DNA of 64,000 nucleotides. Origin: Streptomyces griseiscabiei (GTDB lineage Bacteria > Actinomycetota > Actinomycetes > Streptomycetales > Streptomycetaceae). The stretch spans positions 3,885,001 through 3,949,000 of the forward strand of contig NZ_JAGJBZ010000001.1 in NCBI RefSeq assembly GCF_020010925.1, in the 5' to 3' direction. Under the pieces are notes generated by a model. That model had not been told where the DNA came from. It saw only the letters and a program-made list of their open reading frames with translations, and searched no databases. This document shows positions 1-64,000 of this stretch, in pieces; within the stretch, counting starts at the first letter, position 1; the number at the start of each line of letters is the position of its first letter. The translations under genes and the position numbers were made by a program.

Positions 1-1292
1 ACCGAGCCGAGGACGGCGATGCCGAGGGCGCCGCCGACCTGGCGGAAGGTGTTGCTGAGCGCGGACGCGGAGCCGGCCTTCTCGCGCGGCAGGGCCTGCA
101 TGATGAGGACGCTCAGCGGGGTCATCACATGGGCCATGCCGACACCCATGAGGAAGAAGATGACTTCCAGCACCCAGATCGGGGTGTCCGCGTCCAGCAC
201 GGCGAACGCGGCCAGCATCCCGGCGATGAGGGTCATACCGGCCGTGCACACCGCGCTGTTGCCGAAGCGGTCCACGACGAGGCGGGCGCGGGGCGCGAAG
301 ACGAGCTGGGCGATGGCCAGCGGCAGCATCAGCAGACCGGTCTGGAGCGGGGAGTAGCCGCGTACGGTCTGGGTGTAGAAGACGGAGAAGAAGGTCACGC
401 CCATCAGCGCGAAGAAGACCACGCCGATGACACCGATGGCGGTCGAGAAGACCTTGTTCTTGAAGAACGACATGTCGATGGACGGGTGGTCGCTGCGCTT
501 CTCGAAGACGACGAAGGCGGCGAGGACCGCAAGGCCGGCCGCGATGGTGGCGAGGACCGTGGCGTCGGTGAAGTCGGCGAGCTGGCCGCCGCGGATGATG
601 CCGTAGACGAGGAGCACCAGGCCGACGACGGAGAGCAGGACGCCGACGGGGTCGATACGGCCCGGGTTCGGGTCGCGGGAGTCGGGGACCAGCCAGAGCA
701 TCAGGCCGAGCGCGAGGGCGACGATCGGCACGTTGATCAGGAAGACCGAACCCCACCAGAAGTGGTCCAGCAGGACTCCGCCGGTGATCGGGCCGATGGC
801 GATGGCGAGGCCGACGCCGCCCGCCCAGATGCCGATGGCCTTCGGCTGCTCGTCGCGCTCGAAGACGTTCATCAGGACGGCGAGGGTGGCGGGCATCACG
901 AAGGCGGCGCCGAGGCCCATCACCGCGCGGAAGACGATCAGCTGGGCCGGGGAGCCCGACATCGCGGCGAGCGCGGAGCCCACCCCGAAGACGACGAGCC
1001 CGCCGAGCAGCACCTTCTTGCGGCCCAGGCGGTCGCCGAGGAGGCCCGCGGAGAACAGCAGGCCGGCGAAGACCAGTGTGTAGGCGTTGATCGCCCACTC
1101 CAGCTCGCTCTGGGTGGCGCCGAGACCGGTGGGCGCCGGGGTGGAGATCGTCTTGATGGCGACGTTGAGGATCGAGTTGTCGAGCACCACGATCAGCAGG
1201 CTCAGCATCAGCACACCGAGGATCACCCACCGGCGGCGGTGCACGGCCGCCGGTATGCGGGAGCGGGAGTCGTCAGGCCCTGCGGTAGTCAT
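1..1292 (-). CDS. MFS drug exporter, DHA2 family (C-terminus outside window)
   Basis: Major facilitator superfamily efflux pump of the 14-helix DHA2 (EmrB/QacA) type, which exports small toxic compounds by proton antiport at the cytoplasmic membrane. About 430 N-terminal residues are visible; the gene runs off the left edge. After a basic cytosolic tail (residues 1-21) comes helix 1 with [10 protein letters not shown] at 37-46, the conserved D1 motif of DHA2 proteins. The motif A loop GDRLGRKK follows at 86-93, then a glycine-rich antiporter motif [14 protein letters not shown]. The start is the ATG at 1290-1292; the next gene is divergent. A near-perfect palindrome lies 23 bp upstream and probably binds a TetR-type repressor, but no regulator gene is adjacent inside the window. 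The exported substrate cannot be predicted. Confidence 0.93.
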
Positions 1293-1314
1293 ACGGTCGA
1301 GCGTAGACCTATTT

Positions 1315-1337
1315 CGATACGGGACCGTCTCGTATCG
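1315..1337. promoter_or_regulatory. Palindromic operator upstream of the DHA2 exporter
   Basis: A 23-bp inverted repeat with outer arms CGATACG (1315-1321) and CGTATCG (1331-1337). The inner bases also pair except for one mismatch (1322/1330), centred on 1326. It lies 23 bp upstream of the exporter start. Size and symmetry fit a TetR-family operator, inferred from family habits. A closely related sequence occurs at 23889-23907 beside a TetR gene. Confidence 0.7.
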
Positions 1338-1515
1338 TAAATCCTTGGGAATCTTTTACCCGGCTCTTACGTGCCGGAGGTCCCGGCTCCCGCGCGCGGG
1401 CTGCCTGAACCGTCACACGCACCCGCCCTGGCCCTCCCCCGCCCGAGGTGCCACCATGGAAGCGGTCCGGGGACACCGTCAGGGTGCCTCGAGATGACAT
1501 GAAGGAGCTGTAGCG

Positions 1516-2382
1516 ATGACGCAGCTTTCGGCTGCCCAGAGCAAGTCCTCCGACGGCAGCAAGGCGCTGTACGGAGGCAAGGGCACACGCCGTATCACCG
1601 TCCGGGACCTCGCCCTCGCCAAGGAACGCGGCGAGAAGTGGCCCATGCTCACCGCCTACGACGCGATGACCGCGTCCGTGTTCGACGAGGCCGGCATCCC
1701 GGTCATGCTCGTCGGCGACTCCGCGGGCAACTGCCACCTCGGGTACGAGTCGACCGTGCCCGTCACCCTCGACGAGATGACCATGCTCTCGGCGGCCGTC
1801 GTACGGGGCACCGGCCGCGCCCTGATCGTCGGCGACCTGCCCTTCGGCTCCTACCAGGAGGGCCCGGTGCAGGCGCTGCGCTCGGCGACCCGGCTGGTCA
1901 AGGAGGCCGGGGTGGGCGCGGTCAAGCTGGAGGGCGGCGAGCGCTCGCATCGGCAGATCGAACTGCTGGTCGAGTCCGGCATCCCGGTGATGGCCCACAT
2001 CGGCCTCACCCCGCAGTCCGTGAACGCGATGGGCTACCGCGTCCAGGGCCGGGGCGAGGAGGCCGCGCAGCAGCTGCTGCGCGACGCCAAGGCCGTCCAG
2101 GACGCCGGCGCCTTCGCGGTCGTCCTGGAGCTGGTCCCGGCGGAGCTGGCGGCCGAGGTCACGCGGGTGCTCCACATCCCGACCATCGGCATCGGCGCGG
2201 GCGTCGAGACCGACGCCCAGGTGCTCGTGTGGACCGACATGCTCGGGCTGACCGGTGGGCGCGTGCCGAAGTTCGTGAAGAAGTACGCCGATCTGCGCGC
2301 GGTCATGAGTGACGCGGCGAAGGCGTTCGCGGAGGATGTCGTCGGCGGGACGTTCCCGGCGGAGGAGCACTCCGTCCACTAG
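1516..2382 (+). CDS. panB: 3-methyl-2-oxobutanoate hydroxymethyltransferase
   Basis: PanB transfers a hydroxymethyl group from 5,10-methylene-THF to alpha-ketoisovalerate, giving ketopantoate, the first committed step of pantothenate and coenzyme A synthesis. The 288 residues match the usual length plus a 25-residue N-terminal extension common in actinomycetes. Visible are the TIM-barrel start with MLTAYDAMTASVFDEAG, the metal-binding segment VGDSAGNCHLGYESTVPVTL, VKLEGG, and the catalytic glutamate region AFAVVLELVPAELA. The ATG at 1516 follows a good ribosome-binding site (GAAGGAG, 1501-1507). The gene stands alone: the upstream exporter is divergent, and a strong hairpin follows at 2403-2436. 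Downstream ketopantoate genes panC and panE are not in the window. Confidence 0.97.
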   Translation: MTQLSAAQSKSSDGSKALYGGKGTRRITVRDLALAKERGEKWPMLTAYDAMTASVFDEAGIPVMLVGDSAGNCHLGYESTVPVTLDEMTMLSAAVVRGTGRALIVGDLPFGSYQEGPVQALRSATRLVKEAGVGAVKLEGGERSHRQIELLVESGIPVMAHIGLTPQSVNAMGYRVQGRGEEAAQQLLRDAKAVQDAGAFAVVLELVPAELAAEVTRVLHIPTIGIGAGVETDAQVLVWTDMLGLTGGRVPKFVKKYADLRAVMSDAAKAFAEDVVGGTFPAEEHSVH

Positions 2383-2402
2383 GCCATTGCGGTACCACCA
2401 CT

Positions 2403-2436
2403 GCGGCCCGCCGATCTTCCCCCGTCGGCGGGCCGC
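2403..2436 (+). terminator. Hairpin terminator after panB
   Basis: Perfect 12-bp arms GCGGCCCGCCGA (2403-2414) and TCGGCGGGCCGC (2425-2436) with a 10-nt loop, 20 bp after the panB stop. There is no long T run, as is usual for Streptomyces terminators. Confidence 0.75.
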
Positions 2437-2494
2437 GGCATTGTCCGTGGACCCGCACCCGACAACCCACCCCCTATCGGCCCCCCGTCGGCCG

Positions 2495-2527
2495 TGTCGG
2501 TGGGCTGTCGGTGGTTTGTCGGTGGGG
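2495..2527 (+). promoter_or_regulatory. Three 11-bp direct repeats upstream of the ABC exporter
   Basis: TGTCGGTGGGC, TGTCGGTGGTT and TGTCGGTGGGG lie head to tail (2495, 2506, 2517), ending 18 bp before the start codon of the ABC ATPase. Heptamer repeats spaced by one helical turn are the usual target layout of SARP/BTAD regulators and of PhoP. A large BTAD regulator is encoded just beyond the exporter genes. That it binds here is inference; no clear -10 hexamer is visible. Confidence 0.5.
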
Positions 2528-2545
2528 GCTGGGACCGTCGTCCGC

Positions 2546-3571
2546 ATGACACGAATCGACAAGAACGCCAGCGGCGCGAAGGGCGCTGTCACCGTGCGGG
2601 GGCTGGTCAAGCACTACGGCGAGACCAGGGCGCTGGACGGTGTCGACCTGGATGTGCGTGAGGGCACCGTGATGGGGGTGCTCGGACCGAACGGGGCGGG
2701 CAAGACCACGCTCGTACGGTGCCTGTCCACGCTGATCACACCGGACGCGGGGCACGCCACCGTGGCCGGCTACGACGTCGTACGGCAGCCCCGGCAGCTG
2801 CGCCGGGTGATCGGGCTGACCGGGCAGTACGCGTCCGTGGACGAGAAGCTGTCCGGCTTCGAGAACCTGTACATGATCGGCCGGCTGCTGGACCTGCCCC
2901 GCAAGGAGGCGCGGAGCCGGGCCACCGGTCTGCTGGAGCGGTTCTCGCTGACCGACGCGGCCAAGCGCGCGGCGGGCACGTACTCCGGCGGTATGCGGCG
3001 GCGGCTCGACCTGGCCGCGTCCATGATCGGAAGCCCGGCGGTGCTGTATCTGGACGAGCCGACGACCGGACTGGACCCGCACACCCGCAACGAGGTGTGG
3101 GCCGAGGTGAAGCGGATGGTCGGCGACGGGGTGACCGTGCTGCTGACCACCCAGTACATGGAGGAGGCCGAACAGCTGGCCTCCGAGCTGACCGTGATCG
3201 ACAAGGGGAAGGTGATCGCGGGCGGCCGGATCGAGGCGCTGAAGGCCCAGGTCGGCGGGCGCACCCTCCGGGTCCGGCCGGCCGATCCGGTGCAACTGCG
3301 GCCGTTGGCCGGGGAGTTGGACGGGCTGGGCATCACCGGGCTGGCCACGACCACCGTGGACACCGAGACCGGCACCCTTCTCGTACCGATCCTCAGCGAT
3401 GAACAACTGACCGCCGTCGTCGGCGCGATCACCGCGCGTGGCGTCACGATCGCCTCGATCAGCACCGAACTGCCCAGCCTGGACGAGGTGTTCCTGTCGC
3501 TCACCGGCCACCGGGCCAGTGCGCCGCAGGACGCCGCTCCGTCCCCCGCCTACGAGGAGGTCGCCGTATGA
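2546..3571 (+). CDS. ABC transporter ATP-binding protein, DrrA-like (daunorubicin-resistance type)
   Basis: ATPase subunit of a two-gene drug or lipid exporter of the DrrAB/ABC-2 class. The 341 residues contain Walker A GPNGAGKT (residues ~48-55), signature SGGMRRRLDLAASM, Walker B VLYLDEPTTGLDP, and a switch region (LLTTQYMEEAEQL) with Q in place of the usual H. A DrrA-type C-terminal domain of about 100 residues follows. The reading frame stays open upstream, but the ATG at 2546 begins just before the conserved domain. No Shine-Dalgarno precedes it, so the message may be leaderless. It overlaps the permease gene by 4 bp (ATGA), indicating translational coupling. The three 11-bp repeats at 2495 probably control it. 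Confidence 0.93.
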   Translation: MTRIDKNASGAKGAVTVRGLVKHYGETRALDGVDLDVREGTVMGVLGPNGAGKTTLVRCLSTLITPDAGHATVAGYDVVRQPRQLRRVIGLTGQYASVDEKLSGFENLYMIGRLLDLPRKEARSRATGLLERFSLTDAAKRAAGTYSGGMRRRLDLAASMIGSPAVLYLDEPTTGLDPHTRNEVWAEVKRMVGDGVTVLLTTQYMEEAEQLASELTVIDKGKVIAGGRIEALKAQVGGRTLRVRPADPVQLRPLAGELDGLGITGLATTTVDTETGTLLVPILSDEQLTAVVGAITARGVTIASISTELPSLDEVFLSLTGHRASAPQDAAPSPAYEEVAV

Positions 3572-4410
3572 GCACCGCCACCGTGCCCGCCACCTCACCC
3601 GCCACGTCGCCCGCCACGGGCGAGGCCGACGGCCGGATCGGGCTGCGGGCCCACGCCCGGCACACCGGCGCGCTGGTCCGGCGCAATCTGCTGTGGATCC
3701 GGCAGGACCCGGAGTCGATGTTCGACGCGGTCCTGATGCCGATCGTCTTCACCCTGCTCTTCGTGTACGTCTTCGGCGGCTCCATCGGGCAGGCGCTCGG
3801 CGGCGGCCAGGAGCAGTACGTGCAGTACGTGGTGCCGGGGCTGATGGCGATGATGGGCATGAACATCGCCATGGGCGTCGGCACGGGCTTCAACGAGGAC
3901 TTCCAGAAGGGCGTCATGGACCGCTTCCGGTCCCTGCCGATCGGCCGGTCCTCGGTGCTGCTCGCGAAGATCTCCGTCGAGTTGCTGCGCATGCTGGTCG
4001 CCACGACGATCCTGCTGACCGTCGGGGTCCTCATCGGCTTCGACATCACCAGCTGGTTGGGGCTCCTCGGGGCGGTGGGCCTGGCCGTCGTGTTCGGCTC
4101 GTCCCTGATGTGGATCTTCCTGGTGCTGGGCGTGACGATGAAGAACGCTCAGTCCGTGCAGGCCATGGGCTTCCTGGTGCTGTTCCCGCTGCAGTTCGGG
4201 TCGTCGATCTTCGCACCGACCCAGTCCATGCCGGGCTGGCTGCAGACCTTCACCGACTACAACCCGCTGTCGGCCCTCGCGGACGCCGCGCGCGGACTGA
4301 TGACCGGCGGGCCGATCGCCCACGATCTGATCGTCACGCTCTGCTGGTCGGTGGGGCTGACGGCGGTGATGGCACCGATCGCGATCCACAAGTTCAAGAC
4401 GAAGAGCTGA
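3568..4410 (+). CDS. ABC-2 type transporter permease, DrrB-like
   Basis: Membrane subunit of the exporter whose ATPase is encoded immediately upstream. The 280 residues show a cytosolic N-terminus rich in T/A/P, an amphipathic stretch (RRNLLWIRQDPESM), and six hydrophobic segments starting near residue 55, as in DrrB/ABC-2 permeases. The conserved FQKGVMDRFRSLPI loop lies around residues 112-125. The start ATG overlaps the ATPase stop by 4 bp. A bidirectional hairpin separates it from the convergent BTAD regulator. Exported substrate unknown; relatives confer resistance to self-made antibiotics. Confidence 0.93.
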   Translation: MSTATVPATSPATSPATGEADGRIGLRAHARHTGALVRRNLLWIRQDPESMFDAVLMPIVFTLLFVYVFGGSIGQALGGGQEQYVQYVVPGLMAMMGMNIAMGVGTGFNEDFQKGVMDRFRSLPIGRSSVLLAKISVELLRMLVATTILLTVGVLIGFDITSWLGLLGAVGLAVVFGSSLMWIFLVLGVTMKNAQSVQAMGFLVLFPLQFGSSIFAPTQSMPGWLQTFTDYNPLSALADAARGLMTGGPIAHDLIVTLCWSVGLTAVMAPIAIHKFKTKS

Positions 4411-4426
4411 GGTTCGGGACGGAGAA

Positions 4427-4457
4427 CCGGCCGCCGGGCCCGGGCACCGGCGGCCGG
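4427..4457. terminator. Bidirectional terminator between convergent genes
   Basis: Perfect 11-bp arms CCGGCCGCCGG (4427-4437) and CCGGCGGCCGG (4447-4457) around a 9-nt loop, filling the 49-bp gap between the permease stop and the stop of the BTAD regulator. Confidence 0.75.
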
Positions 4458-4459
4458 GG

Positions 4460-7400
4460 TCAGACGAGGGCGGTGGCCTCCTCCGGGGTGAGGGCGCCGC
4501 CCTCGGCGTACGCGCGGTCGTACGCGGCGGCGTCCAGCCGGGCCCGGACCACGGCATCGGCCTTGGCGCGGGCCTCCACCTCCATGGGGCTGGAGAAATG
4601 GCCCGGCGGCAGCAGCGCGTCGGCGGCGCCCAGGAGACGGGCGGCGTCGAGGGCACGGGCCCCGTCGTCGACCTCCGCGACGGAGATGGCGGCGGTCACC
4701 AGATGGATGGCGGGCATATGGGGCGCGACCATCCGGGACAGTCGGTCCAGGCTGCGGTCCAGCGCCTGCCGCATCAGCCGCAGCGCCTCCTCGTGGCACC
4801 CGTCCATCATCTCCAGCCAGCCCTCGACACCGAGGACGAACCCGGCGAAGAGCACGAAGCTGGCCGCGGCGAAGTCCTCGCGGAGCAGCGTGATCTGTTC
4901 CCGGGCCTCGGCCATGCGCCCGCTGCGGCCGAGCCGGACCGCGAGGAAGAGCCGGGCCGCGGGCACCGCCTCTCGGGCCACCCTGCGCCCGGTGTCCAAC
5001 ACCTCGAACAGCATCTTCTCGCCGCGCTCGACGTCGCCGCTCTCGATGTACACACTGCCGAGCCGGACCCCGAGCACCCCCGACTGGGCGTGGGCGCCGA
5101 GCCGTTCGGCGTACGCGATGGCCCGCTCGAAGTCGGCGGCGGCCAGCGCGAACTCGCCCCGGCGCTCCAGGGACTCCCCGCGCGCCGACAGCGCCTCGGC
5201 GGCGCCCCAGGCGTCCCCGAGCCGGTCGAAGATCTCGAGCGCCTCGTCGGCGTCGGCGATGGCGTCGCCCGCCCAGTCGGTGCGGTTGGCGAGGATGTTG
5301 GCCCGCATCTGCAGGGTCTGCGCCAGCTCCCAGGCGAACCCGAGGTCGCGGCAGGTGCGGATGTTGGCGTCCAGGACGGCGCGCAGCCGGACCATGTCGC
5401 CGGTCAGCAGGACGGCGTAGAACCACATGAACCCGGGGAAGCGGCAGGTCTGCGGCTGGCCGGGTTCGTAGGTGGCGCTGATGACCCGCAGTTTCTCCTG
5501 GCTCTCGGGGGTCTCCCAGGCGGGCAGCTCCATGTCCATGCAGGCCAGATGGACGAGATGCACCCCGCGCCGGGCCTCGTCGAGGACCTGCGGGCTCATC
5601 GGCGGCGGACTGTCCACGGTCCGTCCGCGCAGGTCCGGGACGGGGCGGGCGGGCGCGGTGAACGGGTCCGGGCCGAGATCCTTGACCTGGGCGGACCAGT
5701 GCCGGGCCTCGGTCTTCAGATCACGCATCTGCCAGTACCAGCACAGCGACAGCGACAGACAGAGCGCCTCCTGCTCGTCCCGCTCGGCGACGGCGTACCT
5801 GAGGGCGGTACGGATGTTCTCGTACTCCAGCTCCAGCAGCTCGATCGCGGCACGCTGGCCGGAGCCGCGCAGCAACGGGTCGGTGGCGCGGGCGAGTTCG
5901 CGGTAGTACGTGAGGTGGGCGCGGGCGGCGGCGGGGCGGGTGCCCGTCTCGTCGAGGCGTTCGCCGGCGTACTCGACGACGGTCTCCAGGAGCCGGTAGC
6001 GCATTCCGTCGTCCGCGCCCGTGCCCGAAGGGGCGGCCACGACGAGGGACTTGTCGACGAGCGAGCCGAGCGCCTCCAGCGCGGCCGGTCCGCAGACGGC
6101 CTCGGCGGCGGCCAGGTCGCAGCCGCCTGCGAACACCGACAGTCTTCGCAGGACGTCCCGTTCCTCCTCGTCGAGCAGTTCCCAGGACCAGTCGACGACC
6201 GCGCGCAGCGTCTGCTGCCGGGGCAGGACGGTACGGCTGCCGGAGGTGAGCAGCCGGAAGCGGTCGTCGAGCCGGTCGGCGATCTGGCGGGGGGTCAGCA
6301 TCCGCAGCCGGGCCGCCGCCAGTTCGATGGCGAGGGGGAGCCCGTCGAGGCGGCGGCAGATCTCGGCGGCGGCCTCCGGGTCGGCGTCCACGGTGAAGCC
6401 GGGCCGGGCCGCCGCTCCCCGGTCGGCCAGCAGCCGCAGGGCGTGGGGCTCCGTCAGCGGTTCCACCGGGCGCAGCAACTCCCCCGGTACGCCGAGGGGT
6501 TCGCGGCTGGTGGCCAGGACGGTCAGTTCCGGGCAGCGCTGGAGGAGCTGGTCGACGAGGTGGGCGGCGGCGTCCACGACGTGTTCGCAGTTGTCGAGGA
6601 TCAGCAGCATGCGGCGCCGGGCGCAGTGTTCGGCGAGCCGGGTGAGGGGGTCGTCCTGGCGGTCGGCCGCGACGCGCATCTCCTCGGCGCCGGCGCCCCG
6701 CAGGACGGTCTCGCGGGCGCCGAGGGCGGTGAGGACGGCTTCGGGGACGTTCGCGGGGTCGTCGACGGGGGCGAGTTCGGCCAGCCAGACGCCGTCCGGC
6801 ACGGTCTCGGCGAGCGTCTCGGCCGCCTCCTGGGAGAGGCGGGTCTTGCCCGCGCCGCCGGGGCCGAGGAGGGTGACGAGGCGGGTGGTGGTGAGGTCGT
6901 GGCGGAGGGTGTCGATGTCGGTGTCGCGGCCGACGAACGAGGTGAGGCGGGCCCGGAGGTTGCCCGGAGGGCGGGCGGGGTGCGGGGCGCTGCCGCTTGG
7001 GCCCCGAGGGGGCGCCTTGTCGGGTGCGGGTTCGTGGGGTTTCTCGCGCGGTTCCCCGCGCCCCTTTCGAGGCGCCTCGGTGAGCAGGTCCGCGTGCAGG
7101 GTGCGCAGGGCCCGGCCCGGGCTGGTGCCCAGGCGGGCCGACAGGAGGCGGCGGACCTCCTCGTACGCGGCCAGGGCCTCCGCCGTGCGGCCGGTGTCCC
7201 TGAGTGCCTGGAGGCGGAGCGACTGAAGGGGTTCGTCGAGGGGGTGGGTGTCGCAGAGGGCGGTGAGGTCGGGCAGGGCGGTCTCGGGCCGGCCCAGGGC
7301 GAGGGCGGCGGCGAGGCGGGCGCGGTGGGCGTCGAGGCGGCGGGTCTCCCAGCGGGCTGCCTCGGCGGCGCGGTCGGGGAGGTCGGCCAGGGGCGGGCCC

Positions 7401-7792
7401 TGCCAGAGGGCGAGCGCGTCGTCGAGGACGGAGGCGGCCCTGGCCGCGTCGCCGTCGGCGAGCGCGCGGGCGCCGTCGTCCGCGAGACGCTCGAAGCGGT
7501 GCAGGTCGATGTCGTCCGGGGCCGCCGTCAGACGATAGCCGCCGTTGAGCGAGGCGACCGCGTCCGGGCCGAGGGCTCTGCGCAGTCGGCCGACCAGCGC
7601 CTGGAGCGCGGCCGGGGCGTCGGCCGGCGGATCGTCGGCCCACACCTCGTCGACGAGCGCGGACGCGGGGACCGTACGCCCCGGCCGCAGGGCGAGCACG
7701 GTCAGCAGGGCACGCAGCCGCGCGCCCCCGACGGGCACGGGGGTGCCGTCGGCCTGCAGTGCCTGGGTGGTGCCGAGGATGCGGTAGCGCAC
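4460..7792 (-). CDS. AfsR-like regulator: BTAD DNA-binding, NB-ARC ATPase, TPR
   Basis: A 1110-residue cytosolic transcription regulator of the large SARP/AfsR-like class. Residues 1-100 form an OmpR-type winged helix (ALLTVLALRPGRTVPASALVDE begins it), followed by the bacterial transcriptional activation domain to about 230. A linker of about 50 residues (238-290) is rich in K/R/E/P and overlaps a Streptomyces repeat. The NB-ARC module has Walker A GPGGAGKT near 307-314 and Walker B LLILDNCEH near 394-402, then GLPLAIELAAARLR. The C-terminal half is helical, TPR-like. The start is GTG 7792. Its neighbour is a convergent drug exporter with SARP-style repeats, suggesting local control, which is inference. 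The site-2 protease gene is divergent. Confidence 0.92.
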   Translation of the reverse strand: MRYRILGTTQALQADGTPVPVGGARLRALLTVLALRPGRTVPASALVDEVWADDPPADAPAALQALVGRLRRALGPDAVASLNGGYRLTAAPDDIDLHRFERLADDGARALADGDAARAASVLDDALALWQGPPLADLPDRAAEAARWETRRLDAHRARLAAALALGRPETALPDLTALCDTHPLDEPLQSLRLQALRDTGRTAEALAAYEEVRRLLSARLGTSPGRALRTLHADLLTEAPRKGRGEPREKPHEPAPDKAPPRGPSGSAPHPARPPGNLRARLTSFVGRDTDIDTLRHDLTTTRLVTLLGPGGAGKTRLSQEAAETLAETVPDGVWLAELAPVDDPANVPEAVLTALGARETVLRGAGAEEMRVAADRQDDPLTRLAEHCARRRMLLILDNCEHVVDAAAHLVDQLLQRCPELTVLATSREPLGVPGELLRPVEPLTEPHALRLLADRGAAARPGFTVDADPEAAAEICRRLDGLPLAIELAAARLRMLTPRQIADRLDDRFRLLTSGSRTVLPRQQTLRAVVDWSWELLDEEERDVLRRLSVFAGGCDLAAAEAVCGPAALEALGSLVDKSLVVAAPSGTGADDGMRYRLLETVVEYAGERLDETGTRPAAARAHLTYYRELARATDPLLRGSGQRAAIELLELEYENIRTALRYAVAERDEQEALCLSLSLCWYWQMRDLKTEARHWSAQVKDLGPDPFTAPARPVPDLRGRTVDSPPPMSPQVLDEARRGVHLVHLACMDMELPAWETPESQEKLRVISATYEPGQPQTCRFPGFMWFYAVLLTGDMVRLRAVLDANIRTCRDLGFAWELAQTLQMRANILANRTDWAGDAIADADEALEIFDRLGDAWGAAEALSARGESLERRGEFALAAADFERAIAYAERLGAHAQSGVLGVRLGSVYIESGDVERGEKMLFEVLDTGRRVAREAVPAARLFLAVRLGRSGRMAEAREQITLLREDFAAASFVLFAGFVLGVEGWLEMMDGCHEEALRLMRQALDRSLDRLSRMVAPHMPAIHLVTAAISVAEVDDGARALDAARLLGAADALLPPGHFSSPMEVEARAKADAVVRARLDAAAYDRAYAEGGALTPEEATALV
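7034..7076. repeat. Streptomyces GC-rich short repeat inside a coding linker
   Basis: GTGGGGTTTCTCGCGCGG followed by TTCCCCGCGCCCCTTT and a few symmetric bases. The same core recurs in intergenic DNA at 14785-14820. Here it lies in the interdomain linker of the BTAD regulator and stays in frame, encoding about residues 239-252 (KGRGEPREKPHEP). Such elements are widespread between Streptomyces genes (known from the genus). Confidence 0.6.
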
Positions 7793-7942
7793 GGATCCAT
7801 TGTCTCTGCCGGAATCTCTCTGTCCTCACCCACCTTGCTAGGAACTCCGGGGCGACCGCGAGACGTTTTCGCCGTGTGCCCGGTACCGTCGGGGCGTCCG
7901 TACGAGTGATCGGCACCGCTGATCGATACAGCTAGGAGCCCC

Positions 7943-8743
7943 ATGACCACCGCCGCGTCCCGCCGGAGCGACCGGAGGATCAGTCCTGTCTTCGTGGGGA
8001 TCGTGGCCGTCATGGCGGTCACGGGCTGGGCCACCTGGACCGGCTTCGCCGAGCAGCCCGGTCTGGCCGTCTTCCTGTTCGTGACGTCCGCGTGGATCGT
8101 CTCGCTGTGTCTGCACGAGTACGCGCACGCCCGTACCGCCCTGCACAGCGGTGACATCTCCATCGGCGCCAAGGGCTATCTCACCCTGAATCCTCTGAAA
8201 TACACCCATGCCCTGCTCAGCATCGTGCTGCCGGTCGTCTTCGTGATCATGGGCGGGATCGGTCTGCCCGGTGGCGCGGTGTTCATCGAGCGGGGGCGGA
8301 TCCAGGGGCGCTGGAAGCACAGTCTGATCTCGGCGGCGGGCCCGCTGACGAACGTCCTCTTCGCGGCCGTCTGCACCGCGCCCTTCTGGCTGGGGGTCAC
8401 GGACGGCGTCCCGGCGGCCTTCCTCTTCGCCCTGGCCTTCCTGGCGATGCTCCAGGTCACGGCGGCGATCCTGAACTTCCTGCCGGTGCCCGGCCTGGAC
8501 GGCTACGGCGTGATCGAGCCCTGGCTGTCGTACAAGATCCGCCGTCAGGTGGAGCCGCTCGCGCCCTTCGGGCTGCTGCTGGTCTTCGCGGTGCTGTGGA
8601 TCCCGGCGGTGAACGGCGTGTTCTGGGACGTGATCGACGCGTTCATGCGGGGCCTCGGCATCGAGGACCAGCTGTCCGACTGCGGGTACTGGCTCTACCG
8701 CTTCTGGCGCGAGGACAGCGACATCTGCCTCACGGGGATGTGA
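7943..8743 (+). CDS. Site-2 protease family protein (peptidase M50)
   Basis: Membrane-embedded zinc metalloprotease of the M50 family, the kind that cleaves transmembrane substrates such as anti-sigma factors. The 266 residues have hydrophobic helices from about residue 14. The zinc motif HEYAH lies at about 58-62 within CLHEYAHARTA. A second ligand motif, NFLPVPGLDGYGVIEPW, is the NPxPxxDG-type signature of the family. Between them is the GPLTNVLFA helix. The ATG at 7943 follows AGGAG. It is divergent from the BTAD regulator across about 150 bp, which must hold both promoters. The stop overlaps the end of a small convergent gene by 14 bp. No partner anti-sigma factor is adjacent, so the substrate is unknown. 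Confidence 0.9.
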   Translation: MTTAASRRSDRRISPVFVGIVAVMAVTGWATWTGFAEQPGLAVFLFVTSAWIVSLCLHEYAHARTALHSGDISIGAKGYLTLNPLKYTHALLSIVLPVVFVIMGGIGLPGGAVFIERGRIQGRWKHSLISAAGPLTNVLFAAVCTAPFWLGVTDGVPAAFLFALAFLAMLQVTAAILNFLPVPGLDGYGVIEPWLSYKIRRQVEPLAPFGLLLVFAVLWIPAVNGVFWDVIDAFMRGLGIEDQLSDCGYWLYRFWREDSDICLTGM

Positions 8744-8915
8744 CGGCCTCGCGCCCCTGCCTGGCCTTGCGGACGTAGTACCAGGTCATGTTGGACGACA
8801 GGCCCGCCATCAGCACCCACACCACACCCAGCCAGCTGCCCCGGGCGAAGGAGACCACGGCGGCGGTGACGGCGAGGAGACAGACGACGAGCGTGTAGAC
8901 GGCGAGTCGGGGCAT
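8730..8915 (-). CDS. Small two-helix membrane protein
   Basis: A 61-residue protein with two hydrophobic segments (about residues 3-22 and 26-45) separated by a short turn, ending in a basic tail (YVRKARQGRE). The ATG at 8915 was chosen because AGGAG lies 9 bp upstream; an ATG 90 bp further up has no such site. It converges on the M50 protease gene and overlaps its stop by 14 bp. No family is recognised; short proteins of this shape are common in Streptomyces. Confidence 0.65.
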   Translation of the reverse strand: MPRLAVYTLVVCLLAVTAAVVSFARGSWLGVVWVLMAGLSSNMTWYYVRKARQGREAVTSP

Positions 8916-9012
8916 GGGGGTCGGCTCCTGACAGGGCGGTCGGGTCGGACGTCGGACGAGGCGTACGGCGTCCGACCAGTGTCCCCCATGCCCGAGGGCG
9001 TACATGCGTCGG

Positions 9013-9741
9013 CTACACGTCCGTGAGGCGGATGCCCGCGTGGGCCTTGTAGCGGCGGTTGACGGAGATCAGGTTGGCGACCAGGGACTCGACCTGGTGG
9101 GCGTTGCGCAGCCGGCCGGCGAAGATGCCGCGCATGCCGGGGATGCGGCCGGCCAGTGCCTGCACGATCTCGACGTCGGCGCGCTCCTCGCCGAGGACCA
9201 TCACATCGGTGTCGATCTCGTCGATCTCCGGGTCTTCGAGGAGGACGGCGGAGAGGTGGTGGAAGGCGGCGGTGACCCGTGAGTCCGGGAGCAGGGCGGC
9301 GGCCTGCTCGGCGGCGCTGCCCTCCTCCGGCTTCAGCGCGTAGGCGCCCTTCTTGTCGAAGCCGAGCGGGTTGACGCAGTCGACGACGAGCTTGCCCGCC
9401 AGTTCCTCGCGCAGCGATTCGAGGGTCTTGCCGTGGCCGTCCCAGGGCACGGCGACGATCACGATGTCGCTGCGGCGGGCGGTCTCGGCGTTGTCGGCGC
9501 CCTCGACCCCGTGGCCGAGTTCCGCGGCGACACCCTGTGCGCGGTCGGCGGCCCGCGAGCCGATGATCACCTGCTGGCCGGCCTTGGCGAGGCGGTAGGC
9601 GAGGCCCTTGCCCTGCGGCCCGGTGCCGCCGAGCACGCCGACGACGAGTCCCGACACGTCCGGCAGGTCCCAGGGGTCCTTGGCCGGAGCCTTCGCGGGA
9701 GCCGTCGCGGCGGGCTGCTGTGCGCTGTCAGTAGAGGTCAT
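9013..9741 (-). CDS. npdG: F420H2:NADP+ oxidoreductase (NADPH-dependent F420 reductase)
   Basis: Transfers hydride between NADPH and coenzyme F420, supplying reduced F420 to F420-dependent enzymes in the cytosol. The 242 residues start with an alanine/proline-rich tail (1-30), then the dinucleotide fold with GGTGPQGKGLAYRLAKAG. IIGSRAADRA marks the phosphate-binding loop that favours NADP. The NP segment DCVNPLGFDKKG and the C-terminal GRLRNAHQVESLVANLISVNR match the family. The start is ATG 9741. It stands alone, with the sialidase-like gene downstream on the other side of an 80-bp gap on the same strand. A decayed F420-type LLM oxidoreductase lies at 46.6 kb. Confidence 0.93.
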   Translation of the reverse strand: MTSTDSAQQPAATAPAKAPAKDPWDLPDVSGLVVGVLGGTGPQGKGLAYRLAKAGQQVIIGSRAADRAQGVAAELGHGVEGADNAETARRSDIVIVAVPWDGHGKTLESLREELAGKLVVDCVNPLGFDKKGAYALKPEEGSAAEQAAALLPDSRVTAAFHHLSAVLLEDPEIDEIDTDVMVLGEERADVEIVQALAGRIPGMRGIFAGRLRNAHQVESLVANLISVNRRYKAHAGIRLTDV

Positions 9742-9821
9742 GGGCCGACTTTACGTGCGGGCCCCACGGCGGTGGCGGTGAGGTGCGCGCGGTCACGGGC
9801 GTCCGGCCGGTTCGGGCGGGT

Positions 9822-10904
9822 TCAGGCGAGGCTCTCGACCGGGATCCGCCGGAACGTGATCGTCTCGTACGCGCTGAAGTCGCCCGTCTCGTAGAGCAGT
9901 CCGACGGTGTCGCCGTCGACGCGGACGAGGTCGGAGTAGGCGGCGGGCAGGCCGTCGACGGTGTGGACGGGGCGCCAGGTGACGCCGTGGTCGGTGCTGG
10001 CGCGGACGGTCAGCAGGGCGCGGAATCCGGGGTCGGCCGGGCCGGAGTAGAGCAGCAGGTCGGGGTCGCGGAGCTGGAGGACGCTGCCCTCGACGACCGG
10101 ACCGACGAGTCCCGCCTGCGGGCGGAAGGGTTTGGTGAGGGTCTCACCGCCGTCCGGCGAGTACGCGTCGGCGCGGGTGCCGGGGGCCGGGGAGTCGTTG
10201 CGGGTGTTGAAGTAGACGCGGCCGTCGGGGAGTTCGGTGGCGGTGGTCTCGTTGGCGTTGATGTGGCCGTCGGTGTTGTCGTCGACGTAGCCGATGCGCC
10301 AGGTGGCGCCCTCGTCGTCGCTGAGCAGGCAGTGGCCGCCGTTGTACCTGCCCTCGGTGCCGTTGTCCGTGCCGGTGGGCGGGAGGGAGTGGTTGGCGGG
10401 GACGACGACCCGGCCGGTGGAGAGTCTGAGCGCGTGGCCGGGGGTGGTGGCGTACCAGCGCCACTCGGGCCTCTTGGTCTGTGCGGTGATCTCCCGGGGG
10501 CCGGCCCAGGTGGTGCCCTCGTCGTCGCTGTGCCGCACCCAGACCCGGCGGCCGTCCGCCGCGCTCACGGTGCCGCGCCGGATGGCGTCCTCGGTGGCGT
10601 CGGCGGCGTTGCGGACGTGGACCAGCAGGATCCGGCCGCCGCCGAGGACGACGGGGGCGGGGTTGCCGGCGAGGGAGTCGCCGTTCGTGGCGGCGACCTG
10701 GAGCGGGCCCCAGGTCCGGCCGCCGTCCGTGGACCGCTTCAGCACGATGTCGATGTTCCCGAAGTCCTCCCGCCCGCCGACCCGTCCCTCGCAGAAGGCG
10801 AGCAGTGCGCCGGAGGCGGTGGCGACGACCGCAGGGATCCGGAAACTGGCGTAGCCCTCGTGGCCGGCGCGGAAGGGGATGCTGGTCTCGGGGGTGAGGG
10901 TCAC
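9822..10904 (-). CDS. Exo-alpha-sialidase-like BNR/Asp-box protein
   Basis: A 360-residue six-bladed propeller of the sialidase superfamily (GH33-like). The FRIP motif (FRIPAVV, residues ~20-26) carries the substrate-carboxylate arginine. Asp boxes of the form S-x-D-x-G-x-x-W appear as RSTDGGRTW, HSDDEGTTW, LSDDEGATW and ASTDHGVTW. GNPAPVVL and ATELPDGRVYFNTRN also fit. There is no signal peptide, so it is cytosolic or exported another way. The GTG at 10904 was chosen because AGGAG lies 7 bp upstream and the conserved fold begins at once; the open frame continues upstream without a better start. Substrate could be sialic-acid glycoconjugates or another sugar. Confidence 0.88.
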   Translation of the reverse strand: MTLTPETSIPFRAGHEGYASFRIPAVVATASGALLAFCEGRVGGREDFGNIDIVLKRSTDGGRTWGPLQVAATNGDSLAGNPAPVVLGGGRILLVHVRNAADATEDAIRRGTVSAADGRRVWVRHSDDEGTTWAGPREITAQTKRPEWRWYATTPGHALRLSTGRVVVPANHSLPPTGTDNGTEGRYNGGHCLLSDDEGATWRIGYVDDNTDGHINANETTATELPDGRVYFNTRNDSPAPGTRADAYSPDGGETLTKPFRPQAGLVGPVVEGSVLQLRDPDLLLYSGPADPGFRALLTVRASTDHGVTWRPVHTVDGLPAAYSDLVRVDGDTVGLLYETGDFSAYETITFRRIPVESLA

Positions 10905-11024
10905 TGGGGCTCCTGGGGTGGGGGGTGCGGCTCGGTTCCGCCGGTGGGGCGTGCGTGCCCGGCGCGGGCCAATTCCGGGTGAACACCGGGTCACGAGTGT
11001 CCGATTGCGGCAGGATGCGGGCGC

Positions 11025-11627
11025 ATGGATGCCGTACGGGTCGCTTTGTTGCGTGACGTGCTCGCCGGGACCGAGTGGCTGGGGGCCACCCGGCGGTTCG
11101 CGGGAGCGCTGCGGGGGTCCGTGGTGTCCTACGGCGGTGGACTGCTGCTCGTGGGGACGGCCGCGTACGAGCCCTGGCATCTCGCGGCGCATCTCGTGGA
11201 CGAGGCGGCCTGGTCGGGTACGCCGGAGCTGTCCCCCACGCTGGTACGGCACTCCGCGCGCCCCTCGGATCCGGCGCATCTCGCGGTGGGGCTCGGCCGG
11301 TTGTCGGCGGCGCGGCGGGGCGAGACCCTGCTCGTGGTGGCGCCGGCCGCGCCGGGTGCCGCCCTGCTGGAGCGGGTGCACGACGCGCGGCGGGCCGGGG
11401 CGACGGTGCTCGCGCTGGACACCGGCGACCGGGAGCTGGACGCGCTGGCCCACGAGGCGCTGGCGGCGCCCGAGGAACCGGACGTCGATCTCGACACCGT
11501 GCAGCATCTGGTGAGCGCGGCCGTCGGGGAGAACGCGCTGCCGGTGCCGCGCGGGCGGCGGCGCTTCCGTGACCGCCTCTCCCGCCTCACCGACCAGCTG
11601 ACCTCGCCGCCGCCGACCCACTGGTGA
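11025..11627 (+). CDS. Conserved hypothetical protein with SIS-like segment
   Basis: A 200-residue protein, probably cytosolic, with no signal or membrane helix. The central part, ETLLVVAPAAPGAALLERVH followed by GATVLALD, resembles the sugar-isomerase (SIS) fold, where a loop binds a sugar phosphate. That similarity is weak and by eye only. The N-terminus (residues 1-35) is helical with many arginines; the C-terminus is basic and proline-rich. It is divergent from the sialidase-like gene across 120 bp. The start is ATG 11025. Homologues are common in Streptomyces, but I cannot assign a function. Confidence 0.75.
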   Translation: MDAVRVALLRDVLAGTEWLGATRRFAGALRGSVVSYGGGLLLVGTAAYEPWHLAAHLVDEAAWSGTPELSPTLVRHSARPSDPAHLAVGLGRLSAARRGETLLVVAPAAPGAALLERVHDARRAGATVLALDTGDRELDALAHEALAAPEEPDVDLDTVQHLVSAAVGENALPVPRGRRRFRDRLSRLTDQLTSPPPTHW

Positions 11628-11798
11628 CCCGGTTCCGCCCCGCCCACGGTCGTCCCTGATTCAACTAATGATCATCTCTGTGTGAGGGGAACGTGCGCAC
11701 AGTGTGATTGAATCGTGCCACCTCGGCCAGGTGGCTGGAATTGACTCCTTGGACCGCCGACCGAGCCGGATCTCATGTGCGCCAGGGGAGGGCCCTAC

Positions 11799-12668
11799 AT
11801 GAACGCCACCGTCTCCAACTTCTATTACGGCGCCGCGACCCCGGTCGCGGCCTATCTGATGGCCTGCCTCGGGGCGGCGCTCGGACTGCGGTGCACGACC
11901 CGGTCACTGAGACGCCCGCACCGCAGAGCCGGGTGGTTGACCCTGGGGGCCATATCCATCGGCTGCGGCATCTGGACCATGCACTTCATCGCCATGATCG
12001 GCTTCAGCGTCCAGGGCGCCCTGGTCAGCTACGACACGACGAAGACCCTGCTCAGCCTCGCGGTCGCCATCGCCGTCGTCGCGGTCGGCGTGTTCCTCGT
12101 CGGCTACCGGGGCGGTTCCCCGCTCACGCTGGCGACGGCCGGCGCGGTCACCGGGCTCGGTGTCGCGGCGATGCACTATCTCGGCATGGCCGCCGTGCAC
12201 ACCAACGGCACGCTGCACTACGCCATCCCGACGGTCGTCCTGTCCGTCGTCATCGCCGTCGCGGCCGCCACGGTGGCGCTGTGGGTGGTGGTCTCCATCC
12301 ACACGCTGTGGGCCAGCATCGGGGCGAGCATGGTCATGGGGGTGGCCGTGACCGGAATGCACTACACCGGCATGGCCTCGGTCTCCGTCCACCTCACGGG
12401 CCGGTCCGCCGTCTCACAGTCCTCCGCCGACCTGCTGTCGTTCCTGCTGGCCATGCTCGCGGGGCCGCTCGTCGTCCTGCTGGTCGCCGCCGTCATCGTG
12501 ATGTTCGACCCCGACATGGTGCTCGGCGACGCCGGGGACGAGCGCACGCCGCCCGCACCGCGCGCGGGCGACGCCGGCACCCCCGCGCGGCACCGGACCC
12601 CGTACGCCGGGACCCCCTACGACGGGACCCCGTACGACGGCCGTCCCTCCACCCGCATGGAGCGGTGA
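11799..12668 (+). CDS. MHYT-domain membrane sensor protein
   Basis: An integral membrane protein of 289 residues carrying the seven-helix MHYT domain, thought to bind metal and sense diatomic gases. Repeated M-H-x-x motifs sit at helix ends: MHFIAMIGF, MHYLGMAAV and MHYTGMASV. The C-terminal 50 residues are a soluble tail rich in P/D/T with a repeated TPYxGTPYDG segment. Unlike many MHYT proteins, no GGDEF, EAL or kinase domain follows. The ATG at 11799 was chosen over 11775 because GGGGAGG sits 7 bp upstream. It converges on a small conserved gene. Confidence 0.9.
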   Translation: MNATVSNFYYGAATPVAAYLMACLGAALGLRCTTRSLRRPHRRAGWLTLGAISIGCGIWTMHFIAMIGFSVQGALVSYDTTKTLLSLAVAIAVVAVGVFLVGYRGGSPLTLATAGAVTGLGVAAMHYLGMAAVHTNGTLHYAIPTVVLSVVIAVAAATVALWVVVSIHTLWASIGASMVMGVAVTGMHYTGMASVSVHLTGRSAVSQSSADLLSFLLAMLAGPLVVLLVAAVIVMFDPDMVLGDAGDERTPPAPRAGDAGTPARHRTPYAGTPYDGTPYDGRPSTRMER

Positions 12669-12684
12669 AGGGACGGCCGGGGGA

Positions 12685-12912
12685 TCAGGCGTCGGGCTCC
12701 CCGGACGGGGAGTCGTGCCAGCGCGGGTCGGTCTCCCACTCCGCGTTGCGCTCCCGGGCCGTCTCCATGGCCCGGGTGGCTTCCTCACGGGAGGCGTAGG
12801 GGCCCATACGGTCCTTGCCGGGGCAGTCGGGCCCCTCTTCGACCTTCTTGTGCTCCAGGCAGTAGAACCACTCACCGGGCTTACCGACCGTGCGCCGCTT
12901 GAACAGGGGCAT
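12685..12912 (-). CDS. Small conserved hypothetical protein
   Basis: A 75-residue soluble protein with two cysteines (C18, C30) in EWFYCLEHKKVEEGPDCPG, then a helical stretch (SREEATRAMETARERNAEWE) resembling the end of a SPOR or DUF1508-like helix. It is divergent from methionine aminopeptidase across 68 bp. Its start ATG at 12912 is preceded by AAGGGAACTGA. The same protein is, to my knowledge, conserved beside map in other Streptomyces. Function unknown. Confidence 0.75.
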   Translation of the reverse strand: MPLFKRRTVGKPGEWFYCLEHKKVEEGPDCPGKDRMGPYASREEATRAMETARERNAEWETDPRWHDSPSGEPDA

Positions 12913-12980
12913 GACCTTCAGTTCCCTTCACCAGTCGTCACCGTCATGGTCCCCCACGGCCGCTGGTTAAACTCGCTGGC

Positions 12981-13838
12981 ATGTCTGGCCAGTCGCTGCT
13001 CGCACCGGGGAAGCTCTCCCCCGCCCGCCCCGTGCCGGGGAACATCCGCCGACCCGAGTACGTGGGCAAGCCCGCCCCGACTCCGTACACCGGGCCGGAG
13101 GTGCAGACGCCCGAGACGGTCGAGGCGATGCGGACCGCCGGCCGGATCGCGGCGCGGGCGATGGCCGAGGCGGCGAAGCACATCGCCCCCGGGGTGACCA
13201 CGGACGAGCTGGACCGGGTCGCGCACGAGTACATGTGCGACCACGGTGCCTACCCGTCGACGCTCGGCTACCGCGGCTATCCCAAGTCGCTGTGCACCTC
13301 GGTCAACGAGGTCATCTGCCACGGCATCCCCGACTCGACCGTGCTGAACGACGGCGACATCGTCAACCTGGACGTGACGGCGTACATCGGCGGCGTCCAC
13401 GGCGACAACAACGCCACGTACCTGGTCGGCGACGTGGACGAGGAGTCGAGGCTGCTCGTGGAGCGGACCCGGGAGTCGCTGACCCGCGCCATCAAGGCGG
13501 TCAGGCCGGGGCGGCAGATCAACATCATCGGGCGGGTCATCGAGTCGTACGCGAAGCGGTTCGGGTACGGGGTCGTGCGCGACTTCACGGGGCACGGGAT
13601 CAACTCGTCGTTCCACTCCGGGCTGATCGTCCCGCACTACGACTCCCCGCACGCCACGACCGTGATCCAGACCGGGATGACGTTCACGATCGAGCCGATG
13701 CTGACGCTCGGGTCGTACGACTACGACATGTGGGACGACGGCTGGACCGTCGTGACCAAGGACCGGAAGCGGACCGCGCAGTTCGAGCACACGCTCGTGG
13801 TGACGGAGACCGGCGCGGAGATCCTCACGCTGCCGTAG
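12981..13838 (+). CDS. map: Type I methionine aminopeptidase
   Basis: Removes the initiator methionine from nascent proteins in the cytosol. The 285 residues include an N-terminal extension (1-40) seen in actinobacterial MAPs with a PxxPxxV-type segment. The pita-bread fold carries its metal ligands: D in [10 protein letters not shown] and D in [12 protein letters not shown] in [12 protein letters not shown] in [10 protein letters not shown], and E in [10 protein letters not shown]. The substrate histidine lies in [10 protein letters not shown]. The start is ATG 12981. A strong terminator follows at 13864. Genomes of this group have several map copies, so this may not be the only one. Confidence 0.96.
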
Positions 13839-13863
13839 CTCCGCCGCCCCCGTCTCACCACAG

Positions 13864-13895
13864 CCCGCCGTCGCCTCCGGCCGACGGCGGGTTTT
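13864..13895 (+). terminator. Rho-independent terminator after map
   Basis: Perfect 10-bp arms CCCGCCGTCG (13864-13873) and CGACGGCGGG (13882-13891), an 8-nt loop, then TTTT. It lies 25 bp past the map stop. Confidence 0.85.
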
Positions 13896-13969
13896 CCGTT
13901 GCGCGGATTCCCTGTGGGACTTGTGCGGATCCGGGGTAACGTTTTTACCGACAGGGAGTCGGGAACCTG

Positions 13970-13997
13970 TTGACTTAGGTAAGCCTAACCATAGAAA
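13970..13997 (+). promoter_or_regulatory. Promoter with DmdR/IdeR-type iron box before hmuO
   Basis: The 19-mer TTAGGTAAGCCTAACCATA (13975-13993) matches the DtxR/IdeR/DmdR consensus TTAGGTTAGSCTAACCTAA at most positions. It overlaps TTGACT (13970-13975), a good -35, and sits before a weak -10 (TAGAAA, 13992). Iron-loaded repressor bound here would block transcription, so haem oxygenase should be made under iron starvation. Confidence 0.8.
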
Positions 13998-14044
13998 ATG
14001 ACCGCAGGTTCTCGTCCATCCCTCGTATCGGCCCGGAGGCCTTC

Positions 14045-14722
14045 ATGCACGCGATGCCCGCGTCGGACAGTGACGCCACGGCGTTCTCCACGCTCATCCG
14101 CACCGCTTCGCACGAGCAGCACACCGAGGCGGAGTCCACGACGTTCATGGGCGACATGCTGGGCGGCAAACTCGGCGTCGAGGCGTACACGCGGTACACC
14201 GAGCAGCTGTGGTTCGTGTACGAGGCGCTGGAGGGCGCCGCGCCGGGGCTGGCCGATGACCCGGTCGCCGGGCCGTTCATCCGGCCCGAGCTGATGCGGC
14301 TGCCCGCGCTGGAGCGGGACCTGGAGCATCTGCGCGGCCCCGGCTGGCGGTCCACGCTCACGGCGCTCCCGGCGACCGAGGAGTACGCGGGGCGGGTGGC
14401 CGAGTGCGCGCGTACGTGGGCCGGGGGTTATGTGGCCCACCACTACACGCGGTATCTCGGGGACCTCTCGGGCGGGCAGATCATCCGGGACCGGGCGGAG
14501 AAGACGTGGGGGTTCGCCAAGAAGGGCGACGGGGTCCGGTTCTACGTGTTCGAGGAGATCGGCAACCCGGCCGCGTTCAAGCGGGGGTACCGGGAGCTGC
14601 TGGACGGGGTGCGGGCCGACGAGCTGGAGAAGCAGCGGATCGTGGGTGAGTGCAAGCGGGCGTTCGCGCTCAACACCGCGGTGTTTCTTGCCCTGGGGGA
14701 CGAGTTTCCCTTGAGTGCGTAG
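14045..14722 (+). CDS. hmuO: Haem oxygenase (biliverdin-producing)
   Basis: Cleaves haem to biliverdin, CO and Fe2+ to release iron. The 225 residues match HmuO of corynebacteria. The proximal haem ligand is His26 in HEQHTEAESTTFM. The kinked distal helix carries the glycine motif YLGDLSGGQ, with Asp in the position that orders the catalytic water. Basic residues for haem propionates follow (KRGYRELLD). The start is ATG 14045. An iron box overlaps its promoter, in line with an iron-acquisition role. It converges on the PhzF-like gene and lies 0.9 kb from a haem-type ABC transporter, which would supply the substrate. Confidence 0.95.
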   Translation: MHAMPASDSDATAFSTLIRTASHEQHTEAESTTFMGDMLGGKLGVEAYTRYTEQLWFVYEALEGAAPGLADDPVAGPFIRPELMRLPALERDLEHLRGPGWRSTLTALPATEEYAGRVAECARTWAGGYVAHHYTRYLGDLSGGQIIRDRAEKTWGFAKKGDGVRFYVFEEIGNPAAFKRGYRELLDGVRADELEKQRIVGECKRAFALNTAVFLALGDEFPLSA

Positions 14723-14784
14723 GCGCTGCGCTTGCTTGGCCGTGGGGGTCGGGGGCGCTTGGGTCGTGGGCTCGGTGCGGGTGG

Positions 14785-14820
14785 GTGGGGGCTGGTCGCG
14801 CAGTTCCCCGCGCCCCTTAG
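14785..14820. repeat. Streptomyces GC-rich short repeat (intergenic copy)
   Basis: GTGGGGGCTGGTCGCGCAG then TTCCCCGCGCCCCTTAG, the intergenic counterpart of the copy embedded in the BTAD regulator at 7034-7076. It is directly followed by the terminator hairpin at 14821. Confidence 0.65.
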
Positions 14821-14842
14821 AAGCAGGGGGCACCCCCTGCTT
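14821..14842. terminator. Bidirectional hairpin between hmuO and phzF-like gene
   Basis: AAGCAGGGG and CCCCTGCTT pair over 9 bp around a GCAC tetraloop, 12 bp past the stop of the minus-strand gene and 98 bp past hmuO. Confidence 0.7.
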
Positions 14843-14853
14843 CGGCAAGCTCC

Positions 14854-15498
14854 CTAGCGCTCCAGGAAAACTCGTCCGCCAACCTCCACCCAGCCGTGTG
14901 GCTGCGGGGCCGTCAGGAGTTGGGAGCCGGTGCCCTGGGTGATGTTCAGGGCGCGGCCCAGTCGGGCGGTGAGCTGGAGGGCCGCCGCGCCGGTGGCCTC
15001 GTCCTCGTCGATGCCGTCGTCGCGGCCGGGGAAGGCGCGGGCGCGGACCCGGCCGGCGGCCTCGTCCTCCCAGGCCCAGGCGTAGATCCACTCGCCGGGC
15101 GGGGGCACGCGCAGGTCGTCGATCTCGGCGGCGGTGCCGTACTGGCGGAAGGTGCGGGGCGGGGCCCACTCCGGCAGGGCCTCGATCCAGCTGAACTCCC
15201 CGTCCAGCCGGGCCCCGACCACACCGGCCGGGGTGACCAGTTCGGGTACGTCGAGCAGCCAGGCCGCGCCCACACACGGGTAACCGGCGAACGGCAGCCG
15301 CCGCGAGGGGGTGTAGATGTCGATGACACCGCGCTCGGGGTCGTCCACGAACACGGTCTCGCTGAAGCCGAGTTTGGCGGCGAACTCCTGGCGCTCGACG
15401 CGGTCGGGCATGACGGAGCCCTCGCGGACGACGCCCAGTTCGTTGCCGTATCCGCCACGGGGCCCGCAGAACACGCGCAGTACGTCGAAGTCGGTCAC
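14854..15498 (-). CDS. PhzF-family isomerase-like protein (short form)
   Basis: PhzF-fold proteins are diaminopimelate-epimerase-like isomerases; PhzF itself acts in phenazine synthesis, but most family members have unknown substrates. The 214 residues begin with TDFDVLRVFCGPRGGYGNELGVV, where GNxLGVV is the family's N-terminal signature. SRRLPFAGYPCVGAAWLL (FAGHP-like, with Y replacing H) and the C-terminal TQGTGSQLLTAPQP match the GxGS anion-binding site. It is shorter than the usual 260-300 residues. The GTG at 15498 was preferred because the conserved fold begins immediately; the frame stays open upstream. It is divergent from the haem permease. Confidence 0.82.
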   Translation of the reverse strand: MTDFDVLRVFCGPRGGYGNELGVVREGSVMPDRVERQEFAAKLGFSETVFVDDPERGVIDIYTPSRRLPFAGYPCVGAAWLLDVPELVTPAGVVGARLDGEFSWIEALPEWAPPRTFRQYGTAAEIDDLRVPPPGEWIYAWAWEDEAAGRVRARAFPGRDDGIDEDEATGAAALQLTARLGRALNITQGTGSQLLTAPQPHGWVEVGGRVFLER

Positions 15499-15595
15499 CC
15501 CCGCATTCAAGCATCCACCGGCCCCGGGTCGTACCAGGTCACCGCAGTGCGGGACGGCGACCGGGCCGGGCCGATCCCACCCATGAGAGGACCAA

Positions 15596-16729
15596 GTGAC
15601 CGTACTGGACAAGCCGGTCGGGCCGGAGAGGTCCGGCGGGCCCGCGGGGGCCGGCGGGTCACGGGCCCCCGTCCCCTCCGCCGCGACCGCTCCCGCCCGG
15701 CGGCGCGCCCCTCTCCTGCTCACCGCCGGCCTCGTCGCCGCCCTGCTCGTCCTGGTCCCGGTCGCCGGTGGGCTCGGGGCCTATCCGATCCCGACCGGGG
15801 ACGTGATCGCCTCGGTGGCGCACCGGATCGGGCTCGGCGGGGCGGAGCTGGAGCGCGTCCCCGAGTCGGTGCTGTGGAACGTACGGTTCCCGCGGGTCGT
15901 GCTGGCGCTGCTGATCGGGGCGTCGCTCGGGTGCGCGGGGGCGCTGATGCAGGGCGTGTTCGGGAACCCGCTGGCGGAGCCGAGTGTCATCGGGGTCTCG
16001 CTGGGCGCGGCGGTGGGCGCGGTCGCCACGATCGCGTTCGGGATCACCTTCCTCGGGAACTGGACGGTCTCCGTCTTCGCGTTCGTCGCCGGTCTCGTCA
16101 CCGTGTTCGTCGTGTACGCGATGTCGCGGTCGGGCGGGCGTACGGAGGTCGTGACGCTGATCCTCACCGGGATCGCGGTGAACGCGTTCGCGGGCGCCAC
16201 CATCGGGCTGTTCATCTTCCTGGCGGAGGACACCGCGGCCGTCAACCAGATCACGTTCTGGCAGCTGGGCTCGCTCGCGCAGTCGACATGGCCGAAGGTG
16301 CTGGCCGTGCTGCCGTGCGCGGCGCTCGGGCTGGCCGTGGCGCCCTTCTACGCGCGGAAGCTGGACCTGCTCGCGCTGGGCGAACGGCCGGCGCGGCATC
16401 TCGGGGTGGACGTGGAGCGGCTGCGGATCGTGCTGATCCTGGTGGTCGCGCTGCTGACCGCCGCCGCCGTGAGCGTGTCAGGGGTCATCGGGTTCGTGGG
16501 GCTGGTCGTCCCGCATCTGCTGCGGATGGCGGCGGGGCCCGGGCACCGGTTCCTGATCCCGGGCAGCGCGCTCGCCGGTGCGGTCGTGCTGCTGGCCGCG
16601 GATCTCGCGGCCCGCACGATCGTCCAGCCCGCCGAGCTTCCCCTCGGTGTCCTCACCGCCCTGATCGGCAGCCCGTTCTTCTTCTGGCTGCTGCGCAGGA
16701 CCCGTCGCAAGCAGGGAGGCTGGGCATGA
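15596..16729 (+). CDS. FecCD-family ABC permease, haem/iron-siderophore type
   Basis: Membrane subunit of a type II importer for haem or ferric siderophores. The 377 residues have a 40-residue proline/alanine-rich N-terminus, then about ten hydrophobic helices. Family motifs include RFPRVVLALLIGASLGCAGA, MQGVFGNPLAEPSVIGVS, WQLGSLAQSTWPKV and GVIGFVGLVVPHLLRM. The start is GTG 15596 with GAGAGGACCA upstream. It overlaps the ATPase gene by 4 bp. The nearby haem oxygenase suggests haem import. Oddly, no substrate-binding protein gene lies beside it and no iron box is visible in its 97-bp upstream region, unlike hmuO and efeO. Confidence 0.92.
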   Translation: MTVLDKPVGPERSGGPAGAGGSRAPVPSAATAPARRRAPLLLTAGLVAALLVLVPVAGGLGAYPIPTGDVIASVAHRIGLGGAELERVPESVLWNVRFPRVVLALLIGASLGCAGALMQGVFGNPLAEPSVIGVSLGAAVGAVATIAFGITFLGNWTVSVFAFVAGLVTVFVVYAMSRSGGRTEVVTLILTGIAVNAFAGATIGLFIFLAEDTAAVNQITFWQLGSLAQSTWPKVLAVLPCAALGLAVAPFYARKLDLLALGERPARHLGVDVERLRIVLILVVALLTAAAVSVSGVIGFVGLVVPHLLRMAAGPGHRFLIPGSALAGAVVLLAADLAARTIVQPAELPLGVLTALIGSPFFFWLLRRTRRKQGGWA

Positions 16730-17619
16730 CGACGTCCAGGAGCGGCATCACGAGCGGCATGGCGTCGCTGCGGGCGCTTCTCCGGGGGCGCCTCACCTCG
16801 GGTGCCCCCACTCCCCCGGCCCCGGCCGCCGCCGGTGACGTCCTCGCCGAGGCGGAGGACGTGACCGTACGGCTCGGCGGCCGGGAGGTGCTGCGCGCGG
16901 TCCGCGTCGTGGCCCGCGCGGGCGAGGTGCTCGCGCTCGTCGGGCCCAACGGCGCGGGCAAGTCGACGCTGCTGGGCGCGCTGGCGGCCGATCTGCCGGT
17001 GGCCGGCGGGGTCGTACGGGTGCACGGGCGGCCGGTGGGCGAGTGGTCGGCGGCCGAACTGGCGCTGCGGCGGGCGGTGTTGCCGCAGTCGGCGGCGCTG
17101 TCGTTCCCGTTCACCGTGGAGGAGGTCGTCCGGATGGGGCGGGCGCCCTGGGCGCGGCGGCCCGAGACGGACGACGCGGACGACTGCGACGACACGGTCG
17201 TGGCGGAGGCGATGGCGGTCACCGAGGTCACCGGGTTCGCGGCCCGGCCGTTCTCCGCGCTGAGCGGCGGTGAGCGGGCCCGGGTGGCGCTGGCGCGGGT
17301 GCTGGCGCAGCGGGCGCCGCTGCTGATGCTGGACGAGCCGACGGCCGCGCTGGACCTCCGGCATCAGGAGCTGGTGCTGCGGGTGTGCCGGGAGCGGGCG
17401 CGGGCCGGGGACGCGGTGGTCGTCGTGCTGCACGATCTGGGGCTCGCGGCGGCGTACGCGGACCGGGTGGCGGTGCTGCGGGACGGGCGGATCGCGGCGG
17501 ACGGGCGGCCGGCCGAGGTGTTCGAGGAGGAGCTGCTGTCGGAGGTGTACCGGCAGCCGGTCGAGGTGTTCCCGCACCCCCGGACCGGCGGTGTCCTGAT
17601 CACACCGAAACGGGGGTAA
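16726..17619 (+). CDS. hmuV: Haem ABC transporter ATP-binding protein, HmuV-like
   Basis: ATPase of the importer whose permease is encoded just upstream, coupled by a 4-bp ATGA overlap. The 297 residues begin with a 35-residue variable segment, then Walker A GPNGAGKS (~71-78). The Q-loop is LPQSAALSFPFTVEEVVRMG. The signature is SALSGGERARVALARVLAQ, and Walker B is LLMLDEPTAALDLRHQE. The H-switch is VVLHDLGLAAAYADR. Spacing and the F-P-F-T segment match HmuV (haem) rather than FepC-type proteins. Start ATG 16726. Haem as substrate is inferred from family and the hmuO neighbour. Confidence 0.92.
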   Translation: MTTSRSGITSGMASLRALLRGRLTSGAPTPPAPAAAGDVLAEAEDVTVRLGGREVLRAVRVVARAGEVLALVGPNGAGKSTLLGALAADLPVAGGVVRVHGRPVGEWSAAELALRRAVLPQSAALSFPFTVEEVVRMGRAPWARRPETDDADDCDDTVVAEAMAVTEVTGFAARPFSALSGGERARVALARVLAQRAPLLMLDEPTAALDLRHQELVLRVCRERARAGDAVVVVLHDLGLAAAYADRVAVLRDGRIAADGRPAEVFEEELLSEVYRQPVEVFPHPRTGGVLITPKRG

Positions 17620-17752
17620 GGGGCTTCTTGACCGTGGAATGGGGCTCTTGACCCGCTCTTGACCGGACTATGGGGGCTGTTTTGAGCCACCGTGACCGGG
17701 CTGTGCTCGTACGGCTCCGGGGAGCGGGCTTCACTGGGAGGACAGCGATCGG

Positions 17753-17771
17753 TGAGGTAAGCCTTACATAA
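17753..17771 (+). promoter_or_regulatory. DmdR/IdeR-type iron box before the efe operon
   Basis: TGAGGTAAGCCTTACATAA matches the iron-box consensus TTAGGTTAGSCTAACCTAA at most positions and lies 55 bp upstream of efeO. It should repress the operon when iron is plentiful. Confidence 0.75.
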
Positions 17772-17826
17772 CCAGGGCTCGCCTCGCCTTCTCTGTGCGT
17801 CCCCTGTGTACTCCCTTGGAGCCGAA

Positions 17827-18990
17827 ATGCGCCCCCTCAGTCGCCCCTTCAGACTCTCCGCCGTCACCGCCGCCACGACCGTGGCGGCCCTGACCGCGCT
17901 CACCGGTTGCACCGAGAAGAGCGGCGGCGGCGCGGACGGGGCGATCGCGGTGACCGCGACCGACACCACCTGCGAGGTGTCGAAGAAGGAGTTCCCGGCG
18001 GGGCACGTCGAGCTGGACATCGAGAACAAGGGCTCCAAGGTCACCGAGGTCTATCTCCTCTTCCCGGACGACCGGGTGGTCACCGAGCGCGAGAACATCG
18101 GCCCCGGCACCAGGCAGAAGGTCACCGCCGAGGTGAAGGAGGGCGACTACCGGATCGCCTGCAAGCCGGGGATGAAGGGCGACGGCATCCGGCAGGACGT
18201 CACCGCCACCGGCTCCGGCAAGATCGCCGAGCGGGACCCCCGGCTCGACGAGGCCGTGGCCTCGTACCGCAAGTACGCGCAGGAGCAGGCCGACGAGACC
18301 GTCCCGCTGGCGAAGGTGTTCGCCGAGGCCGTCAAGGACGGGGACGTCGAGGCCGCGAAGAAGGCGTACGCGCCCTCCCGGATCGGCTGGGAGCGCACCG
18401 AGCCGGTCGCCGAGTCCTTCGGGGACATCGACCCCAAGGTGGACGTCCGCGAGGACGGTCTGGAGGAGGGCCAGGACCCGGAGAAGGACTGGACGGGCTG
18501 GCACCGCCTGGAGCGTTCGCTCTGGCAGGACGGCAAGCTCACCGACCGGGACTCCGCGCTGGCCGACCAGCTGGTGACCGACCTGGAGGACTGGCAGAAG
18601 CGGGTCGGCAAGGCCGAGATCACCCCGACCTCCATGGCCAACGGCGCCAAGGAACTCCTCGACGAGGTCGCCACCGGCAAGGTCACCGGCGAGGAGGAGC
18701 GCTACTCGCACACCGACCTCGTCGACTTCAAAGCGAACGTCGAGGGCGCCGAGAAGTCGTACGCGCTGCTGAAGTCCGTCGCCGCCGAGAACGACCCGGA
18801 GCTGACGAAGGAACTCGACCAGCAGTTCGCGGCCCTGAACACGCTGCTCGACAAGTACCGCGAGGACAAGACGGGTTACGACTTCGTCTCCTACGACAAG
18901 GTCGGCAAGGCGGACCGCAAGGAGCTGTCGGACGCGGTGAACGCGCTGGCCGAGCCGTTGTCGCGGCTCGCGGCAGCGGTGGTGAAGTGA
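17827..18990 (+). CDS. efeO: Iron uptake lipoprotein EfeO (cupredoxin + M75 imelysin-like)
   Basis: Periplasm-side (extracytoplasmic) iron-binding component of the EfeUOB ferrous-iron system. The 387 residues begin with a lipoprotein signal ending in LTALTGC. A cupredoxin-like domain (about 40-130) follows, with conserved C in TTCEVSKKEFPAG and CKPGMKGDG. The M75 imelysin domain then carries GWERTEPVAESFGDIDP and the metal motif HRLE in GWHRLERSLW. The ATG at 17827 was chosen because GGAG lies 5 bp upstream; an earlier in-frame ATG at 17806 would add residues before the basic signal. It heads the operon efeO-efeB-efeU-lipoprotein behind an iron box. Confidence 0.95.
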   Translation: MRPLSRPFRLSAVTAATTVAALTALTGCTEKSGGGADGAIAVTATDTTCEVSKKEFPAGHVELDIENKGSKVTEVYLLFPDDRVVTERENIGPGTRQKVTAEVKEGDYRIACKPGMKGDGIRQDVTATGSGKIAERDPRLDEAVASYRKYAQEQADETVPLAKVFAEAVKDGDVEAAKKAYAPSRIGWERTEPVAESFGDIDPKVDVREDGLEEGQDPEKDWTGWHRLERSLWQDGKLTDRDSALADQLVTDLEDWQKRVGKAEITPTSMANGAKELLDEVATGKVTGEEERYSHTDLVDFKANVEGAEKSYALLKSVAAENDPELTKELDQQFAALNTLLDKYREDKTGYDFVSYDKVGKADRKELSDAVNALAEPLSRLAAAVVK

Positions 18991-18992
18991 CG

Positions 18993-20273
18993 ATGGCCCC
19001 CGAGGACCCCTCCTCCGAGGCCCCCGGCACCCGTGCCCCCTCCCGGCGGGCGCTGATCGGCTGGGGCGGGGCCGGGCTCGCACTCGGTGCCGCCGCGGCC
19101 GGTGGCGCGGTGGCGGTGGCCCGTACCGGCGACGACCGCGCCGCCCCGGACGCGGGCGCCGCGATCGCCTTCCACGGCGCCCACCAGGCCGGGATCGCCA
19201 CGCCCGTGCAGGACCGGCTGCACTTCGCCGCGTTCGACGTGGAGACCGACGACCGGGCCGAGTTCGTGGCGATGCTGAAGGAGTGGACGGCCGCCGCGCG
19301 CCGGATGACCGCCGGGAAGGCGGTCGGTGACGGTGGGTACGGCGGGCTGCCGGAGGCCCCGCCGGACGACACCGGCGAGGCACTGGGGCTGAAGCCGTCC
19401 CGGCTGACGCTGACGGTCGGCTTCGGACCGGCGCTGTTCGACCGGTTCGGGCTGGCCGGGCGGCTGCCCGAGGCGCTGGTGGACCTCCCGCGGTTCGCCG
19501 GCGACAACCTGGACAAGGCCCGCAGCGGCGGCGACCTCTGCGTCCAGGCCTGCGCCGACGATCCGCAGGTCGCCGTGCACGCCGTCCGCAACCTCGCCCG
19601 CATCGGCTTCGGCAAGGTGTCGGTGCGCTGGTCGCAGCTCGGCTTCGGCAAGACCTCCTCGACGACGCCCGAGGCGCAGACCCCGCGCAACCTCATGGGG
19701 TTCAAGGACGGCACCCGCAACATCGCGGGCACGGAGACGGACCGGCTGAAGAGGTTCGTGTGGGTCGGCGAGAAGGACGTCGACGCGAACGCGGCCTGGA
19801 TGAAGGGCGGTTCGTACCTCGTCGCCCGGCGCATCCGGATGCACATCGAGCCCTGGGACCGGACCTCGCTGCGGGAGCAGGAGGACATCTTCGGCCGGGA
19901 CAAGGGCGAGGGCGCGCCGGTGGGCAGGGCGAAGGAGCGGGACGAGCCGTTCCTGAAGGCGATGCTGCCGGACGCGCACGTACGGCTCGCGCACCCCGAC
20001 TCCAACCACGGCGCGACGCTGCTGCGGCGCGGCTACTCCTTCACCGACGGCACAGACGGGCTGGGCCGCCTCGACGCGGGCCTGTTCTTCCTCGCCTACC
20101 AGCGCGATGTGCGCACCGGGTTCATCCCGGTCCAGCGCAATCTGGCCACGGACGCGCTCAACGAGTACATCCAGCACGTGGGTTCGGCGGTCTTCGCCGT
20201 CCCGCCGGGCGTCCGGGACGCGGACGACTGGTGGGGCCGGGCGCTGTTCACCGGACCGTCGACGAAGGACTGA
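18993..20273 (+). CDS. efeB: EfeB, Tat-exported DyP-type haem peroxidase
   Basis: Dye-decolourising-type peroxidase exported folded by the Tat pathway. In EfeUOB it oxidises Fe2+ during uptake and may also extract iron from haem. The 426 residues start with a Tat signal (SRRALIGWGGAGLALG). The DyP signature is GFKDGTRN, whose Asp is the catalytic acid. The proximal haem ligand is likely the His in HPDSNHGATLLRRGYSF. ATG 18993 was chosen; a GTG at 18987 overlaps the efeO stop by 4 bp and is an equally coupled alternative. Second gene of the operon. Confidence 0.95.
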   Translation: MAPEDPSSEAPGTRAPSRRALIGWGGAGLALGAAAAGGAVAVARTGDDRAAPDAGAAIAFHGAHQAGIATPVQDRLHFAAFDVETDDRAEFVAMLKEWTAAARRMTAGKAVGDGGYGGLPEAPPDDTGEALGLKPSRLTLTVGFGPALFDRFGLAGRLPEALVDLPRFAGDNLDKARSGGDLCVQACADDPQVAVHAVRNLARIGFGKVSVRWSQLGFGKTSSTTPEAQTPRNLMGFKDGTRNIAGTETDRLKRFVWVGEKDVDANAAWMKGGSYLVARRIRMHIEPWDRTSLREQEDIFGRDKGEGAPVGRAKERDEPFLKAMLPDAHVRLAHPDSNHGATLLRRGYSFTDGTDGLGRLDAGLFFLAYQRDVRTGFIPVQRNLATDALNEYIQHVGSAVFAVPPGVRDADDWWGRALFTGPSTKD

Positions 20274-20277
20274 GGCC

Positions 20278-21159
20278 GTGTTCGCGAACTATCTGATCGG
20301 GCTGCGCGAGGGCCTGGAGGCGAGCCTGGTCGTCTGCATCCTCATCGCCTATCTGGTGAAGACGGACCGCCGGGACGCCCTGAGGCCCGTCTGGGCCGGC
20401 ATCGGCGTCGCCGTCGGGCTGGCGCTCGCCTTCGGCTGTGTCCTCGAATTCGGCTCCCAGGAGCTGACGTTCAAGGCGCAGGAGGCGCTCGGCGGCTCCC
20501 TGTCGATCATCGCGGTGGCTCTGGTGACCTGGATGGTCTTCTGGATGCGGCGCACCGCCCGCCATCTCAAGGCCGACCTGCACGGCAAGCTGGACGCGGC
20601 CCTGCGGATGGGCACGGGCGCGCTGGTGGCGACCGCGTTCCTCGCGGTGGGCCGGGAGGGCCTGGAGACCTCGCTGTTCGTGTGGACGTCCGTACGGGCG
20701 TCGGGCGACGGCACCGAGGGGCCGCTGGCCGGGGTCCTGCTGGGCCTGGCGACGGCGGTGGTGCTCGGCTGGCTGTTCTACCGGGGCGCGCTGCGCATCA
20801 ACCTCGCCCGGTTCTTCACCTGGACCGGCGGCATGCTGGTCGTGGTCGCCGCGGGCGTGCTCGCGTACGGCTTCCACGACCTCCAGGAGGCCGACTTCCT
20901 GCCCGGCCTCACCGACAAGGCGTTCGACATCACCGGGACGATCCCGCCGGACAGCTGGTACGGCACCCTGTTGAAGGGCGTGTTCAACTTCCAGCCCGAC
21001 CCGACGGTCCTCCAAGTCACGGTCTGGCTCTTGTATCTGGTCCCGACGCTCGCGCTGTTCCTCGCCCCGGTAGGGTTCGCCTCCGGGAAGGGGAAGGTGA
21101 AGATTCCTGATGAGCAGGGGCAGGGTGCGCGGGGTCCGGAGTCCACGAAGGCTCCGTGA
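20278..21159 (+). CDS. efeU: Iron permease EfeU, FTR1 family
   Basis: High-affinity iron channel of the EfeUOB system in the cytoplasmic membrane. The 293 residues show seven hydrophobic segments. The two FTR1 signature motifs, both of type REGxE, bind iron in the pore: REGLEASLVVC near the N-terminus (about residues 10-20) and REGLETSLFVW near 127-137. Start GTG 20278, 4 bp after the efeB stop. Here the order is O-B-U, while in E. coli the gene for U comes first. The last 50 bp overlap the start of the following lipoprotein gene. Confidence 0.95.
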   Translation: MFANYLIGLREGLEASLVVCILIAYLVKTDRRDALRPVWAGIGVAVGLALAFGCVLEFGSQELTFKAQEALGGSLSIIAVALVTWMVFWMRRTARHLKADLHGKLDAALRMGTGALVATAFLAVGREGLETSLFVWTSVRASGDGTEGPLAGVLLGLATAVVLGWLFYRGALRINLARFFTWTGGMLVVVAAGVLAYGFHDLQEADFLPGLTDKAFDITGTIPPDSWYGTLLKGVFNFQPDPTVLQVTVWLLYLVPTLALFLAPVGFASGKGKVKIPDEQGQGARGPESTKAP

Positions 21160-22159
21160 GGGACGCGGGGTTCGTGAGGTTCGTACGACTCGTACGGCTC
21201 GTACGCTGGTGACCACGGCGGTGGCCGCGCTGTCGCTGACGGTGAGCGGGTGTGTCGTGGTCCGCGGCGACCTGGAGGTCGTCCCCGCGGCGACCCCGGG
21301 TGAGGCGGCGCGGGCGCTGGAGGACTTCACCGCCGCGTACAACAAGGCGGACAAGGCGTACGACCCGTCCCAGGACGCCTCCCGGGTCACCGGCGCGCTC
21401 GCCGACATCGACGGCGGCAAGCTCCGCTCGGGCGCGAAGCTCACCCCGGGCGGCAACCCCAACCATGTGGCGCTGAAGCTGTCCGACGTCCGGTACACGA
21501 TCCCGGAGAAGGCGGCCTGGCCGCGCTGGTTCGTGGCCGACGCCACCGCCAACAAGGGCAACGCGACGGACCGTTGGCTGTTCGTCTTCACCCGGGACGG
21601 GCTGACCGATCTGTGGGAGGTGTCCTTCCTCACGGTCGTGCCCGCCGACGACATGCCCGAGTTCCAGAAGGACGCGGACGGCCACGCGCAGGTCGTCCAG
21701 CCCGACGACGCGCAGCTCTCCGTCGAGCCCGCGCAGCTGCCCGACCGGTACGTCACCTATCTCAAGGAGGACAGCGCCCTCTTCGCGGACGGCCCGTACA
21801 CCTCCGAGGAGCGTTCCCGGCGCCAGAAGAACGCGGCGAAGCCGGGGCTGGCGCGGCAGTACATCGACGAGGCCCTCACCAACGGCGACTACGCGCCGGT
21901 CGGTCTGCGCACCACGGACGGGGGCGCGCTGGTCTTCTTCACCACCCGCACCTACCAGAAGCAGACCGCCGCGCCGGGCGTGAGCATCCCCGTCAGGGAC
22001 GCGGCCGTACGGGCGCTGATGACGGGCGAGCCCAAGGAGTCCCTGACCCTGGAGTTCGTGAACAACCAGGCGGTCCTCGATCCGGCGAAGACCGAGTCGG
22101 ACCAGCAGGTGAAGGTCCTGAGCCAGGTGGGCGGGCTCACGGGGGCCAAGGGCGAGTGA
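21110..22159 (+). CDS. Lipoprotein of unknown function, fourth gene of the efe operon
   Basis: A 349-residue exported lipoprotein: basic N-terminus, hydrophobic stretch LVTTAVAALSLTVSGC with a lipobox ending at C48. The mature part holds two related halves rich in acidic and aromatic residues (WPRWFVADATANKGNATDRW, VFTRDGLTDLWEVSF). I do not recognise a named family with certainty. The ATG at 21110 lies inside efeU (50-bp overlap, different frame) and gives an unusually long 30-residue n-region. GTG 21209 would start just before the hydrophobic core and is the alternative. The context suggests an accessory role at the cell surface with EfeUOB, or simple co-transcription. Confidence 0.75.
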   Translation: MSRGRVRGVRSPRRLREGRGVREVRTTRTARTLVTTAVAALSLTVSGCVVVRGDLEVVPAATPGEAARALEDFTAAYNKADKAYDPSQDASRVTGALADIDGGKLRSGAKLTPGGNPNHVALKLSDVRYTIPEKAAWPRWFVADATANKGNATDRWLFVFTRDGLTDLWEVSFLTVVPADDMPEFQKDADGHAQVVQPDDAQLSVEPAQLPDRYVTYLKEDSALFADGPYTSEERSRRQKNAAKPGLARQYIDEALTNGDYAPVGLRTTDGGALVFFTTRTYQKQTAAPGVSIPVRDAAVRALMTGEPKESLTLEFVNNQAVLDPAKTESDQQVKVLSQVGGLTGAKGE

Positions 22160-22198
22160 CGCGGGGCGGGTGAGGCGGGGCGGGTGACCGCCGGTGGC

Positions 22199-22218
22199 CC
22201 TGGGGCGTCAGCCCCGGG
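22199..22218. terminator. Hairpin between convergent genes
   Basis: CCTGGGGC and GCCCCGGG pair over 8 bp (one G-T) around GTCA. It lies 40 bp after the lipoprotein stop and overlaps the last codons of the minus-strand gene. Confidence 0.5.
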
Positions 22219-22960
22219 AGGGCCAGGCCGTGCCCGCGTGGTCCGACTGCTCGCCCACATGGCGGGAGCAGGCGTCGGTGAGGATCTCCAGCAGGCTCAG
22301 CGGGTCCGGCAGCGGGTGTTCCGGGCCGCGTACCCAGTGGACCGTGAGATCACCGGGGAGCCGGGCCGGCGGGACGAGGACGTAGGACCCCCGGCAGTGC
22401 CAGCGCAGGCCCGGGTGCTCGTCCATGGTCTCCGGATGGCAGTCCAGCTCGCAGGGCCACCACTCGTCCTCGTCCTCGGGAGTGCCCCGGGTGAGGGTGA
22501 AGAAGAGCAGCCGTCCCTCGCCGGACTCGGACTCGGACTCCGCGACGGGCCCCACCTCGATCCCGGCGGCGAGCAGCCGCTCCAGGGCCTCGCTGCCGGC
22601 GGCGAAGGGTACGTCCAGCACGTCGTGGACCATGCCGGTCGCGGTGATGAAGTTGGCCCCGGGCTGGTGCCGGGCCCAGCGCTCGATCTGGGCGCGGTCG
22701 GTGGTGGACTGCGTCTGCCAGGCGAAGGACACCGGGTGCCGGGCCGGGGTGGGACAGCCCACGCGGTCGCAGGAACACCGGTAGCCCGAGGGGTGCGCGG
22801 CGGGCGCGAGCGGGAGTCCGGCGGCGGCCGCGGCGAGCAGCAGCTCCTCACGGCCGGTGTCGTCGGCGGCCCCGTCGAGCGGGCGGCCGGTACGACGGGC
22901 ACGCAGCCACTCGGAGATCCTGCCCTGCCGACCGCTCCGGCCGCCGAACGTCGCGCTCAT
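22208..22960 (-). CDS. Bifunctional DNA primase/polymerase-like protein
   Basis: A 250-residue cytosolic protein with the N-terminal prim-pol-like fold that Streptomyces genomes encode as a stand-alone gene. Visible are a zinc-binding-like segment (YRCSCDRVGCPTPARHPV, three cysteines and a histidine) and the family's FITATGMVHDVLDVP, where family members usually carry acidic residues. Near the C-terminus is GSYVLVPPARLPGDLTVHWV. The second metal-binding acid of true prim-pols is hard to place, so polymerase activity is doubtful. The start is ATG 22960. It converges on the efe operon; a 235-bp gap with no further gene lies upstream. Confidence 0.78.
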   Translation of the reverse strand: MSATFGGRSGRQGRISEWLRARRTGRPLDGAADDTGREELLLAAAAAGLPLAPAAHPSGYRCSCDRVGCPTPARHPVSFAWQTQSTTDRAQIERWARHQPGANFITATGMVHDVLDVPFAAGSEALERLLAAGIEVGPVAESESESGEGRLLFFTLTRGTPEDEDEWWPCELDCHPETMDEHPGLRWHCRGSYVLVPPARLPGDLTVHWVRGPEHPLPDPLSLLEILTDACSRHVGEQSDHAGTAWPSRG

Positions 22961-23195
22961 CTATCGCCTCGCCTCGCTGTGGTGCGGACAGCATGCTTCA
23001 TCGTCGCACCATCCTGCGCCGAGGGTGGCCGGAGCCCCCATCCGGGGTAGGTGGGGCGATGCCGGGGTGCGGACAGCGATGGTGTGCTATGGCGCGCTTT
23101 GGCGGGATTTAGGGGCCGGTCGCGGGTACCGCCCGGACGCCCTTTGGGCGCCACTTGGTCGGATTGATCACACTCGGGCGGGGAGTTGACAGGGC

Positions 23196-23831
23196 TCAGC
23201 GGGGTGCGAGGCCGTACAGGGCGTACTCAACGAGGGTGTCCGTGTAGTCGTACGAGATGGGGCCCGTGTGCTGCAGCCAGCGCTGGGCGAGCGGGGAGAC
23301 GAAGAGCTCCAGGGCGATACGCGGGTCGATCTCGGCGCGTACGGCCCCCCGCTCCTGGGCCGCGCGCAGCCGCTTCACATACAGCTGGAGCTGGGGTTCG
23401 AGCAGTTTGCCGACGAACTCGACACCGAGCTCGCGGTTGACCACGCCCTCGGCGGCCAGGGCGCGCGAGGGGACTTCGAACCGGGGGTCGAGGAGTTCGT
23501 CGACGGTGGCGCGCAGGACCGCCTTGAGGTCGGCTTCGAGGTCCCCGGTGTCCGGGATCTCGTACTCGGCCCCGTCCCCGATGACCTCGGGCCGGGCCGC
23601 GGCCTCCGCCGCCTGGGCGCTCAGGTCGATGAACGCCTCCAGCAGCACCTCTCCCTTGGAGGACCACCACCGGTAGATCGTCTGCTTGCCGACACCGGCG
23701 CGGGCCGCGATGCCCTCGATGGTCGTCTTCTGGTACCCGACCTCGCCGACGAGGGCGAGGGCGGCGTCGTAGATGGCGCGGCGCGACTTCTCGCTGCGCC
23801 GGGCGGAATCAGGGGCGGTCTTGTTGGCCAT
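23196..23831 (-). CDS. TetR-family transcription regulator
   Basis: A 211-residue repressor-type protein. The N-terminal helix-turn-helix (about residues 15-60) reads SRRAIYDAALALVGEVGYQK then TTIEGIAARAGVGKQTIYRW, with WSSKGEVLLEAF after it, as in TetR proteins. The C-terminal ligand domain is helical with no recognisable pocket. The start is ATG 23831. It is divergent from the small gene at 23928; the 96-bp gap holds a short palindrome (AGACG-GTG-CGTCT, 23855-23867) and the operator-like site at 23889, so it may control itself and the small gene. The ligand is unknown. Confidence 0.92.
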   Translation of the reverse strand: MANKTAPDSARRSEKSRRAIYDAALALVGEVGYQKTTIEGIAARAGVGKQTIYRWWSSKGEVLLEAFIDLSAQAAEAAARPEVIGDGAEYEIPDTGDLEADLKAVLRATVDELLDPRFEVPSRALAAEGVVNRELGVEFVGKLLEPQLQLYVKRLRAAQERGAVRAEIDPRIALELFVSPLAQRWLQHTGPISYDYTDTLVEYALYGLAPR

Positions 23832-23888
23832 GCCCCGAATTTATCAGGTTGACAAGACGGTGCGTCTCGCCACACAGTGGAGGAGTCT

Positions 23889-23907
23889 TACGAGACGAAC
23901 CGTATCG
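23889..23907. promoter_or_regulatory. Operator-like site between TetR gene and its divergent neighbour
   Basis: TACGAGACGAACCGTATCG. It shares TACGAGACG and CCGTATCG with the reverse complement of the palindrome at 1315-1337, with a spacer of 2 instead of 3 bp. It lies 21 bp upstream of the small gene at 23928. Confidence 0.45.
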
Positions 23908-23927
23908 TCGCAGTGAAGGGGAGTGTC

Positions 23928-24164
23928 ATGACCCGAGGTGGAGCAGGGAACATGCTGGGAGTCGGCGGCTCCCGTCGGAACCTGGGCCGCGACGCCCTGC
24001 GCGGCGGCCCCGCCGACCGCCGCGTCGGCGGCGGGCTCGACGCCCAGGCCCAGAAGCGGGAGCTGCTGCGCAGGTTCCAGGAGAAGCAGGCGCGCCGAGG
24101 CGAACAGGAGGAACGCCGGGGCGACCGCACAGCCGGTGACCGCGCGGCCGACGAGTCCTCGTGA
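23928..24164 (+). CDS. Small conserved protein, DUF6243-like
   Basis: A 78-residue basic, probably cytosolic protein. The opening MTRGGAGNMLGVGGSRRNL and the helix LDAQAQKRELLRRFQEKQ fit, from memory, the Streptomyces family DUF6243; function unknown. The ATG at 23928 is preceded by AAGGGGAG (23916-23923); an earlier ATG at 23877 would add 17 residues that look non-coding. It is divergent from a TetR regulator and converges directly on the VOC gene, whose stop is adjacent to its own with no gap. Confidence 0.7.
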   Translation: MTRGGAGNMLGVGGSRRNLGRDALRGGPADRRVGGGLDAQAQKRELLRRFQEKQARRGEQEERRGDRTAGDRAADESS

Positions 24165-24887
24165 TCAGATGCGGCCCCGGGCCCGGACCACCCGGAGGGT
24201 GAGCCCGTCCGGGCTGGTCAGCCGTAGTACGGAGCGGTCGGGGTCGTCGGGCCACGAGGCCCGGCCCCGACCGTGCGCGTGCACCCGCGCGGCGACGGCG
24301 GTCGGGTCGTCCGCCCCGACCGTCAGCTCCCACCGCGGGGCCGCGGACCCGGTGGCGGCGGCGGTGAAGTCCGCGTGGGCGACGTCCGTGCCGGTCACCT
24401 CGCGGTAGAAGTCCCGGGCCCGGTCCGGCCGTTCACAGGTCAGGACCATGCGGTGCGGGGTGCCGGGAGAGCCCGGCGGGAACCGCCACCCGCCGAACCG
24501 GTAAGGCTGCCAGAGCGAGACGGCGGCCCCCACCGGATCGACCAGGGTGGCCAGACGGCCCTGGTCTCCCGCGTCGAAGGGCGGGACGACCAGCTCGGCC
24601 CCGCGCGCCACCGCCCTGTCCGTACGGCGGTCGAGGTCGTCGACCGCCAGGTAGTAGGCGATGTGGGCGGGGGTCCCGGGCGGGTAGACGGGCTGGGCAA
24701 GGTCGCTCACCCCGCCGACCGGGTGCCCGTCCGCCGTGCTGATCTTCGTCGCCCGGCGCCAGTCGTCCTCGTCGACGGCACAGCGCCAGTCCAGGGCGGC
24801 GGCGAGGAAGGCCCCGGTGCCGGGCAGGTCGCGGGTCTTGATGTCCAGCCAGCAGAACCCGGTCGGGGCGGCGGGGCCGGCGGTCAT
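24165..24887 (-). CDS. VOC-family (glyoxalase/bleomycin-resistance fold) protein, two domains
   Basis: A 240-residue protein made of two tandem VOC domains (about 8-120 and 130-235). Each begins with the typical pattern (FCWLDIKTRDLPGTGAFLAA; MVLTCERPDRARDFYREVTG). VOC proteins are metal-dependent isomerases, dioxygenases or drug-binding proteins; the metal ligands here are not obvious, so activity is unclear. It overlaps the upstream GNAT gene by 4 bp (ATGA), so the two form an operon. The start is ATG 24887. Confidence 0.88.
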   Translation of the reverse strand: MTAGPAAPTGFCWLDIKTRDLPGTGAFLAAALDWRCAVDEDDWRRATKISTADGHPVGGVSDLAQPVYPPGTPAHIAYYLAVDDLDRRTDRAVARGAELVVPPFDAGDQGRLATLVDPVGAAVSLWQPYRFGGWRFPPGSPGTPHRMVLTCERPDRARDFYREVTGTDVAHADFTAAATGSAAPRWELTVGADDPTAVAARVHAHGRGRASWPDDPDRSVLRLTSPDGLTLRVVRARGRI

Positions 24888-25357
24888 CCGGTCAGCTCCA
24901 GCACCCCGACCGTCTGGTCGCCGCTGGTCTCCCCCGTCGTACGGAAGCCGAGGCCGAGGTAGAAGGCCTCCGGGCCGTCGGGCCCGGGGTGCCAGGTGAC
25001 GAAGAGGCGGTCGCCGCCGCGGCGGCGGATCTCGGCGGCCACCGCCTCGACGGCGAACCGGCCGTAGCCCATCCCCTGCGCGTCCGCGGCGATGTTGAGC
25101 CGCCAGAGCCCGGAGCGGATGTCGGTGCCCGAGCCGTCGCCCTTCCAGTCGATGTCGAGGAAGGCCATCAGGAAGCCGACGGCCCGGTCACCGTCCAGGA
25201 CGAGCCGGGGCCAGGCGACACCGGGGTGCACGTACGCCTCGGCCAGCGACTTCTCGACCGGCTCCACCAGGTGTTCCTGGTCGGGGCGGATGCGGACGCC
25301 GAGCGCGGCGTCGAGGTTGGCGGGGGTTATCTCGGCCAGCTGTGGGGTGGTGGACAT
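24884..25357 (-). CDS. GNAT-family N-acetyltransferase
   Basis: Transfers an acetyl group from acetyl-CoA to an amine. The 157 residues carry the GNAT core: LVLDGDRAVGFLMAFLDID (beta strands 2-4), LWRLNIAADAQGMGYGRFAV with the pyrophosphate-binding Q-G-M-G-Y-G-R motif near residue 97-103, and the C-terminal FYLGLGFRTTGE. It is the first gene of a two-gene operon with the VOC protein. The start is ATG 25357. Both products are of types that inactivate drugs or metabolites; the real substrate is unknown. Confidence 0.92.
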   Translation of the reverse strand: MSTTPQLAEITPANLDAALGVRIRPDQEHLVEPVEKSLAEAYVHPGVAWPRLVLDGDRAVGFLMAFLDIDWKGDGSGTDIRSGLWRLNIAADAQGMGYGRFAVEAVAAEIRRRGGDRLFVTWHPGPDGPEAFYLGLGFRTTGETSGDQTVGVLELTG

Positions 25358-25410
25358 GATCGACGAGTTAGCCGGAACGGGTGTGCGGGCCGCAAGTGAT
25401 TTACGCGGCC

Positions 25411-25476
25411 TCGTCAGGCACGGTCCGGCTGCTCGTCAGGCCCGGTCCGGTGGTTCGTCAGGCACGGTCCGGCTGC
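25411..25476. repeat. 22-bp tandem triplication at the 3' end of the Rsm22-like gene
   Basis: Three head-to-tail 22-bp copies begin at 25411, 25433 and 25455. The common part is TCGTCAGGCACGGTCCGG (the middle copy has CCCGG and a changed end). The third copy holds the stop codon of the minus-strand gene and its last codons; the other two lie just beyond the stop. Confidence 0.85.
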
Positions 25477-26480
25477 TCGTCGTCCCCGGCCGGCGGCCAG
25501 GAATCGCCCCACTCCGCGTCGCGGGCCGCCCGGTAGAGGAGGCCGTGGCGCTTGGTGACGGTGGTGCGGCCGAGGGCGGGCTCGGTCTCGCAGAGGTCCA
25601 GCAGGACCTGGCCCTTGCGGATCTGCGGCTTGCGGACGATGCGGGCGGGGGCCGGGACCGGGGCGAAGCGGGTGGCGGCGACGTAGCTGAACTTCTCGTC
25701 CTCGTACGGCAGCGAGCCGCCCTTGACCCGGCGGTGCAGGGAGGAACGGCTGACCCGGGCCGAGAAGTGGCACCAGTCCTCGCCGGGGACGATGGGGCAG
25801 GCCGCGCTGTGCGGGCAGGGGGCGGCGATGTGGAACCCGGCGGCGATCAGCCGTTCGCGGGCCTCGATGACGCGGGCGTAGCCGTCGGGGGTGCCGGGCT
25901 CGATGATCACGACGGCCTGGGCGGCGGTCGCGGCGGCCTCGACGACGGCGGTGCGGTCGGCGGCGGTCAGCTCGCCGAGGACGTAGGAGACGGTGACCAG
26001 ATCCGTGCTCTCGACGGTGAGCGCCGAGCCGATCCGGGCACGCCGCCACTCGGCGGCCGTCAGCTCCGGGTTCGCCGCGGCGATCTCCCGGCCGAGCGTC
26101 AGCGCCGGTTCCGCCCAGTCGAGCACCGTCACCGGACGGCTTCCGTCCCAGGTCGCGTGCACCGCCCAGGTCGCCGCGCCCGTGCCCCCGCCGACATCCA
26201 CATGGTCCGCGGGCACCCACCCGGGCACCGCCGCCGCGAACGCCTCCAGCGCCGAGCACACCGCCTCGAACGTCGCCGGCATCCGGTACGCCGCGTACGC
26301 GACCACGTCCGACCGGTCCCGCAGCACCGGCGCGTCCGTCGGCGTCCGGCCCCGGTAGTTCGCGATCAGCCGCTCCACCGCCCGCGCGGCCGACTTCGGC
26401 GGCAGTCCGTCGAGGAGCCCGGCGAGCGCGCCACGGAGGGTGTCGGCGGAGGAGGCGGCGGCAGAGGTGGGGGCGTTCAC
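25458..26480 (-). CDS. Rsm22-like small ribosomal subunit methyltransferase
   Basis: SAM-dependent methyltransferase of the Rsm22 family, whose mitochondrial members help assemble the small ribosomal subunit. The 340 residues contain the SAM loop DVGGGTGAATWAV (about 95-107), LDWAEPALTLGREIA (acidic ribose-binding end of strand 2), and YVLGEL. The C-terminal C-x5-C...C cluster (CPHSAACPI, then WCHFSARV) is thought to bind Fe-S or zinc in this family. RVKGGSLPYEDEKFSYVAATR is also a family signature. The start is GTG 26480. The 3' end is tandemly repeated. Confidence 0.9.
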   Translation of the reverse strand: MNAPTSAAASSADTLRGALAGLLDGLPPKSAARAVERLIANYRGRTPTDAPVLRDRSDVVAYAAYRMPATFEAVCSALEAFAAAVPGWVPADHVDVGGGTGAATWAVHATWDGSRPVTVLDWAEPALTLGREIAAANPELTAAEWRRARIGSALTVESTDLVTVSYVLGELTAADRTAVVEAAATAAQAVVIIEPGTPDGYARVIEARERLIAAGFHIAAPCPHSAACPIVPGEDWCHFSARVSRSSLHRRVKGGSLPYEDEKFSYVAATRFAPVPAPARIVRKPQIRKGQVLLDLCETEPALGRTTVTKRHGLLYRAARDAEWGDSWPPAGDDEQPDRA

Positions 26481-26545
26481 GCGGCGATTCTACGAGGCCC
26501 CCGGGCACCTCTCGCCGTGCCTGCCCCCTCCCCCTCACGTCCGCC

Positions 26546-27679
26546 TCACATCCCCCGCACCGCCCGCGCCACCCGTGTCCCCGCCGCCGCCCGGGCCGCG
26601 TTGAGGGGGGCGCCCCGGCGGGGGTGGACGGCGTTGGTGAGGAGGACGAGGAAGGTGTCCGTGGCCCGGTCGAGGACCAGGGACGTGCCGGTGAAGCCGG
26701 TGTGGCCGGCCGCGCCCCGGCCCGCCAGCCCGCCCATGAACCAGGGCTGGTCGAGGGCGAAGCCGAGGCCCGGTGGGGTGAACATCAGCTCGACGAAGTC
26801 GGGGCCGAGGATGCGGGCGGGCCCGTAGGAGCCGCCGGCCAGCAGGGTGCGGCAGAAGACCGCCAGATCGCGGGCGGTCGAGAAGAGGCCCGCGTGACCG
26901 GCCGCGCCGCCGAGGGACCAGGCGTTCTCGTCGTGGACCTCGCCGCGCACCATGCCCCGGTCCGCCTTCGCCCAGGGCCGGCGCTGGTCCTCCGTCGCGG
27001 CGGCGGCCGGGCAGGGGCCGAAGGTCGTCGACACCATGCCGAGCGGGTGGGTGATGCCGTCGCGGATCAGGACGTCGAGGGTCCGGCCGGTGAGGCGTTC
27101 CAGGACGTGCTGGAGGAGCAGCAGGTTCAGGTCGGAGTAGAGGTGGGCCCCGCCCGGCGGTGTCGTCGGGGCCTCCGCGCGGAGCATCGCCAGCCGGGCG
27201 GCGGCGGACGGGCAGTCGTACAGCGGGAGTTCGGGGCGGAGCCCGGAGGTGTGGGTGAGGAGGTGGCGGACGGTGAGGCCGTGTGTGGCGGCGCCCGTGA
27301 AGTCGGGGAGGTACGCCGCCACCTTCGCGTCGATGCCGAGGGTGCCGCGTTCCAGTTGCTGGACGGCGGCCACGGCGGTGAACAGCTTGGTGAGGGAGGC
27401 CAGGTCGAACGGGGTGTGGGGGGTCGCCGGGACGCGGGCGTCCGGCGGCAGTTCCCGGCCCCGGCCGGCGCGTTCGTCGTAGGCCTCGTAGCGGACCGCC
27501 CAGCCGGCCGCCTCCTCGACGGCGACGACGGGGCCGCGCCCGGCGAGGACCACGGCGGCGGGGGCCCGGGGCGGGTCCCCCTCCGTCAGTGCGCGCACGT
27601 CCTCCACGAGGCGGCGCAGTTCCTCGGGGTCGAGTCCGGCCCGTTCCGGGGTGTCCGTGCGCAGTCTCGGCGCGCTCAG
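26546..27679 (-). CDS. Serine hydrolase, class C beta-lactamase fold
   Basis: Penicillin-binding-protein/beta-lactamase-fold hydrolase. The S-x-x-K nucleophile motif is SLTK in FDLASLTKLFTAVAAVQQLE; the tyrosine motif is YSDLN (Y-x-N type); HTGFTGTS near the end takes the place of KTG. There is no signal peptide, so it is cytosolic or poorly defined at its N-terminus. The start is uncertain. A CTG at 27677-27679 overlaps the upstream exporter's stop as CTGA and has GGAGGGAGCGGAG upstream. A GTG at 27820 would add 47 glycine-rich residues inside the exporter gene without a ribosome-binding site. A GTG in the VEDV segment would lose some conserved residues. Substrate unknown. Confidence 0.85.
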   Translation of the reverse strand: MSAPRLRTDTPERAGLDPEELRRLVEDVRALTEGDPPRAPAAVVLAGRGPVVAVEEAAGWAVRYEAYDERAGRGRELPPDARVPATPHTPFDLASLTKLFTAVAAVQQLERGTLGIDAKVAAYLPDFTGAATHGLTVRHLLTHTSGLRPELPLYDCPSAAARLAMLRAEAPTTPPGGAHLYSDLNLLLLQHVLERLTGRTLDVLIRDGITHPLGMVSTTFGPCPAAAATEDQRRPWAKADRGMVRGEVHDENAWSLGGAAGHAGLFSTARDLAVFCRTLLAGGSYGPARILGPDFVELMFTPPGLGFALDQPWFMGGLAGRGAAGHTGFTGTSLVLDRATDTFLVLLTNAVHPRRGAPLNAARAAAGTRVARAVRGM

Positions 27680-29094
27680 CTCTCCGCTCCCTCCGTCGTC
27701 GGGTCCGACGCCCTGCCCGCCGGCGCGTCCGCGGCCGGACCCTCCGGACCCTCCGGACCCTCCGGGCCCTCCGGATCCGCCGAAGTGCCCGTCGTCGTAC
27801 GCCTGTTCCAAGGACGGCACAGTGCCACGAAGCAGGCCGCGGCCACCAGGGTCGCGGTCACCTGGACGACGGCCATGGGCACGGCCGTGTCCTCGCCCGC
27901 GACGCCGACCAGGGGGGACGCTATCGCGCCGATCAGGAAGGACGAGGTACCCAGCAGCGCCGACGCGGAACCCGCCGCGTGCCTGACCCGCATCAGGGCG
28001 AGGGCCTGGGTGTTGGGGAGGGTGACGCCCATGGCGGACATCAGCACGAACAGGGCCGCCGCCACCGGGGCGAGACCGACCTCGCCGAAGACGCCCAGGG
28101 ACATCAGCAGCAGCGCGGTCGCGGAGACGGCGACGACCGCGAGGCCCACCGCGAAGACCTTGTCCAGGCTGACGCGGCCGACCAGGAGCTTGCCGTTGAT
28201 CTGGCCGACGACGACGAGGCCGACGGAATTGACGCCGAAGAGCAGGCTGAACGTCTGCGGGGAGGCGCCGTAGATCTCCTGGATCACGAACGGGGAGGCG
28301 CTGATGTAGGCGAAGAGGGCGGCGAAGGCGAAGCCGCCGGCGAGCGTGTAGCCCATGAAGACCCGGTCGGTGAGCAGCCCGCGCATGGCGCCCAGGGTCT
28401 CGCCGATGCCGCCGGCGTGGCGTTCGGCGGGGTCGAGCGTCTCGGGGAGCCGCGCCCAGACGACAGCGAGGAGCGCGATGCCGATGCCCGTGAGGACGAC
28501 GAAGACGCCCCGCCAGTCCGTGACCCGCAGGACCTGGCCGCCGATCAGCGGCGCGATGATCGGGGCCACCCCGGAGACCAGCATCAGGGTGGAGAAGAAC
28601 CGGGCCATCGCGTCGCCGTCGTACAGGTCGCGGACCACGGCACGGGCGATCACGATCCCGGCCGAGCCGGCGAGGCCCTGCACCAGCCGGAAGGCGATGA
28701 GGGTCTCGACGGTGGGGGCGAGGGCGCAGAGCGCGGTGGCGACGATGTAGACGGCGAGGCCGAGGAGCAGCGGGCGGCGGCGGCCGAACCGGTCGCTCAT
28801 CGGGCCGATCAGCAGCTGGCCGAGCGCCATGCCCGCGAGACAGGCCGTGAGGGTGAGCTGGACCGTGGTGGCGGGGACGCGCAGGGAGTCGGTGACGTCC
28901 GGCAGGGCCGGGAGGTACATGTCCATCGCGAGCGGCGGGGTCGCGGTGAGCCCGCCGAGGATGAGGGTGACGAGGAGACCGGTGCGGCGGAGTGCCGCGG
29001 GGTTCGCGGGCGGCGCCTGTGGCCGCGCGGCCTCCCCCGCGACCGTCGTGTCCGGCCCGGCCTGCGCCGAGCCCGGTATGTGCCCCTCGGGCAT
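27676..29094 (-). CDS. Multidrug efflux MFS transporter, Bcr/CflA family
   Basis: A 12-helix drug:proton antiporter. The 472 residues start with a 35-residue soluble tail. Helix 1 ends in MDMYLPALP, the Bcr/CflA hallmark. The motif A loop is GPMSDRFGRRRPLLLG; RLVQGLAGSAGIVIARAVVRDL is the family's helix 4 signature. The C-terminal tail holds a PEG repeat (see 27737). It is upstream of, and overlaps, the serine hydrolase gene, so both are probably co-transcribed. The start is ATG 29094; the Gfo/Idh gene is divergent. Confidence 0.93.
   Translation of the reverse strand: MPEGHIPGSAQAGPDTTVAGEAARPQAPPANPAALRRTGLLVTLILGGLTATPPLAMDMYLPALPDVTDSLRVPATTVQLTLTACLAGMALGQLLIGPMSDRFGRRRPLLLGLAVYIVATALCALAPTVETLIAFRLVQGLAGSAGIVIARAVVRDLYDGDAMARFFSTLMLVSGVAPIIAPLIGGQVLRVTDWRGVFVVLTGIGIALLAVVWARLPETLDPAERHAGGIGETLGAMRGLLTDRVFMGYTLAGGFAFAALFAYISASPFVIQEIYGASPQTFSLLFGVNSVGLVVVGQINGKLLVGRVSLDKVFAVGLAVVAVSATALLLMSLGVFGEVGLAPVAAALFVLMSAMGVTLPNTQALALMRVRHAAGSASALLGTSSFLIGAIASPLVGVAGEDTAVPMAVVQVTATLVAAACFVALCRPWNRRTTTGTSADPEGPEGPEGPEGPAADAPAGRASDPTTEGAES
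27737..27772. repeat. 9-bp tandem repeat in the exporter's 3' end
   Basis: GGACCCTCC three times and GGGCCCTCC once. On the minus strand it encodes a (P-E-G)n stretch in the exporter tail. In the frame of the next gene it would encode glycine/serine repeats. Confidence 0.8.
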
Positions 29095-29193
29095 GTGCCC
29101 CTCCCTCTCCGTTCGGTCCGCCGCCTATGCTCTCAGCTCGTACGACGTGGGTGGGGTCACATTCCCGCCCCGGGGCCGAGGACAGGGGTGGCG

Positions 29194-30264
29194 ATGCCGA
29201 ACGACGGACGACCGGGCGACGGACGAGCGGGCGACGGACGGTCGAACGACGGCCGTGTGCGGTGGGGGATCCTGGCGACCGGCGGGATCGCCGCGGCCTT
29301 CACCGCCGACCTCGTCGACCTGCCGGACGCCGAGGTGGTGGCGGTGGCCTCGCGCACCGAGGCCTCGGCGAAGGCCTTCGCGGAACGGTTCGGGATACCG
29401 AGGGCGTACGGCGACTGGCGCGCGCTCGCCGAGGACACGGACGTGGACGTGGTGTACGTCGCCACTCCGCACTCGGCGCACCGGGTGGCCGCCGGGATGT
29501 GTCTGGAGGCGGGGCGGGCCGTGCTGTGCGAGAAGCCGTTCACGCTGAACGTGCGGGAGGCGGAGGAGTTGGTCGCGCTGTCCCGGGAGCGCGGGCGGTT
29601 CCTGATGGAGGCCATGTGGACGTACTGCAATCCGCTGGTGCGGCGGCTGACGGAGCTGGTGCGGGACGGCGCGATCGGTGAGGTGCGGACCGTGCAGGCC
29701 GACTTCGGGATCTCCGGGCCGTTCCCGCCCTCGCACCGGCTGCGGGATCCGGCGCAGGGCGGGGGCGCGCTGCTCGACCTCGGGGTGTACCCGGTGTCGT
29801 TCGCTCAACTGCTGCTCGGGGAGCCGTCGGACGTGACGGGGCGGGCGGTGCTCTCCGAGGAGGGCGTCGACCTCCAGACCGGCATGCTGCTGTCGTGGGA
29901 GAGCGGTGCCGTCGCCTCGCTGCACTGTTCCATCGTGGGCGGTACGGGCACGTCGGCCTCGGTGACCGGTTCCGAGGGCCGTATCGACGTTCCGTCCGGC
30001 TTCTTCTTCCCGGACCGGTTCGTCCTCCACCGTGACGGCCGTGACCCGCAGACCTTCGCCGCGGACCCGGCCGACGGGCCCCGCAACAGCTTCCGGCACG
30101 AGGCCGGGGAGGTCATGCGGGCCCTGCGCGCCGGCGAGACGGAGTCCCCGCTCGTCCCCCTCGACGGCACCCTCGCCGTGATGCGCACCCTGGACGCGAT
30201 CCGGGACCGTATCGGGGTGCGCTATCCCGGCGAGGAGCGGCAGAACGAAGGTTCGTTCGCGTAG
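29194..30264 (+). CDS. Gfo/Idh/MocA-family NAD(P)-dependent oxidoreductase
   Basis: A sugar- or polyol-type dehydrogenase. The 356 residues begin with a low-complexity tail of repeated D-G-R units (GRPGDGRAGDGRSNDGR). The Rossmann fold follows with VRWGILATGGIAAAF, then the hinge motif CEKPFTLN, whose lysine is catalytic in the family. GGGALLDLGVYPVSFAQLL is the C-terminal sheet signature. The start is ATG 29194 with AGGGG about 8 bp upstream. It is divergent from the Bcr/CflA exporter. An 18-bp element spanning its stop codon is repeated 20 bp downstream. Confidence 0.92.
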   Translation: MPNDGRPGDGRAGDGRSNDGRVRWGILATGGIAAAFTADLVDLPDAEVVAVASRTEASAKAFAERFGIPRAYGDWRALAEDTDVDVVYVATPHSAHRVAAGMCLEAGRAVLCEKPFTLNVREAEELVALSRERGRFLMEAMWTYCNPLVRRLTELVRDGAIGEVRTVQADFGISGPFPPSHRLRDPAQGGGALLDLGVYPVSFAQLLLGEPSDVTGRAVLSEEGVDLQTGMLLSWESGAVASLHCSIVGGTGTSASVTGSEGRIDVPSGFFFPDRFVLHRDGRDPQTFAADPADGPRNSFRHEAGEVMRALRAGETESPLVPLDGTLAVMRTLDAIRDRIGVRYPGEERQNEGSFA

Positions 30265-30298
30265 GACGGGCCGCCGGCAAAACGAAGGTTCGTTCGCG
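30244..30298. repeat. 18-bp direct repeat, each copy self-complementary, between convergent genes
   Basis: AACGAAGGTTCGTTCGCG occurs at 30244-30261 (including the last codons before the stop) and again at 30281-30298. Each copy holds AACGAA-GG-TTCGTT. No other gene lies in the 49-bp gap. Confidence 0.8.
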
Positions 30299-30313
30299 GC
30301 CCACCCCGCCTCC

Positions 30314-31975
30314 CTACGCCGGTGTGAGCCCCGGGCTGCCCGCCTCGACCGCGAAGGACGCCACCGTGGAGATGCCGGCCCCGGGGGTCGTCACGTACGG
30401 GACGGCCCTGAAGTCGGCGCGGGCGGCCTCGCGGTCGAGGGCGACGGTGAGGTATCCCCGGCGGCCGTGGTAAAAGCGCATGTGGGGGTTGGCGGTCATA
30501 TAGGTGTCCCAGTTGGCGGGCCTGTCGGAGCCGTTGCCGCCGCTGCTGATCGAGGTGGCGACGAGTTCCGTGCCGACGGTGCGGGACGAGCGGTCGTCGA
30601 AGTCGCGTTTGATGTCGAAGGCGTAGCCGACGTGGACGTCGCCGGTGAGGACCATCAGGTTCTCGACGCCGGCGGCCTCCGCGCCCGCGAGGAGGCGTTC
30701 GCGGGAGGCGGTGTAGCCGTCCCAGGCGTCCATCGCCACCCGGTAGACGTCGCCGACGGCGTTGCGGCGCTGGGAGAAGGTGACCTGCTGGGGGACGACG
30801 TTCCAGACGGCGTCGGACCGGTCCCAGCCGTCGAGGAGCCAGCGTTCCTGTGTGGCCCCGGTCATCGTGCGGGCGGGATCGTGGGACTCCGGCCCGGGGA
30901 TCTGCCAGCCGTCGCCCTGTGCCTGGTTGGAGCGGTACTGGCGGGTGTCGAGTATGTCGAACTGGGCCAGGCGGCCCCACCGGAAGCGGCGGTAGAGCTT
31001 CATGTCGGGGCCCTCGGGGCGCTGCGGGCGGCGCAGCGGCTGGTTCTCCCAGTACGCGCGGTAGGCGGCGGCGCGGCGCAGCAGGAACTCCTCGGAGGGC
31101 TCGCCGCCGTCGGGGTTGTCGCCCGCGTAGTTGTTCTCGGTCTCGTGGTCGTCCCAGGTGACGACGAAGGGGTGCGCGGCGTGGGCGGCCCGCTGGTCGG
31201 GGTCGGTCTTGTGGAGGGCGTAGCGCAGCCGGTAGTCCTCCAGGGTGACCGTCTCGTGGTTGAAGACGTCGGGCAGGACGCGGTCGGTGTAGTTGCGGGC
31301 GCCGCCCACCGAGTTGACGGCGTACTCGTACAGATAGTCCCCGAGGTGGAAGACGACATCGATGTCCTCGTCCGCGAGGTGCCGGTAGGCGGTGTAGTAG
31401 CCCTGTTCGTAGCGCTGGCAGGAGACCGCGGCGAAGGAGAGGCCGGTGGCGCCGGTCAGATGGCCGCGGCCGGGGGCGGTGCGGGTGCGGCCGGTCTCGC
31501 TGATCCAGGCGCCGGTGCGGAAGCGGTAGTGGTAGACGCGCCCGGGAGCGAGGTGGGCGACCTCGACGTGGACGGTGTGGTGGAACTCGGGGTGGGCGGT
31601 GGCGGTGCCACGTCTGACGATCCGCCGGAAGTTCTCGTCGTGGGCCAACTCCCAGTGGACGGCGACGCGTTCGGCGGGCAGTCCGCCGTCCGGCTGGTAC
31701 GGGGCCGGGGCGAGCCGGGTCCACAGGAGCACGGAGCCGGGCAGCGGGTCGCCGGAGGCCACGCCGAGGGTGAACGGGTCCTCGGTGATGCGCCGAGCGT
31801 CGAGCGTGGCGGCGGCAGCGGCGCCGGCGGCCGGGAGGTTCGTCGCGAAGGCGAGCGCGGCGGCGGCGCCCGTGACGGTGAGGAAGCGACGGCGGTCGAA
31901 GTGCCGGGCGGCTGCGCGGAGTTCGGAGGCGTGCGACGAACGGGGCTGCGTCGGTCCGTGGGCTGCGCGTGTCAT
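30314..31975 (-). CDS. phoD: PhoD-family alkaline phosphatase/phosphodiesterase, Tat-exported
   Basis: Secreted metallophosphatase that releases phosphate from mono- and diesters outside the cell. The 553 residues start with a Tat signal (RRRFLTVTGAAAALAFATNL, about 28-47). An N-terminal PhoD domain follows (GVASGDPLPGSVLLWTRLAP). The metallophosphatase core has FHLGDYLYEY, VVTWDDHETENNYAGD and LTGDVHVGYAFD, which carry Fe/Ca ligands. Start ATG 31975, with the divergent SDR gene across 240 bp. A perfect 17-bp inverted repeat lies 59 bp upstream of the start. No clear PHO box (GTTCACC repeats) was seen. Confidence 0.94.
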   Translation of the reverse strand: MTRAAHGPTQPRSSHASELRAAARHFDRRRFLTVTGAAAALAFATNLPAAGAAAAATLDARRITEDPFTLGVASGDPLPGSVLLWTRLAPAPYQPDGGLPAERVAVHWELAHDENFRRIVRRGTATAHPEFHHTVHVEVAHLAPGRVYHYRFRTGAWISETGRTRTAPGRGHLTGATGLSFAAVSCQRYEQGYYTAYRHLADEDIDVVFHLGDYLYEYAVNSVGGARNYTDRVLPDVFNHETVTLEDYRLRYALHKTDPDQRAAHAAHPFVVTWDDHETENNYAGDNPDGGEPSEEFLLRRAAAYRAYWENQPLRRPQRPEGPDMKLYRRFRWGRLAQFDILDTRQYRSNQAQGDGWQIPGPESHDPARTMTGATQERWLLDGWDRSDAVWNVVPQQVTFSQRRNAVGDVYRVAMDAWDGYTASRERLLAGAEAAGVENLMVLTGDVHVGYAFDIKRDFDDRSSRTVGTELVATSISSGGNGSDRPANWDTYMTANPHMRFYHGRRGYLTVALDREAARADFRAVPYVTTPGAGISTVASFAVEAGSPGLTPA

Positions 31976-32033
31976 CTGGCCCTCTCCTGACGGTAGTTGT
32001 CGTAAGTCATTGGAGTGGCCAGGTTCGACGATC

Positions 32034-32050
32034 TTGTGTCACGTACACAA
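32034..32050. promoter_or_regulatory. 17-bp inverted repeat upstream of phoD
   Basis: TTGTGTCACGTACACAA: perfect 6-bp arms around CACGT, in the phoD-SDR divergent region, 59 bp from the phoD start. The symmetry suits a GntR- or TetR-like dimer; the regulator is unknown. Confidence 0.6.
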
Positions 32051-32122
32051 CAGCCAGGTGGCGGACGTATGAGTTCCGGATGTTCCGACCGTTCCGGATG
32101 TTCCGGATGGCCCGTTTTCCCC

Positions 32123-32158
32123 GGACGGCCCGGTCGTTCCGGACGGCCCGGTCGTTCC
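32123..32158. repeat. 18-bp tandem repeat upstream of the SDR gene
   Basis: GGACGGCCCGGTCGTTCC occurs twice in tandem, followed by a partial third copy. Related TTCCGG units lie upstream from about 32080. The stretch is probably non-coding. Confidence 0.8.
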
Positions 32159-32215
32159 GGACGGCGGGCCCTTCCTCCGCGGCCGGACTCATCACCTCCC
32201 TTACGCTGCGAGGCC

Positions 32216-33004
32216 ATGAACGCTATGCGAACCAAGATCGCGATCGTGACAGGCGCCGGCTCCGGCATCGGCCGTGCCGTGGCCGTGGAACTGCTGCGCA
32301 CCGGCTGGTCGGTGGCGCTGGCGGGCCGCCGCGAGGACCGGCTCGCCGAGACGGCGGCCGAGGCGGCGGCCGAGGCGGGCGCCGGCCCGCACGGCGGGTC
32401 CCCGGAGGCGCTGTGCGTCCGTACGGACGTCTCCCGCCCCGGCGACGTGGAGGCGCTGCTCGCCGCCGTGCGCGACCGGTTCGGCCGGCTGGACCTGCTG
32501 TTCAACAACGCGGGCACCTTCGGACCGGGCGGGGTGCCGGTGGAGGAGCTGGACTACGCGGCCTGGCGGCACGTCGTCGACACCAACCTCAACGGGGCGT
32601 TCCTGTGCGCCCAGGCGGCCTACCGCCAGATGAAGGACCAGGACCCGCGGGGCGGCCGGATCATCAACAACGGCTCCATCTCCGCCCACACCCCCCGCCC
32701 GCACTCCGTCGCCTACACCGCCACCAAGCACGCCCTGACCGGCCTCACCAAGTCCCTCTCCCTGGACGGCCGCCCCCACGGCATCGCCGTCGGCCAGATC
32801 GACATCGGCAACGCGGCGACGGACATGACCGAACGCATGGCGAAGGGAGTCCCCCAGGCGAACGGGGAACCGCTCCCCGAGCCCGTGATGGACGTCGCCG
32901 ACGTGGCCCGCACGGTCCGGCACATGGCGGAGCTGCCGTTGGAGGCGAATGTGCAGTTCGCGACGGTGATGGCTACGACGATGCCGTACATCGGGCGGGG
33001 CTGA
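32216..33004 (+). CDS. SDR-family oxidoreductase
   Basis: Classical short-chain dehydrogenase/reductase, cytosolic and NAD(P)-dependent. The 262 residues have the cofactor motif TGAGSGIG (about 12-19), NNAG in [10 protein letters not shown], catalytic Ser in NNGSISAHT and Y-x-x-x-K in [10 protein letters not shown]. An Arg in AGRREDR after strand 2 suggests NADP preference. The ATG at 32216 follows GCGAGG; the open frame upstream runs through tandem repeats and is not coding. Substrate unknown. Confidence 0.93.
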
Positions 33005-33160
33005 GGCAGCCGCGGCGGGACTCGTCCACACCTCAACTTGCACAAACGGAAGACTCCCCTCCGGTCCATTCGGGCACGTGGGAGGCATATGCTCAGGACT
33101 CGTCTCCACGAGAGCTTCACACTTGGAGGCGGCGGCTTCCGTGGCCAACCCGAGGGGGGT

Positions 33161-33247
33161 GGCGGGCGGCCGTTCCGTGGTCCGGAAGGGGGCGGACCTC
33201 GCGTGGGACCGCGAGGTAAGCACCGGAGCACGGAACGGCCGCCCGCC
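33161..33247. other. Large inverted repeat with two inner hairpins (possible structured RNA)
   Basis: Perfect 19-bp arms, 33161-33179 (starting GGCGGGCGGCCG) and 33229-33247 (ending GGCCGCCCGCC). The enclosed 49 nt hold two further hairpins: GGTCCG/CGGACC (33179-33184, 33193-33198) and CCTCGCG/CGCGAGG (33197-33203, 33210-33216). The two inner stems share two bases, so they may exchange or stack. It sits 157 bp past the SDR stop and 217 bp before the permease start. No coding frame here is convincing. Confidence 0.7.
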
Positions 33248-33397
33248 GACATTCACCCCCGGTACGCGCTTCTCCGGGCGGTATCCAAGCCGCGTTTCCT
33301 GGCAATGGCCCATGGGTGGCCCAGGAATGGGCTGTCTTATCGAAATCTGATCCCGGGCGCCGATTTCTCAGGCCTCACACATTCCTTACTCAGGGCC

Positions 33398-33458
33398 CCT
33401 CAAAGGTTCCTCCCTAGCTTGTGACCGCGCCCACAGCGGGCGCCAAGAACCTTTGAGG
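33398..33458 (+). promoter_or_regulatory. Inverted repeat covering the ribosome-binding site of the ABC permease
   Basis: Perfect 12-bp arms CCTCAAAGGTTC (33398-33409) and GAACCTTTGAGG (33447-33458), with an inner hairpin GCGCCC/GGGCGC (33427-33432, 33438-33443). The right arm contains the GAGG Shine-Dalgarno of the gene starting at 33465. Folded, the RNA would hide the ribosome-binding site; as DNA, it could be an operator. The rest of the 460-bp gap 33005-33464 holds further small dyads but no gene. Confidence 0.65.
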
Positions 33459-33464
33459 AACGGG

Positions 33465-34952
33465 ATGTTTGGCATCTATCTCAAGCGGGAGCTGAGCCGG
33501 CGGAAGAAGGCGGCTCTGGTCATCGCCATGGGTCTGGCGCTCGGAATCGCGCTGGTCATCACCGTCAACTCGGTCTCGGCGGGGATGCGGCAGGCGCAGG
33601 ACAAGGTCCTTCAGTCGCTCTACGGTCTCGGCACCGACATGACGGTCACCAAGGCCAGGGAGGCGCCCTCCGGGGACGACGGGGAACAGGGCGGGCCCAG
33701 ATTCGAGTTCGACGCCACCGCCGACGGCGACGACGGGGAGGAGCAGAGCTCGGACCGGGTGATGACCCAGGGCGGGCAGACCCTGAAGTCCTCGCTCGTC
33801 GCCGAGGTCGCGAAGCAGGACGGGGTCGCCGAGGCCGTGGGCGCCCTCAGCCTCAACGTCACCAAGGTCGACGGCTCCTTCACCCAGGGCGAGGCCCGCA
33901 CCGACGACACCTCCCAGCAGCAGGGCCAGGGCGGCGGCCCCGGCGGCGGCACCACCCAGGGCGGCTCCGGCCAGCCCCGCGTCGAGGGCGGCGGCGCCTC
34001 CTTCGGCGTCGACAGCTACTCCGTCGCCGGTGTCGACGTCACGGACCAGGACCTCGGCCCGCTCGCCACCTCGAAGATCACCAAGGGCGGGACGTTCACG
34101 GCAGCGCAGACGAACGCCAAGGTCGCGGTGGTCAGCAAGTCGTACGCCAAGGAGAACGAGTACACGGTCGGGGAGAAGATCAAGATCTCCGGGACCAAGT
34201 ACGAGATCATCGGGATCGCCACCCCCGACAGCAGCGAGTCCACCACCGACGTCTATCTGCCGCTGAAGCAGGCGCAGACGCTCGGCGACGCCAAGAACAC
34301 CGTCACCACGATCTACGTCAAGGCCACCGACTCGCAGCAGATCGACGCGGTCAAGGCGACCATCCAGAAGAACATCTCGGGGACCACGGTCACCACCTCC
34401 GCCGATCTCGCCGAGACCGTCTCCGGCTCGCTGACCACCGCCTCCAACCTCGCCACCAGCGTCGGCAAGTGGCTGTCCCTCGCCGTGCTCGCCGCCGCGT
34501 TCCTGGTGGCCGCGCTCCTCACCTCCTCGGCGGTCTCCCGCCGGGTGCGCGAGTTCGGCACGCTGAAGGCGCTCGGCTGGCCCAGCCGCAAGGTCACCCG
34601 GCAGGTCGTGGGCGAGTCCATCGTGAACGGTCTGCTCGGTGGCGCCCTCGGCATCGCGCTCGGTCTCGCCGCCGCCTACACCGTGACCGCCATCAGCCCG
34701 ACCCTCAAGGCGGAGCTGGGCAACACCGGCGGCATGGGCGGGGGCGGCATGGGCGGCGGTCCCGGCGGGGGCGGCGGCCCCGGCCAGCAGAGCTCGAACG
34801 CCCTGGAGATCGCGCTCTCCGCGCCCGTCTCCCTCTCCACCATCGCGCTCGCGGCCGGCCTCGCCATCGCCGGCGGTCTGATCGCCGGGGCCATGGGCGG
34901 CTGGCGCGCCTCCCGGATGCGGCCCGCGGACGCGCTCCGCAGCGTGTCCTGA
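33465..34952 (+). CDS. MacB/FtsX-type ABC transporter permease
   Basis: Membrane subunit of a mechanotransmission-type (MacB-like) ABC system, often used for antibiotic or cell-envelope stress. The 495 residues start with a basic segment, then TM1 (AALVIAMGLALGIALVITVN). A large extracytoplasmic domain (about 45-335) holds low-complexity glycine/glutamine insertions. Three more helices follow, with FtsX-type motif VREFGTLKALGWPSRKV. A GGMGGGGMGGGPGGGGG loop lies between the last helices. The ATG at 33465 follows GAGGAACGGG; 33453 would lack a site. It is followed by its ATPase after 47 bp. Confidence 0.92.
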   Translation: MFGIYLKRELSRRKKAALVIAMGLALGIALVITVNSVSAGMRQAQDKVLQSLYGLGTDMTVTKAREAPSGDDGEQGGPRFEFDATADGDDGEEQSSDRVMTQGGQTLKSSLVAEVAKQDGVAEAVGALSLNVTKVDGSFTQGEARTDDTSQQQGQGGGPGGGTTQGGSGQPRVEGGGASFGVDSYSVAGVDVTDQDLGPLATSKITKGGTFTAAQTNAKVAVVSKSYAKENEYTVGEKIKISGTKYEIIGIATPDSSESTTDVYLPLKQAQTLGDAKNTVTTIYVKATDSQQIDAVKATIQKNISGTTVTTSADLAETVSGSLTTASNLATSVGKWLSLAVLAAAFLVAALLTSSAVSRRVREFGTLKALGWPSRKVTRQVVGESIVNGLLGGALGIALGLAAAYTVTAISPTLKAELGNTGGMGGGGMGGGPGGGGGPGQQSSNALEIALSAPVSLSTIALAAGLAIAGGLIAGAMGGWRASRMRPADALRSVS

Positions 34953-34999
34953 CCCCCGCCCGCCATCCCGGACCTCACGCCAGACCTACGGAGTAACCC

Positions 35000-35719
35000 A
35001 TGTACAAGCTCACCGGCGTCACCAAGCGCTACAAGCGGGGCAAGGAGACCATCGAGGCGCTGCGCGGCATCGACCTCGTCATCGAGGACGGCGACCAGCT
35101 CGTCATCCAGGGCCCCACCGGCGGCGGCAAGTCCACCCTCCTGCAGATGATCGGCGGCCTCGACCGCCCCTCCGAGGGCGGCGTCGAACTGGACGGTGTG
35201 GACCTCGGCTCCATCAGCGAGGCCAAGCTGACCCGGCTGCGCGCCGAGAAGATCGGCATCATCTTCCAGGCGTTCAACCTCATCCCCACCCTGACCGCGC
35301 AGGAGAACGTCGAGACCGCGCTCGTCCCGCTCGGCGTCAAGCCCGCCGAGCGGCGCGAGCGGGCCGCCGAGGCACTGCGCTCGGTGGGCCTGGGCGAGCG
35401 CCTCACCCACGCCCCGTCCGAGCTGTCCGGCGGCCAGCAGCAGCGCGTCGCCATCGCCCGCGCCCTGGTCAAGCGGCCCAAGGTGCTCCTCGCCGACGAG
35501 CCCACCGGCAACCTCGACGAGGGCACCCGCGACGAGATCATGGCCCTGCTGGAGGGGCTGTGGCGCGAGCAGGGCCTCACCTTCGTCCTGGTCACCCACG
35601 ACTCGTCGATCGCCCGCCGCGCGCCCCGGCTCGCCACCATCAGGGCGGGACAGCTGACGCTCACGGAGCAAGCGCAAGCGCATACAGAGGCACAGACGCA
35701 GACGCAGTTCGCGGGCTGA
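35000..35719 (+). CDS. ABC transporter ATP-binding protein, MacB/LolD type
   Basis: ATPase partner of the permease encoded 47 bp upstream. The 239 residues include GPTGGGKS in the Walker A position (GPTGGGKSTLLQMIGGLDRP), the Q-loop FQAFNLIPTLTAQENV and the signature LSGGQQQRVAIARAL. Walker B is VLLADEPTGNLD, and the H-switch is FVLVTHDSSIA. These motifs are typical of MacB/LolD. The C-terminus ends in a Q/A/H/T-rich tail (TEQAQAHTEAQTQTQ). The start is ATG 35000, preceded by GGAG. It converges on the aldo/keto reductase gene with a 30-bp gap. Confidence 0.93.
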   Translation: MYKLTGVTKRYKRGKETIEALRGIDLVIEDGDQLVIQGPTGGGKSTLLQMIGGLDRPSEGGVELDGVDLGSISEAKLTRLRAEKIGIIFQAFNLIPTLTAQENVETALVPLGVKPAERRERAAEALRSVGLGERLTHAPSELSGGQQQRVAIARALVKRPKVLLADEPTGNLDEGTRDEIMALLEGLWREQGLTFVLVTHDSSIARRAPRLATIRAGQLTLTEQAQAHTEAQTQTQFAG

Positions 35720-35749
35720 GGCCCCCGCCGGGGCTGCCGTGCGGGCCGT

Positions 35750-36757
35750 TCACCGCCCCAGGATCCGGTCGATGTCGGCCACCTGGTCCGCGGTGAGCGG
35801 CCCCTTCGCGAGGGCGCCCGCGTTCTCCTCGGCCTGGGCGACCGAGCGGAAGCCGGGGATGGGCACGGTCCGCGGACTGCGGGCCCAGATCCAGGCGAGG
35901 GCGCCCTGCGCGAGCGTACGGCCCCCGCTGGTGAGGATCTCGCGCAGTGCCTCGACCCGGCCGAGCCACTGCGGGTCGGCGCCGGAGTCGGCGGTGAAGC
36001 CCGGCAGCCAGGCGGGCGGCGTGGAGCGGATGTCACCGGCCTCCAGGGCGCGTCCGGCGGAGTGCTTGCCGGTGAGCAACCCCATGGCGAGGGGGCTGCG
36101 GTTGATGCTCGCCAGCTCGAACCGCTCGCACAGCGCGAGGAGTTCGGGCGCGTCCTGGAGGATGTTCAGCCGGTGCTGCACGGCCGCGCAGTGTGGCCCC
36201 TCGGCGAACACGGCGGCCCGGTCCGGGTCGTCGGTGCTCCACGCGTACGCCCGGATGAGGCCCTCCCGTACGAACTCCTCGCAGGTCTCGCGGAGTTCGG
36301 CCGCGCGCTCGGGGTCCGCGTCGGAGAGGTGAAGCTGGTACAGGTCGACGTGGTCGGTGCCCAGGCGGTCCAGGGAGGCGGTGAGGGCGCGCCGGGCGTG
36401 CGCCGGGGTGTCGTCCTGGCCGGTGAGGGTGCGGGTCGGCTCGTCGAAGACGTTGCCCCACTTGGTGGCCACGACGACGTCCGCGCGGCGCCTGCCGAGG
36501 GCGCGGCCGAGCACCCGCTCGCTGTGCCCGGTGCCGTACGCGTCGGCGGTGTCGAAGAAGGTGACGCCGAGGTCGAGGGCGCGGCGCACCGCCCGTACGG
36601 ACTCCTCGTCGTCCACCTTGCCCCAGCCGAGCGGCTGCCCGTCGGGGGTCCGCCACTCACCGCCGATCGCCCAGCAGCCGAAGCCGAGGGCGCTGACCTG
36701 GATCCCGCTGCGGCCCAACGACCTCGTGGACGTGCTCGTGCTCGTGTTCGTCTCCAT
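35750..36757 (-). CDS. Aldo/keto reductase
   Basis: NADPH-dependent carbonyl reductase or potassium-channel-beta-like AKR. The 335 residues carry the tetrad of the family: D and Y in [15 protein letters not shown] in VVATKWG, and H in [10 protein letters not shown]. The C-terminal cofactor segment [15 protein letters not shown] is present. The ATG at 36757 was chosen because the barrel begins at once; upstream residues in the open frame look non-coding. A run of alternating T/S codons follows the start ([13 protein letters not shown]). The next gene upstream on the same strand is the NTF2-like gene, 80 bp away. Confidence 0.93.
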
Positions 36758-36837
36758 GGGCCTGGACGTTAGAAGGTGGAGTGCACACGAACGCAAGCCC
36801 CGGGCATCGAGGACGTGTGGGGACGCGTGGGGACCTG

Positions 36838-37164
36838 TTACGCCTGGCCCGTCTCGAAGCGGCTGATCCGGCCGTCCTCCGAGACCGTGAAGCGCCACGC
36901 GGTGCGCATCTCGCCCCAGGTGTCGTTGCGGTAGTTGGCGACCAGGGAGCGGCCGCCCGCGGATTCGCGCTGGACCTCCATATGGCCGTGGGAGGAGAAG
37001 ATCTCCCGGTCGGTCCAGTCCGCGACATCACGGTCGGAGCCGTCGTCCGACATGGTCGCGTCGTCCGTGAGGAGCGCGAAGAACGCGGTCTCGTCGTGGG
37101 CGTTCACCGCGGCGACGAAGGCGCGGACGGCCGGGTCGCTGAGTTTGGCGGGTGCGATGGTCAT
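36838..37164 (-). CDS. NTF2-like (SnoaL/DUF4440-type) protein
   Basis: A 108-residue cone-shaped alpha/beta-barrel protein of the nuclear-transport-factor-2-like superfamily, which includes ketosteroid isomerase and many ligand-binding proteins. Pattern: VRAFVAAVNAHDETAFFALL then DDATMSDDG, and late strands MRTAWRFTVSEDGRISRFE. It is likely cytosolic; no catalytic pair can be assigned. The start is ATG 37164. It is divergent from the DoxX gene across 178 bp. Confidence 0.82.
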   Translation of the reverse strand: MTIAPAKLSDPAVRAFVAAVNAHDETAFFALLTDDATMSDDGSDRDVADWTDREIFSSHGHMEVQRESAGGRSLVANYRNDTWGEMRTAWRFTVSEDGRISRFETGQA

Positions 37165-37342
37165 GGCGGTCAGCCTCACACCGTCGGCAGGGGTACGCCA
37201 CCGGAGGCGCGCCGGAATCCGGGCGGCCCCGCCCGCCACCCGAACGGGCGCGCGAGCGGGTCGGGCAGGTGTGACCGGTGCGACGGTGGATACGCGGGAG
37301 GGGACCCACCGGATCCACCCACGTGCTGCCCAGGGAGTGTTC

Positions 37343-37888
37343 ATGACCTCGTTCGACCGACGTGATCTGGGGCTGTTGCTGCTGCGGCTGGGCACGGGCG
37401 GTGTGCTCGCCGCGCACGGGACGCAGAAGCTGTTCGGCTGGTTCGGCGGGCACGGCATCGAGGGGACCGGCCAGTTCATGGAGTCCGTCGGGTACGCGCC
37501 CGGCAAGGCCAGCGCCACCGCCGCCGGACTGGCCGAGCTGGGCGGCGGCACCCTCCTCGCCCTGGGCCTCGCGACACCCGCGGCCGGTGCCGCCGCGGCG
37601 GGCGCGATGGGCGGGGCGACCGCGATCCACGCGCCCAACGGCTTCTTCAACGCCGAGGGCGGCTACGAGTACGCCGCGACGCTGGGTCTCGCCGCCGCGG
37701 GCCTCGCCGTCACCGGGCCCGGACGGCTCTCCCTCGACCACGCGTTCCGCCATGTCGTCGACCGGGGCTGGATGGTCCCGGTGGCGCTCGCCGGTACGGC
37801 GGCTGTGACCGCCGTGGTCGTGGGCATGCGCAACCAGCGGGTGCGCAGGGCGAAGGAGGGCGAGCAGGAGGCGCTGTTCGAGGAGTGA
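37343..37888 (+). CDS. DoxX-family membrane protein
   Basis: A 181-residue membrane protein of the DoxX family. Motif RLGTGGVLAAHGTQKLFGWFGG lies at residues 16-37 (H-G-x-Q-K-L-F is the family signature). Four hydrophobic helices follow, then a charged C-terminal tail. DoxX-like proteins take part in thiol and redox-stress complexes in mycobacteria and are quinol-oxidase subunits in archaea. The ATG at 37343 follows AGGGAG. It stands alone. Confidence 0.9.
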   Translation: MTSFDRRDLGLLLLRLGTGGVLAAHGTQKLFGWFGGHGIEGTGQFMESVGYAPGKASATAAGLAELGGGTLLALGLATPAAGAAAAGAMGGATAIHAPNGFFNAEGGYEYAATLGLAAAGLAVTGPGRLSLDHAFRHVVDRGWMVPVALAGTAAVTAVVVGMRNQRVRRAKEGEQEALFEE

Positions 37889-37955
37889 CGTCACTCCTCT
37901 GCCACGGATGCGGAGATCGGCCGTCGCTGTCAGAGGGGCATGACAAGCTGCGCCC

Positions 37956-38309
37956 ATGAGCGAGCATCCCCGGCGATCCCAGGTCCCCGACGACCTCTGG
38001 CAGTCCGTCTCCCTCCTCCACGCCTGGCTGGAGGCCGACCAGCCGCACGGCGGCCAACAGGGCGTGCTGTTGCGGATGTTGAAGCTGCAGGAGGAGGTCG
38101 GCGAGGTCGCGCAGGCGGTCATCGGGGTGACCGGGCAGAACCCGCGCAAGGGCGTCACGCACACCTGGGAGGACGTCCAGTCGGAGCTGTGCGACGTGGT
38201 CGTCACGGCCCTGGTCGCGCTGCGCACCCTCACCCCGGACGCCCGCGCGGTCTTCGCCGAGCATCTCGCCGGGGTCACCGCCCGCTCGCTGGACGCCCGC
38301 CGTGGCTGA
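37956..38309 (+). CDS. MazG-like NTP pyrophosphohydrolase family protein
   Basis: A 117-residue all-alpha NTP-PPase-fold protein. The metal-binding E-E-x-x-E motif is LQEEVGEVAQAVIG (about 46-59), and the second acidic site is SELCDVVVTALVAL. Such enzymes hydrolyse non-standard or regulatory NTPs to NMP and pyrophosphate. The start is ATG 37956. It overlaps the next gene by 8 bp, so the two are coupled. Confidence 0.9.
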   Translation: MSEHPRRSQVPDDLWQSVSLLHAWLEADQPHGGQQGVLLRMLKLQEEVGEVAQAVIGVTGQNPRKGVTHTWEDVQSELCDVVVTALVALRTLTPDARAVFAEHLAGVTARSLDARRG

Positions 38310-38838
38310 CAACGCGTTCTGGATCGCCTCGCTCACCGCCGGTACGGCCGTGCTCGCGAGCTGGGTGACCAGCCGGGGGACCGCGCGGGCGGCCCGTATA
38401 CAGGCGGACACGACGGCGGACGCGCAGCGCGTGGAGCGGCTGCGGGCGGCGCGGCGGACGGCGTACGCGGAGTTCATGGAGCAGGCGCAGCGGCTGAACG
38501 ACGTGCACTGGAAGGTGTCCGACGTGGTCCGGGGCGCCGAGGAGGGCGGGCTGGACCCGGAGCGGATCGAGGAGCTGCGGCGGCTGCGGGAGCGGCAGCG
38601 GGACGAGTACGCCGCGCTGCGGAACCTCACCTGGGTCGTCTCGCTGGAGGGACCCGAGGACGTCGCCGAACTCGCCAACACCGTCCGGCGGGCGACGAGC
38701 CCCTTCCACAAGGCGATCGAGGCCATGATCGCGGGCGACACCGGCGCCGTGGCCCGCTTCGACGGCTGCTACGCACCGTTCTGGGACGCGCTGAGGGTCT
38801 TCATCAAGGCCTCCCGCGACACCCTGCACGCCATGTAG
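38302..38838 (+). CDS. Hypothetical membrane-anchored coiled-coil protein
   Basis: A 178-residue protein with one N-terminal hydrophobic helix (NAFWIASLTAGTAVLASWVT), then a long helical region rich in A/R/E/Q (residues 25-110) predicted to form a coiled coil. It resembles small Streptomyces proteins of unknown function. The GTG at 38302 overlaps the MazG-like gene's end by 8 bp. It may serve as a membrane partner of that enzyme, but this is only suggested by the overlap. Confidence 0.75.
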   Translation: MADNAFWIASLTAGTAVLASWVTSRGTARAARIQADTTADAQRVERLRAARRTAYAEFMEQAQRLNDVHWKVSDVVRGAEEGGLDPERIEELRRLRERQRDEYAALRNLTWVVSLEGPEDVAELANTVRRATSPFHKAIEAMIAGDTGAVARFDGCYAPFWDALRVFIKASRDTLHAM

Positions 38839-38936
38839 GCCGCGTGCGGGCCGATCCGCACGCCATGTGGGGCCGATCTCGGGTCCTACCCCGGTGACGC
38901 CCCGGTCATACCCCGGGGTGACCCGGCCCCCGCGTC

Positions 38937-38954
38937 GTACTGCGTACTGAGTAC
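38937..38954. promoter_or_regulatory. Palindrome upstream of the MMPL transporter gene
   Basis: GTACTGCGTACTGAGTAC: outer arms GTACT/AGTAC around a central GTAC, two mismatched pairs. It lies 95 bp before the MMPL start and could be a dimeric repressor site. Confidence 0.45.
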
Positions 38955-39048
38955 CCGCGATTGTCGGCAGCCGCACGACGACGGGACGGGCCCCCGAACG
39001 GGATTCTGAGCAGGCATCCGAGACCTCTCACGTGGAGACCTGCGACCC

Positions 39049-41268
39049 ATGGCAACCTTCCTTCATCGGCTGGGCCGGCTGGCCTTCCGCAAACGCTGGT
39101 ACGTCCTGCTGGTATGGGCGGCCGTGCTGGCCGCCGTAGGTGTCGGCGCCCTCAAGGCCCCCGGAGCCTCCGACGAGGAGTTCTCCATGCCGGGCATCGA
39201 GTCCCAGAAGGCGTTCGACCTGCTGGAGCAGCGCTTCCCCGGAGTCACCGCGGACGGCGCGACCGCCCGGGTGGTGTTCGTCGCGCCGAGCGGTGAGAAG
39301 GTGACCGCCGCCGAGAACAAGAAGGCGATCGAGGACACCGTGGCCGAGCTGGCCGACGGCTCGCAGGTGGCGAGCGCGGTCGACCCGTTCCAGGCACAGG
39401 CGGTGAGCCAGGACGGTACGACGGCGTACGCGACCGTCACCTACAAGGTGACCGCGAACGACCTCACGGACGCCGCCAAGGCCCATCTGGAGGACACGCT
39501 CCACAAGGCCGAGGACTCCGGGCTGACCGTGGAGGCGGGCGGCACCGCGTTGGCCGAGCAGGGCGGTGCGGGCGGGATGGCCGAGGTGATCGGTGTCGCC
39601 ATCGCCGCCGTCGTCCTGCTGGTCACCTTCGGCTCGCTGGCCGCGGCCGGGCTGCCGCTGCTGACGGCGCTGGTCGGGGTCGGCTTCAGCATGGCCACGA
39701 TCCTCGCCCTGTCCGACGCCTTCGGCCTGTCCACCACCACCGGCACCCTCGCGATGATGCTGGGCCTCGCCGTCGGCATCGACTACGCCCTGTTCGTGGT
39801 CTCCCGCTACCGCGAGGAGCGCGCGAAGGGCCGTTCGCCCGAGGAGGCGACCGCCCTCGCGACGGGTACGGCCGGCTCGGCGGTCGTCTTCGCCGGGCTC
39901 ACCGTCGTCATCGCGCTGGCCGGGCTGTCCGTGGTCGGTATCCCGATGCTGACGAAGATGGGGCTGGCCGCCGCGGGCGCGGTCGTCGTCGCCGTACTGA
40001 TCGCGCTGACCCTGGTCCCGGCGCTGCTCGGCTTCTGGCCGAACGCCGTGCTGACACGCAAGGCGCGCAAGAGCGGCCGGATCGAGGAGGGCGGCGCGGA
40101 CAACGGGGGCACCCGCTGGTCCCGGTTCGTGCTGCGCCGGCCGATACCCGTCCTGGTCCTCGGTGTCATCGGCCTGGGCGCGCTCGCGGTGCCGATGACC
40201 GATCTGCAGCTGGGCATGCCCGGCGACGAGGCCAAGGCGACGTCGACCACCGAGCGGCGGGCCTACGACGCGCTGGCGGAGGGCTTCGGGCCCGGCTTCA
40301 ACGGACCGCTGACGATCGTGGTGGACGCCAAGGGCGCCGACGACGCCAAGGGGGCCGCCGACACGATCGCCAAGGAGATCGGCGCGACGAAGGGGATCGT
40401 GTCCGTCTCCCCCGCCCGCTTCAACGAGGCCGGTGACACCGCCGTCTTCTCGGCGATCCCCTCCACCGCGCCGACCGACGAGAAGACCAAGGACCTGGTG
40501 ACCGTCATCCGCGGCGAGCGGCCCGGCGTCGAGACGGAGACCGGGGCGACGTTCGAGGTCACCGGCACCACCGCGCTGAACATCGACATCTCCGACAAGG
40601 TGCAGTCCGCGCTGGTCCCGTATCTGCTGGTGGTGGTCGGTCTGGCCGTCATCCTGCTGCTGGTCGTCTTCCGCTCGCTGCTCGTCCCGCTCAAGGCGGC
40701 CCTCGGCTTCCTGCTCTCGGTGCTGGCGTCGCTCGGTGTGGTCGTCCTGGTCTTCCAGCAGGGCCACGGCGCGGAGCTGCTGGGCGTGGAGCAGACCGGC
40801 CCGATCATGAGCCTGATGCCGATCTTCCTGGTGGGCATCGTGTTCGGCCTGGCCATGGACTACGAGGTGTTCCTGGTCTCCCGGATGCGGGAGGCGTACG
40901 TCCACGGCGACCCGGCCGACGAGGCGATCACCAGCGGCTTCCGGCACAGCGCCCGGGTGGTCGTGGCCGCCGCCCTGATCATGATCGCGGTGTTCGCCGG
41001 ATTCATCGGCGAGAGCGACTCCATGATCAAGATGATCGGGTTCGGGCTGGCCTCGGCGGTCCTGTTCGACGCGTTCGTGGTCCGGATGGCGATCGTGCCG
41101 GCCGTGCTCGCGCTGCTCGGCGACAAGGCGTGGTGGCTGCCGAAGTGGCTGGACCGGATGCTGCCCCGGGTGGACGTGGAGGGCGAGGCGCTGACCCGGC
41201 GCGCCGAGGCGGAGGCCACCCAGGCGGATTCCGCCGACCCGGCCGAGCTGGCGGGGACCCGCACCTGA
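39049..41268 (+). CDS. MMPL-family RND transporter
   Basis: A 739-residue RND-type exporter with 12 predicted helices in two halves, each with a large extracytoplasmic loop. MMPL proteins move lipids, glycolipids or polyketides to the cell surface. Each half has the family's proton-relay signature: GLAVGIDYALFVVSRYREER (about 241-260) and FGLAMDYEVFLVSRMREAY near 600-620. ATALATGTAGSAVVFAGLTV follows the first. The start is ATG 39049. A palindrome lies upstream and a strong terminator downstream, so it is a single transcription unit. Confidence 0.94.
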   Translation: MATFLHRLGRLAFRKRWYVLLVWAAVLAAVGVGALKAPGASDEEFSMPGIESQKAFDLLEQRFPGVTADGATARVVFVAPSGEKVTAAENKKAIEDTVAELADGSQVASAVDPFQAQAVSQDGTTAYATVTYKVTANDLTDAAKAHLEDTLHKAEDSGLTVEAGGTALAEQGGAGGMAEVIGVAIAAVVLLVTFGSLAAAGLPLLTALVGVGFSMATILALSDAFGLSTTTGTLAMMLGLAVGIDYALFVVSRYREERAKGRSPEEATALATGTAGSAVVFAGLTVVIALAGLSVVGIPMLTKMGLAAAGAVVVAVLIALTLVPALLGFWPNAVLTRKARKSGRIEEGGADNGGTRWSRFVLRRPIPVLVLGVIGLGALAVPMTDLQLGMPGDEAKATSTTERRAYDALAEGFGPGFNGPLTIVVDAKGADDAKGAADTIAKEIGATKGIVSVSPARFNEAGDTAVFSAIPSTAPTDEKTKDLVTVIRGERPGVETETGATFEVTGTTALNIDISDKVQSALVPYLLVVVGLAVILLLVVFRSLLVPLKAALGFLLSVLASLGVVVLVFQQGHGAELLGVEQTGPIMSLMPIFLVGIVFGLAMDYEVFLVSRMREAYVHGDPADEAITSGFRHSARVVVAAALIMIAVFAGFIGESDSMIKMIGFGLASAVLFDAFVVRMAIVPAVLALLGDKAWWLPKWLDRMLPRVDVEGEALTRRAEAEATQADSADPAELAGTRT

Positions 41269-41289
41269 TCCACCCCCCTCCCCCACCGG

Positions 41290-41321
41290 GGGCCGTCCGT
41301 GGCGAAGGACACGGACGGCCC
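41290..41321 (+). terminator. Terminator between MMPL gene and histidine kinase gene
   Basis: Perfect 12-bp arms GGGCCGTCCGTG (41290-41301) and CACGGACGGCCC (41310-41321), 8-nt loop, 21 bp after the MMPL stop. Confidence 0.8.
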
Positions 41322-41383
41322 TCGGGGCGTTCGCGCCCGACGTCGACCACCATGGTCCCCAGTCCCACCGACCGGAGCCCCGT

Positions 41384-42670
41384 ATGACCATCAGCCGGGA
41401 ACGGCGCTACGCGGATCGCATCGAACACCTCCACGACCGCCACCCCTTCCTCGTCGATCTGGTGCTGGTCAGCGCCCTGATGGGCTGCGCGACCCTCGGC
41501 AGCGCGCTCACCCTCCCGGGCGCCGAGCCGCCGGACCAGGACAGGTTCGGTGTCGCCCTCATGGGTGTGTCCTGCCTCGCCCTGCTCAGACACCGCACCA
41601 ACCCGCGCTCCGCCCTCGCCGTGACCGCCGTCTGCACGGTCATCGCGGTGGCGATGGGCTATCTCCTCACGCCCCTGCTGCTGGCCCCGCTCATGGCGGC
41701 GCTGTACTGGCTGGCCTCGCTCACCGACCGCAGGACCACCCGCGCCCACGGGTGCACCGTCGTCGCGGCGATGACCCTCGCCGCGATGTTCTCCGACTCC
41801 ATGGACCAGCTCTCCCTGGTGCTCCGGACGATCGGCCCCGCCTTCTGGCTGCTGCTGCCCATCGCCGCGGGCCGGGGCGCCCAGGTGCGGCGGGCCTATC
41901 TGAGGTCGGTGCAGTCCCGCGCCGAGCACGCCGAGCGCACCCGGGAGGAGGAGGCCCGGCTGAGGGTCACCGAGGAGCGGATGCGGATCGCCCGCGATCT
42001 GCACGACGTGGTCGCCCACCATCTGGCCCTCGCCAACGCCCAGGCGGGCACCGCCGCGCACCTCACCCGTACCGATCCCGAGCAGGCCCACCGCATCCTC
42101 ACCGACCTGACCGCCACCACTTCCGCCGCCCTGCGCGAGCTGAAGGGCACCGTCGGTGTGCTGCGCCGCCCCGACGACCCCGAGGCGCCCCTGACCCCCA
42201 CCCCCGGGCTCGGCCAGCTCCCGGAGCTGACGGCCGCGTGCGAGTCCGCCGGTCTCACCGTCACCGTCACCACCGAGGGCCCGCCCGGCGCGCTCGACCC
42301 GGGGGTGGACCTCACCGCGTACCGGATCGTGCAGGAAGCCCTCACCAACGTCAGCAAGCACGCCGCCGTGGACGCGGCGCGCATCCGCCTGGCGTACGAG
42401 GAGTCCCATCTGACGATCACGGTCACCGACGACGGCACGCCCCGCCCCACGGGCCCCGCCGAAGCGGGCCGCGGCTTCGGTCTGATCGGGATGCGGGAGC
42501 GCGCGCAGTCCGTCGGCGGCTGTCTGAGCGCCGGTCACCGGCCCGAGGGCGGCTTCGAGGTCACCACCGACCTCCCGCTGCGCCCCCGGCCCCGGCCCCG
42601 CCCACCGGAGCCGGACCTGACGGCGGACCTGGAAGCGGACCCGGAAACCACCCCTGACCTGCGGAAGTAG
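41384..42670 (+). CDS. Sensor histidine kinase, NarL-type (HisKA_3)
   Basis: Membrane sensor of a two-component system. The 428 residues begin with four or five hydrophobic helices (about 20-150) without a large external loop. A short coiled linker follows, then the dimerisation/phospho-acceptor box RMRIARDLHDVVAHHLALA with His207. The ATPase domain has the N-box EALTNVSKHAA and the G-box GRGFGLIGMRERAQSVGG. The C-terminal 30 residues are R/P/E-rich. The start is ATG 41384. Its partner response regulator is encoded 9 bp downstream. The signal is unknown; small-loop sensors often respond to cell-envelope stress. Confidence 0.95.
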   Translation: MTISRERRYADRIEHLHDRHPFLVDLVLVSALMGCATLGSALTLPGAEPPDQDRFGVALMGVSCLALLRHRTNPRSALAVTAVCTVIAVAMGYLLTPLLLAPLMAALYWLASLTDRRTTRAHGCTVVAAMTLAAMFSDSMDQLSLVLRTIGPAFWLLLPIAAGRGAQVRRAYLRSVQSRAEHAERTREEEARLRVTEERMRIARDLHDVVAHHLALANAQAGTAAHLTRTDPEQAHRILTDLTATTSAALRELKGTVGVLRRPDDPEAPLTPTPGLGQLPELTAACESAGLTVTVTTEGPPGALDPGVDLTAYRIVQEALTNVSKHAAVDAARIRLAYEESHLTITVTDDGTPRPTGPAEAGRGFGLIGMRERAQSVGGCLSAGHRPEGGFEVTTDLPLRPRPRPRPPEPDLTADLEADPETTPDLRK

Positions 42671-42679
42671 ACCAGCCCC

Positions 42680-43357
42680 ATGACCATTCGCGTCCTGCTC
42701 GCCGACGATCAGGCCCTGCTGCGGGCCACCTTCCGGATCCTCATCGACTCCTGCACGGACATGGAGGTGGTCGCCGAGGCCACCGACGGCCGGGAGGCGG
42801 TCGACCTCGTCCGGGTCCACCGCCCCGACGTGGTCCTCATGGACATCCGGATGCCCGGCACGGACGGGCTCACCGCCACGGCCGTGATCTGCGCCGACGA
42901 GGAACTGGCCGACACCCGCGTCCTGATCCTCACGACCTTCGAGATCGACGAGTACGTCGCCCAGGCGCTGCGCTCCGGCGCCAGCGGCTTCCTCGGCAAG
43001 GACGTCACCGCCGACATCCTCCTCGACGGCATCCGCACGGTGGCCGCGGGCGACACACTGCTCTCGCCCGCGGCCACCCGCACACTCATCACGCGTTTCC
43101 TGGCCGCCCCCGCGCCCGGCAGCCGTCTCGCCACCCCCGACCAGCTGACCATCCTCACCACCCGGGAACGCGAGGTCATGTCCCTGGCGGCCGAGGGCCA
43201 CTCCAACGACGAGATCGCGGAGAAGCTGTACGTCAGTCCGCTGACGGTACGCACCCACATCCACCGGGCGATGACGAAGCTGGGGGCCCGCGACCGGGCC
43301 CAACTGGTCGTCATGGCGTACCAGTCGGGCCTGGTGCGGGTCACCCCTGAGGGGTGA
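42680..43357 (+). CDS. Response regulator, NarL/FixJ type (LuxR HTH)
   Basis: Partner of the histidine kinase encoded just upstream. The 225 residues comprise a receiver domain with acidic pocket D9/D10, phospho-acceptor Asp55 (VVLMDIRMPG) and Lys in FLGKDVTADIL. The LuxR-type helix-turn-helix at 150-215 reads LTTREREVMSLAAEGHSNDE and KLYVSPLTVRTHIHRAMTKL. The start is ATG 42680. A hairpin spans the stop codon. Targets are not evident; the MMPL gene upstream is a candidate by position only. Confidence 0.96.
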   Translation: MTIRVLLADDQALLRATFRILIDSCTDMEVVAEATDGREAVDLVRVHRPDVVLMDIRMPGTDGLTATAVICADEELADTRVLILTTFEIDEYVAQALRSGASGFLGKDVTADILLDGIRTVAAGDTLLSPAATRTLITRFLAAPAPGSRLATPDQLTILTTREREVMSLAAEGHSNDEIAEKLYVSPLTVRTHIHRAMTKLGARDRAQLVVMAYQSGLVRVTPEG

Positions 43358-43360
43358 CCC
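43338..43360 (+). terminator. Terminator spanning the response-regulator stop
   Basis: Perfect 10-bp arms GGGTCACCCC (43338-43347) and GGGGTGACCC (43351-43360) with a TGA loop. The stop codon lies in the right arm. Confidence 0.75.
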
Positions 43361-43370
43361 TCCTCAACTC

Positions 43371-43427
43371 CTGTCCACTCCTTGTGGAACTGTCCACTCC
43401 TTGTGGAACTGTCTACTCCTTGTAGAA
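43371..43427. repeat. 19-bp tandem triplication at the 3' end of the GH43-CBM42 gene
   Basis: Copies at 43371 and 43390 are identical (CTGTCCACTCCTTGTGGAA). The third (43409-43427) holds the gene's stop and last codons and reads CTGTCTACTCCTTGTAGAA. Each can form a 5-bp hairpin; the two differences in the third copy are paired. Confidence 0.85.
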
Positions 43428-44861
43428 GGTGGCGTCCTGCCGGTCGAGGGTGGTGCTGACCGGCTGGGTGTAGAGCAGGTTGTTGAAGTGGCGGATGTAC
43501 CGGCCGGGGAAGTTGAACGACTCGTACGAGACGCCGGCCGCGGTGTCGGCGAGGCCGGCCCGCTGGAAGAAGGAGGCGTCCGCGTCGAACAGGGCCGTGC
43601 CGTCGTCCTTCTCCACCCACAGCTCGTTGTTCTTGTGGCGGAGGTAGTAGCCGGGGAAGTTCGCCGACTCCAGCGAGACCGTGCCGCTGCCGGTCAGACC
43701 GGTGACGATCCGGAACTGCGAGTCGGCCAGGTTGGTGACGCCGGCCTCCAGCTTGGCGCGGTACTCCCAGTGCCGGATGAACCTGTCCGGGAAGTTGAAC
43801 GAGGAGAGCCGGACGGGGGTCGCGCCGTCGGCGACGGGGATGCCGAAGTTGGGGGTGCCGTCGGCGTTCCAGTACAGCTTCTGGTAGCGGGTGCGGCGGT
43901 TGGGGTCGTTGAGCGGGTCGCCGCTGATGTCCTTGTAGTTGCGGTCGTGGTAGACGAGGATGTCGGACTTTCCGTCCTCGGACGTGGTGAAGGTGTTGTG
44001 GCCGGGGCCGTACTGACCGGTGGCGGCGTTGCTCTTGAAGACCGGTGTGGAGGTCTTCACCCAGGACGCCGGGTTCATCAGGTCGGCGGTGTCGGAGGCG
44101 GTCAGCAGGCCGAGGCAGTAGTTGGCGTCGGTGGCGCTGGCCGAGTAGGCCATGAAGACCTTGCCGTTCTTCTGGATGACGGCCGGGCCCTCGTTGACGC
44201 GGTGGCCGACGGTCTCCCAGGAGTACTCCGGCTTGGAGATCATCACCGGACTGCCGCTGATGGTCCAGGGGTTGGACATCCTGGCCAGGTACAGGTTGGT
44301 GCCGGTGCCGACCGCCGGGTCGTTCTGCGCCCAGCTGAGGTAGCGGGTGCCGTTGTGGGTGAAGGTCGTGGCGTCCAGCGAGAAGGTGTCCAGCGGCAGG
44401 GCGATCCGGCCCTTCTCGGTCCAGGTGCCGGTGAGCGGGTTGGCGGCGCTGGTCTCCAGCACGTACGGCCGGATCTTCCAGATGTCGTTCGTGGCACCGG
44501 CGGCGAAGTACACGTACCACTTGCCGTCGATGAAGTGGATCTCCGGGGCCCAGATGTGGGCGCCCATGTCACCGCTGGCGTGCTTGGTCCAGATCGTGGT
44601 CTCCGTGGCCGTGGCGAGGCCCTGGAGGGTGGTGGCCCGGCGCATCACGATCTTGTCGTACGCGGGGACCGTGGCCGTGAAGTAGTAGAAGCCGTCGGTG
44701 TGCTTGTAGATGTGCGGGTCGGCCCGCTGCTCGGCTATCGGGTTGGTGAAGGTGACGGCCGGGGACGCCGGGGCGGCGGCCTGCGCGGGGGTGGTCACGG
44801 TGGTGAGCACGGCGAGCGCCGCCGCGGCGGCCACGATGACTCGTCGGACGAGTCGTCTCAT
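43413..44861 (-). CDS. Secreted GH43 arabinofuranosidase-like enzyme with CBM42 (AbfB)
   Basis: Extracellular enzyme expected to remove arabinose from arabinan or arabinoxylan. The 482 residues have a signal peptide (RRLVRRVIVAAAAALAVLTT, ending near PAQA-A). The five-bladed GH43 propeller has catalytic base Asp in RADPHIY, Asp in SLDATTF and acid Glu in RVNEGPAV. The C-terminal 140 residues are an arabinose-binding CBM42 with repeated SFNFPDRFIRHW, SANFPGYYLRHK and SFNFPGRYIRHF. The ATG at 44861 follows GAAGGGA. It lies 20 bp downstream of the other GH43 gene, so it is the second gene of an operon. Its last codons are tandemly repeated beyond the stop. Confidence 0.93.
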   Translation of the reverse strand: MRRLVRRVIVAAAAALAVLTTVTTPAQAAAPASPAVTFTNPIAEQRADPHIYKHTDGFYYFTATVPAYDKIVMRRATTLQGLATATETTIWTKHASGDMGAHIWAPEIHFIDGKWYVYFAAGATNDIWKIRPYVLETSAANPLTGTWTEKGRIALPLDTFSLDATTFTHNGTRYLSWAQNDPAVGTGTNLYLARMSNPWTISGSPVMISKPEYSWETVGHRVNEGPAVIQKNGKVFMAYSASATDANYCLGLLTASDTADLMNPASWVKTSTPVFKSNAATGQYGPGHNTFTTSEDGKSDILVYHDRNYKDISGDPLNDPNRRTRYQKLYWNADGTPNFGIPVADGATPVRLSSFNFPDRFIRHWEYRAKLEAGVTNLADSQFRIVTGLTGSGTVSLESANFPGYYLRHKNNELWVEKDDGTALFDADASFFQRAGLADTAAGVSYESFNFPGRYIRHFNNLLYTQPVSTTLDRQDATFYKE

Positions 44862-44881
44862 GTTCTCTGTCCCTTCGGGGA

Positions 44882-46384
44882 TCAGGCGGTGGTGGGGACG
44901 AGGCGCCACTGCTGGCAGTTGTTGTTCAGCCAGGTCCACTGGCGTACGTCGGTGCCGTTGGCGGTACCGCAGTTGGCGACGTCGGCGACCTTGCCGGTGG
45001 CGGCGTTCACGATCCGCACGTAGTCGCTCCCCGTGTAGACGAGGCGCGACTTCTGGCAGTTGTTGTTCAGCCAGGACCACTGCCGGATGTCCGCGCCGTC
45101 GGCGGCGGAGCAGTCGGCGGTGTCCATCACCTTGCCGGTGGCGACGTTGACCAGCCGGCTGGTGTCGTCGGCCATGTCCTCGACCCGCCACTTCTGGTTG
45201 GCGCCGCCGGTGCAGGTCCACTGGAAGATGTTGGTGCCGTCGGCGGTGCTGCCGTTCTCCACGTCCAGGCACTTGCCGCTGTTGCGGTTGACGATCGTGT
45301 ACGCGGTCGGGGTCGTCGCCGTCTCACCGGAGGGCCCGGCGAGGGTGGTCCCGAGCGCGACCGGGGTGCCGAAGTTCGGGGTGCCGTCCGCGTTCCAGGT
45401 GAACTTCTGGGCGCGGGTCGTACGGCCGTTGCCGCAGCCGCCGTTCGCCGCGCTGTTGCCGTGGTAGACGATCCAGTTCTCGGTGCCGTCCGGCGAGGTG
45501 AAGAACCCGTTGTGGCCGGGGCCGTAGACCCCGTTCGCGTCGCTGCGCTGGAAGACCGGGGTCTGCTTCTTGGTCCAGGAGGAGGCGAGCAGCGGGTCGC
45601 TGCCGGTCAGCTCCAGCTGGCCCAGCTTGTAGTCGGCGGTCTGGCAGTGGCTGGCGGAGAAGCTCACGAAGGTCCGGCCGTCGTGGTAGAGCGGCTCCGG
45701 CCCCTCGTTGACCGCGCCGCCGGAGGTCTCCCAGCTCAGGGTGGGGCTGGAGATGATCGAGAAGGTGTTGCCGGCGAGCGTGTACGGGTTGGTGAGCGGC
45801 GCGATGACGAGGCTCTGCGTACTACCGCCGATGAAACCGCTGCCCATCAGGTACAGCTTGTTGTCGTGCTTGAGCACGCTGGCGTCGATGAGCCAGCCGC
45901 CGGGCGTGAGGTTGGACCCGGTGAGGGTGTTCTTGTGGGTGTACGGGCCCAGCGGATCGGTGCCGGAGCTCTCCAGCACCTGGGTGCGCTGGGTGTCGCA
46001 GCACGCGGCGCCGCTCTGCGCGGCCGAGTAGTAGAGGTACCACTTGCCGTCCAGGAAGTGGATCTCCGGCGCCCAGATGTTGGCGTTGCGCCCGGCGGTG
46101 GTGTCCGACCAGATCTCCACACTCGGGGCGGTGGCGAGACCGGCCAGCGTGGGGGACTTACGCATCAGGAGCTTGTTGGTGAAGGTGGTCGTCACCAGGT
46201 AGTAGTTGCCGTTGTAGTACTCCAGCCAGGGGTCGGCGCCCTTCTGGGACTTGACCGGGTTGGTGTACGGCTTGCCGTCGGCCGCGGCGGCGGGCGACGC
46301 CGGCTGGACGGCGAGGAGTGACGCGAAGAGGGCCAGCAGTGCGGCCCCCGACGTCACCCAGCGACGGACTTGAATGCGGAACAC
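44882..46384 (-). CDS. Secreted GH43 enzyme with ricin-type CBM13
   Basis: Extracellular glycoside hydrolase, first gene of a two-gene operon. The 500 residues start with a signal peptide (WVTSGAALLALFASLLAVQP, ending near PAAAA). The GH43 propeller shows catalytic Asp in GADPWLEYYNG, Asp in LIDASVL and Glu in AVNEGPEPL. The C-terminal 130 residues are a ricin B-type lectin (CBM13): GKCLDVENGSTADGTNIFQW with repeated Q-x-W (NQKWRV, QQWRLV). Start GTG 46384, with GAAGGGA 6 bp upstream in a 13-nt leader shared with the downstream gene. The substrate is probably arabinan or xylan side chains. Confidence 0.92.
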   Translation of the reverse strand: MFRIQVRRWVTSGAALLALFASLLAVQPASPAAAADGKPYTNPVKSQKGADPWLEYYNGNYYLVTTTFTNKLLMRKSPTLAGLATAPSVEIWSDTTAGRNANIWAPEIHFLDGKWYLYYSAAQSGAACCDTQRTQVLESSGTDPLGPYTHKNTLTGSNLTPGGWLIDASVLKHDNKLYLMGSGFIGGSTQSLVIAPLTNPYTLAGNTFSIISSPTLSWETSGGAVNEGPEPLYHDGRTFVSFSASHCQTADYKLGQLELTGSDPLLASSWTKKQTPVFQRSDANGVYGPGHNGFFTSPDGTENWIVYHGNSAANGGCGNGRTTRAQKFTWNADGTPNFGTPVALGTTLAGPSGETATTPTAYTIVNRNSGKCLDVENGSTADGTNIFQWTCTGGANQKWRVEDMADDTSRLVNVATGKVMDTADCSAADGADIRQWSWLNNNCQKSRLVYTGSDYVRIVNAATGKVADVANCGTANGTDVRQWTWLNNNCQQWRLVPTTA

Positions 46385-46484
46385 GGCAAGTCCCTTCGGG
46401 GAGCGGCTCTGGAGGGGATCAGGGGGAGCGACAAGGAGGACAGGGGAGGACAAGGGGGAACGGGGGCGAACGGGAGGGGAGATT

Positions 46485-46500
46485 GTTCGAAATTGCGAAC
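46485..46500. promoter_or_regulatory. Inverted repeat in the GH43 operon promoter region
   Basis: GTTCGAAATTGCGAAC: 5-bp arms GTTCG/CGAAC around AAATTG, 100 bp upstream of the first GH43 start, within the only AT-rich patch of this gap. It could be the site of a sugar-responsive LacI-type repressor. Confidence 0.5.
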
Positions 46501-46622
46501 GTTGTGCGTAACTTCGGCCAGAAGGTAAAGGTGAGGCAGGAGGGACGTCAATGGATGCGACACGATTTGGTGCCGAAGAGCCCGCCGGAATGGATCACGG
46601 AGGGAGGCGAGTTGGCGTTTGC

Positions 46623-47168
46623 ATGGTGAAACCGAAGAGCGCGGGGCAGATCGGCCGGTACGGGATCCGGAGCAGCGGGCTGCGCGGCGAGGACCCGGCC
46701 TGGGGGGTGAACTCGCCTATGCGGCAGCCGAGTTGGAGGAGCTGAGCGTCGGTGCGAGCCGGCTCGGGGGCCGTACGCCGGCCCGGCACACCGTCCCCCT
46801 CATCGAACGGGAAGCCGCCCACCCCGGCCGCTTCCTCCTCGGCCTGGGCGTGAGCCACGCGGAGCTCGCGGAGCAATTCCGGCGGCTGTACGCCGCGATG
46901 GTCGACTACCTCGACGCCCTCGACCCGGCCGGCGTCCCCACCGAGCGCCGGGTGCTGGCCGCGCTCGGCCCCGGATGCCCCGCCTCGCCCGCGACCGGGC
47001 GGCGGGCAGCCATCCGTACCTGGTGACCCCGGAGCACACGGCGGAGGCCCGCGAGACGCTGGGCGAGGGCCCGCTGGTGGCGCCGGAGCTGAAGGTGCTC
47101 CTGGAGACCGCTCCCGGCCCCTCGGCTTCACGGACTCCGACCTCACGGACGGGGCAGCGACCGGCTGA
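46623..47168 (+). pseudogene. Remnant of an F420-dependent LLM-class oxidoreductase
   Basis: The remains of an oxidoreductase of the TIGR03620-like LLM class, readable only by switching frames. The frame from ATG 46623 gives the N-terminus (GQIGRYGIRSSGLRGEDPA). The frame of 46619 gives AAAELEELSVGASRLGG and then jumps to REAAHPGRFLLGLGVSHAEL, so about 60-100 central residues are deleted. After 46975 a third frame continues with GSHPYLVTPEHTAEARETLG. A last shift near 47115 gives GFTDSDLTDG, the usual C-terminal end. With three frameshifts and an internal deletion it cannot be functional. The family assignment is from memory of homologues. Confidence 0.75.
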
Positions 47169-47199
47169 CCCGCCCCCGCCTCCGCCTCCACCCGCAGGT

Positions 47200-47234
47200 C
47201 AGCTCAGTTCAGTTCAGTTCAGTTCAGTTCAGCT
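47200..47234. repeat. Pentanucleotide microsatellite (CAGTT)5
   Basis: CAGCT, five perfect CAGTT units (47205-47229), then CAGCT. It covers the stop codon (47229-47231) of the minus-strand gene and the 3' region beyond it. Confidence 0.9.
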
Positions 47235-48503
47235 GATCGTACGGACGAAGACATCCCCGATCAGATTGGTGTCCTCGGGCACGAGGCCGGGATAGTAGGA
47301 GTCGAAGACGACCGTGGACTCGTCCGTGCTCAGCCCCGCCTTCCCCACGGTGAGGGGTCTGCCGTCCTGCCCCGGCGACAGCAGTTCCTCCGCTCCGGTG
47401 CCCGGATCGCGCAGGATCAGCCCGAGCGAGGTGCGGTTGGCGTCGGCCGTGTTGAGCAGCAGCCGGGAGCCGTCGGTGGACAGGTCCGACAGCAGGGTGA
47501 GATCGGTGGGCGTGTGCCCGTCGTACCGCTGGAGCGTCCCGGTGTCCAGATCGCGGACAAAGGCGTTCCAGGAGGTGGCGCTGTTCCCGTTGGGATCGGT
47601 ACCGGGCACCAGGTTGGTGGCGATGGAGTTGAACCCGACCTTGGACCCGTCGGCGCTCAGCACGGGTGCGATCGCGGACCTGTCGGCCGCCGCCCCGTCA
47701 TGGGTGGCGTCGGCCTGCACGGTGCCTCCGCTCTCCCGGTCCCAGACGAGGATGTCGCCCTGGTCGTCGGCGGCGGGCCCGGAGTAGCCCTCCAGGTAGG
47801 CGACCTTGCGTCCGTCGGCACTCATCGAGACCTGCTCGCACCGATGGACGTTCTTGGACCCGTCCGAGTCCCGGCTGACCCGCCGCACCTCCTGGGTCTC
47901 CCGGTCCAGCAGCATGACCCGGCAGGAGAAGGCCCCGTTCGGATCGACGGCGGGCCGGGCGACGAAGGCGACGTACCGCCCGTCGGCACTGATGGGCGCG
48001 ATGCCGTACGACACCTCGTAGCCGTCGTCCATCGCGGGCGCCAGCCGCTCGACGACCCCGGTGCTCAGGTCCAGCAGCCGGACGGAGGAGACGCCGGTGG
48101 CGGTCGAGTACGAGCCGAAGGTCAAGTACCGCCCGGAATCGGAGAGTTGAGGCGAGGACGTGGTCTCCCCCGGCACCACCACCCGCCGCAGCGGCTCCCC
48201 GGGCCCCGTCCGGTAGTACACGCTGTTCCGCACATCGGTCGCCGGGACCAGATTGGTCGCCGACGACATGAAGGCCACGACCCGCCCGTCCGCGCTGAGC
48301 ACGGGGTCGGTGGAGTGGCCATTGCCACCGGTGACGCCGTCGGGGGCCACGCTGATCCGTTCGGTGTGCGGAACGAGGGCCGCCGCGGATGACGCGGACG
48401 GTGCGGACGGCGCGGAAGCGGATGACGCGGGTGGGACGGCGGCGGCAGCCACCAGAACGGACCCGACGGCACCCACCCACATCCGTAACACAGGTCTCTT
48501 CAC
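47229..48503 (-). CDS. Secreted PD40/TolB-like beta-propeller protein
   Basis: A 424-residue exported protein: signal peptide (RMWVGAVGSVLVAAAAVPPA), then repeated PD40/WD40-like blades (LSADGRVVAFMSSATNLVP, ISADGRYVAFVARP, MSADGRKVAYLEG, LSADGSKVGFNS, LSTDESTVVFDS). TolB-like propellers in actinomycetes are secreted and of unknown role. The GTG at 48503 was chosen because the signal peptide begins there; a longer frame from 48566 would add a non-signal tail. Its stop lies in a CAGTT microsatellite. It is divergent from the isomerase-like gene. Confidence 0.88.
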   Translation of the reverse strand: MKRPVLRMWVGAVGSVLVAAAAVPPASSASAPSAPSASSAAALVPHTERISVAPDGVTGGNGHSTDPVLSADGRVVAFMSSATNLVPATDVRNSVYYRTGPGEPLRRVVVPGETTSSPQLSDSGRYLTFGSYSTATGVSSVRLLDLSTGVVERLAPAMDDGYEVSYGIAPISADGRYVAFVARPAVDPNGAFSCRVMLLDRETQEVRRVSRDSDGSKNVHRCEQVSMSADGRKVAYLEGYSGPAADDQGDILVWDRESGGTVQADATHDGAAADRSAIAPVLSADGSKVGFNSIATNLVPGTDPNGNSATSWNAFVRDLDTGTLQRYDGHTPTDLTLLSDLSTDGSRLLLNTADANRTSLGLILRDPGTGAEELLSPGQDGRPLTVGKAGLSTDESTVVFDSYYPGLVPEDTNLIGDVFVRTIS

Positions 48504-48537
48504 TGGACTGGCTCCCCCTCGGACAGACCGGACGACG

Positions 48538-49248
48538 ATGAAAGCGCGCTCCGGGCGAAGGGTCAATGCCTTGAACTACCTTGCCTGGGTGGACCTCTTC
48601 TCACACTCCTGGGCAGCGTTGCGCACGACGGTCGCCGACCTCAGGGACAAGGACTTCGCACAACCCTCGGGCTGCGCGGGCTGGCTGGTGAGGGACCTCG
48701 TCTGCCACCTGGTCATCGACGCCCAGGACGTCCTGATCACCCTGGCCACCCCCGCCGGAACCGCGCCCCCGACAGCCGACGCGACGACGTACTGGCAGGT
48801 CACACACGAACCCCCGCCCGGCGAGGACCCCCTCGCCGCCCTGACGGTCCGTCTGGCCGCCGCGTACGAGGACATGTCCCTCCTCAAGTTCCACCTGGAC
48901 GACGTGGGCTCGGCGGCCGGCCGCGCGGCGGAACTGGCCGACCCCGCCGCCCGGGTGAGCACCCAGGACAAGGTCCTCACCATCGCCGACTACCTCACGG
49001 CGTACGTCCTGGAGTGGACCTTGCATCACCTGGACCTGACAGCCCACCTCCCGGCCGCACCGGGCCCGTCCCCGGAGAGCCTGTCCCACTCCCGTACGGC
49101 GCTGGAACGGATCGCGGGCGGATCGTTCCCCACGTCCTTCACCGACACGGACGTGCTACTGATCGGGACGGGGCGACGGGAGCCGACCGAGGCGGAGAGC
49201 GCCGAAATCGACTCCTTGGCAGTGAAGTTGCCACTGGCCCTGGGCTGA
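48538..49248 (+). CDS. Mycothiol-dependent maleylpyruvate isomerase-like protein (DinB fold)
   Basis: A four-helix DinB-like metalloprotein of the MDMPI N-terminal family. The 236 residues show the metal-ligand His in DLVCHLVIDAQDVL and the H-x-x-x-D-like HHLDLTAHL segment late in the domain. WSALR-type start SHSWAALRTTVADLRDKDF fits the family. Members use mycothiol to isomerise or detoxify. The start is uncertain: ATG 48538 has no good ribosome-binding site, while TTG 48571 has GAAGGG about 8 bp upstream and would give a protein 11 residues shorter. It stands alone before the EACC1 module. Confidence 0.85.
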   Translation: MKARSGRRVNALNYLAWVDLFSHSWAALRTTVADLRDKDFAQPSGCAGWLVRDLVCHLVIDAQDVLITLATPAGTAPPTADATTYWQVTHEPPPGEDPLAALTVRLAAAYEDMSLLKFHLDDVGSAAGRAAELADPAARVSTQDKVLTIADYLTAYVLEWTLHHLDLTAHLPAAPGPSPESLSHSRTALERIAGGSFPTSFTDTDVLLIGTGRREPTEAESAEIDSLAVKLPLALG

Positions 49249-49390
49249 GACCTCGCTCGGTGAAATGACGCGATCACCCCGAGCGGGGCCACCGCCCCAG
49301 CCCCGTCCGGGAGTTCGGGAGTTTGGGACACGGTTTACCTCTTCCACACGCGGGGGACAAATCGCTCAAGCAGAACGGGGAGCACTTGAT

Positions 49391-49771
49391 TTGAGCGATC
49401 AGCAGCATGTGATCTCGATATCGGTCATCGCCGACCCGGATGGTGAGCAGGCCCGGTCACTGAGCCGATGGCTGCAACGCGACAACAAGGTGGTCACGTC
49501 ACCGGACATCACACCGGGTGCCGGGAAGCCGGACCCGGAGGCGATGAGCGGCGGACTCGACTGGCTGAACTTCGGTGTCTCCACGGCGATCGGCCTGAGC
49601 AGCCTGATCGTCAGCATCGCGACCTGGTGCTCGACGAGGGGCTCCGGGCAGCAGGCCCGTATGTCCAGCGACCGGGGCCGCTCCGTGGACGTCTCCCGGG
49701 CGGAAGCCGTACCCGAACGCGCCGACGAGCGCGCCGAAGAGATGTTGGGCGACGCCGATCCAGAACGGTAG
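49391..49771 (+). CDS. EACC1 protein of conflict module 1 (effector-associated constant component)
   Basis: A 126-residue protein matching, by pattern, the EACC1 family that accompanies caspase- or trypsin-like effectors in actinobacterial conflict systems. Residues 1-30 hold a beta-rich segment (ISVIADPDGEQARSLSRWLQ). A proline/glycine stretch and a hydrophobic helix follow (LNFGVSTAIGLSSLIVSIATW, about 60-80). The C-terminal part is charged (GRSVDVSRAEAVPERADERA). The TTG at 49391 was chosen because GGGGAG lies 7 bp upstream; the longer open frame (from 49265) has no site. The caspase gene starts 7 bp after the stop. Confidence 0.75.
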   Translation: MSDQQHVISISVIADPDGEQARSLSRWLQRDNKVVTSPDITPGAGKPDPEAMSGGLDWLNFGVSTAIGLSSLIVSIATWCSTRGSGQQARMSSDRGRSVDVSRAEAVPERADERAEEMLGDADPER

Positions 49772-49778
49772 CCGGGGC

Positions 49779-51083
49779 ATGAGCGGACGGCTGCGCGATC
49801 CGCACCGGTCGGCGGCGGTCATAGCCGGGGTCTTCCACCAGACCTCCGGCAGCGACCTGCTGAACCTCCCGGCGGTCGAGAACAACGTCCGCGATCTGGC
49901 CCGGGCCCTCCGCGACCCGGGCATCTGGGGTCTCCCCGGCGAACGATGTGTCGAGCTTCCCCAGCCGACCAGGGAGCAGTTCCTGAGCGCGGTCGGGGAG
50001 GCCGGCGCCACGGCGACGGACACGCTGTTCGTCTACTTCGCGGGGCACGGCATCGTCCACCCGGCCACGGACCGGCTCTATCTGGCGTTGCCCGACTTCA
50101 ACAGCGAGGGCGAGTTCGGGACCAAGGCCATCAGGTACGCGGACCTCCAGGATCTGCTGTGGGAACCGCGCGTCAAGGCCCGCCACAAGGTGATCGTCCT
50201 CGACACCTGTTTCAGCGCCAGGGCGTTCGACGACTCCATGGGCGGGAGGAACGCCGTCTACGACATGCTGAGGACACGGGGAGCGTGCACCCTGGTGTCC
50301 TCGGACGTCACGGAGACCTCCAGAGCCCCACAGGGGACCGACTACACGGCGTACACCGCCCGCGTGATCTCCACCCTGCGACACGGCATCGAGGACGAGG
50401 AAGAGACGCTCACCCTCCAGGCCGTACACGGACACATCCGCGAGCGGCTCCGCTCGGCGAACATCTCCACCCCGCGCATCCTGGGCGCCGACGACACCCC
50501 TCTGATACGCATCGCCCGCAACCGCGCCTTCGACGGCGGCTCCACGGAGCCCGGCGGCACGAGCACCCCGTCCCCGGGTGAGCAATGGCAGGATTTCCAG
50601 GACGAGTTGTTCCGTCTCCTCAAGGCGGAACTCGGAACCGGCCGCGCGGATGTGCGGGTGGAGTACTCGCTTCCCTGGGACGTCCGCCTCGGCCCGCGGC
50701 AGGAGGGGGAGCGCCTGCTCGCGCTCTTCGAGCACCGCACGCTGCTGGCCCACCGGTTCACCGCCTTCACGACGAAGGCCGTGAAGTTCCGCCACTCGGG
50801 AAACGGCGACAGCGTCGCGCAGGTCGCCTACACCGATCTGCACCGGTGGTCCGTCAAGATCGACCAGGTCAAGTCACTCTGGCACGACTTCAGGGAGGCC
50901 CGCGCCGACTGGTACGGAAGGCCGGCGTACGCACGGCCCACCCTCAAGTACGACGTACTGCTGACCTGCGATGAGACCACGTTCTACGTACCGCACGGCG
51001 AAGTGGGGGACTATCCGCTCCGCAACCTCCTCGCAAAGGTGCGGGACTTGACCCGGAAGTACGATCTCGACCTCCCGGAGTGA
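49779..51083 (+). CDS. Caspase-like peptidase (C14 family) of conflict module 1, with unassigned C-terminal domain
   Basis: Cytosolic protease of the caspase/metacaspase superfamily, probably a cell-killing effector. The 434 residues have a caspase-like domain (10-240). His90 lies in FVYFAGHGIVH. Cys144 lies in IVLDTCFSARAF. These form the catalytic dyad. After a P/G/S/T linker (about 255-275), a 160-residue C-terminal domain (275-434) has no family I recognise. Segment HRFTAFTTKAVKF, followed by VAQVAYTDLHRWSV, looks like a beta-barrel (PH-like) start. It lies 7 bp after the EACC1 gene, which suggests one transcript. A 598-bp gap follows. Confidence 0.9.
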   Translation: MSGRLRDPHRSAAVIAGVFHQTSGSDLLNLPAVENNVRDLARALRDPGIWGLPGERCVELPQPTREQFLSAVGEAGATATDTLFVYFAGHGIVHPATDRLYLALPDFNSEGEFGTKAIRYADLQDLLWEPRVKARHKVIVLDTCFSARAFDDSMGGRNAVYDMLRTRGACTLVSSDVTETSRAPQGTDYTAYTARVISTLRHGIEDEEETLTLQAVHGHIRERLRSANISTPRILGADDTPLIRIARNRAFDGGSTEPGGTSTPSPGEQWQDFQDELFRLLKAELGTGRADVRVEYSLPWDVRLGPRQEGERLLALFEHRTLLAHRFTAFTTKAVKFRHSGNGDSVAQVAYTDLHRWSVKIDQVKSLWHDFREARADWYGRPAYARPTLKYDVLLTCDETTFYVPHGEVGDYPLRNLLAKVRDLTRKYDLDLPE

Positions 51084-51681
51084 GTGCGCCGACGAGCGCT
51101 TCACGTCCCCCATCAGCCGTTCCGCAGGGTGCTCTTGATCGGCGAGGACCTTCCGTCCGCGGTGGATACTGTCCGGCGCTTCACTGTCTCGGCCACTGCC
51201 AGAGTGACGGGCACCCGGACGTTCAGGCTGCGCCGACACCCTGAGGGCCGCTGCTCGAAGTCCCGGAGTCATAGGGCCGGATAGCGACGCGTTGGTGAGC
51301 ATGTCCGATACCCCGACAATGATCAGCCCTCTTTCCCAGTTCACCATCTCAAGCTGCCGCGACAACCCATCCGGGTTCTGCGCGAAGGGCTCGATGTCCT
51401 GCCAGGGGGATCCACCGGGGAAATGACCGGGTCCGTATTCTGCATCGCAGATCTTCTTCCCCGGGACGAGCCCGGCTTGCCGCGACTCGCTCTCCTGGTC
51501 AGGGTTGGGGAAGATCGGATCCCCGTGTGTATTGAGCTTTCGCCCGCCACCTTGCTTGTCGACCCAGGACTCGGCAGCCCGCCGTTCAGGATGCGGGTGC
51601 CGCGTCATGAGCAGGGGTGTCCCACTCCGGACACCCCTGCCGAAACCCGTCACCCCACCGGCATCATCGAGCGGCAGCGGC
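51084..51681. other. Gene-poor region between the two conflict modules, with an orphan minus-strand reading frame
   Basis: No recognisable gene. GC content drops around 51300-51560. On the minus strand an ATG at 51608 opens a frame that runs past 51084 into the antisense of the caspase gene (to 50874). Its first 110 residues have plausible composition (DPIFPNPDQESESRQAG; CDAEYGPGHFPGGSPWQDIE), but no family is recognised. The end overlaps the caspase gene by 210 bp, so it may be a decayed or frameshifted gene. Not called as a gene. Confidence 0.4.
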
Positions 51682-52146
51682 TCAACGCCCCGAGTCGAGG
51701 AACTCCTTCGCCTTCTTCGGGTGGCCGCCGTCCTGCTGCTGCACGTACAGGTGGGGCCCGTCCTCGCGGTCGGGGTTGGCGGGGCTGTCCTTCACCGCGA
51801 CGGCCGTCCCCTCGTCGAGTTCCTCGATGCGGTACGCCGTGAACGACTGCGCGTCAGTCGGGTCCGACGACCCGTCGCCCGTGTCGTCACAGCTGTTCTC
51901 CTGTGCGCCGTCGGCCGTGTCGCCCACGGTGAAGTCCCGGTGGGACACGCGGGTGTAGAGCTCGCCGTCGAACTGGACACCGACGGCGCAGGCGGCGGAA
52001 GGGCAGGACGTCGCCTCGGAGGCCGTGGCGACGGCTACCTGGCTCTGCGTCAACAGGAGAAGCGATGCGGCGACGCCCCCCAGACCGACACCGGGCACGG
52101 GTTTGCTTCGGCGCCCCTTGCGTACGTTGCGTATCCGTTTGATCAC
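51682..52146 (-). CDS. Exported small protein, DUF6281-like
   Basis: A 154-residue secreted protein. Basic start MIKRIRNVRKGRR, hydrophobic segment LGGVAASLLLLTQSQVAVAT, then a mature part with C-x(4)-C near its start (SCPSAAC) and a later Cys in SCDDTGDGS. The pattern VQFDGELYTRVS, then CDDTG, then AYRIEELDEGTAVAV is close to DUF6281 as I remember it; function unknown. The start is GTG 52146. It lies between the two EACC1-caspase modules, divergent from the second, across a 250-bp gap. Confidence 0.75.
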   Translation of the reverse strand: MIKRIRNVRKGRRSKPVPGVGLGGVAASLLLLTQSQVAVATASEATSCPSAACAVGVQFDGELYTRVSHRDFTVGDTADGAQENSCDDTGDGSSDPTDAQSFTAYRIEELDEGTAVAVKDSPANPDREDGPHLYVQQQDGGHPKKAKEFLDSGR

Positions 52147-52396
52147 TCAAGCGCAAGTAAAGGTCGTGCAGATATCAGGTCAAGGCACTTACGAACACCT
52201 GTGAACATCATGTGAAGCAAAGGTCGTTGGAGGTCCGTCGCCGCCGAAACAACCTGTCGGCGGCGTCTCCGATCAGCCGTTTCTCGCCAACGCCTGCCAG
52301 GTTTTCGGAAACAGAGGCGCCCGCTGTCGGACCCGCCGACTAACGTCAGCCGCTCACGCCTCCGTCAGGAGCGCACGGCAATCGAGGGGAAGCGCT

Positions 52397-52828
52397 GTGA
52401 CCACCATGCCCGAGGAACGGACCGGGTACCGGATCTCCATCGTCGACGAGGACCCGCTGCGTGCGCGCAAGGAGGCTCGTGAGCTGCTCGCCGGGATCGT
52501 CGACGTCGACCCCGGGGCCGTGCTGGACGTTCCCGGCCGGAGCACGGGCGCGGCGAGCGACGGAACCCTCAAGGGCGGGCTCACCGCCGACACCGTCGGT
52601 GTGCTGATCAGCGCCGGTTCGCTGGTCGCCGCCGGGGTGCAGATCTGGCTGGCGCGGGTGCCGCAGCGGACGGTCGTGGTACGGCGACCGGACGGGGCGA
52701 CCCTGCACATCACCGGCAAGGAGGCCCGCGAGGACGACGGCCGCATCGAGCGTTTCCTCGCGGGTGGCGGTGCGGCGACACACCCCACGGACCCGGACGG
52801 CCTCGGCGACACCCCTGCGGCAGGCTGA
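52397..52828 (+). CDS. EACC1 protein of conflict module 2
   Basis: A 143-residue protein of the EACC1 type, better conserved than that of module 1. A beta-rich start (YRISIVDEDPLRARKEAREL) is followed by GTLKGGLTADTVGVLISAGS and LVAAGVQIWLARVP, the amphipathic or membrane-like helix of the family. The C-terminal strand pair is TVVVRRPDGATLHITG. The start is GTG 52397 with GAGGGGAAG about 6 bp upstream. The caspase-helicase gene starts 6 bp after the stop, so both are surely co-transcribed. About 250 bp without a gene lie upstream, holding two AAAGGTCGT repeats (52157, 52220). Confidence 0.8.
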   Translation: MTTMPEERTGYRISIVDEDPLRARKEARELLAGIVDVDPGAVLDVPGRSTGAASDGTLKGGLTADTVGVLISAGSLVAAGVQIWLARVPQRTVVVRRPDGATLHITGKEAREDDGRIERFLAGGGAATHPTDPDGLGDTPAAG

Positions 52829-52834
52829 GCGCGG

Positions 52835-55800
52835 ATGACCGACAACGACCGGTTCGCGATGCTCGTCGGCGTGTCCACCTACGACAGCGACGCGTACCAC
52901 GACCTGCCGCCGGTACGTGCCGACCTGCACTACATGCGGGCGGTACTGCAGAACACCGAGATCGGCATGTACAACGACTGCGAGATGGTCCCCGAGCCGA
53001 CCCGCGCGGAGATGCTGCACGCCGTCGAGTCGTTCCTGAACGCGCGCCGGCCCAGTGAGACGGCCCTGCTGTACTTCAGCGGGCACGGGGAGTTCTGCGA
53101 GGACGACAACCAGCTGTATTTCCTGACCCGGGACACCGATCCGGACGATCTGCCGGGTACGGCGGTGCCGGCGGAGTTCCTGGAGCGGATGCTCCAGTCG
53201 TGCCGGGCCGCTTCGAAACTGGTGCTGCTGGACTGCTGCTCCAGCGGTTCCGTCGTACAGGGGTGGACCGCCAAGGGTTCGGGGGAAGAGCCCGTACGGC
53301 CCGCGCCGAGCACGCTGCTGCGGCCGACAGGCGTGTACTTCATCACGGCCTCAGACGCTCTCCAGTCCGCGTCCGCGATGGCGCCGCCCGGGTCGAGCCT
53401 CGGTACGTCCCGGTTCACCGGGGAGATCGTGGAGGGGCTGCGCAACGGGCGGATCAAGGGCGGCGGCTGGATCACTCCGGATGACCTCTTCGACTACCTG
53501 ACAGCGCAGATGACCCGGGCCGGCGTACCGGAGGAGCAGCGACCCACCAAGTCCACGTTCAGGGCCACGAACAGCCTGCCCTTCGCCCGGTCGGTGGCAC
53601 GCCCGGTGCACCTCCCGGCGCAGCCGCGCGAAGCGGCCGAGGCTGCCCGGCGGTCCCCCACCCTGTTGAAGGCAAGGGAACTGGCCGCGCGGGACGCGCG
53701 GGACGGCCTCGACCGGGAGCGGCTGCTGCGGTACTACGCGCACTGTCTGACCGCCCAGTCGGCGGCCGGTATGCGGCCCGACCGGGACGGCGGACGAGGC
53801 TCGAAGTACTTTCTGCTGGGCCAGGGCGAGGAAACCATCCAGTCCGGCCGGGGCTCCGCCTTCCCCGCTCCCGGTGGGCTGCCCAAACCGCACGGCGCGG
53901 CTGCTGGTGACTCGGGGACACAGCAGGAGTACTGGTACGGCTATCCGGCGATCACGCTGCCCGTGCGGGACGGCGGGGCCCGGGGACGTCGTACCACCGT
54001 GGAGCTGGCGCCGCTGCTCATCCAGCAGATGGAGCTGGCGCCGGACGAGGAGGGCCGGGACATGCTCCGGCCCAGCGGTGTGCCGTCCCTGCACACGGGT
54101 GTCGTGTCGGAGCTGTTGGACGCGGGCGACGCGGCCGATCTGGTCGCGCGCTGGCAGCCGTCCTGGCAGGAGGGCAACGACGCGCAGATGCTGCAGGCCG
54201 TGCGGGAGTTGCTGGACGAGCTGGGGCTGCCGGAACTGGAGCCGCTCGACCCGTCGGCTCTCAGCGAGCGCACGGTGATGCAGGCGCTGCGACCCGGCGC
54301 GCACAACGCGGCAGTACTGCTGGTGCCGTCGGGTGCGGAGGCCAAGGCCACCCAGGCCCTGGTGAGCAACCTGCTGGAGATGTCGACGCGGACCGGGCAG
54401 ATTCCCGGCACCGCCCTGGACGCGCTGCTGAGCGGCGGCGGGAGTGGCGAGGGCGATGCGCGGGACGCGTCCGTCACCGTGGTGGCTCCGGGGCCGTGCA
54501 ACGAGAGCCAGGAGCTGGTGATCTCCTCCGCGATGACACGGCCCCTGACGGTGGCGACCGGGCCGCCCGGGACGGGCAAGAGCGAGGTGGTCACGGCCGT
54601 CGTCACCACCTGTGTCGCCGCCGGCCAGTCCGTGCTGGTCGCCTCCACGAACAACGAGGCCGTGAACGTCGTCGCCGAACGCTGCGACGACATCGCACCG
54701 GGCCTGCTGATGCGTACGGGCAACGTCGAGGCGTTGGAGCGGGAGGCGACGAAGCTGGAGCGGCTGCTCGGCGAACACGCCCAGGCACCGCGACGCGGAT
54801 CGGCCACCGTGGGCGGGCAGTTGCGCGTGGTCGGCAGGACGGCCGACGGGCTGCGGGCGGAGGCCGCAGACCACGTCGGTGAGGAGAGTCGGCTGCTGGA
54901 GTTGCTCGGAACCCGGGAGGAGCTGGCGACCGCGCTGGAGTTGCCGCTGCCACTTCTGGAGGCGGTGTGGGCGACCGACGAGAACGGTGTGGCCGCACTG
55001 GGGCGCTGGGAGGACAGAGCGCGGAAGGTCGCCGCAGCTCGCTGGTGGCTGCTCGGCCCCTGGCGCCGGGGGCGGGCACTCGCCGCGTTGGTCTCGTCGG
55101 TGGCGCATGCCCAGGAGGGTGACACCACAGGCCACACAGGTCTCCCAGACCTCCCGGACCGGCCGTCGTGGCCGGAGTGGGCGACCTCTCGGCCGGTGCC
55201 GTCCGAGCTGCTGGAGTCGCTGGCGGACGCGGTGGCCGTGGAACGGGAAGTACGCGAACTCGTGCCCCGGCACCTGAGCTGGGACGAGGACGGACTACGG
55301 CGGGCGCGGCTCGACGCGGCGGGCGCGCTGTCCGAACTGTCGTCGGAGCTGTCCCAGGCGTTGTCCGCCGAGACACTGATCCGGGCGCGCGGGCTCATGC
55401 AGCAGCGGCTCCAGGCGCTCCGGAGCCGCCGGGGTTACCGGCGCAGCCAGAAGAACCTGATGGCGCACATCAAGGGCTGGGCCACCAGCACCCACTCGGT
55501 GGGAAAACTGGAGCTCACCCCGAAACTGTTCGACCTCGTCGTCATCGACGAGGCGAGCCAGTGCTCCATCCCCTCGGTGCTGCCGCTGCTGTTCCGGGCC
55601 CGCCGCGCGCTGATCATCGGCGATCCGATGCAGCTGGGCCACATCCCCGGGGTGTCACCCCAGCAGGAACAACAGGCGCGGGTCCGGTCCGGCCTGAGTG
55701 CGGCACAGCTGGAGGACCACAGACTCACCTACCACGTGTACTCCTCGTACCACGCGGCCGAGCAGCACGGTGACTCCGCGCTCCTCCTCGACGAGCACTA

Positions 55801-56758
55801 CCGCTGCCACCCCCGGATCGCCGACATCGTCAACGGCTACTGCTACGCGGGCCAGTTGCGGGTGCTCACCGACGTACGGCGGCAGGTCCCGGCCCTGGAC
55901 CCGGTGGGGGCGGCCGATCCGGCGCCGGCACTCGGCTGGGTCGACGTACGGCACGGCGAGTCGTCGCGCGGCGGCGACGGGCGGTCCTGGCGCAACGCGG
56001 CGGAGGCGGATGCCGTACGACAGGTGGTGGACGAACTGCTGGCAGGGCTGCCGGAGGACGCCACGGTGGGGGTGGTCACGCCGTTCCGGGCGCAGAAGGA
56101 GACACTGGCGCGGGTGTGGCGCGACGACGACCGCGTCCGGGTCGGCACCGTGCACGCCTTCCAGGGCGGGCAGCGCGACGTGATGGTGCTGAGCCCGGTG
56201 GCCACGTACAACACCCCGCCCAGGACGGCCCATTGGGTCGCGAGCCAGGTCAACCTGTGGAACGTGGCGGTGACCCGGGCCAAGTCGCAGCTGATCACCG
56301 TGGGCGCGCATACCTTCTGGCAGGGGCAGAGCGGACTGCCGACCCTGCTCGCGGACCGCTCGGCGCCGCTGGGAACGGACACGGACGAGGCCGACGGGCA
56401 GGCGGTGACGGCCGCCCCGGCCACCGGGTTCCGCGAGGAACTCGCCGACCGGCTCCAGCAGTACCTCACCGAGCGCGGTATCACCGATCTGGAGCGTACG
56501 GCGATGGTCGGCGGCCACCCGGTGGACCTGTTGTTCACCGAGGCCGGCGAGAACACGGCGGTCCTGATCGACCCCGGCCGGCCGCCGGGGGCCGACCCGG
56601 CACGGCACCTGCGGCTGACGCACGCGCGGGGCGATCTGCTGACCGGACTGCCGTCCGGGGGCTACGGGGCGAAGGCGTGCCCGGTGGGGCGGACGGTGCG
56701 GGTACCGGCGTGGCGGATCCTGGCGGGCGACAGGGTGATGGCGCCACTGTTCGACTGA
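52835..56758 (+). CDS. Caspase-like peptidase fused to UPF1/DNA2-type SF1 helicase with C-terminal nuclease-like domain
   Basis: A 1307-residue multi-domain protein. Residues 1-240: caspase-like domain with His84 (LYFSGHGEF) and Cys135 (LLDCCSSG). Residues 255-560: helical and beta region of unknown type. Residues 560-1190: superfamily 1 helicase of the UPF1/DNA2 kind: Walker A GPPGTGKS (576-583), DEASQ Walker B (905-909), motif III IGDPMQLGH, motif V VHAFQGGQRDV, motif VI NVAVTRAK. A long insert (640-860) lies between motifs I and II. Residues 1205-1307: a domain of the restriction-endonuclease-like type (HPVDLLFTE, VLIDPGRPPG) without a clear E-x-K. It is coupled to an EACC1 gene and is probably a nucleic-acid sensing suicide effector. 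Confidence 0.88.
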   Translation: MTDNDRFAMLVGVSTYDSDAYHDLPPVRADLHYMRAVLQNTEIGMYNDCEMVPEPTRAEMLHAVESFLNARRPSETALLYFSGHGEFCEDDNQLYFLTRDTDPDDLPGTAVPAEFLERMLQSCRAASKLVLLDCCSSGSVVQGWTAKGSGEEPVRPAPSTLLRPTGVYFITASDALQSASAMAPPGSSLGTSRFTGEIVEGLRNGRIKGGGWITPDDLFDYLTAQMTRAGVPEEQRPTKSTFRATNSLPFARSVARPVHLPAQPREAAEAARRSPTLLKARELAARDARDGLDRERLLRYYAHCLTAQSAAGMRPDRDGGRGSKYFLLGQGEETIQSGRGSAFPAPGGLPKPHGAAAGDSGTQQEYWYGYPAITLPVRDGGARGRRTTVELAPLLIQQMELAPDEEGRDMLRPSGVPSLHTGVVSELLDAGDAADLVARWQPSWQEGNDAQMLQAVRELLDELGLPELEPLDPSALSERTVMQALRPGAHNAAVLLVPSGAEAKATQALVSNLLEMSTRTGQIPGTALDALLSGGGSGEGDARDASVTVVAPGPCNESQELVISSAMTRPLTVATGPPGTGKSEVVTAVVTTCVAAGQSVLVASTNNEAVNVVAERCDDIAPGLLMRTGNVEALEREATKLERLLGEHAQAPRRGSATVGGQLRVVGRTADGLRAEAADHVGEESRLLELLGTREELATALELPLPLLEAVWATDENGVAALGRWEDRARKVAAARWWLLGPWRRGRALAALVSSVAHAQEGDTTGHTGLPDLPDRPSWPEWATSRPVPSELLESLADAVAVEREVRELVPRHLSWDEDGLRRARLDAAGALSELSSELSQALSAETLIRARGLMQQRLQALRSRRGYRRSQKNLMAHIKGWATSTHSVGKLELTPKLFDLVVIDEASQCSIPSVLPLLFRARRALIIGDPMQLGHIPGVSPQQEQQARVRSGLSAAQLEDHRLTYHVYSSYHAAEQHGDSALLLDEHYRCHPRIADIVNGYCYAGQLRVLTDVRRQVPALDPVGAADPAPALGWVDVRHGESSRGGDGRSWRNAAEADAVRQVVDELLAGLPEDATVGVVTPFRAQKETLARVWRDDDRVRVGTVHAFQGGQRDVMVLSPVATYNTPPRTAHWVASQVNLWNVAVTRAKSQLITVGAHTFWQGQSGLPTLLADRSAPLGTDTDEADGQAVTAAPATGFREELADRLQQYLTERGITDLERTAMVGGHPVDLLFTEAGENTAVLIDPGRPPGADPARHLRLTHARGDLLTGLPSGGYGAKACPVGRTVRVPAWRILAGDRVMAPLFD

Positions 56759-56804
56759 GCGTGGAGATACCTGCACCGGGTGAGCGGGAGCCGGTTCGGG
56801 TTCC

Positions 56805-56851
56805 GGGCAGGCAGCGGACGACGTACGTCATGTGCCGGACGTTGCCTGCCC
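56805..56851 (+). terminator. Putative terminator after the caspase-helicase gene
   Basis: Perfect 9-bp arms GGGCAGGCA (56805-56813) and TGCCTGCCC (56843-56851), with a palindromic GACGTACGTC inside the loop. The rest of the gap up to rnpB (57092) has no gene. Confidence 0.5.
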
Positions 56852-57029
56852 AGAGCCACTCCGTGGGCCCGCCCGTGCTCTCGCCTGACGTGACGGGCCC
56901 CGTCCGCGCAAGCGCGCCGGGCGGGCCCCCTGCTGCGTGGGCGGATCCCCGAGGAACTGCGTTGGTCCGGAGGGATCGACTTTTCAGGGACTTCCGAGAG
57001 ACTTTTCGCCGCCTGGCGCGACAAGCCCC

Positions 57030-57071
57030 TGAAAAACCGGCAAGGGCCTCCGACACAGGTCAGAGGCCCTT
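57030..57071 (-). terminator. Rho-independent terminator of rnpB
   Basis: On the minus strand, AAGGGCCTC (57071-57063) pairs with GAGGCCCTT (57050-57042), followed by a T run (57035-57031). It lies 22 bp downstream of the RNase P RNA 3' end. A further dyad (TTTTCAGGG/CCCTGAAAA) overlaps it on the left. Confidence 0.8.
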
Positions 57072-57092
57072 CCCAGGCAAACCCGCAAGTGG

Positions 57093-57517
57093 CGGCAGAC
57101 GAGCAGGGCTGTACGCCGGGTTCTGTCCCACGGGTCCTCGCGGCGCCCGTGGTGACGGCCATCCATCTAGGGTCGGCGTTGCCGCCGGCCTCGTGCGGTC
57201 TACCCGCGGACTCGGGCGGGCAGCCCTCGAACGTCCGCGCAGGGTCGCCCTTCTTTCGAAGAGGTGGCCCCTCTTGACCTTGCTCCGGGTGGGGTTTACC
57301 TAGCTGCCCAGGTCGCCCTGGGCACTGGTGGTCTCTTACACCACCGTTTCACCCTTACCCGGCGCCGAAGCGCCGGGCGGTTTGTTTTCTGTGGCACTGT
57401 CCCGCGGGTCACCCCGGGTGGCCGTTAGCCATCACCCTGCCCTGTGGAGCCCGGACGTTCCTCGGGGAGCCCCCTCAGGGGGAATCCACGCGGCCGTCCG
57501 CCCGGCTCGTCTGCCGT
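57093..57517 (-). ncRNA. rnpB: RNase P RNA (bacterial type A)
   Basis: Catalytic RNA that trims the 5' leader of pre-tRNAs. On the minus strand the sequence contains the universal core blocks GAGGAACGTCCGGGCTCC, then ACAGGGCAGGGTGATGGC, GGTAAGGGTGAAACGGTGG and, near the 3' end, AGATGGATGGCCGTCAC with the conserved GGGACAGAACCCGGC. Helix P1 is visible: GGCAGACGAG (5' end, 57515-57506) pairs with CTCGTCTGCC (57103-57094). Length about 425 nt, normal for Streptomyces. Its 5' end and promoter lie inside the 3' end of the EamA gene. Confidence 0.97.
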
Positions 57518-58407
57518 GTGGACCATGCTACCGGGCGCCCACCACCCCTCGGTGCCGTCGATGCCGTTGCCAGGAACGAGCCCGTGAGGATCAGGGCGAA
57601 GGAGGCCAGGATCGTGGGGGTGAGGTGTTCGTCCAGGATCAGGGCGCCCGCCGCCACCGCCACCGCCGGGTTGACGTACGTGAAGACCGTCGCCCGGGTC
57701 GGGCCCACCTCCCGGATCAGTTCCAGGAAGGCGACAAAAGCCAGTGCCGTGCAGATCACGCCCAGGGCCACCAGAGAGATCAGGGCCGACGAGGAGGGGA
57801 GTGCCGACGGTCGGGTCAGGGCCGCCGCGGGGGCGTAGACGATCGCCGAGAGGAGCAGGACCGGGGCTATCAGCTGGAGCGTGGGGACCTGTTTCAGGTG
57901 GCGGGCCATGATCAGGGGTGCGGTCGCGTAGCCGATCACCGTGATCAGGACCTCGGTGAGGGAGAGGATGTTGCCGCCGGTGAGGTGCGGGACGGTGAGG
58001 ACTCCCACGCCTCCCAGGCCCAGCGCCAGGCCCGTCATGCGGCGGGCTCCGAGGCGTTCCGCGTCGCCGAAGTAGCGGGCCAGGAGCACGCTCACGATCG
58101 GGACGCCGGCGATCAGCAGGCCCGCCGTGGAGCTGGAGAGGTGGCGTTCGGCGTCGGTCAGGGTCCACCAGGGGCCGATGACCTCGATCACCGCGAAGGC
58201 GAGCATGGGGCGCCAGTGGCGTCGCACCACGCCGGTCAGATTCCCCTGGCGGATCGCGAAGGGGAGCAGGAGGGCCGCGCCCAGGGCACAGCGTACGAAC
58301 ACGACCATGGACGGGGAGACCTCGTCCACCGCCACTTTGATCATCAGATAGGGGATGCCCCAGAGGACTCCCATCAAGGAGAACAAGGCCCAGCCGCGTG
58401 CAGTCAT
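57475..58407 (-). CDS. EamA-family drug/metabolite transporter
   Basis: A 310-residue membrane protein with ten hydrophobic helices in two EamA repeats (about 5-135 and 150-285). Motifs GVLWGIPYLMIKVAVDEVSP in the first repeat and FVAFLELIREVGPTRATVFT in the second match the DMT superfamily, which exports amino acids, purines and other metabolites. The hydrophilic C-terminal tail (about 285-310) is encoded across the rnpB promoter and the 5' 43 nt of rnpB. The start is ATG 58407. It is the last gene of the set Uma2-AraC-EamA; the AraC gene ends 19 bp upstream. Confidence 0.92.
   Translation of the reverse strand: MTARGWALFSLMGVLWGIPYLMIKVAVDEVSPSMVVFVRCALGAALLLPFAIRQGNLTGVVRRHWRPMLAFAVIEVIGPWWTLTDAERHLSSSTAGLLIAGVPIVSVLLARYFGDAERLGARRMTGLALGLGGVGVLTVPHLTGGNILSLTEVLITVIGYATAPLIMARHLKQVPTLQLIAPVLLLSAIVYAPAAALTRPSALPSSSALISLVALGVICTALAFVAFLELIREVGPTRATVFTYVNPAVAVAAGALILDEHLTPTILASFALILTGSFLATASTAPRGGGRPVAWSTRQTSRADGRVDSP
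57525..57530 (-). promoter_or_regulatory. -10 element of the rnpB promoter
   Basis: TAGCAT on the minus strand, 7-8 bp before the RNase P RNA 5' end, within the coding region of the EamA gene. No clear -35 hexamer is visible. Confidence 0.5.
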
Positions 58408-58426
58408 GGAAGGAGTCTCGGCCAGG

Positions 58427-59251
58427 TCAGCGGCCTGCGTCTTGAACGCTGTTGCGGTACGCCGCCGGGGTCACCCCCAGCACCTTCCCGAACCAGCGCG
58501 TCATGTGCGCCTGGTCCGCGAAGCCCACCTGGACCGCTGCTTCCGCCGGGCGCGCGCCCGCCTCCAGCAGGCCCCGGGCCCGGGCCACCCGGTGCTGGGC
58601 CAGCCAGGCGTACGGGGGCATGCCCATCGTCGTACGGAAGGCCCGCAGCAGCTGATAGCGGGAGAGGCCCAGGTCGGAGGCGAGATCGGCCAGGGAGGGC
58701 GGGGTGGCGAGTTCGTCGGCCAGGCGGTCCCGTACGGCCAGGGCGACGGTGTTCGCGCCGGGGAGGCTGTCGGAGGTCGGGCGGGACGTCGAGTGGCGGC
58801 GGGCCAGGGCCGTGAGCAGCCAGGGGAGGCGGGACTCGGCCTCCAGCGGGTCGGGGCAGGTGCTCAGCTCGGTGTGGGCGATGCGCAGGGCGGCGGCGAG
58901 TTCCGGGTCGTGGAGGAGGGGCTCGCGGAAGTGCGGGGTGCCGCCGAGGACGCCGTCGGTGAGGAGGGTGGGGGCGGGGTAGAGGGCGCGGTAGGCGTAG
59001 GTGCCGTAGGCCGATTCGCCGGTGTGGACCTCGCCCGGGGCCAGGACGACTATCGAGCCCTCGCCGACCCTGAGGCCGCCGCCCCGGTAGTCGATGCAGG
59101 AGGCGCCGAGGACGCAGATGCCGATGCTGAATTCCTCGTGTGTGTGCGGGGCGTAGCGGTGGCTGTCGAAGCGGGCGGTGAGGAGGTCGAGGGGGCGGTC
59201 GGGGTGGCCGAGGGTGGTGCGGGTCCACCGGGTCTGTCCGCTCCCGTTCAC
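58427..59251 (-). CDS. AraC-family transcription regulator
   Basis: Cupin-AraC regulator. The 274 residues have an N-terminal cupin-like sensor (about 15-110: HTHEEFSIGICV, GSIVVLAPGEVHTGE) and a C-terminal pair of helix-turn-helices (about 170-270: LADLASDLGLSRYQLLRAFR, then AAVQVGFADQAHMTRWFGKVLG with the GxxPxxYR-like end VTPAAYRNS). The GTG at 59251 was chosen because GGCGAGG lies 5 bp upstream. It overlaps the stop of the decayed Uma2 gene by 4 bp and is followed by the EamA exporter, which it probably controls. Confidence 0.93.
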   Translation of the reverse strand: MNGSGQTRWTRTTLGHPDRPLDLLTARFDSHRYAPHTHEEFSIGICVLGASCIDYRGGGLRVGEGSIVVLAPGEVHTGESAYGTYAYRALYPAPTLLTDGVLGGTPHFREPLLHDPELAAALRIAHTELSTCPDPLEAESRLPWLLTALARRHSTSRPTSDSLPGANTVALAVRDRLADELATPPSLADLASDLGLSRYQLLRAFRTTMGMPPYAWLAQHRVARARGLLEAGARPAEAAVQVGFADQAHMTRWFGKVLGVTPAAYRNSVQDAGR

Positions 59252-59792
59252 TGTGCCTCGCCCCGTTCCGCCTCGCGCCCCCACCGTCGCTTCAGGCTAC
59301 GCCCGGCGGATCGATCAAAGAGGAAGTCCGATGTCTCCAGGTCGAAGGCGAAGGGGTCGGGGAGGGTGAGTGCTTTGCCGAAGGGGACGGTGCAGCGTCG
59401 GCGGTAGTCGTCTCCTCGCGGGTCGCTGAGGAGTGTCGTCTCAGATGTGTCGCGGTCGATGAGCAGGTGGAGCGGGATACCGCCGCGGGCGTAGCAACGG
59501 CGTTCGACCTCACGGTCGGCCTTCGGCCTGGTGGATGTCACTTCCAGCACCGTGGAGACACCCTGGCAGGGCATCCAGGGGTCCGCCCCCCGGTAGAGAC
59601 GCAGGGTCCTGGGGGCACATGTGCCGTCCGGGATCACGTGGTCCTTCGGGCATCCCTCCGCTTTCCCCGGCTTCAGCCCCTTGTTCCCGGAGAACTGCAT
59701 GTCGGTCCGGGACCGCCTGTACACCTGCTGCACGATCAGCTCGATGTAGTCCTCGCTTCCTGCGAGAGCGGTTCGTGGGCCATGGCAGTCAT
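59248..59792 (-). pseudogene. Decayed Uma2-family endonuclease gene
   Basis: The ATG at 59792 has a strong ribosome-binding site (AAGGAGGGG) and begins a Uma2-like start (MTAMAHEPLSQEA), but that frame stops after 18 codons. The body continues in another frame from about 59750 (YIELIVQQVYRRSRTDMQF) to the stop at 59248. It has the nuclease core: VLEVTSTRPKADREVERRCY and ARGGIPLHLLIDRD, with acidic and lysine residues of the PD-(D/E)xK type. About 50 residues usual between the start and IELIVQQV are missing (from memory of homologues). A GTG at 59733 could still give a 161-residue fragment. It overlaps the AraC start. Confidence 0.65.
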
Positions 59793-59931
59793 GTCACGCC
59801 CCTCCTTCTTCGGTCGCTCGCCGGACTGGGACATCGGCTGATCACCTGGCCCTGAGATCGGGAACCGTTCCCCCGATCGTGGCACATGATCCCGATCACC
59901 GTCAGTCGCCACCCGTCACCGGATCCGTCGC

Positions 59932-59952
59932 TTGACCCTGCCGCAGCGTCAA
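59932..59952. promoter_or_regulatory. MerR-type operator/promoter
   Basis: A 21-bp palindrome with arms TTGACCCTGC and GCAGCGTCAA, one mismatched pair (59937/59947), centre 59942. TTGACC also serves as a -35, with TTTCTA (59955-59960) as a -10 candidate at 17 bp. This layout is typical of an autoregulated MerR gene. Confidence 0.75.
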
Positions 59953-59968
59953 CGTTTCTACTGGTCGT

Positions 59969-60775
59969 ATGCGGATCGGAGAACTCGCCGCGGCCGTCGG
60001 GGTCACCCCGCGGGCCGTGCGGCACTATCACCATCTCGGGCTGTTGCCGGAGCCGGAACGGCGGGCCAACGGGTATCGGGACTACACGTTGCGGCACGCG
60101 GTCGTGCTGGCGCGTATCCGGCGGCTGACGGAGCTGGGGCTCGGGCTGGCGGAGGTGCGGGACGTGCTCGCGGACGACGCGGGGCGTGAACTCGTCGAGG
60201 TGCTGGGTGAGTTGGACGAGGATCTGGCGCGGCAGGAGGAGGAGATCCGCGAGCGGCGGGGGCGGTTGCGGGTCCTGATGGCGGACGCGCGTGCCGGGCG
60301 GCTGCCGGCCGAGGGGCCCGTATCGCCCGAACTCGCCGCGCTCTTCGGGAAGTTCGGGATGTTCGGGACGTCCGGGGCCGCGCCGCACTCCCCCATGGCC
60401 GCCAAGGACCGGGAGGTGTTCGCCCTGCTGGAGACCACCGCGACGCCCGCGGCACGGGCGGAGATGCTCGCCTCGCTGGAGAGCATGATGGCGGCCCCCG
60501 GCGCGGTGGAACGGGCCCACGAGGCGTACGCGCTGCTCGACGCGCTCGCCGACGTCGAGCCCGACGATCCCCGTGTGGAGGAGGCGGCCCGTGTCCTGGC
60601 CGGCCTGGTCCCGCCGGAGATGGTCCCGCAGGACACCGGTCTCGACCTCGACGACACCAGGGGCGGCGGGAGGGGCACCGGCAGTTTCCTGCGCGCCTTC
60701 TACGCCGACTTCGCCCCGGCCCAGGCGGAGGCCATCCGCCGCACGCTTCGGATACTGACGGAGGACCGCCCATGA
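59969..60775 (+). CDS. MerR-family transcription regulator
   Basis: A 268-residue MerR protein. The N-terminal winged helix reads MRIGELAAAVGVTPRAVRHY, then GLLPEPERRANGYRDYTLR, and a long dimerisation helix (about 75-115) is rich in E/R. The C-terminal half (120-268) is helical without the cysteines of metal sensors, so it more likely senses a drug-like ligand, as TipA-type proteins do. The start is ATG 59969. A 21-bp operator lies 17 bp upstream. It overlaps the next gene by 4 bp, which is probably its target. Confidence 0.94.
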   Translation: MRIGELAAAVGVTPRAVRHYHHLGLLPEPERRANGYRDYTLRHAVVLARIRRLTELGLGLAEVRDVLADDAGRELVEVLGELDEDLARQEEEIRERRGRLRVLMADARAGRLPAEGPVSPELAALFGKFGMFGTSGAAPHSPMAAKDREVFALLETTATPAARAEMLASLESMMAAPGAVERAHEAYALLDALADVEPDDPRVEEAARVLAGLVPPEMVPQDTGLDLDDTRGGGRGTGSFLRAFYADFAPAQAEAIRRTLRILTEDRP

Positions 60776-61401
60776 GGAGCTCCCACCGGATCGCCCACTC
60801 CCTCGTACGTCATGAACTCCTGCTGCTGGCAAGCCTGTTGCGCTGGGTCGCGCGGCGGCCCCACGGGGTCGGGGAGGAGGGCGCGCGGGTCTTCGGGTAC
60901 GCGCGGGGGCAGGGGGCCATGATGTTCGGGTTCGGGTTCGTGTGTGTCGTCGAGACGGTGACCATGTCCGTCCTGCTGCGCGACTTCCCGCTCGTGCACT
61001 CCGTCTTCCTCGTCCTCGATCTCTACACGATCCTCATCGTCGCCGGGCTGCACGCCGCCTCCGTGACCCGCCCGCACGTCCTCACCGGCACGACCCTGCG
61101 GCTGCGCCGCTTCGCCACCGTGGATCTGCGCGTGCCGCTGAGCGCCGTCGCCTCCGTCCGCCGCGAGCTGCGTATGACGCACGAGAAGCGGGACGGGGAG
61201 CTGAACATGGAGGTCGGGTCGCAGACGACGGTCACCTTGGAACTGGCCGAGCCGGTGAGCTGCTCGACCTTCTTCGGGCGTCGCCGGGAGGTGCGTCTGG
61301 TGCGCTTCCACGCCGACGAGGCCGATCAACTCGCCAGGGAGCTCCAGGAGTTCACGCCGGTACGAAACGCACCTTCGCCGCTCCCGGCTCGGCCTGTGTG
61401 A
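60772..61401 (+). CDS. Membrane protein coupled to the MerR gene
   Basis: A 209-residue protein with a helical N-terminus, two hydrophobic segments (about 48-68 and 76-96) and a soluble C-terminal domain (about 100-209) rich in beta strands (LRLRRFATVDLRVPLSAVAS, TVTLELAEPVSCSTFFG). It resembles bacterial PH-like membrane proteins by pattern only. The ATG at 60772 overlaps the MerR stop by 4 bp. Its last 50 bp overlap the convergent ribonuclease gene. Function unknown. Confidence 0.78.
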   Translation: MRSSHRIAHSLVRHELLLLASLLRWVARRPHGVGEEGARVFGYARGQGAMMFGFGFVCVVETVTMSVLLRDFPLVHSVFLVLDLYTILIVAGLHAASVTRPHVLTGTTLRLRRFATVDLRVPLSAVASVRRELRMTHEKRDGELNMEVGSQTTVTLELAEPVSCSTFFGRRREVRLVRFHADEADQLARELQEFTPVRNAPSPLPARPV

Positions 61402-62932
61402 GCCGTACGCGCAACCGCTCGCCCAGCGGCAGCCGGCCGCCGCCCTCGGCCGCCACCAGCCGGCCGATGACCGCCGGGGACACCAACTGCACCTCCCCCA
61501 GGGCGGGTCGGCCCTCCTTCGCCTCCTCCACGTCCACCACGTATCCCTCGAAGATCTCCCCCACCCGGTCCCTGAGCAGGGCGGCCTCGACGAGGTCCAC
61601 GCACTCGCGCTCGACGCGTCCGGCTCGTCGGCCGCCCTCCGCCATCTCGTCGGGGAGCGCGGCGAAGGACGCCAGGACCCAGTCGGGGGTCGGGGCGCCG
61701 GCCGCCGCCGCGAGGCAGATCTCCGAGGTGTAGCGGTCCACGAGGCGGCGCAGTGGGGCCGTGCAGTGGGTGTAGGGGGCGGCGACGGCGGAGTGCGTGG
61801 TGATCGCGGGGAGGTCGCCGTCGCGGAACGGGGTGTAGTGCGCGCCGCGCAGCAGGGTCGTGCACTCCAGGAGGAAGGCCGCGTGGCGGGGGTCGTGCGG
61901 GTCGAGGGAGCGGATCAGCGCCGCGTACGAGACGTGGTGCGGCCAGTCGATGCGCAGGGCTTCGGCGGTACGGCGCAGGCGGCCCACCTCCCCCAGTCTC
62001 GGCTTCGCTCGACCGGGGGGACCCCCATCGTCCGGGGCGGCGGGGAGGGTGCGCAGGACGCCGGTGCCGTGGGCGAGCATCAGGTCGGCGGCGGCCATGC
62101 CGGTGAGGAGGGAGATCTGGGCGTTCCAGCCCTCGGCGGGGAGCGGGGCGCGGTAGGTCAGCTCGTAGGTGCCACCCGCGTCGCCGGTGCCGCCCGCCTC
62201 GCCGGTGTCTTCGGTGTCGCCGGTGTCGTGGGCGTCGTCGGCGTGCTCGGTGATCTCCTGCTCGGGGACGGTGAGGGAGATGCCGCCGCGTTCGACCTCC
62301 AGGCGCTCGCGCAGCCGCCCGATCTCCTTCAGCAGGGCGAGAGGTTCCTCGGCGGTGCCCGCGTCGATCTCCTTCTGTACGCCCGCGTAGTCCAGCTTGG
62401 CGCGGCTGCGGACCAGGGCCCGGCGGACGTCGACGCGCTCGGTACGGCCGTCCGCGTCCAGGTCCAGCGTCCACAGGACCGCCGGGCGGGTGTGGGCCGG
62501 GAGGAGGCTGGCGGCGCCCTCGGAGAGGCAGGCCGGGTGGAGGGGGACCTTGCCGTCGGGGAAGTAGAGGGTCGTCACCCGGCGGTGGGCCTCGGTGTCC
62601 AGGGCGCTGCCGGGGGTGACGAAGGCGGCGACGTCGGCGATGGCGTACCGGACGCGGTAGCCGCCGGGGCCCGCGCCCGAGCCCCGGCCCGGCCGCCGCG
62701 AGAGATGCATCGCCTGGTCGAGGTCGGTGGAGGTGGGCGGGTCGATGGTGAAGAGAGGGATGTCCGTGGCGTCGTACGACGGAAGGCGCGGGGACTTCGC
62801 GGCGTGCTCCGCCTCGACGAGGACCTGGAGGGGGAAGGCGCCCGGCACGTCGAGTTCCGTGCGCAGCGCGCGCAGGGCCGCCCGCAGGGGAGCCTCGGCG
62901 GCGCCCGTGACATGGAGGTGGCGGCGGGGCAT
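61352..62932 (-). CDS. RNB-domain (RNase II/R-like) exoribonuclease
   Basis: 3'-5' exoribonuclease of the RNB family. The 526 residues carry the catalytic acids in TIDPPTSTDLDQAMHL (near 63-78) and AIADVAAFVTPGSALDTEAH, then YFPDGKVPLHPACLSEGAAS. HCTAPLRRLVDRYT is the late R-x-x-D motif. No cold-shock domain precedes the RNB domain; a small S1-like end may follow (about 455-526). A low-complexity insert (D/T/G/E-rich, about 235-260) is present. The start is ATG 62932. The 3' end overlaps the convergent membrane-protein gene by 50 bp. Confidence 0.93.
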   Translation of the reverse strand: MPRRHLHVTGAAEAPLRAALRALRTELDVPGAFPLQVLVEAEHAAKSPRLPSYDATDIPLFTIDPPTSTDLDQAMHLSRRPGRGSGAGPGGYRVRYAIADVAAFVTPGSALDTEAHRRVTTLYFPDGKVPLHPACLSEGAASLLPAHTRPAVLWTLDLDADGRTERVDVRRALVRSRAKLDYAGVQKEIDAGTAEEPLALLKEIGRLRERLEVERGGISLTVPEQEITEHADDAHDTGDTEDTGEAGGTGDAGGTYELTYRAPLPAEGWNAQISLLTGMAAADLMLAHGTGVLRTLPAAPDDGGPPGRAKPRLGEVGRLRRTAEALRIDWPHHVSYAALIRSLDPHDPRHAAFLLECTTLLRGAHYTPFRDGDLPAITTHSAVAAPYTHCTAPLRRLVDRYTSEICLAAAAGAPTPDWVLASFAALPDEMAEGGRRAGRVERECVDLVEAALLRDRVGEIFEGYVVDVEEAKEGRPALGEVQLVSPAVIGRLVAAEGGGRLPLGERLRVRLTQAEPGAAKVRFVPA

Positions 62933-63097
62933 GGGTCGAGCGTAGGGCGGGGCGGGCGGCGTGGCATGTCGGGCGGCGCCCCGGCGTCACCCGGCGTCAT
63001 CCCGGCCTCGCCCCGGCGTTTCGGAAGCCCGCCTTCCCACCCGTACGCTGTCGCGGAGCCCCGAACCCCCGATTCCCCCCGAGAGCAAGGAGTGACC

Positions 63098-63904
63098 GTG
63101 CTCGTCCTGTTGCCGCCGTCCGAAGGCAAGGCCCCCTCCTCGGGCGGGGCTCCGCTGAAGCTGGAGGGGTTGTCGCTGCCGGCGCTCACGGGGGCGCGGG
63201 AGGCGGTGATCGGGGAGTTGGTGGAGCTGTGCGCCGGGGACGAGGACAAGGCGCGTGAGGTGCTCGGGCTGAGCGAGGGGCTGCGCGGCGAGGTCGCCAA
63301 GAACGCCGAGCTGCTGGCGGCGGGCACCCGTCCGGCCGGGCAGGTCTACACGGGCGTGCTGTACGACGCGCTCGACCTCGCCGGGCTGGAGACCGCCGCC
63401 AAGCAGCGCGCGGCGCGTCAGCTGCTGGTCTTCTCGGGGCTGTGGGGCGCGGTCCGGGTGACGGACCGTATCCCCTCCTACCGTTGCTCGATGGGCGTCA
63501 GGCTGCCCGGCATCGGCGCGCTCGGCACGCACTGGCGTACGCCGATGGCGTCGGCGCTTCCCGAGGCCGCCGGGGACGGGCTGGTCCTCGACCTGCGGTC
63601 CTCCGCGTACACGGCCGCGTGGAAGCCGAAGGGCGAGGTGGCCGGGCGGACCGCGACCGTACGGGTGCTGCACGCGCCCACCCGGAAGGTCGTCAGCCAC
63701 TTCAACAAGGCGACCAAGGGCCGCATCGTACGGAGCCTGCTGTCGGCCGGGATCGCGCCCACGGGCCCGGCGGAGCTGGTGGAGGCGCTGCGGGACCTCG
63801 GGTATGTGGTGGAGGTGGAGCCTCCGGCCGGGACCGGGGTCGGCGCCCGGACCGGGGCCGGGAAGGCGTGGGCGCTGGATGTGCTGGTGGACGAGGTGCA
63901 CTGA
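63098..63904 (+). CDS. yaaA: Peroxide-stress protein YaaA (DUF328)
   Basis: A 268-residue protein of the YaaA family, which limits free iron and DNA damage during peroxide stress. Family motifs: LLPPSEGKA at the start, YTGVLYDALDL, LLVFSGLWGAVRVTDRIPSY, WRTPMASALP, and HFNKATKGRIVRSLL near the end. The GTG at 63098 was chosen because AAGGAG ends 5 bp upstream; GTG 63092 lies within that site. It is divergent from the ribonuclease gene. No OxyR-like site was recognised. Confidence 0.93.
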   Translation: MLVLLPPSEGKAPSSGGAPLKLEGLSLPALTGAREAVIGELVELCAGDEDKAREVLGLSEGLRGEVAKNAELLAAGTRPAGQVYTGVLYDALDLAGLETAAKQRAARQLLVFSGLWGAVRVTDRIPSYRCSMGVRLPGIGALGTHWRTPMASALPEAAGDGLVLDLRSSAYTAAWKPKGEVAGRTATVRVLHAPTRKVVSHFNKATKGRIVRSLLSAGIAPTGPAELVEALRDLGYVVEVEPPAGTGVGARTGAGKAWALDVLVDEVH

Positions 63905-63930
63905 GCCTCGCCCTCTTCACCTTCCGTCGC

Positions 63931-63963
63931 GTTGCAGCATGCGCAACGCTCGTTGTGCATGCT
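63931..63963. promoter_or_regulatory. Nested inverted repeats before the last gene
   Basis: AGCATGCGCAAC (63936-63947) and GTTGTGCATGCT (63952-63963) form 12-bp arms with one mismatch around GCTC. GTTGC-AGCATGC-GCAAC (63931-63947) forms a second dyad sharing the left arm. It lies 25 bp before an ATG at 63988 and is probably an operator. Confidence 0.6.
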
Positions 63964-63987
63964 GTTTCGCCCGGGCAGGATGACGCC

Positions 63988-64000
63988 ATGCCCTCATCCC
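63988..64000 (+). CDS. Start of a gene cut by the right window edge
   Basis: ATG at 63988 with GCAGGA about 9 bp upstream and an operator-like dyad before it. Only M-P-S-S is visible, so the product cannot be named. Confidence 0.4.

Follow-up and report, generated by a model that had tools for sequence, protein, structure and literature searches.

Kaur et al. 2020 described an EACC1 two-gene system (System 4; PMC7159879) whose caspase can carry any of up to about 50 different domains at its C-terminus, including STAND NTPases. According to the model published with it, EACC1 is a membrane sensor that induces self-cleavage of the caspase, upon which the variable domain is deployed (PMC7159879). 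An earlier note on the DNA studied here had stated that EACC1 is usually paired with a peptidase and an NTPase on separate or simpler proteins, but this contrast with the known systems was wrong, because the published EACC1 caspases already carry that range of fused domains. The passages on EACC1 in the main text of two papers on the bacterial domain (PMC7159879, PMC8195603) name neither an EACC1-caspase-SF1 fusion nor cleavage of EACC1, and the EACC1 section of Kaur et al. 2020 (PMC7159879, section 33) does not name a helicase fusion.

Defence effectors that are activated by caspases and by trypsins are described in PMC12799240, as are two phage defences that couple a protease with a second enzyme, the Canu caspase-nuclease and protease-Hachiman systems, the latter with a helicase. 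A helicase sensor that restrains an effector has been described in HamB of Hachiman (PMC10925250, PMC12278908).

The operon and its surroundings

The operon lies in the window (the whole stretch of 64,000 nucleotides that was analysed) and comprises two open reading frames, at 52397-52828 (143 residues) and 52835-56758 (1307 residues). The gap between them is 6 bp, and the first is indeed of the EACC1 type, as had been read from the letters. The following features were assigned to the operon and to its left neighbour:

52264..52396, plus strand: conserved upstream block with a GTTTTCGGAAAC-like sequence, probably a promoter or regulatory region (similarity among relatives and alignment)
52397..52828, plus strand: EACC1 gene, 143 residues (PF19953, 25.8 bits against a cut-off of 23.6; tblastn match in 33 of 36 named loci)
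52835..56758, plus strand: caspase-helicase fusion protein, 1307 residues (open reading frame and profile matches)
56759..56917, plus strand: conserved downstream region with strong hairpins, probably a terminator (folding and partial conservation)
49265..49771, plus strand: second EACC1 gene, an open reading frame of 168 residues with an uncertain start (PF19953, 54.5 bits; Met94 replaces the Lys)
49779..51083, plus strand: second EACC1-type caspase, 434 residues (NF047832, 181.9 bits; Asn36 at the position that matches Asp30)

The upstream block was aligned between the window and 12 relatives, and in 11 of the 36 named loci the similarity to the window reaches back to 52281 or farther; a scan of 52264..52396 found no sigma-70-like site. 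Downstream, the fold has a z-score of -3.46 (56770-56930) and is conserved in part of the relatives, while a pattern scan for terminators found none on the plus strand at 56759..56917. To the right of the operon lies rnpB (57096-57509, minus strand). The second EACC1-caspase pair, located just upstream in the window, had not been reported in the earlier note.

Domains of the fusion protein

Four parts can be distinguished in the fusion protein:

52850..53515, plus strand: caspase domain, residues 6-227, with Asp30, His84, Asp133 and Cys135 (PF00656, NF047832 and the MALT1 alignment)
53591..54499, plus strand: middle domain of about 300 residues (253-555), conserved in the family (family alignment)
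54500..56329, plus strand: UPF1-like SF1 helicase module, residues 556-1165 (AAA_11, AAA_12, PDB matches and motifs)
56417..56755, plus strand: C-terminal domain resembling the restriction-endonuclease fold, residues 1195-1307, in which the expected catalytic Glu is missing (hhalign and residue counts)

Two family protein searches gave 709 and 373 matches, each among 8000 scored candidates, and the best 120 of each were listed. The family alignment holds 244 proteins: the window's own, 238 of the 240 listed matches and five from fetched loci, two rows being identical. At least 50% identity to the window's protein was found for 121 of them and less for the other 123; since the rows were chosen to exceed 1150 residues, they cover nearly the whole protein. 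As far as we recognise the organisms that the listed matches name, they are Actinomycetota. Many proteins of the family are already labelled 'caspase, EACC1-associated type' by NCBI.

The profile searches that the earlier note had set as a check matched above cut-off for EACC1 as well as for the caspase, which scored 48.5 bits with PF00656 (Peptidase_C14; cut-off 21.4) and 167.8 bits with NCBIfam NF047832 ('caspase, EACC1-associated type'; cut-off 140). The His84/Cys135 dyad proposed in that note is borne out by both profiles and, like Asp133 and the Walker A residue Lys582, is invariant in all 244 aligned proteins (among the matches listed). Position 30 is Asp in 242 of the 244 and a gap in the other two. 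Among PDB sequences, the caspase profile matched the human paracaspase MALT1 best, with about 32-34 bits for most entries. Counting back from the catalytic Cys, which we take to be Cys464 in the MALT1 numbering, Asp30 and Asp133 align with Asp365 and Asp462 of MALT1. The latter two residues have been described as reading the P1 arginine (PMC4357240, PMC4626109). We infer that the S1 pocket of the caspase is MALT1-like and acidic, and that it would prefer Lys or Arg.

The helicase module scored 107.7 bits with AAA_12 and 69.2 bits with AAA_11. The motif set that had been read as complete and of the UPF1/DNA2 kind was recovered in all four motifs (GPPGTGKS at 576, DEASQ at 905, AFQGGQ at 1108 and NVAVTRAK at 1143), which are kept almost without exception across the 244 proteins. 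The best PDB matches of the family profile were a 5'-3' RNA helicase-like protein (8ftm), SEN1, UPF1 and SMUBP-2, with DNA2 lower. Protease and nucleic-acid motor are thus combined in one chain of 1307 residues, as the same note had it. For the middle domain, the window's copy gave no Pfam match and a best PDB match that was not significant (E 0.17). The segment that joins kinase and helicase in one MkoA was considered as a relative of this domain, and this was dropped as unsupported (probability 0.2%).

A C-terminal domain of restriction-endonuclease-like shape had also been proposed; of this, the fold stands and the active site does not. Pfam gave no convincing match for the domain and PDB sequences gave none. 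When the C-terminus of the family was compared by hhalign with an MTES_1575 profile, a probability of 81.8% over 46 columns was obtained, against at most 1.9% for 14 control windows of the same family. Asp1231 (241 of 244 proteins) and Asp1246 (244 of 244) align on Asp positions of the MTES_1575 fold. The Glu of its E-x-D/K strand, which is presumably catalytic, is expected at position 1244, where the 244 proteins have Leu (207), Ile (17), Val (16) or Phe, Met, Arg or His (one each) and never an acidic residue, the reference being a profile of three sequences found with PF18741, one of which itself lacks this Glu. Position 1248, a possible site of a catalytic Lys, is Gly in 222 of the 244. The domain likely shares the MTES_1575-type fold, given the profile match, and is probably not a working nuclease, because the expected Glu is absent throughout the family. 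These counts bear on a restriction-like alternative, in which the helicase and the C-terminal domain would cut invader nucleic acid directly and the caspase would only regulate them. Such a role would agree with the fold and with the two conserved Asp residues, but the residues at 1244 and 1248 argue against it, and we regard it as very unlikely.

Distribution and genomic location

Of 100 further Streptomyces genomes, 5 contain the helicase part at E 1e-60 or better (6 of 101 with the window's own), and the operon is accessory. The flanks of 36 named loci were compared over up to 8 kb, some being ended by contig edges. For 32 of the loci, similarity to the window is limited to the operon with its borders, at most about 52264-56917, whereas L004, L011, L030 and L032 share more. 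Two clusters, each with 17 members, emerged among the 69 flanks compared; the first consists of right flanks throughout, and in the second 16 are left flanks. About half of the 36 loci are therefore at a common location, so that the operon is not a freely jumping cassette and an inherited island is part of the picture. A conserved housekeeping locus is ruled out by the patchy presence (5 of 100) together with the differing locations; the survey across genomes suggested in the earlier note thus revealed no universal locus of this kind.

Fourteen of 40 other genomes share with the window rnpB and two genes beyond it, and their similarity ends at 56986-57094. The stretch fetched from these 14 genomes gave no tblastn match (E 1e-10) to the EACC1 or caspase proteins of the window; three of them match the window again farther left. 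The region left of rnpB is variable.

No near DNA match to the whole operon was present in 72,556 plasmid records. Five phage records match the helicase part only, at 25-28% identity, and none over 80% of the query; carriage of the whole operon by plasmids or phages is unsupported by these comparisons. Of 41 genomes from relatives of the window, 30 contain the EACC1 domain itself; at a stricter limit it was detected in 4 of 198 genomes drawn over the phylum.

Defence context

At the S. scabiei locus, the operon is accompanied by a type IIG restriction-modification gene, an HTH/DUF5753 gene (weak RmrA match), a PF14350 'Beta protein' gene (PD-Lambda-2_C model) and candidates for HEC-01A and HEC-01B. 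By tblastn these neighbours were found in 15, 16, 24, 13 and 11 of the 36 loci, respectively, S. scabiei included; the counts are not independent, because many of the loci represent one inherited island. Two flanking frames of S. scabiei, ORF886 and ORF481, were dropped, as their codon use points to the opposite strand. Nine proteins were scanned across the distant loci L057-L060 and L062. The fusion of L059 stands between a Wadjet JetC with a DrmD-like helicase and an MkoA, and one of the two neighbours in L062 matches STAND_TPR; the four neighbour proteins of L057, L058 and L060 gave no match. Among 18 proteins of the window scanned with Pfam, no clear defence neighbour was seen besides the second EACC1-caspase pair. 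In many relatives the neighbours are of the defence type, which together with the accessory distribution supports the reading of the earlier note; this does not hold for the surroundings of the window's own copy.

Instead of serving in defence, the operon might act as a switch for programmed death or development in multicellular actinobacteria and travel with defence genes by chance. This would be in line with the lack of a clear defence neighbour in the window and with the strong tie of EACC1 systems to the multicellular habit (650 of 671; PMC7159879, Table 1). The patchy presence, the differing locations and the defence islands of the relatives speak against such a switch, which we consider decidedly unlikely. 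From these comparisons we infer a role in defence, and the operon is a real, accessory system that is probably defensive.

EACC1 and its pairing with the caspase

Two features of the EACC1 protein are of importance here:

52571..52573, plus strand: EACC1 Lys59, proposed P1 or docking residue for the S1 pocket of the caspase (EACC1/caspase pairing)
52598..52651, plus strand: EACC1 hydrophobic helix, residues 68-85 (19-residue mean hydropathy of 1.86)

In all 40 EACC1 partners of the fusion (the window, 33 named loci and L057-L062) a Lys-Gly is found just ahead of the hydrophobic helix. Among 13 deep representatives, Lys59 is one of the most conserved residues, and not the only one. An EACC1-like gene precedes the fusion in the distant loci L057-L063 as well; PF19953 scores above cut-off for the partners in L057, L060 and L062 and below it in L059 (14.8 bits), and gives no match for the partner in L061. 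An apparent EACC1-caspase fusion in L058 (a frame of 1477 residues) was discarded, since its additional N-terminal part belongs to a different frame that overlies a separate EACC1.

The fetched loci yielded 124 EACC1/caspase pairs, of which 97 were left after removal of duplicates and weak matches. In the 49 pairs with Asp30 the EACC1 residue is Lys in 47, Arg in one and Thr in one, i.e. Lys or Arg in 48; the exception (L163) has a Thr in this column and a Lys six residues earlier. In the 46 pairs with Asn, Thr, Ser or Gly at position 30 it is Met in 28, Leu in 10 and Gln in 6, with a further Met (L119) and Gln (L145) read by eye from misaligned EACC1 rows, and never Lys or Arg. Two pairs that have no letter at caspase position 30 were set aside (L130, with Arg in EACC1, and L177, with Met). 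Gly follows the EACC1 residue in 89 of the 96 pairs that were readable by script.

Most Asp30 pairs stem from close Streptomyces relatives, and thinning reduced the set to 58 pairs, 14 of them with Asp30 (Lys in 12, Arg in one and Thr in one). When the classes are defined by caspase residue 30, column 59 separates them best among the EACC1 columns (0.966; next 0.94). Caspase column 192 (Ser versus Thr or Pro) likewise separates both classes fully, and the score of 1.0 for caspase column 30 is no evidence, because that column defines the classes. In a later check, 12 regions of a plasmid collection were picked from matches in 43 and 51 records, and all seven clean pairs agree with the pairing: Asp with Lys in L198, L201, L202 and L204 (a betaproteobacterium), Asp with Arg in L203, and Asn with Met in L208 and L209. 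Of these, L198 is close to L129 and thus does not represent a fresh lineage. The regions left out were L199, L205, L206 and L207, which have no recognisable EACC1, and L200, which looks frame-shifted.

A single class switch at position 30 is seen on a tree of 71 caspases and likewise on one of 76, and the EACC1 residue switches once on the tree of 71. Repeated co-variation was rejected on this ground; the pairing reflects a single evolutionary event kept over a deep split, and having no independent replicate it cannot carry a statistical claim.

It is likely, judging from these alignments, that EACC1 touches the S1 pocket of the caspase. The pairing would also be expected if EACC1 were a docked regulator, whose loop with Lys or Arg (or Met, Leu or Gln) fills the pocket and holds the caspase off, uncut. 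In L201 and L202, both Asp30 pairs, the Lys is followed by Pro, a poor protease site; this speaks against cleavage there and suits binding better. However, the EACC1 linker is rich in Gly and Pro and looks flexible, and a Gly generally follows; the gene order fits either role. We consider docking of an uncut loop unlikely, and cleavage of EACC1 by the caspase appears somewhat better than this rival.

A possible mechanism

We tentatively favour, at a little less than an even chance, a two-gene conflict system of the abortive-infection type in which the helicase senses, the caspase fires and EACC1 is the substrate. The SF1 helicase and the inactive-looking tail, perhaps with the middle domain, would recognise DNA or RNA of an invader, and the helicase would activate the caspase fused to it at the expense of ATP. 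The caspase might in turn act on the Gly-rich linker of EACC1, near Lys59-Gly60 and directly ahead of the hydrophobic helix. Freed or rearranged, EACC1 could damage the membrane and halt the infected cell, somewhat like a caspase-gasdermin pair. That the freed fragment makes pores is a guess; the hydropathy of the helix is 1.86 in the window and 1.03-1.25 in four distant relatives, and their weakly hydrophobic EACC1 weakens the pore idea.

The published order, with EACC1 as the membrane sensor that activates the caspase and a helicase/endonuclease-like part freed by self-cleavage as the effector, is in line with the constancy of the EACC1-caspase pair, the very variable C-terminal domains and the conserved membrane segment of EACC1 (PMC7159879). 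Also in its favour, the fusion has a fairly conserved Lys/Arg-Gly pair at 880-881 (84% and 83%), though this lies inside the helicase. In contrast, no residue of the linker and the middle domain is Lys or Arg in 90% of the 244 aligned proteins; R252, R256, K279 and R299 of the linker reach at least 95% Lys or Arg in the Streptomyces clade alone, so that a site specific to this clade may exist. The endonuclease-like tail, which would be part of the effector, has lost its expected Glu. Moreover, four of the 49 Asp30 pairs lack a helicase: the caspase of L129/L190 carries a PQQ propeller and that of L163 WD40 repeats, while L162 has a claudin-like match (below cut-off) and L161 nothing that could be named. 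As variable domains of related caspases, the WD40 repeats, the PQQ propeller and the helicase resemble sensors no less than effectors. We therefore prefer the inverse order, with the helicase as sensor and EACC1 as target, because of the missing family-wide Lys or Arg in linker and middle domain, the dead-looking tail and the sensor-like variable domains; the published order seems improbable for this operon.

Extended to the whole class of systems, EACC1, their constant component, may be the caspase's own substrate, one residue being read in the Gly-rich linker and the helix being freed to kill the cell, with the variable domain (here the helicase) as the sensor. This extension is possible, though somewhat less likely than not. 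As part of the same substrate reading, the residue read by the pocket would be Lys or Arg with Asp30, and Met, Leu or Gln with Asn, Thr or Ser, a proposal that we offer with equal reserve.

Comparison with known systems

Several defence systems resemble the operon in part. Mokosh combines a kinase-like or phospholipase-D part with a helicase. The helicase module aligns with the PADLOC models of MkoA (2.1e-51) and MkoC (2.3e-52), but here a caspase takes the place of the kinase part of MkoA, and Pfam found no kinase-like or phospholipase-D part in the two proteins of the operon. With Canu and protease-Hachiman it has in common that a protease is coupled to another enzyme, here a caspase and a helicase in one chain; a Canu-type MBL-fold pro-nuclease was not seen when 18 proteins of the window were scanned with Pfam. 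The likeness to MALT1 extends to the common S1 Asp residues, the similarity being remote.

By its sequence, the operon is a variant of the published EACC1 two-gene conflict system, with which it shares a 5' EACC1 gene (PF19953 above cut-off) and a 3' gene that encodes an N-terminal EACC1-associated caspase and a variable C-terminal domain. It differs in that this C-terminal part is a UPF1-like SF1 helicase with a tail resembling the restriction-endonuclease fold, and it differs from the EACC1 systems with Asn, Thr, Ser or Gly at position 30, where EACC1 has Met, Leu or Gln, in having Asp30 together with an EACC1 Lys. The residue-level pairing of position 30 with EACC1 and the idea of EACC1 as the target are new here. 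If true, the substrate reading would invert the published EACC1 model, and would give a residue-level and cheaply testable answer, for the whole class, to the questions of what EACC1 does and what the caspase targets. The operon would then represent, in bacteria, a counterpart of nucleic-acid sensing that is linked directly to a caspase within a single chain.

Variable region and flanks of the operon

The variable region that bears the EACC1/caspase-helicase operon starts at the 3' end of rnpB, the gene for the RNase P RNA (window 57092-57509). This gene and the genes beyond it are common to the window and 14 relatives, whereas the left side is not common to those 14; the 3' end of rnpB could be an integration hotspot. 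Close to the right flank a gene for a Uma2-type putative endonuclease (PF05685) was found (window 59248-59733).

The block upstream of the operon (window 52264-52396) contains the near-palindrome GTTTTCGGAAAC. Of the 12 relatives aligned with the window, 7 match this sequence exactly and the remaining five have variants of it. The block is possibly an ECF-type promoter or operator.

Defence island in Streptomyces

One of the relatives carrying the fusion operon (locus L030) displays a defence island that is syntenic across many Streptomyces:

L030 17-15185: type IIG RM, HTH/DUF5753 gene, EACC1 with caspase-helicase, Beta protein (PF14350), HEC-01A/B

The gene for the Beta protein adjoins the caspase-helicase fusion, on the opposite strand, in 24 of the 36 loci with the fusion operon.

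Another copy of the operon and other EACC1-caspase systems

The copy of the fusion in Streptomyces sp. Ag109_O5-1 has an interruption of about 1.4 kb close to its C-terminal part (locus L023, 11470-12872). EACC1-caspase pairs are also held by three plasmid records (L198, L208 and L204), with recombinase genes near two of the three pairs (Nonomuraea and Nocardia); the pair in L204 is from the betaproteobacterium Caballeronia. At locus L192 (598-2952) an HSP70-domain frame lies downstream of an EACC1 carrying Arg-Ser, and is preceded by a caspase that is apparently split across two frames.

Finally, the window itself contains another EACC1-caspase pair (49265-51083), immediately upstream of the caspase-helicase pair, which is of the classic type: its EACC1 has Met, and its caspase pocket Asn.
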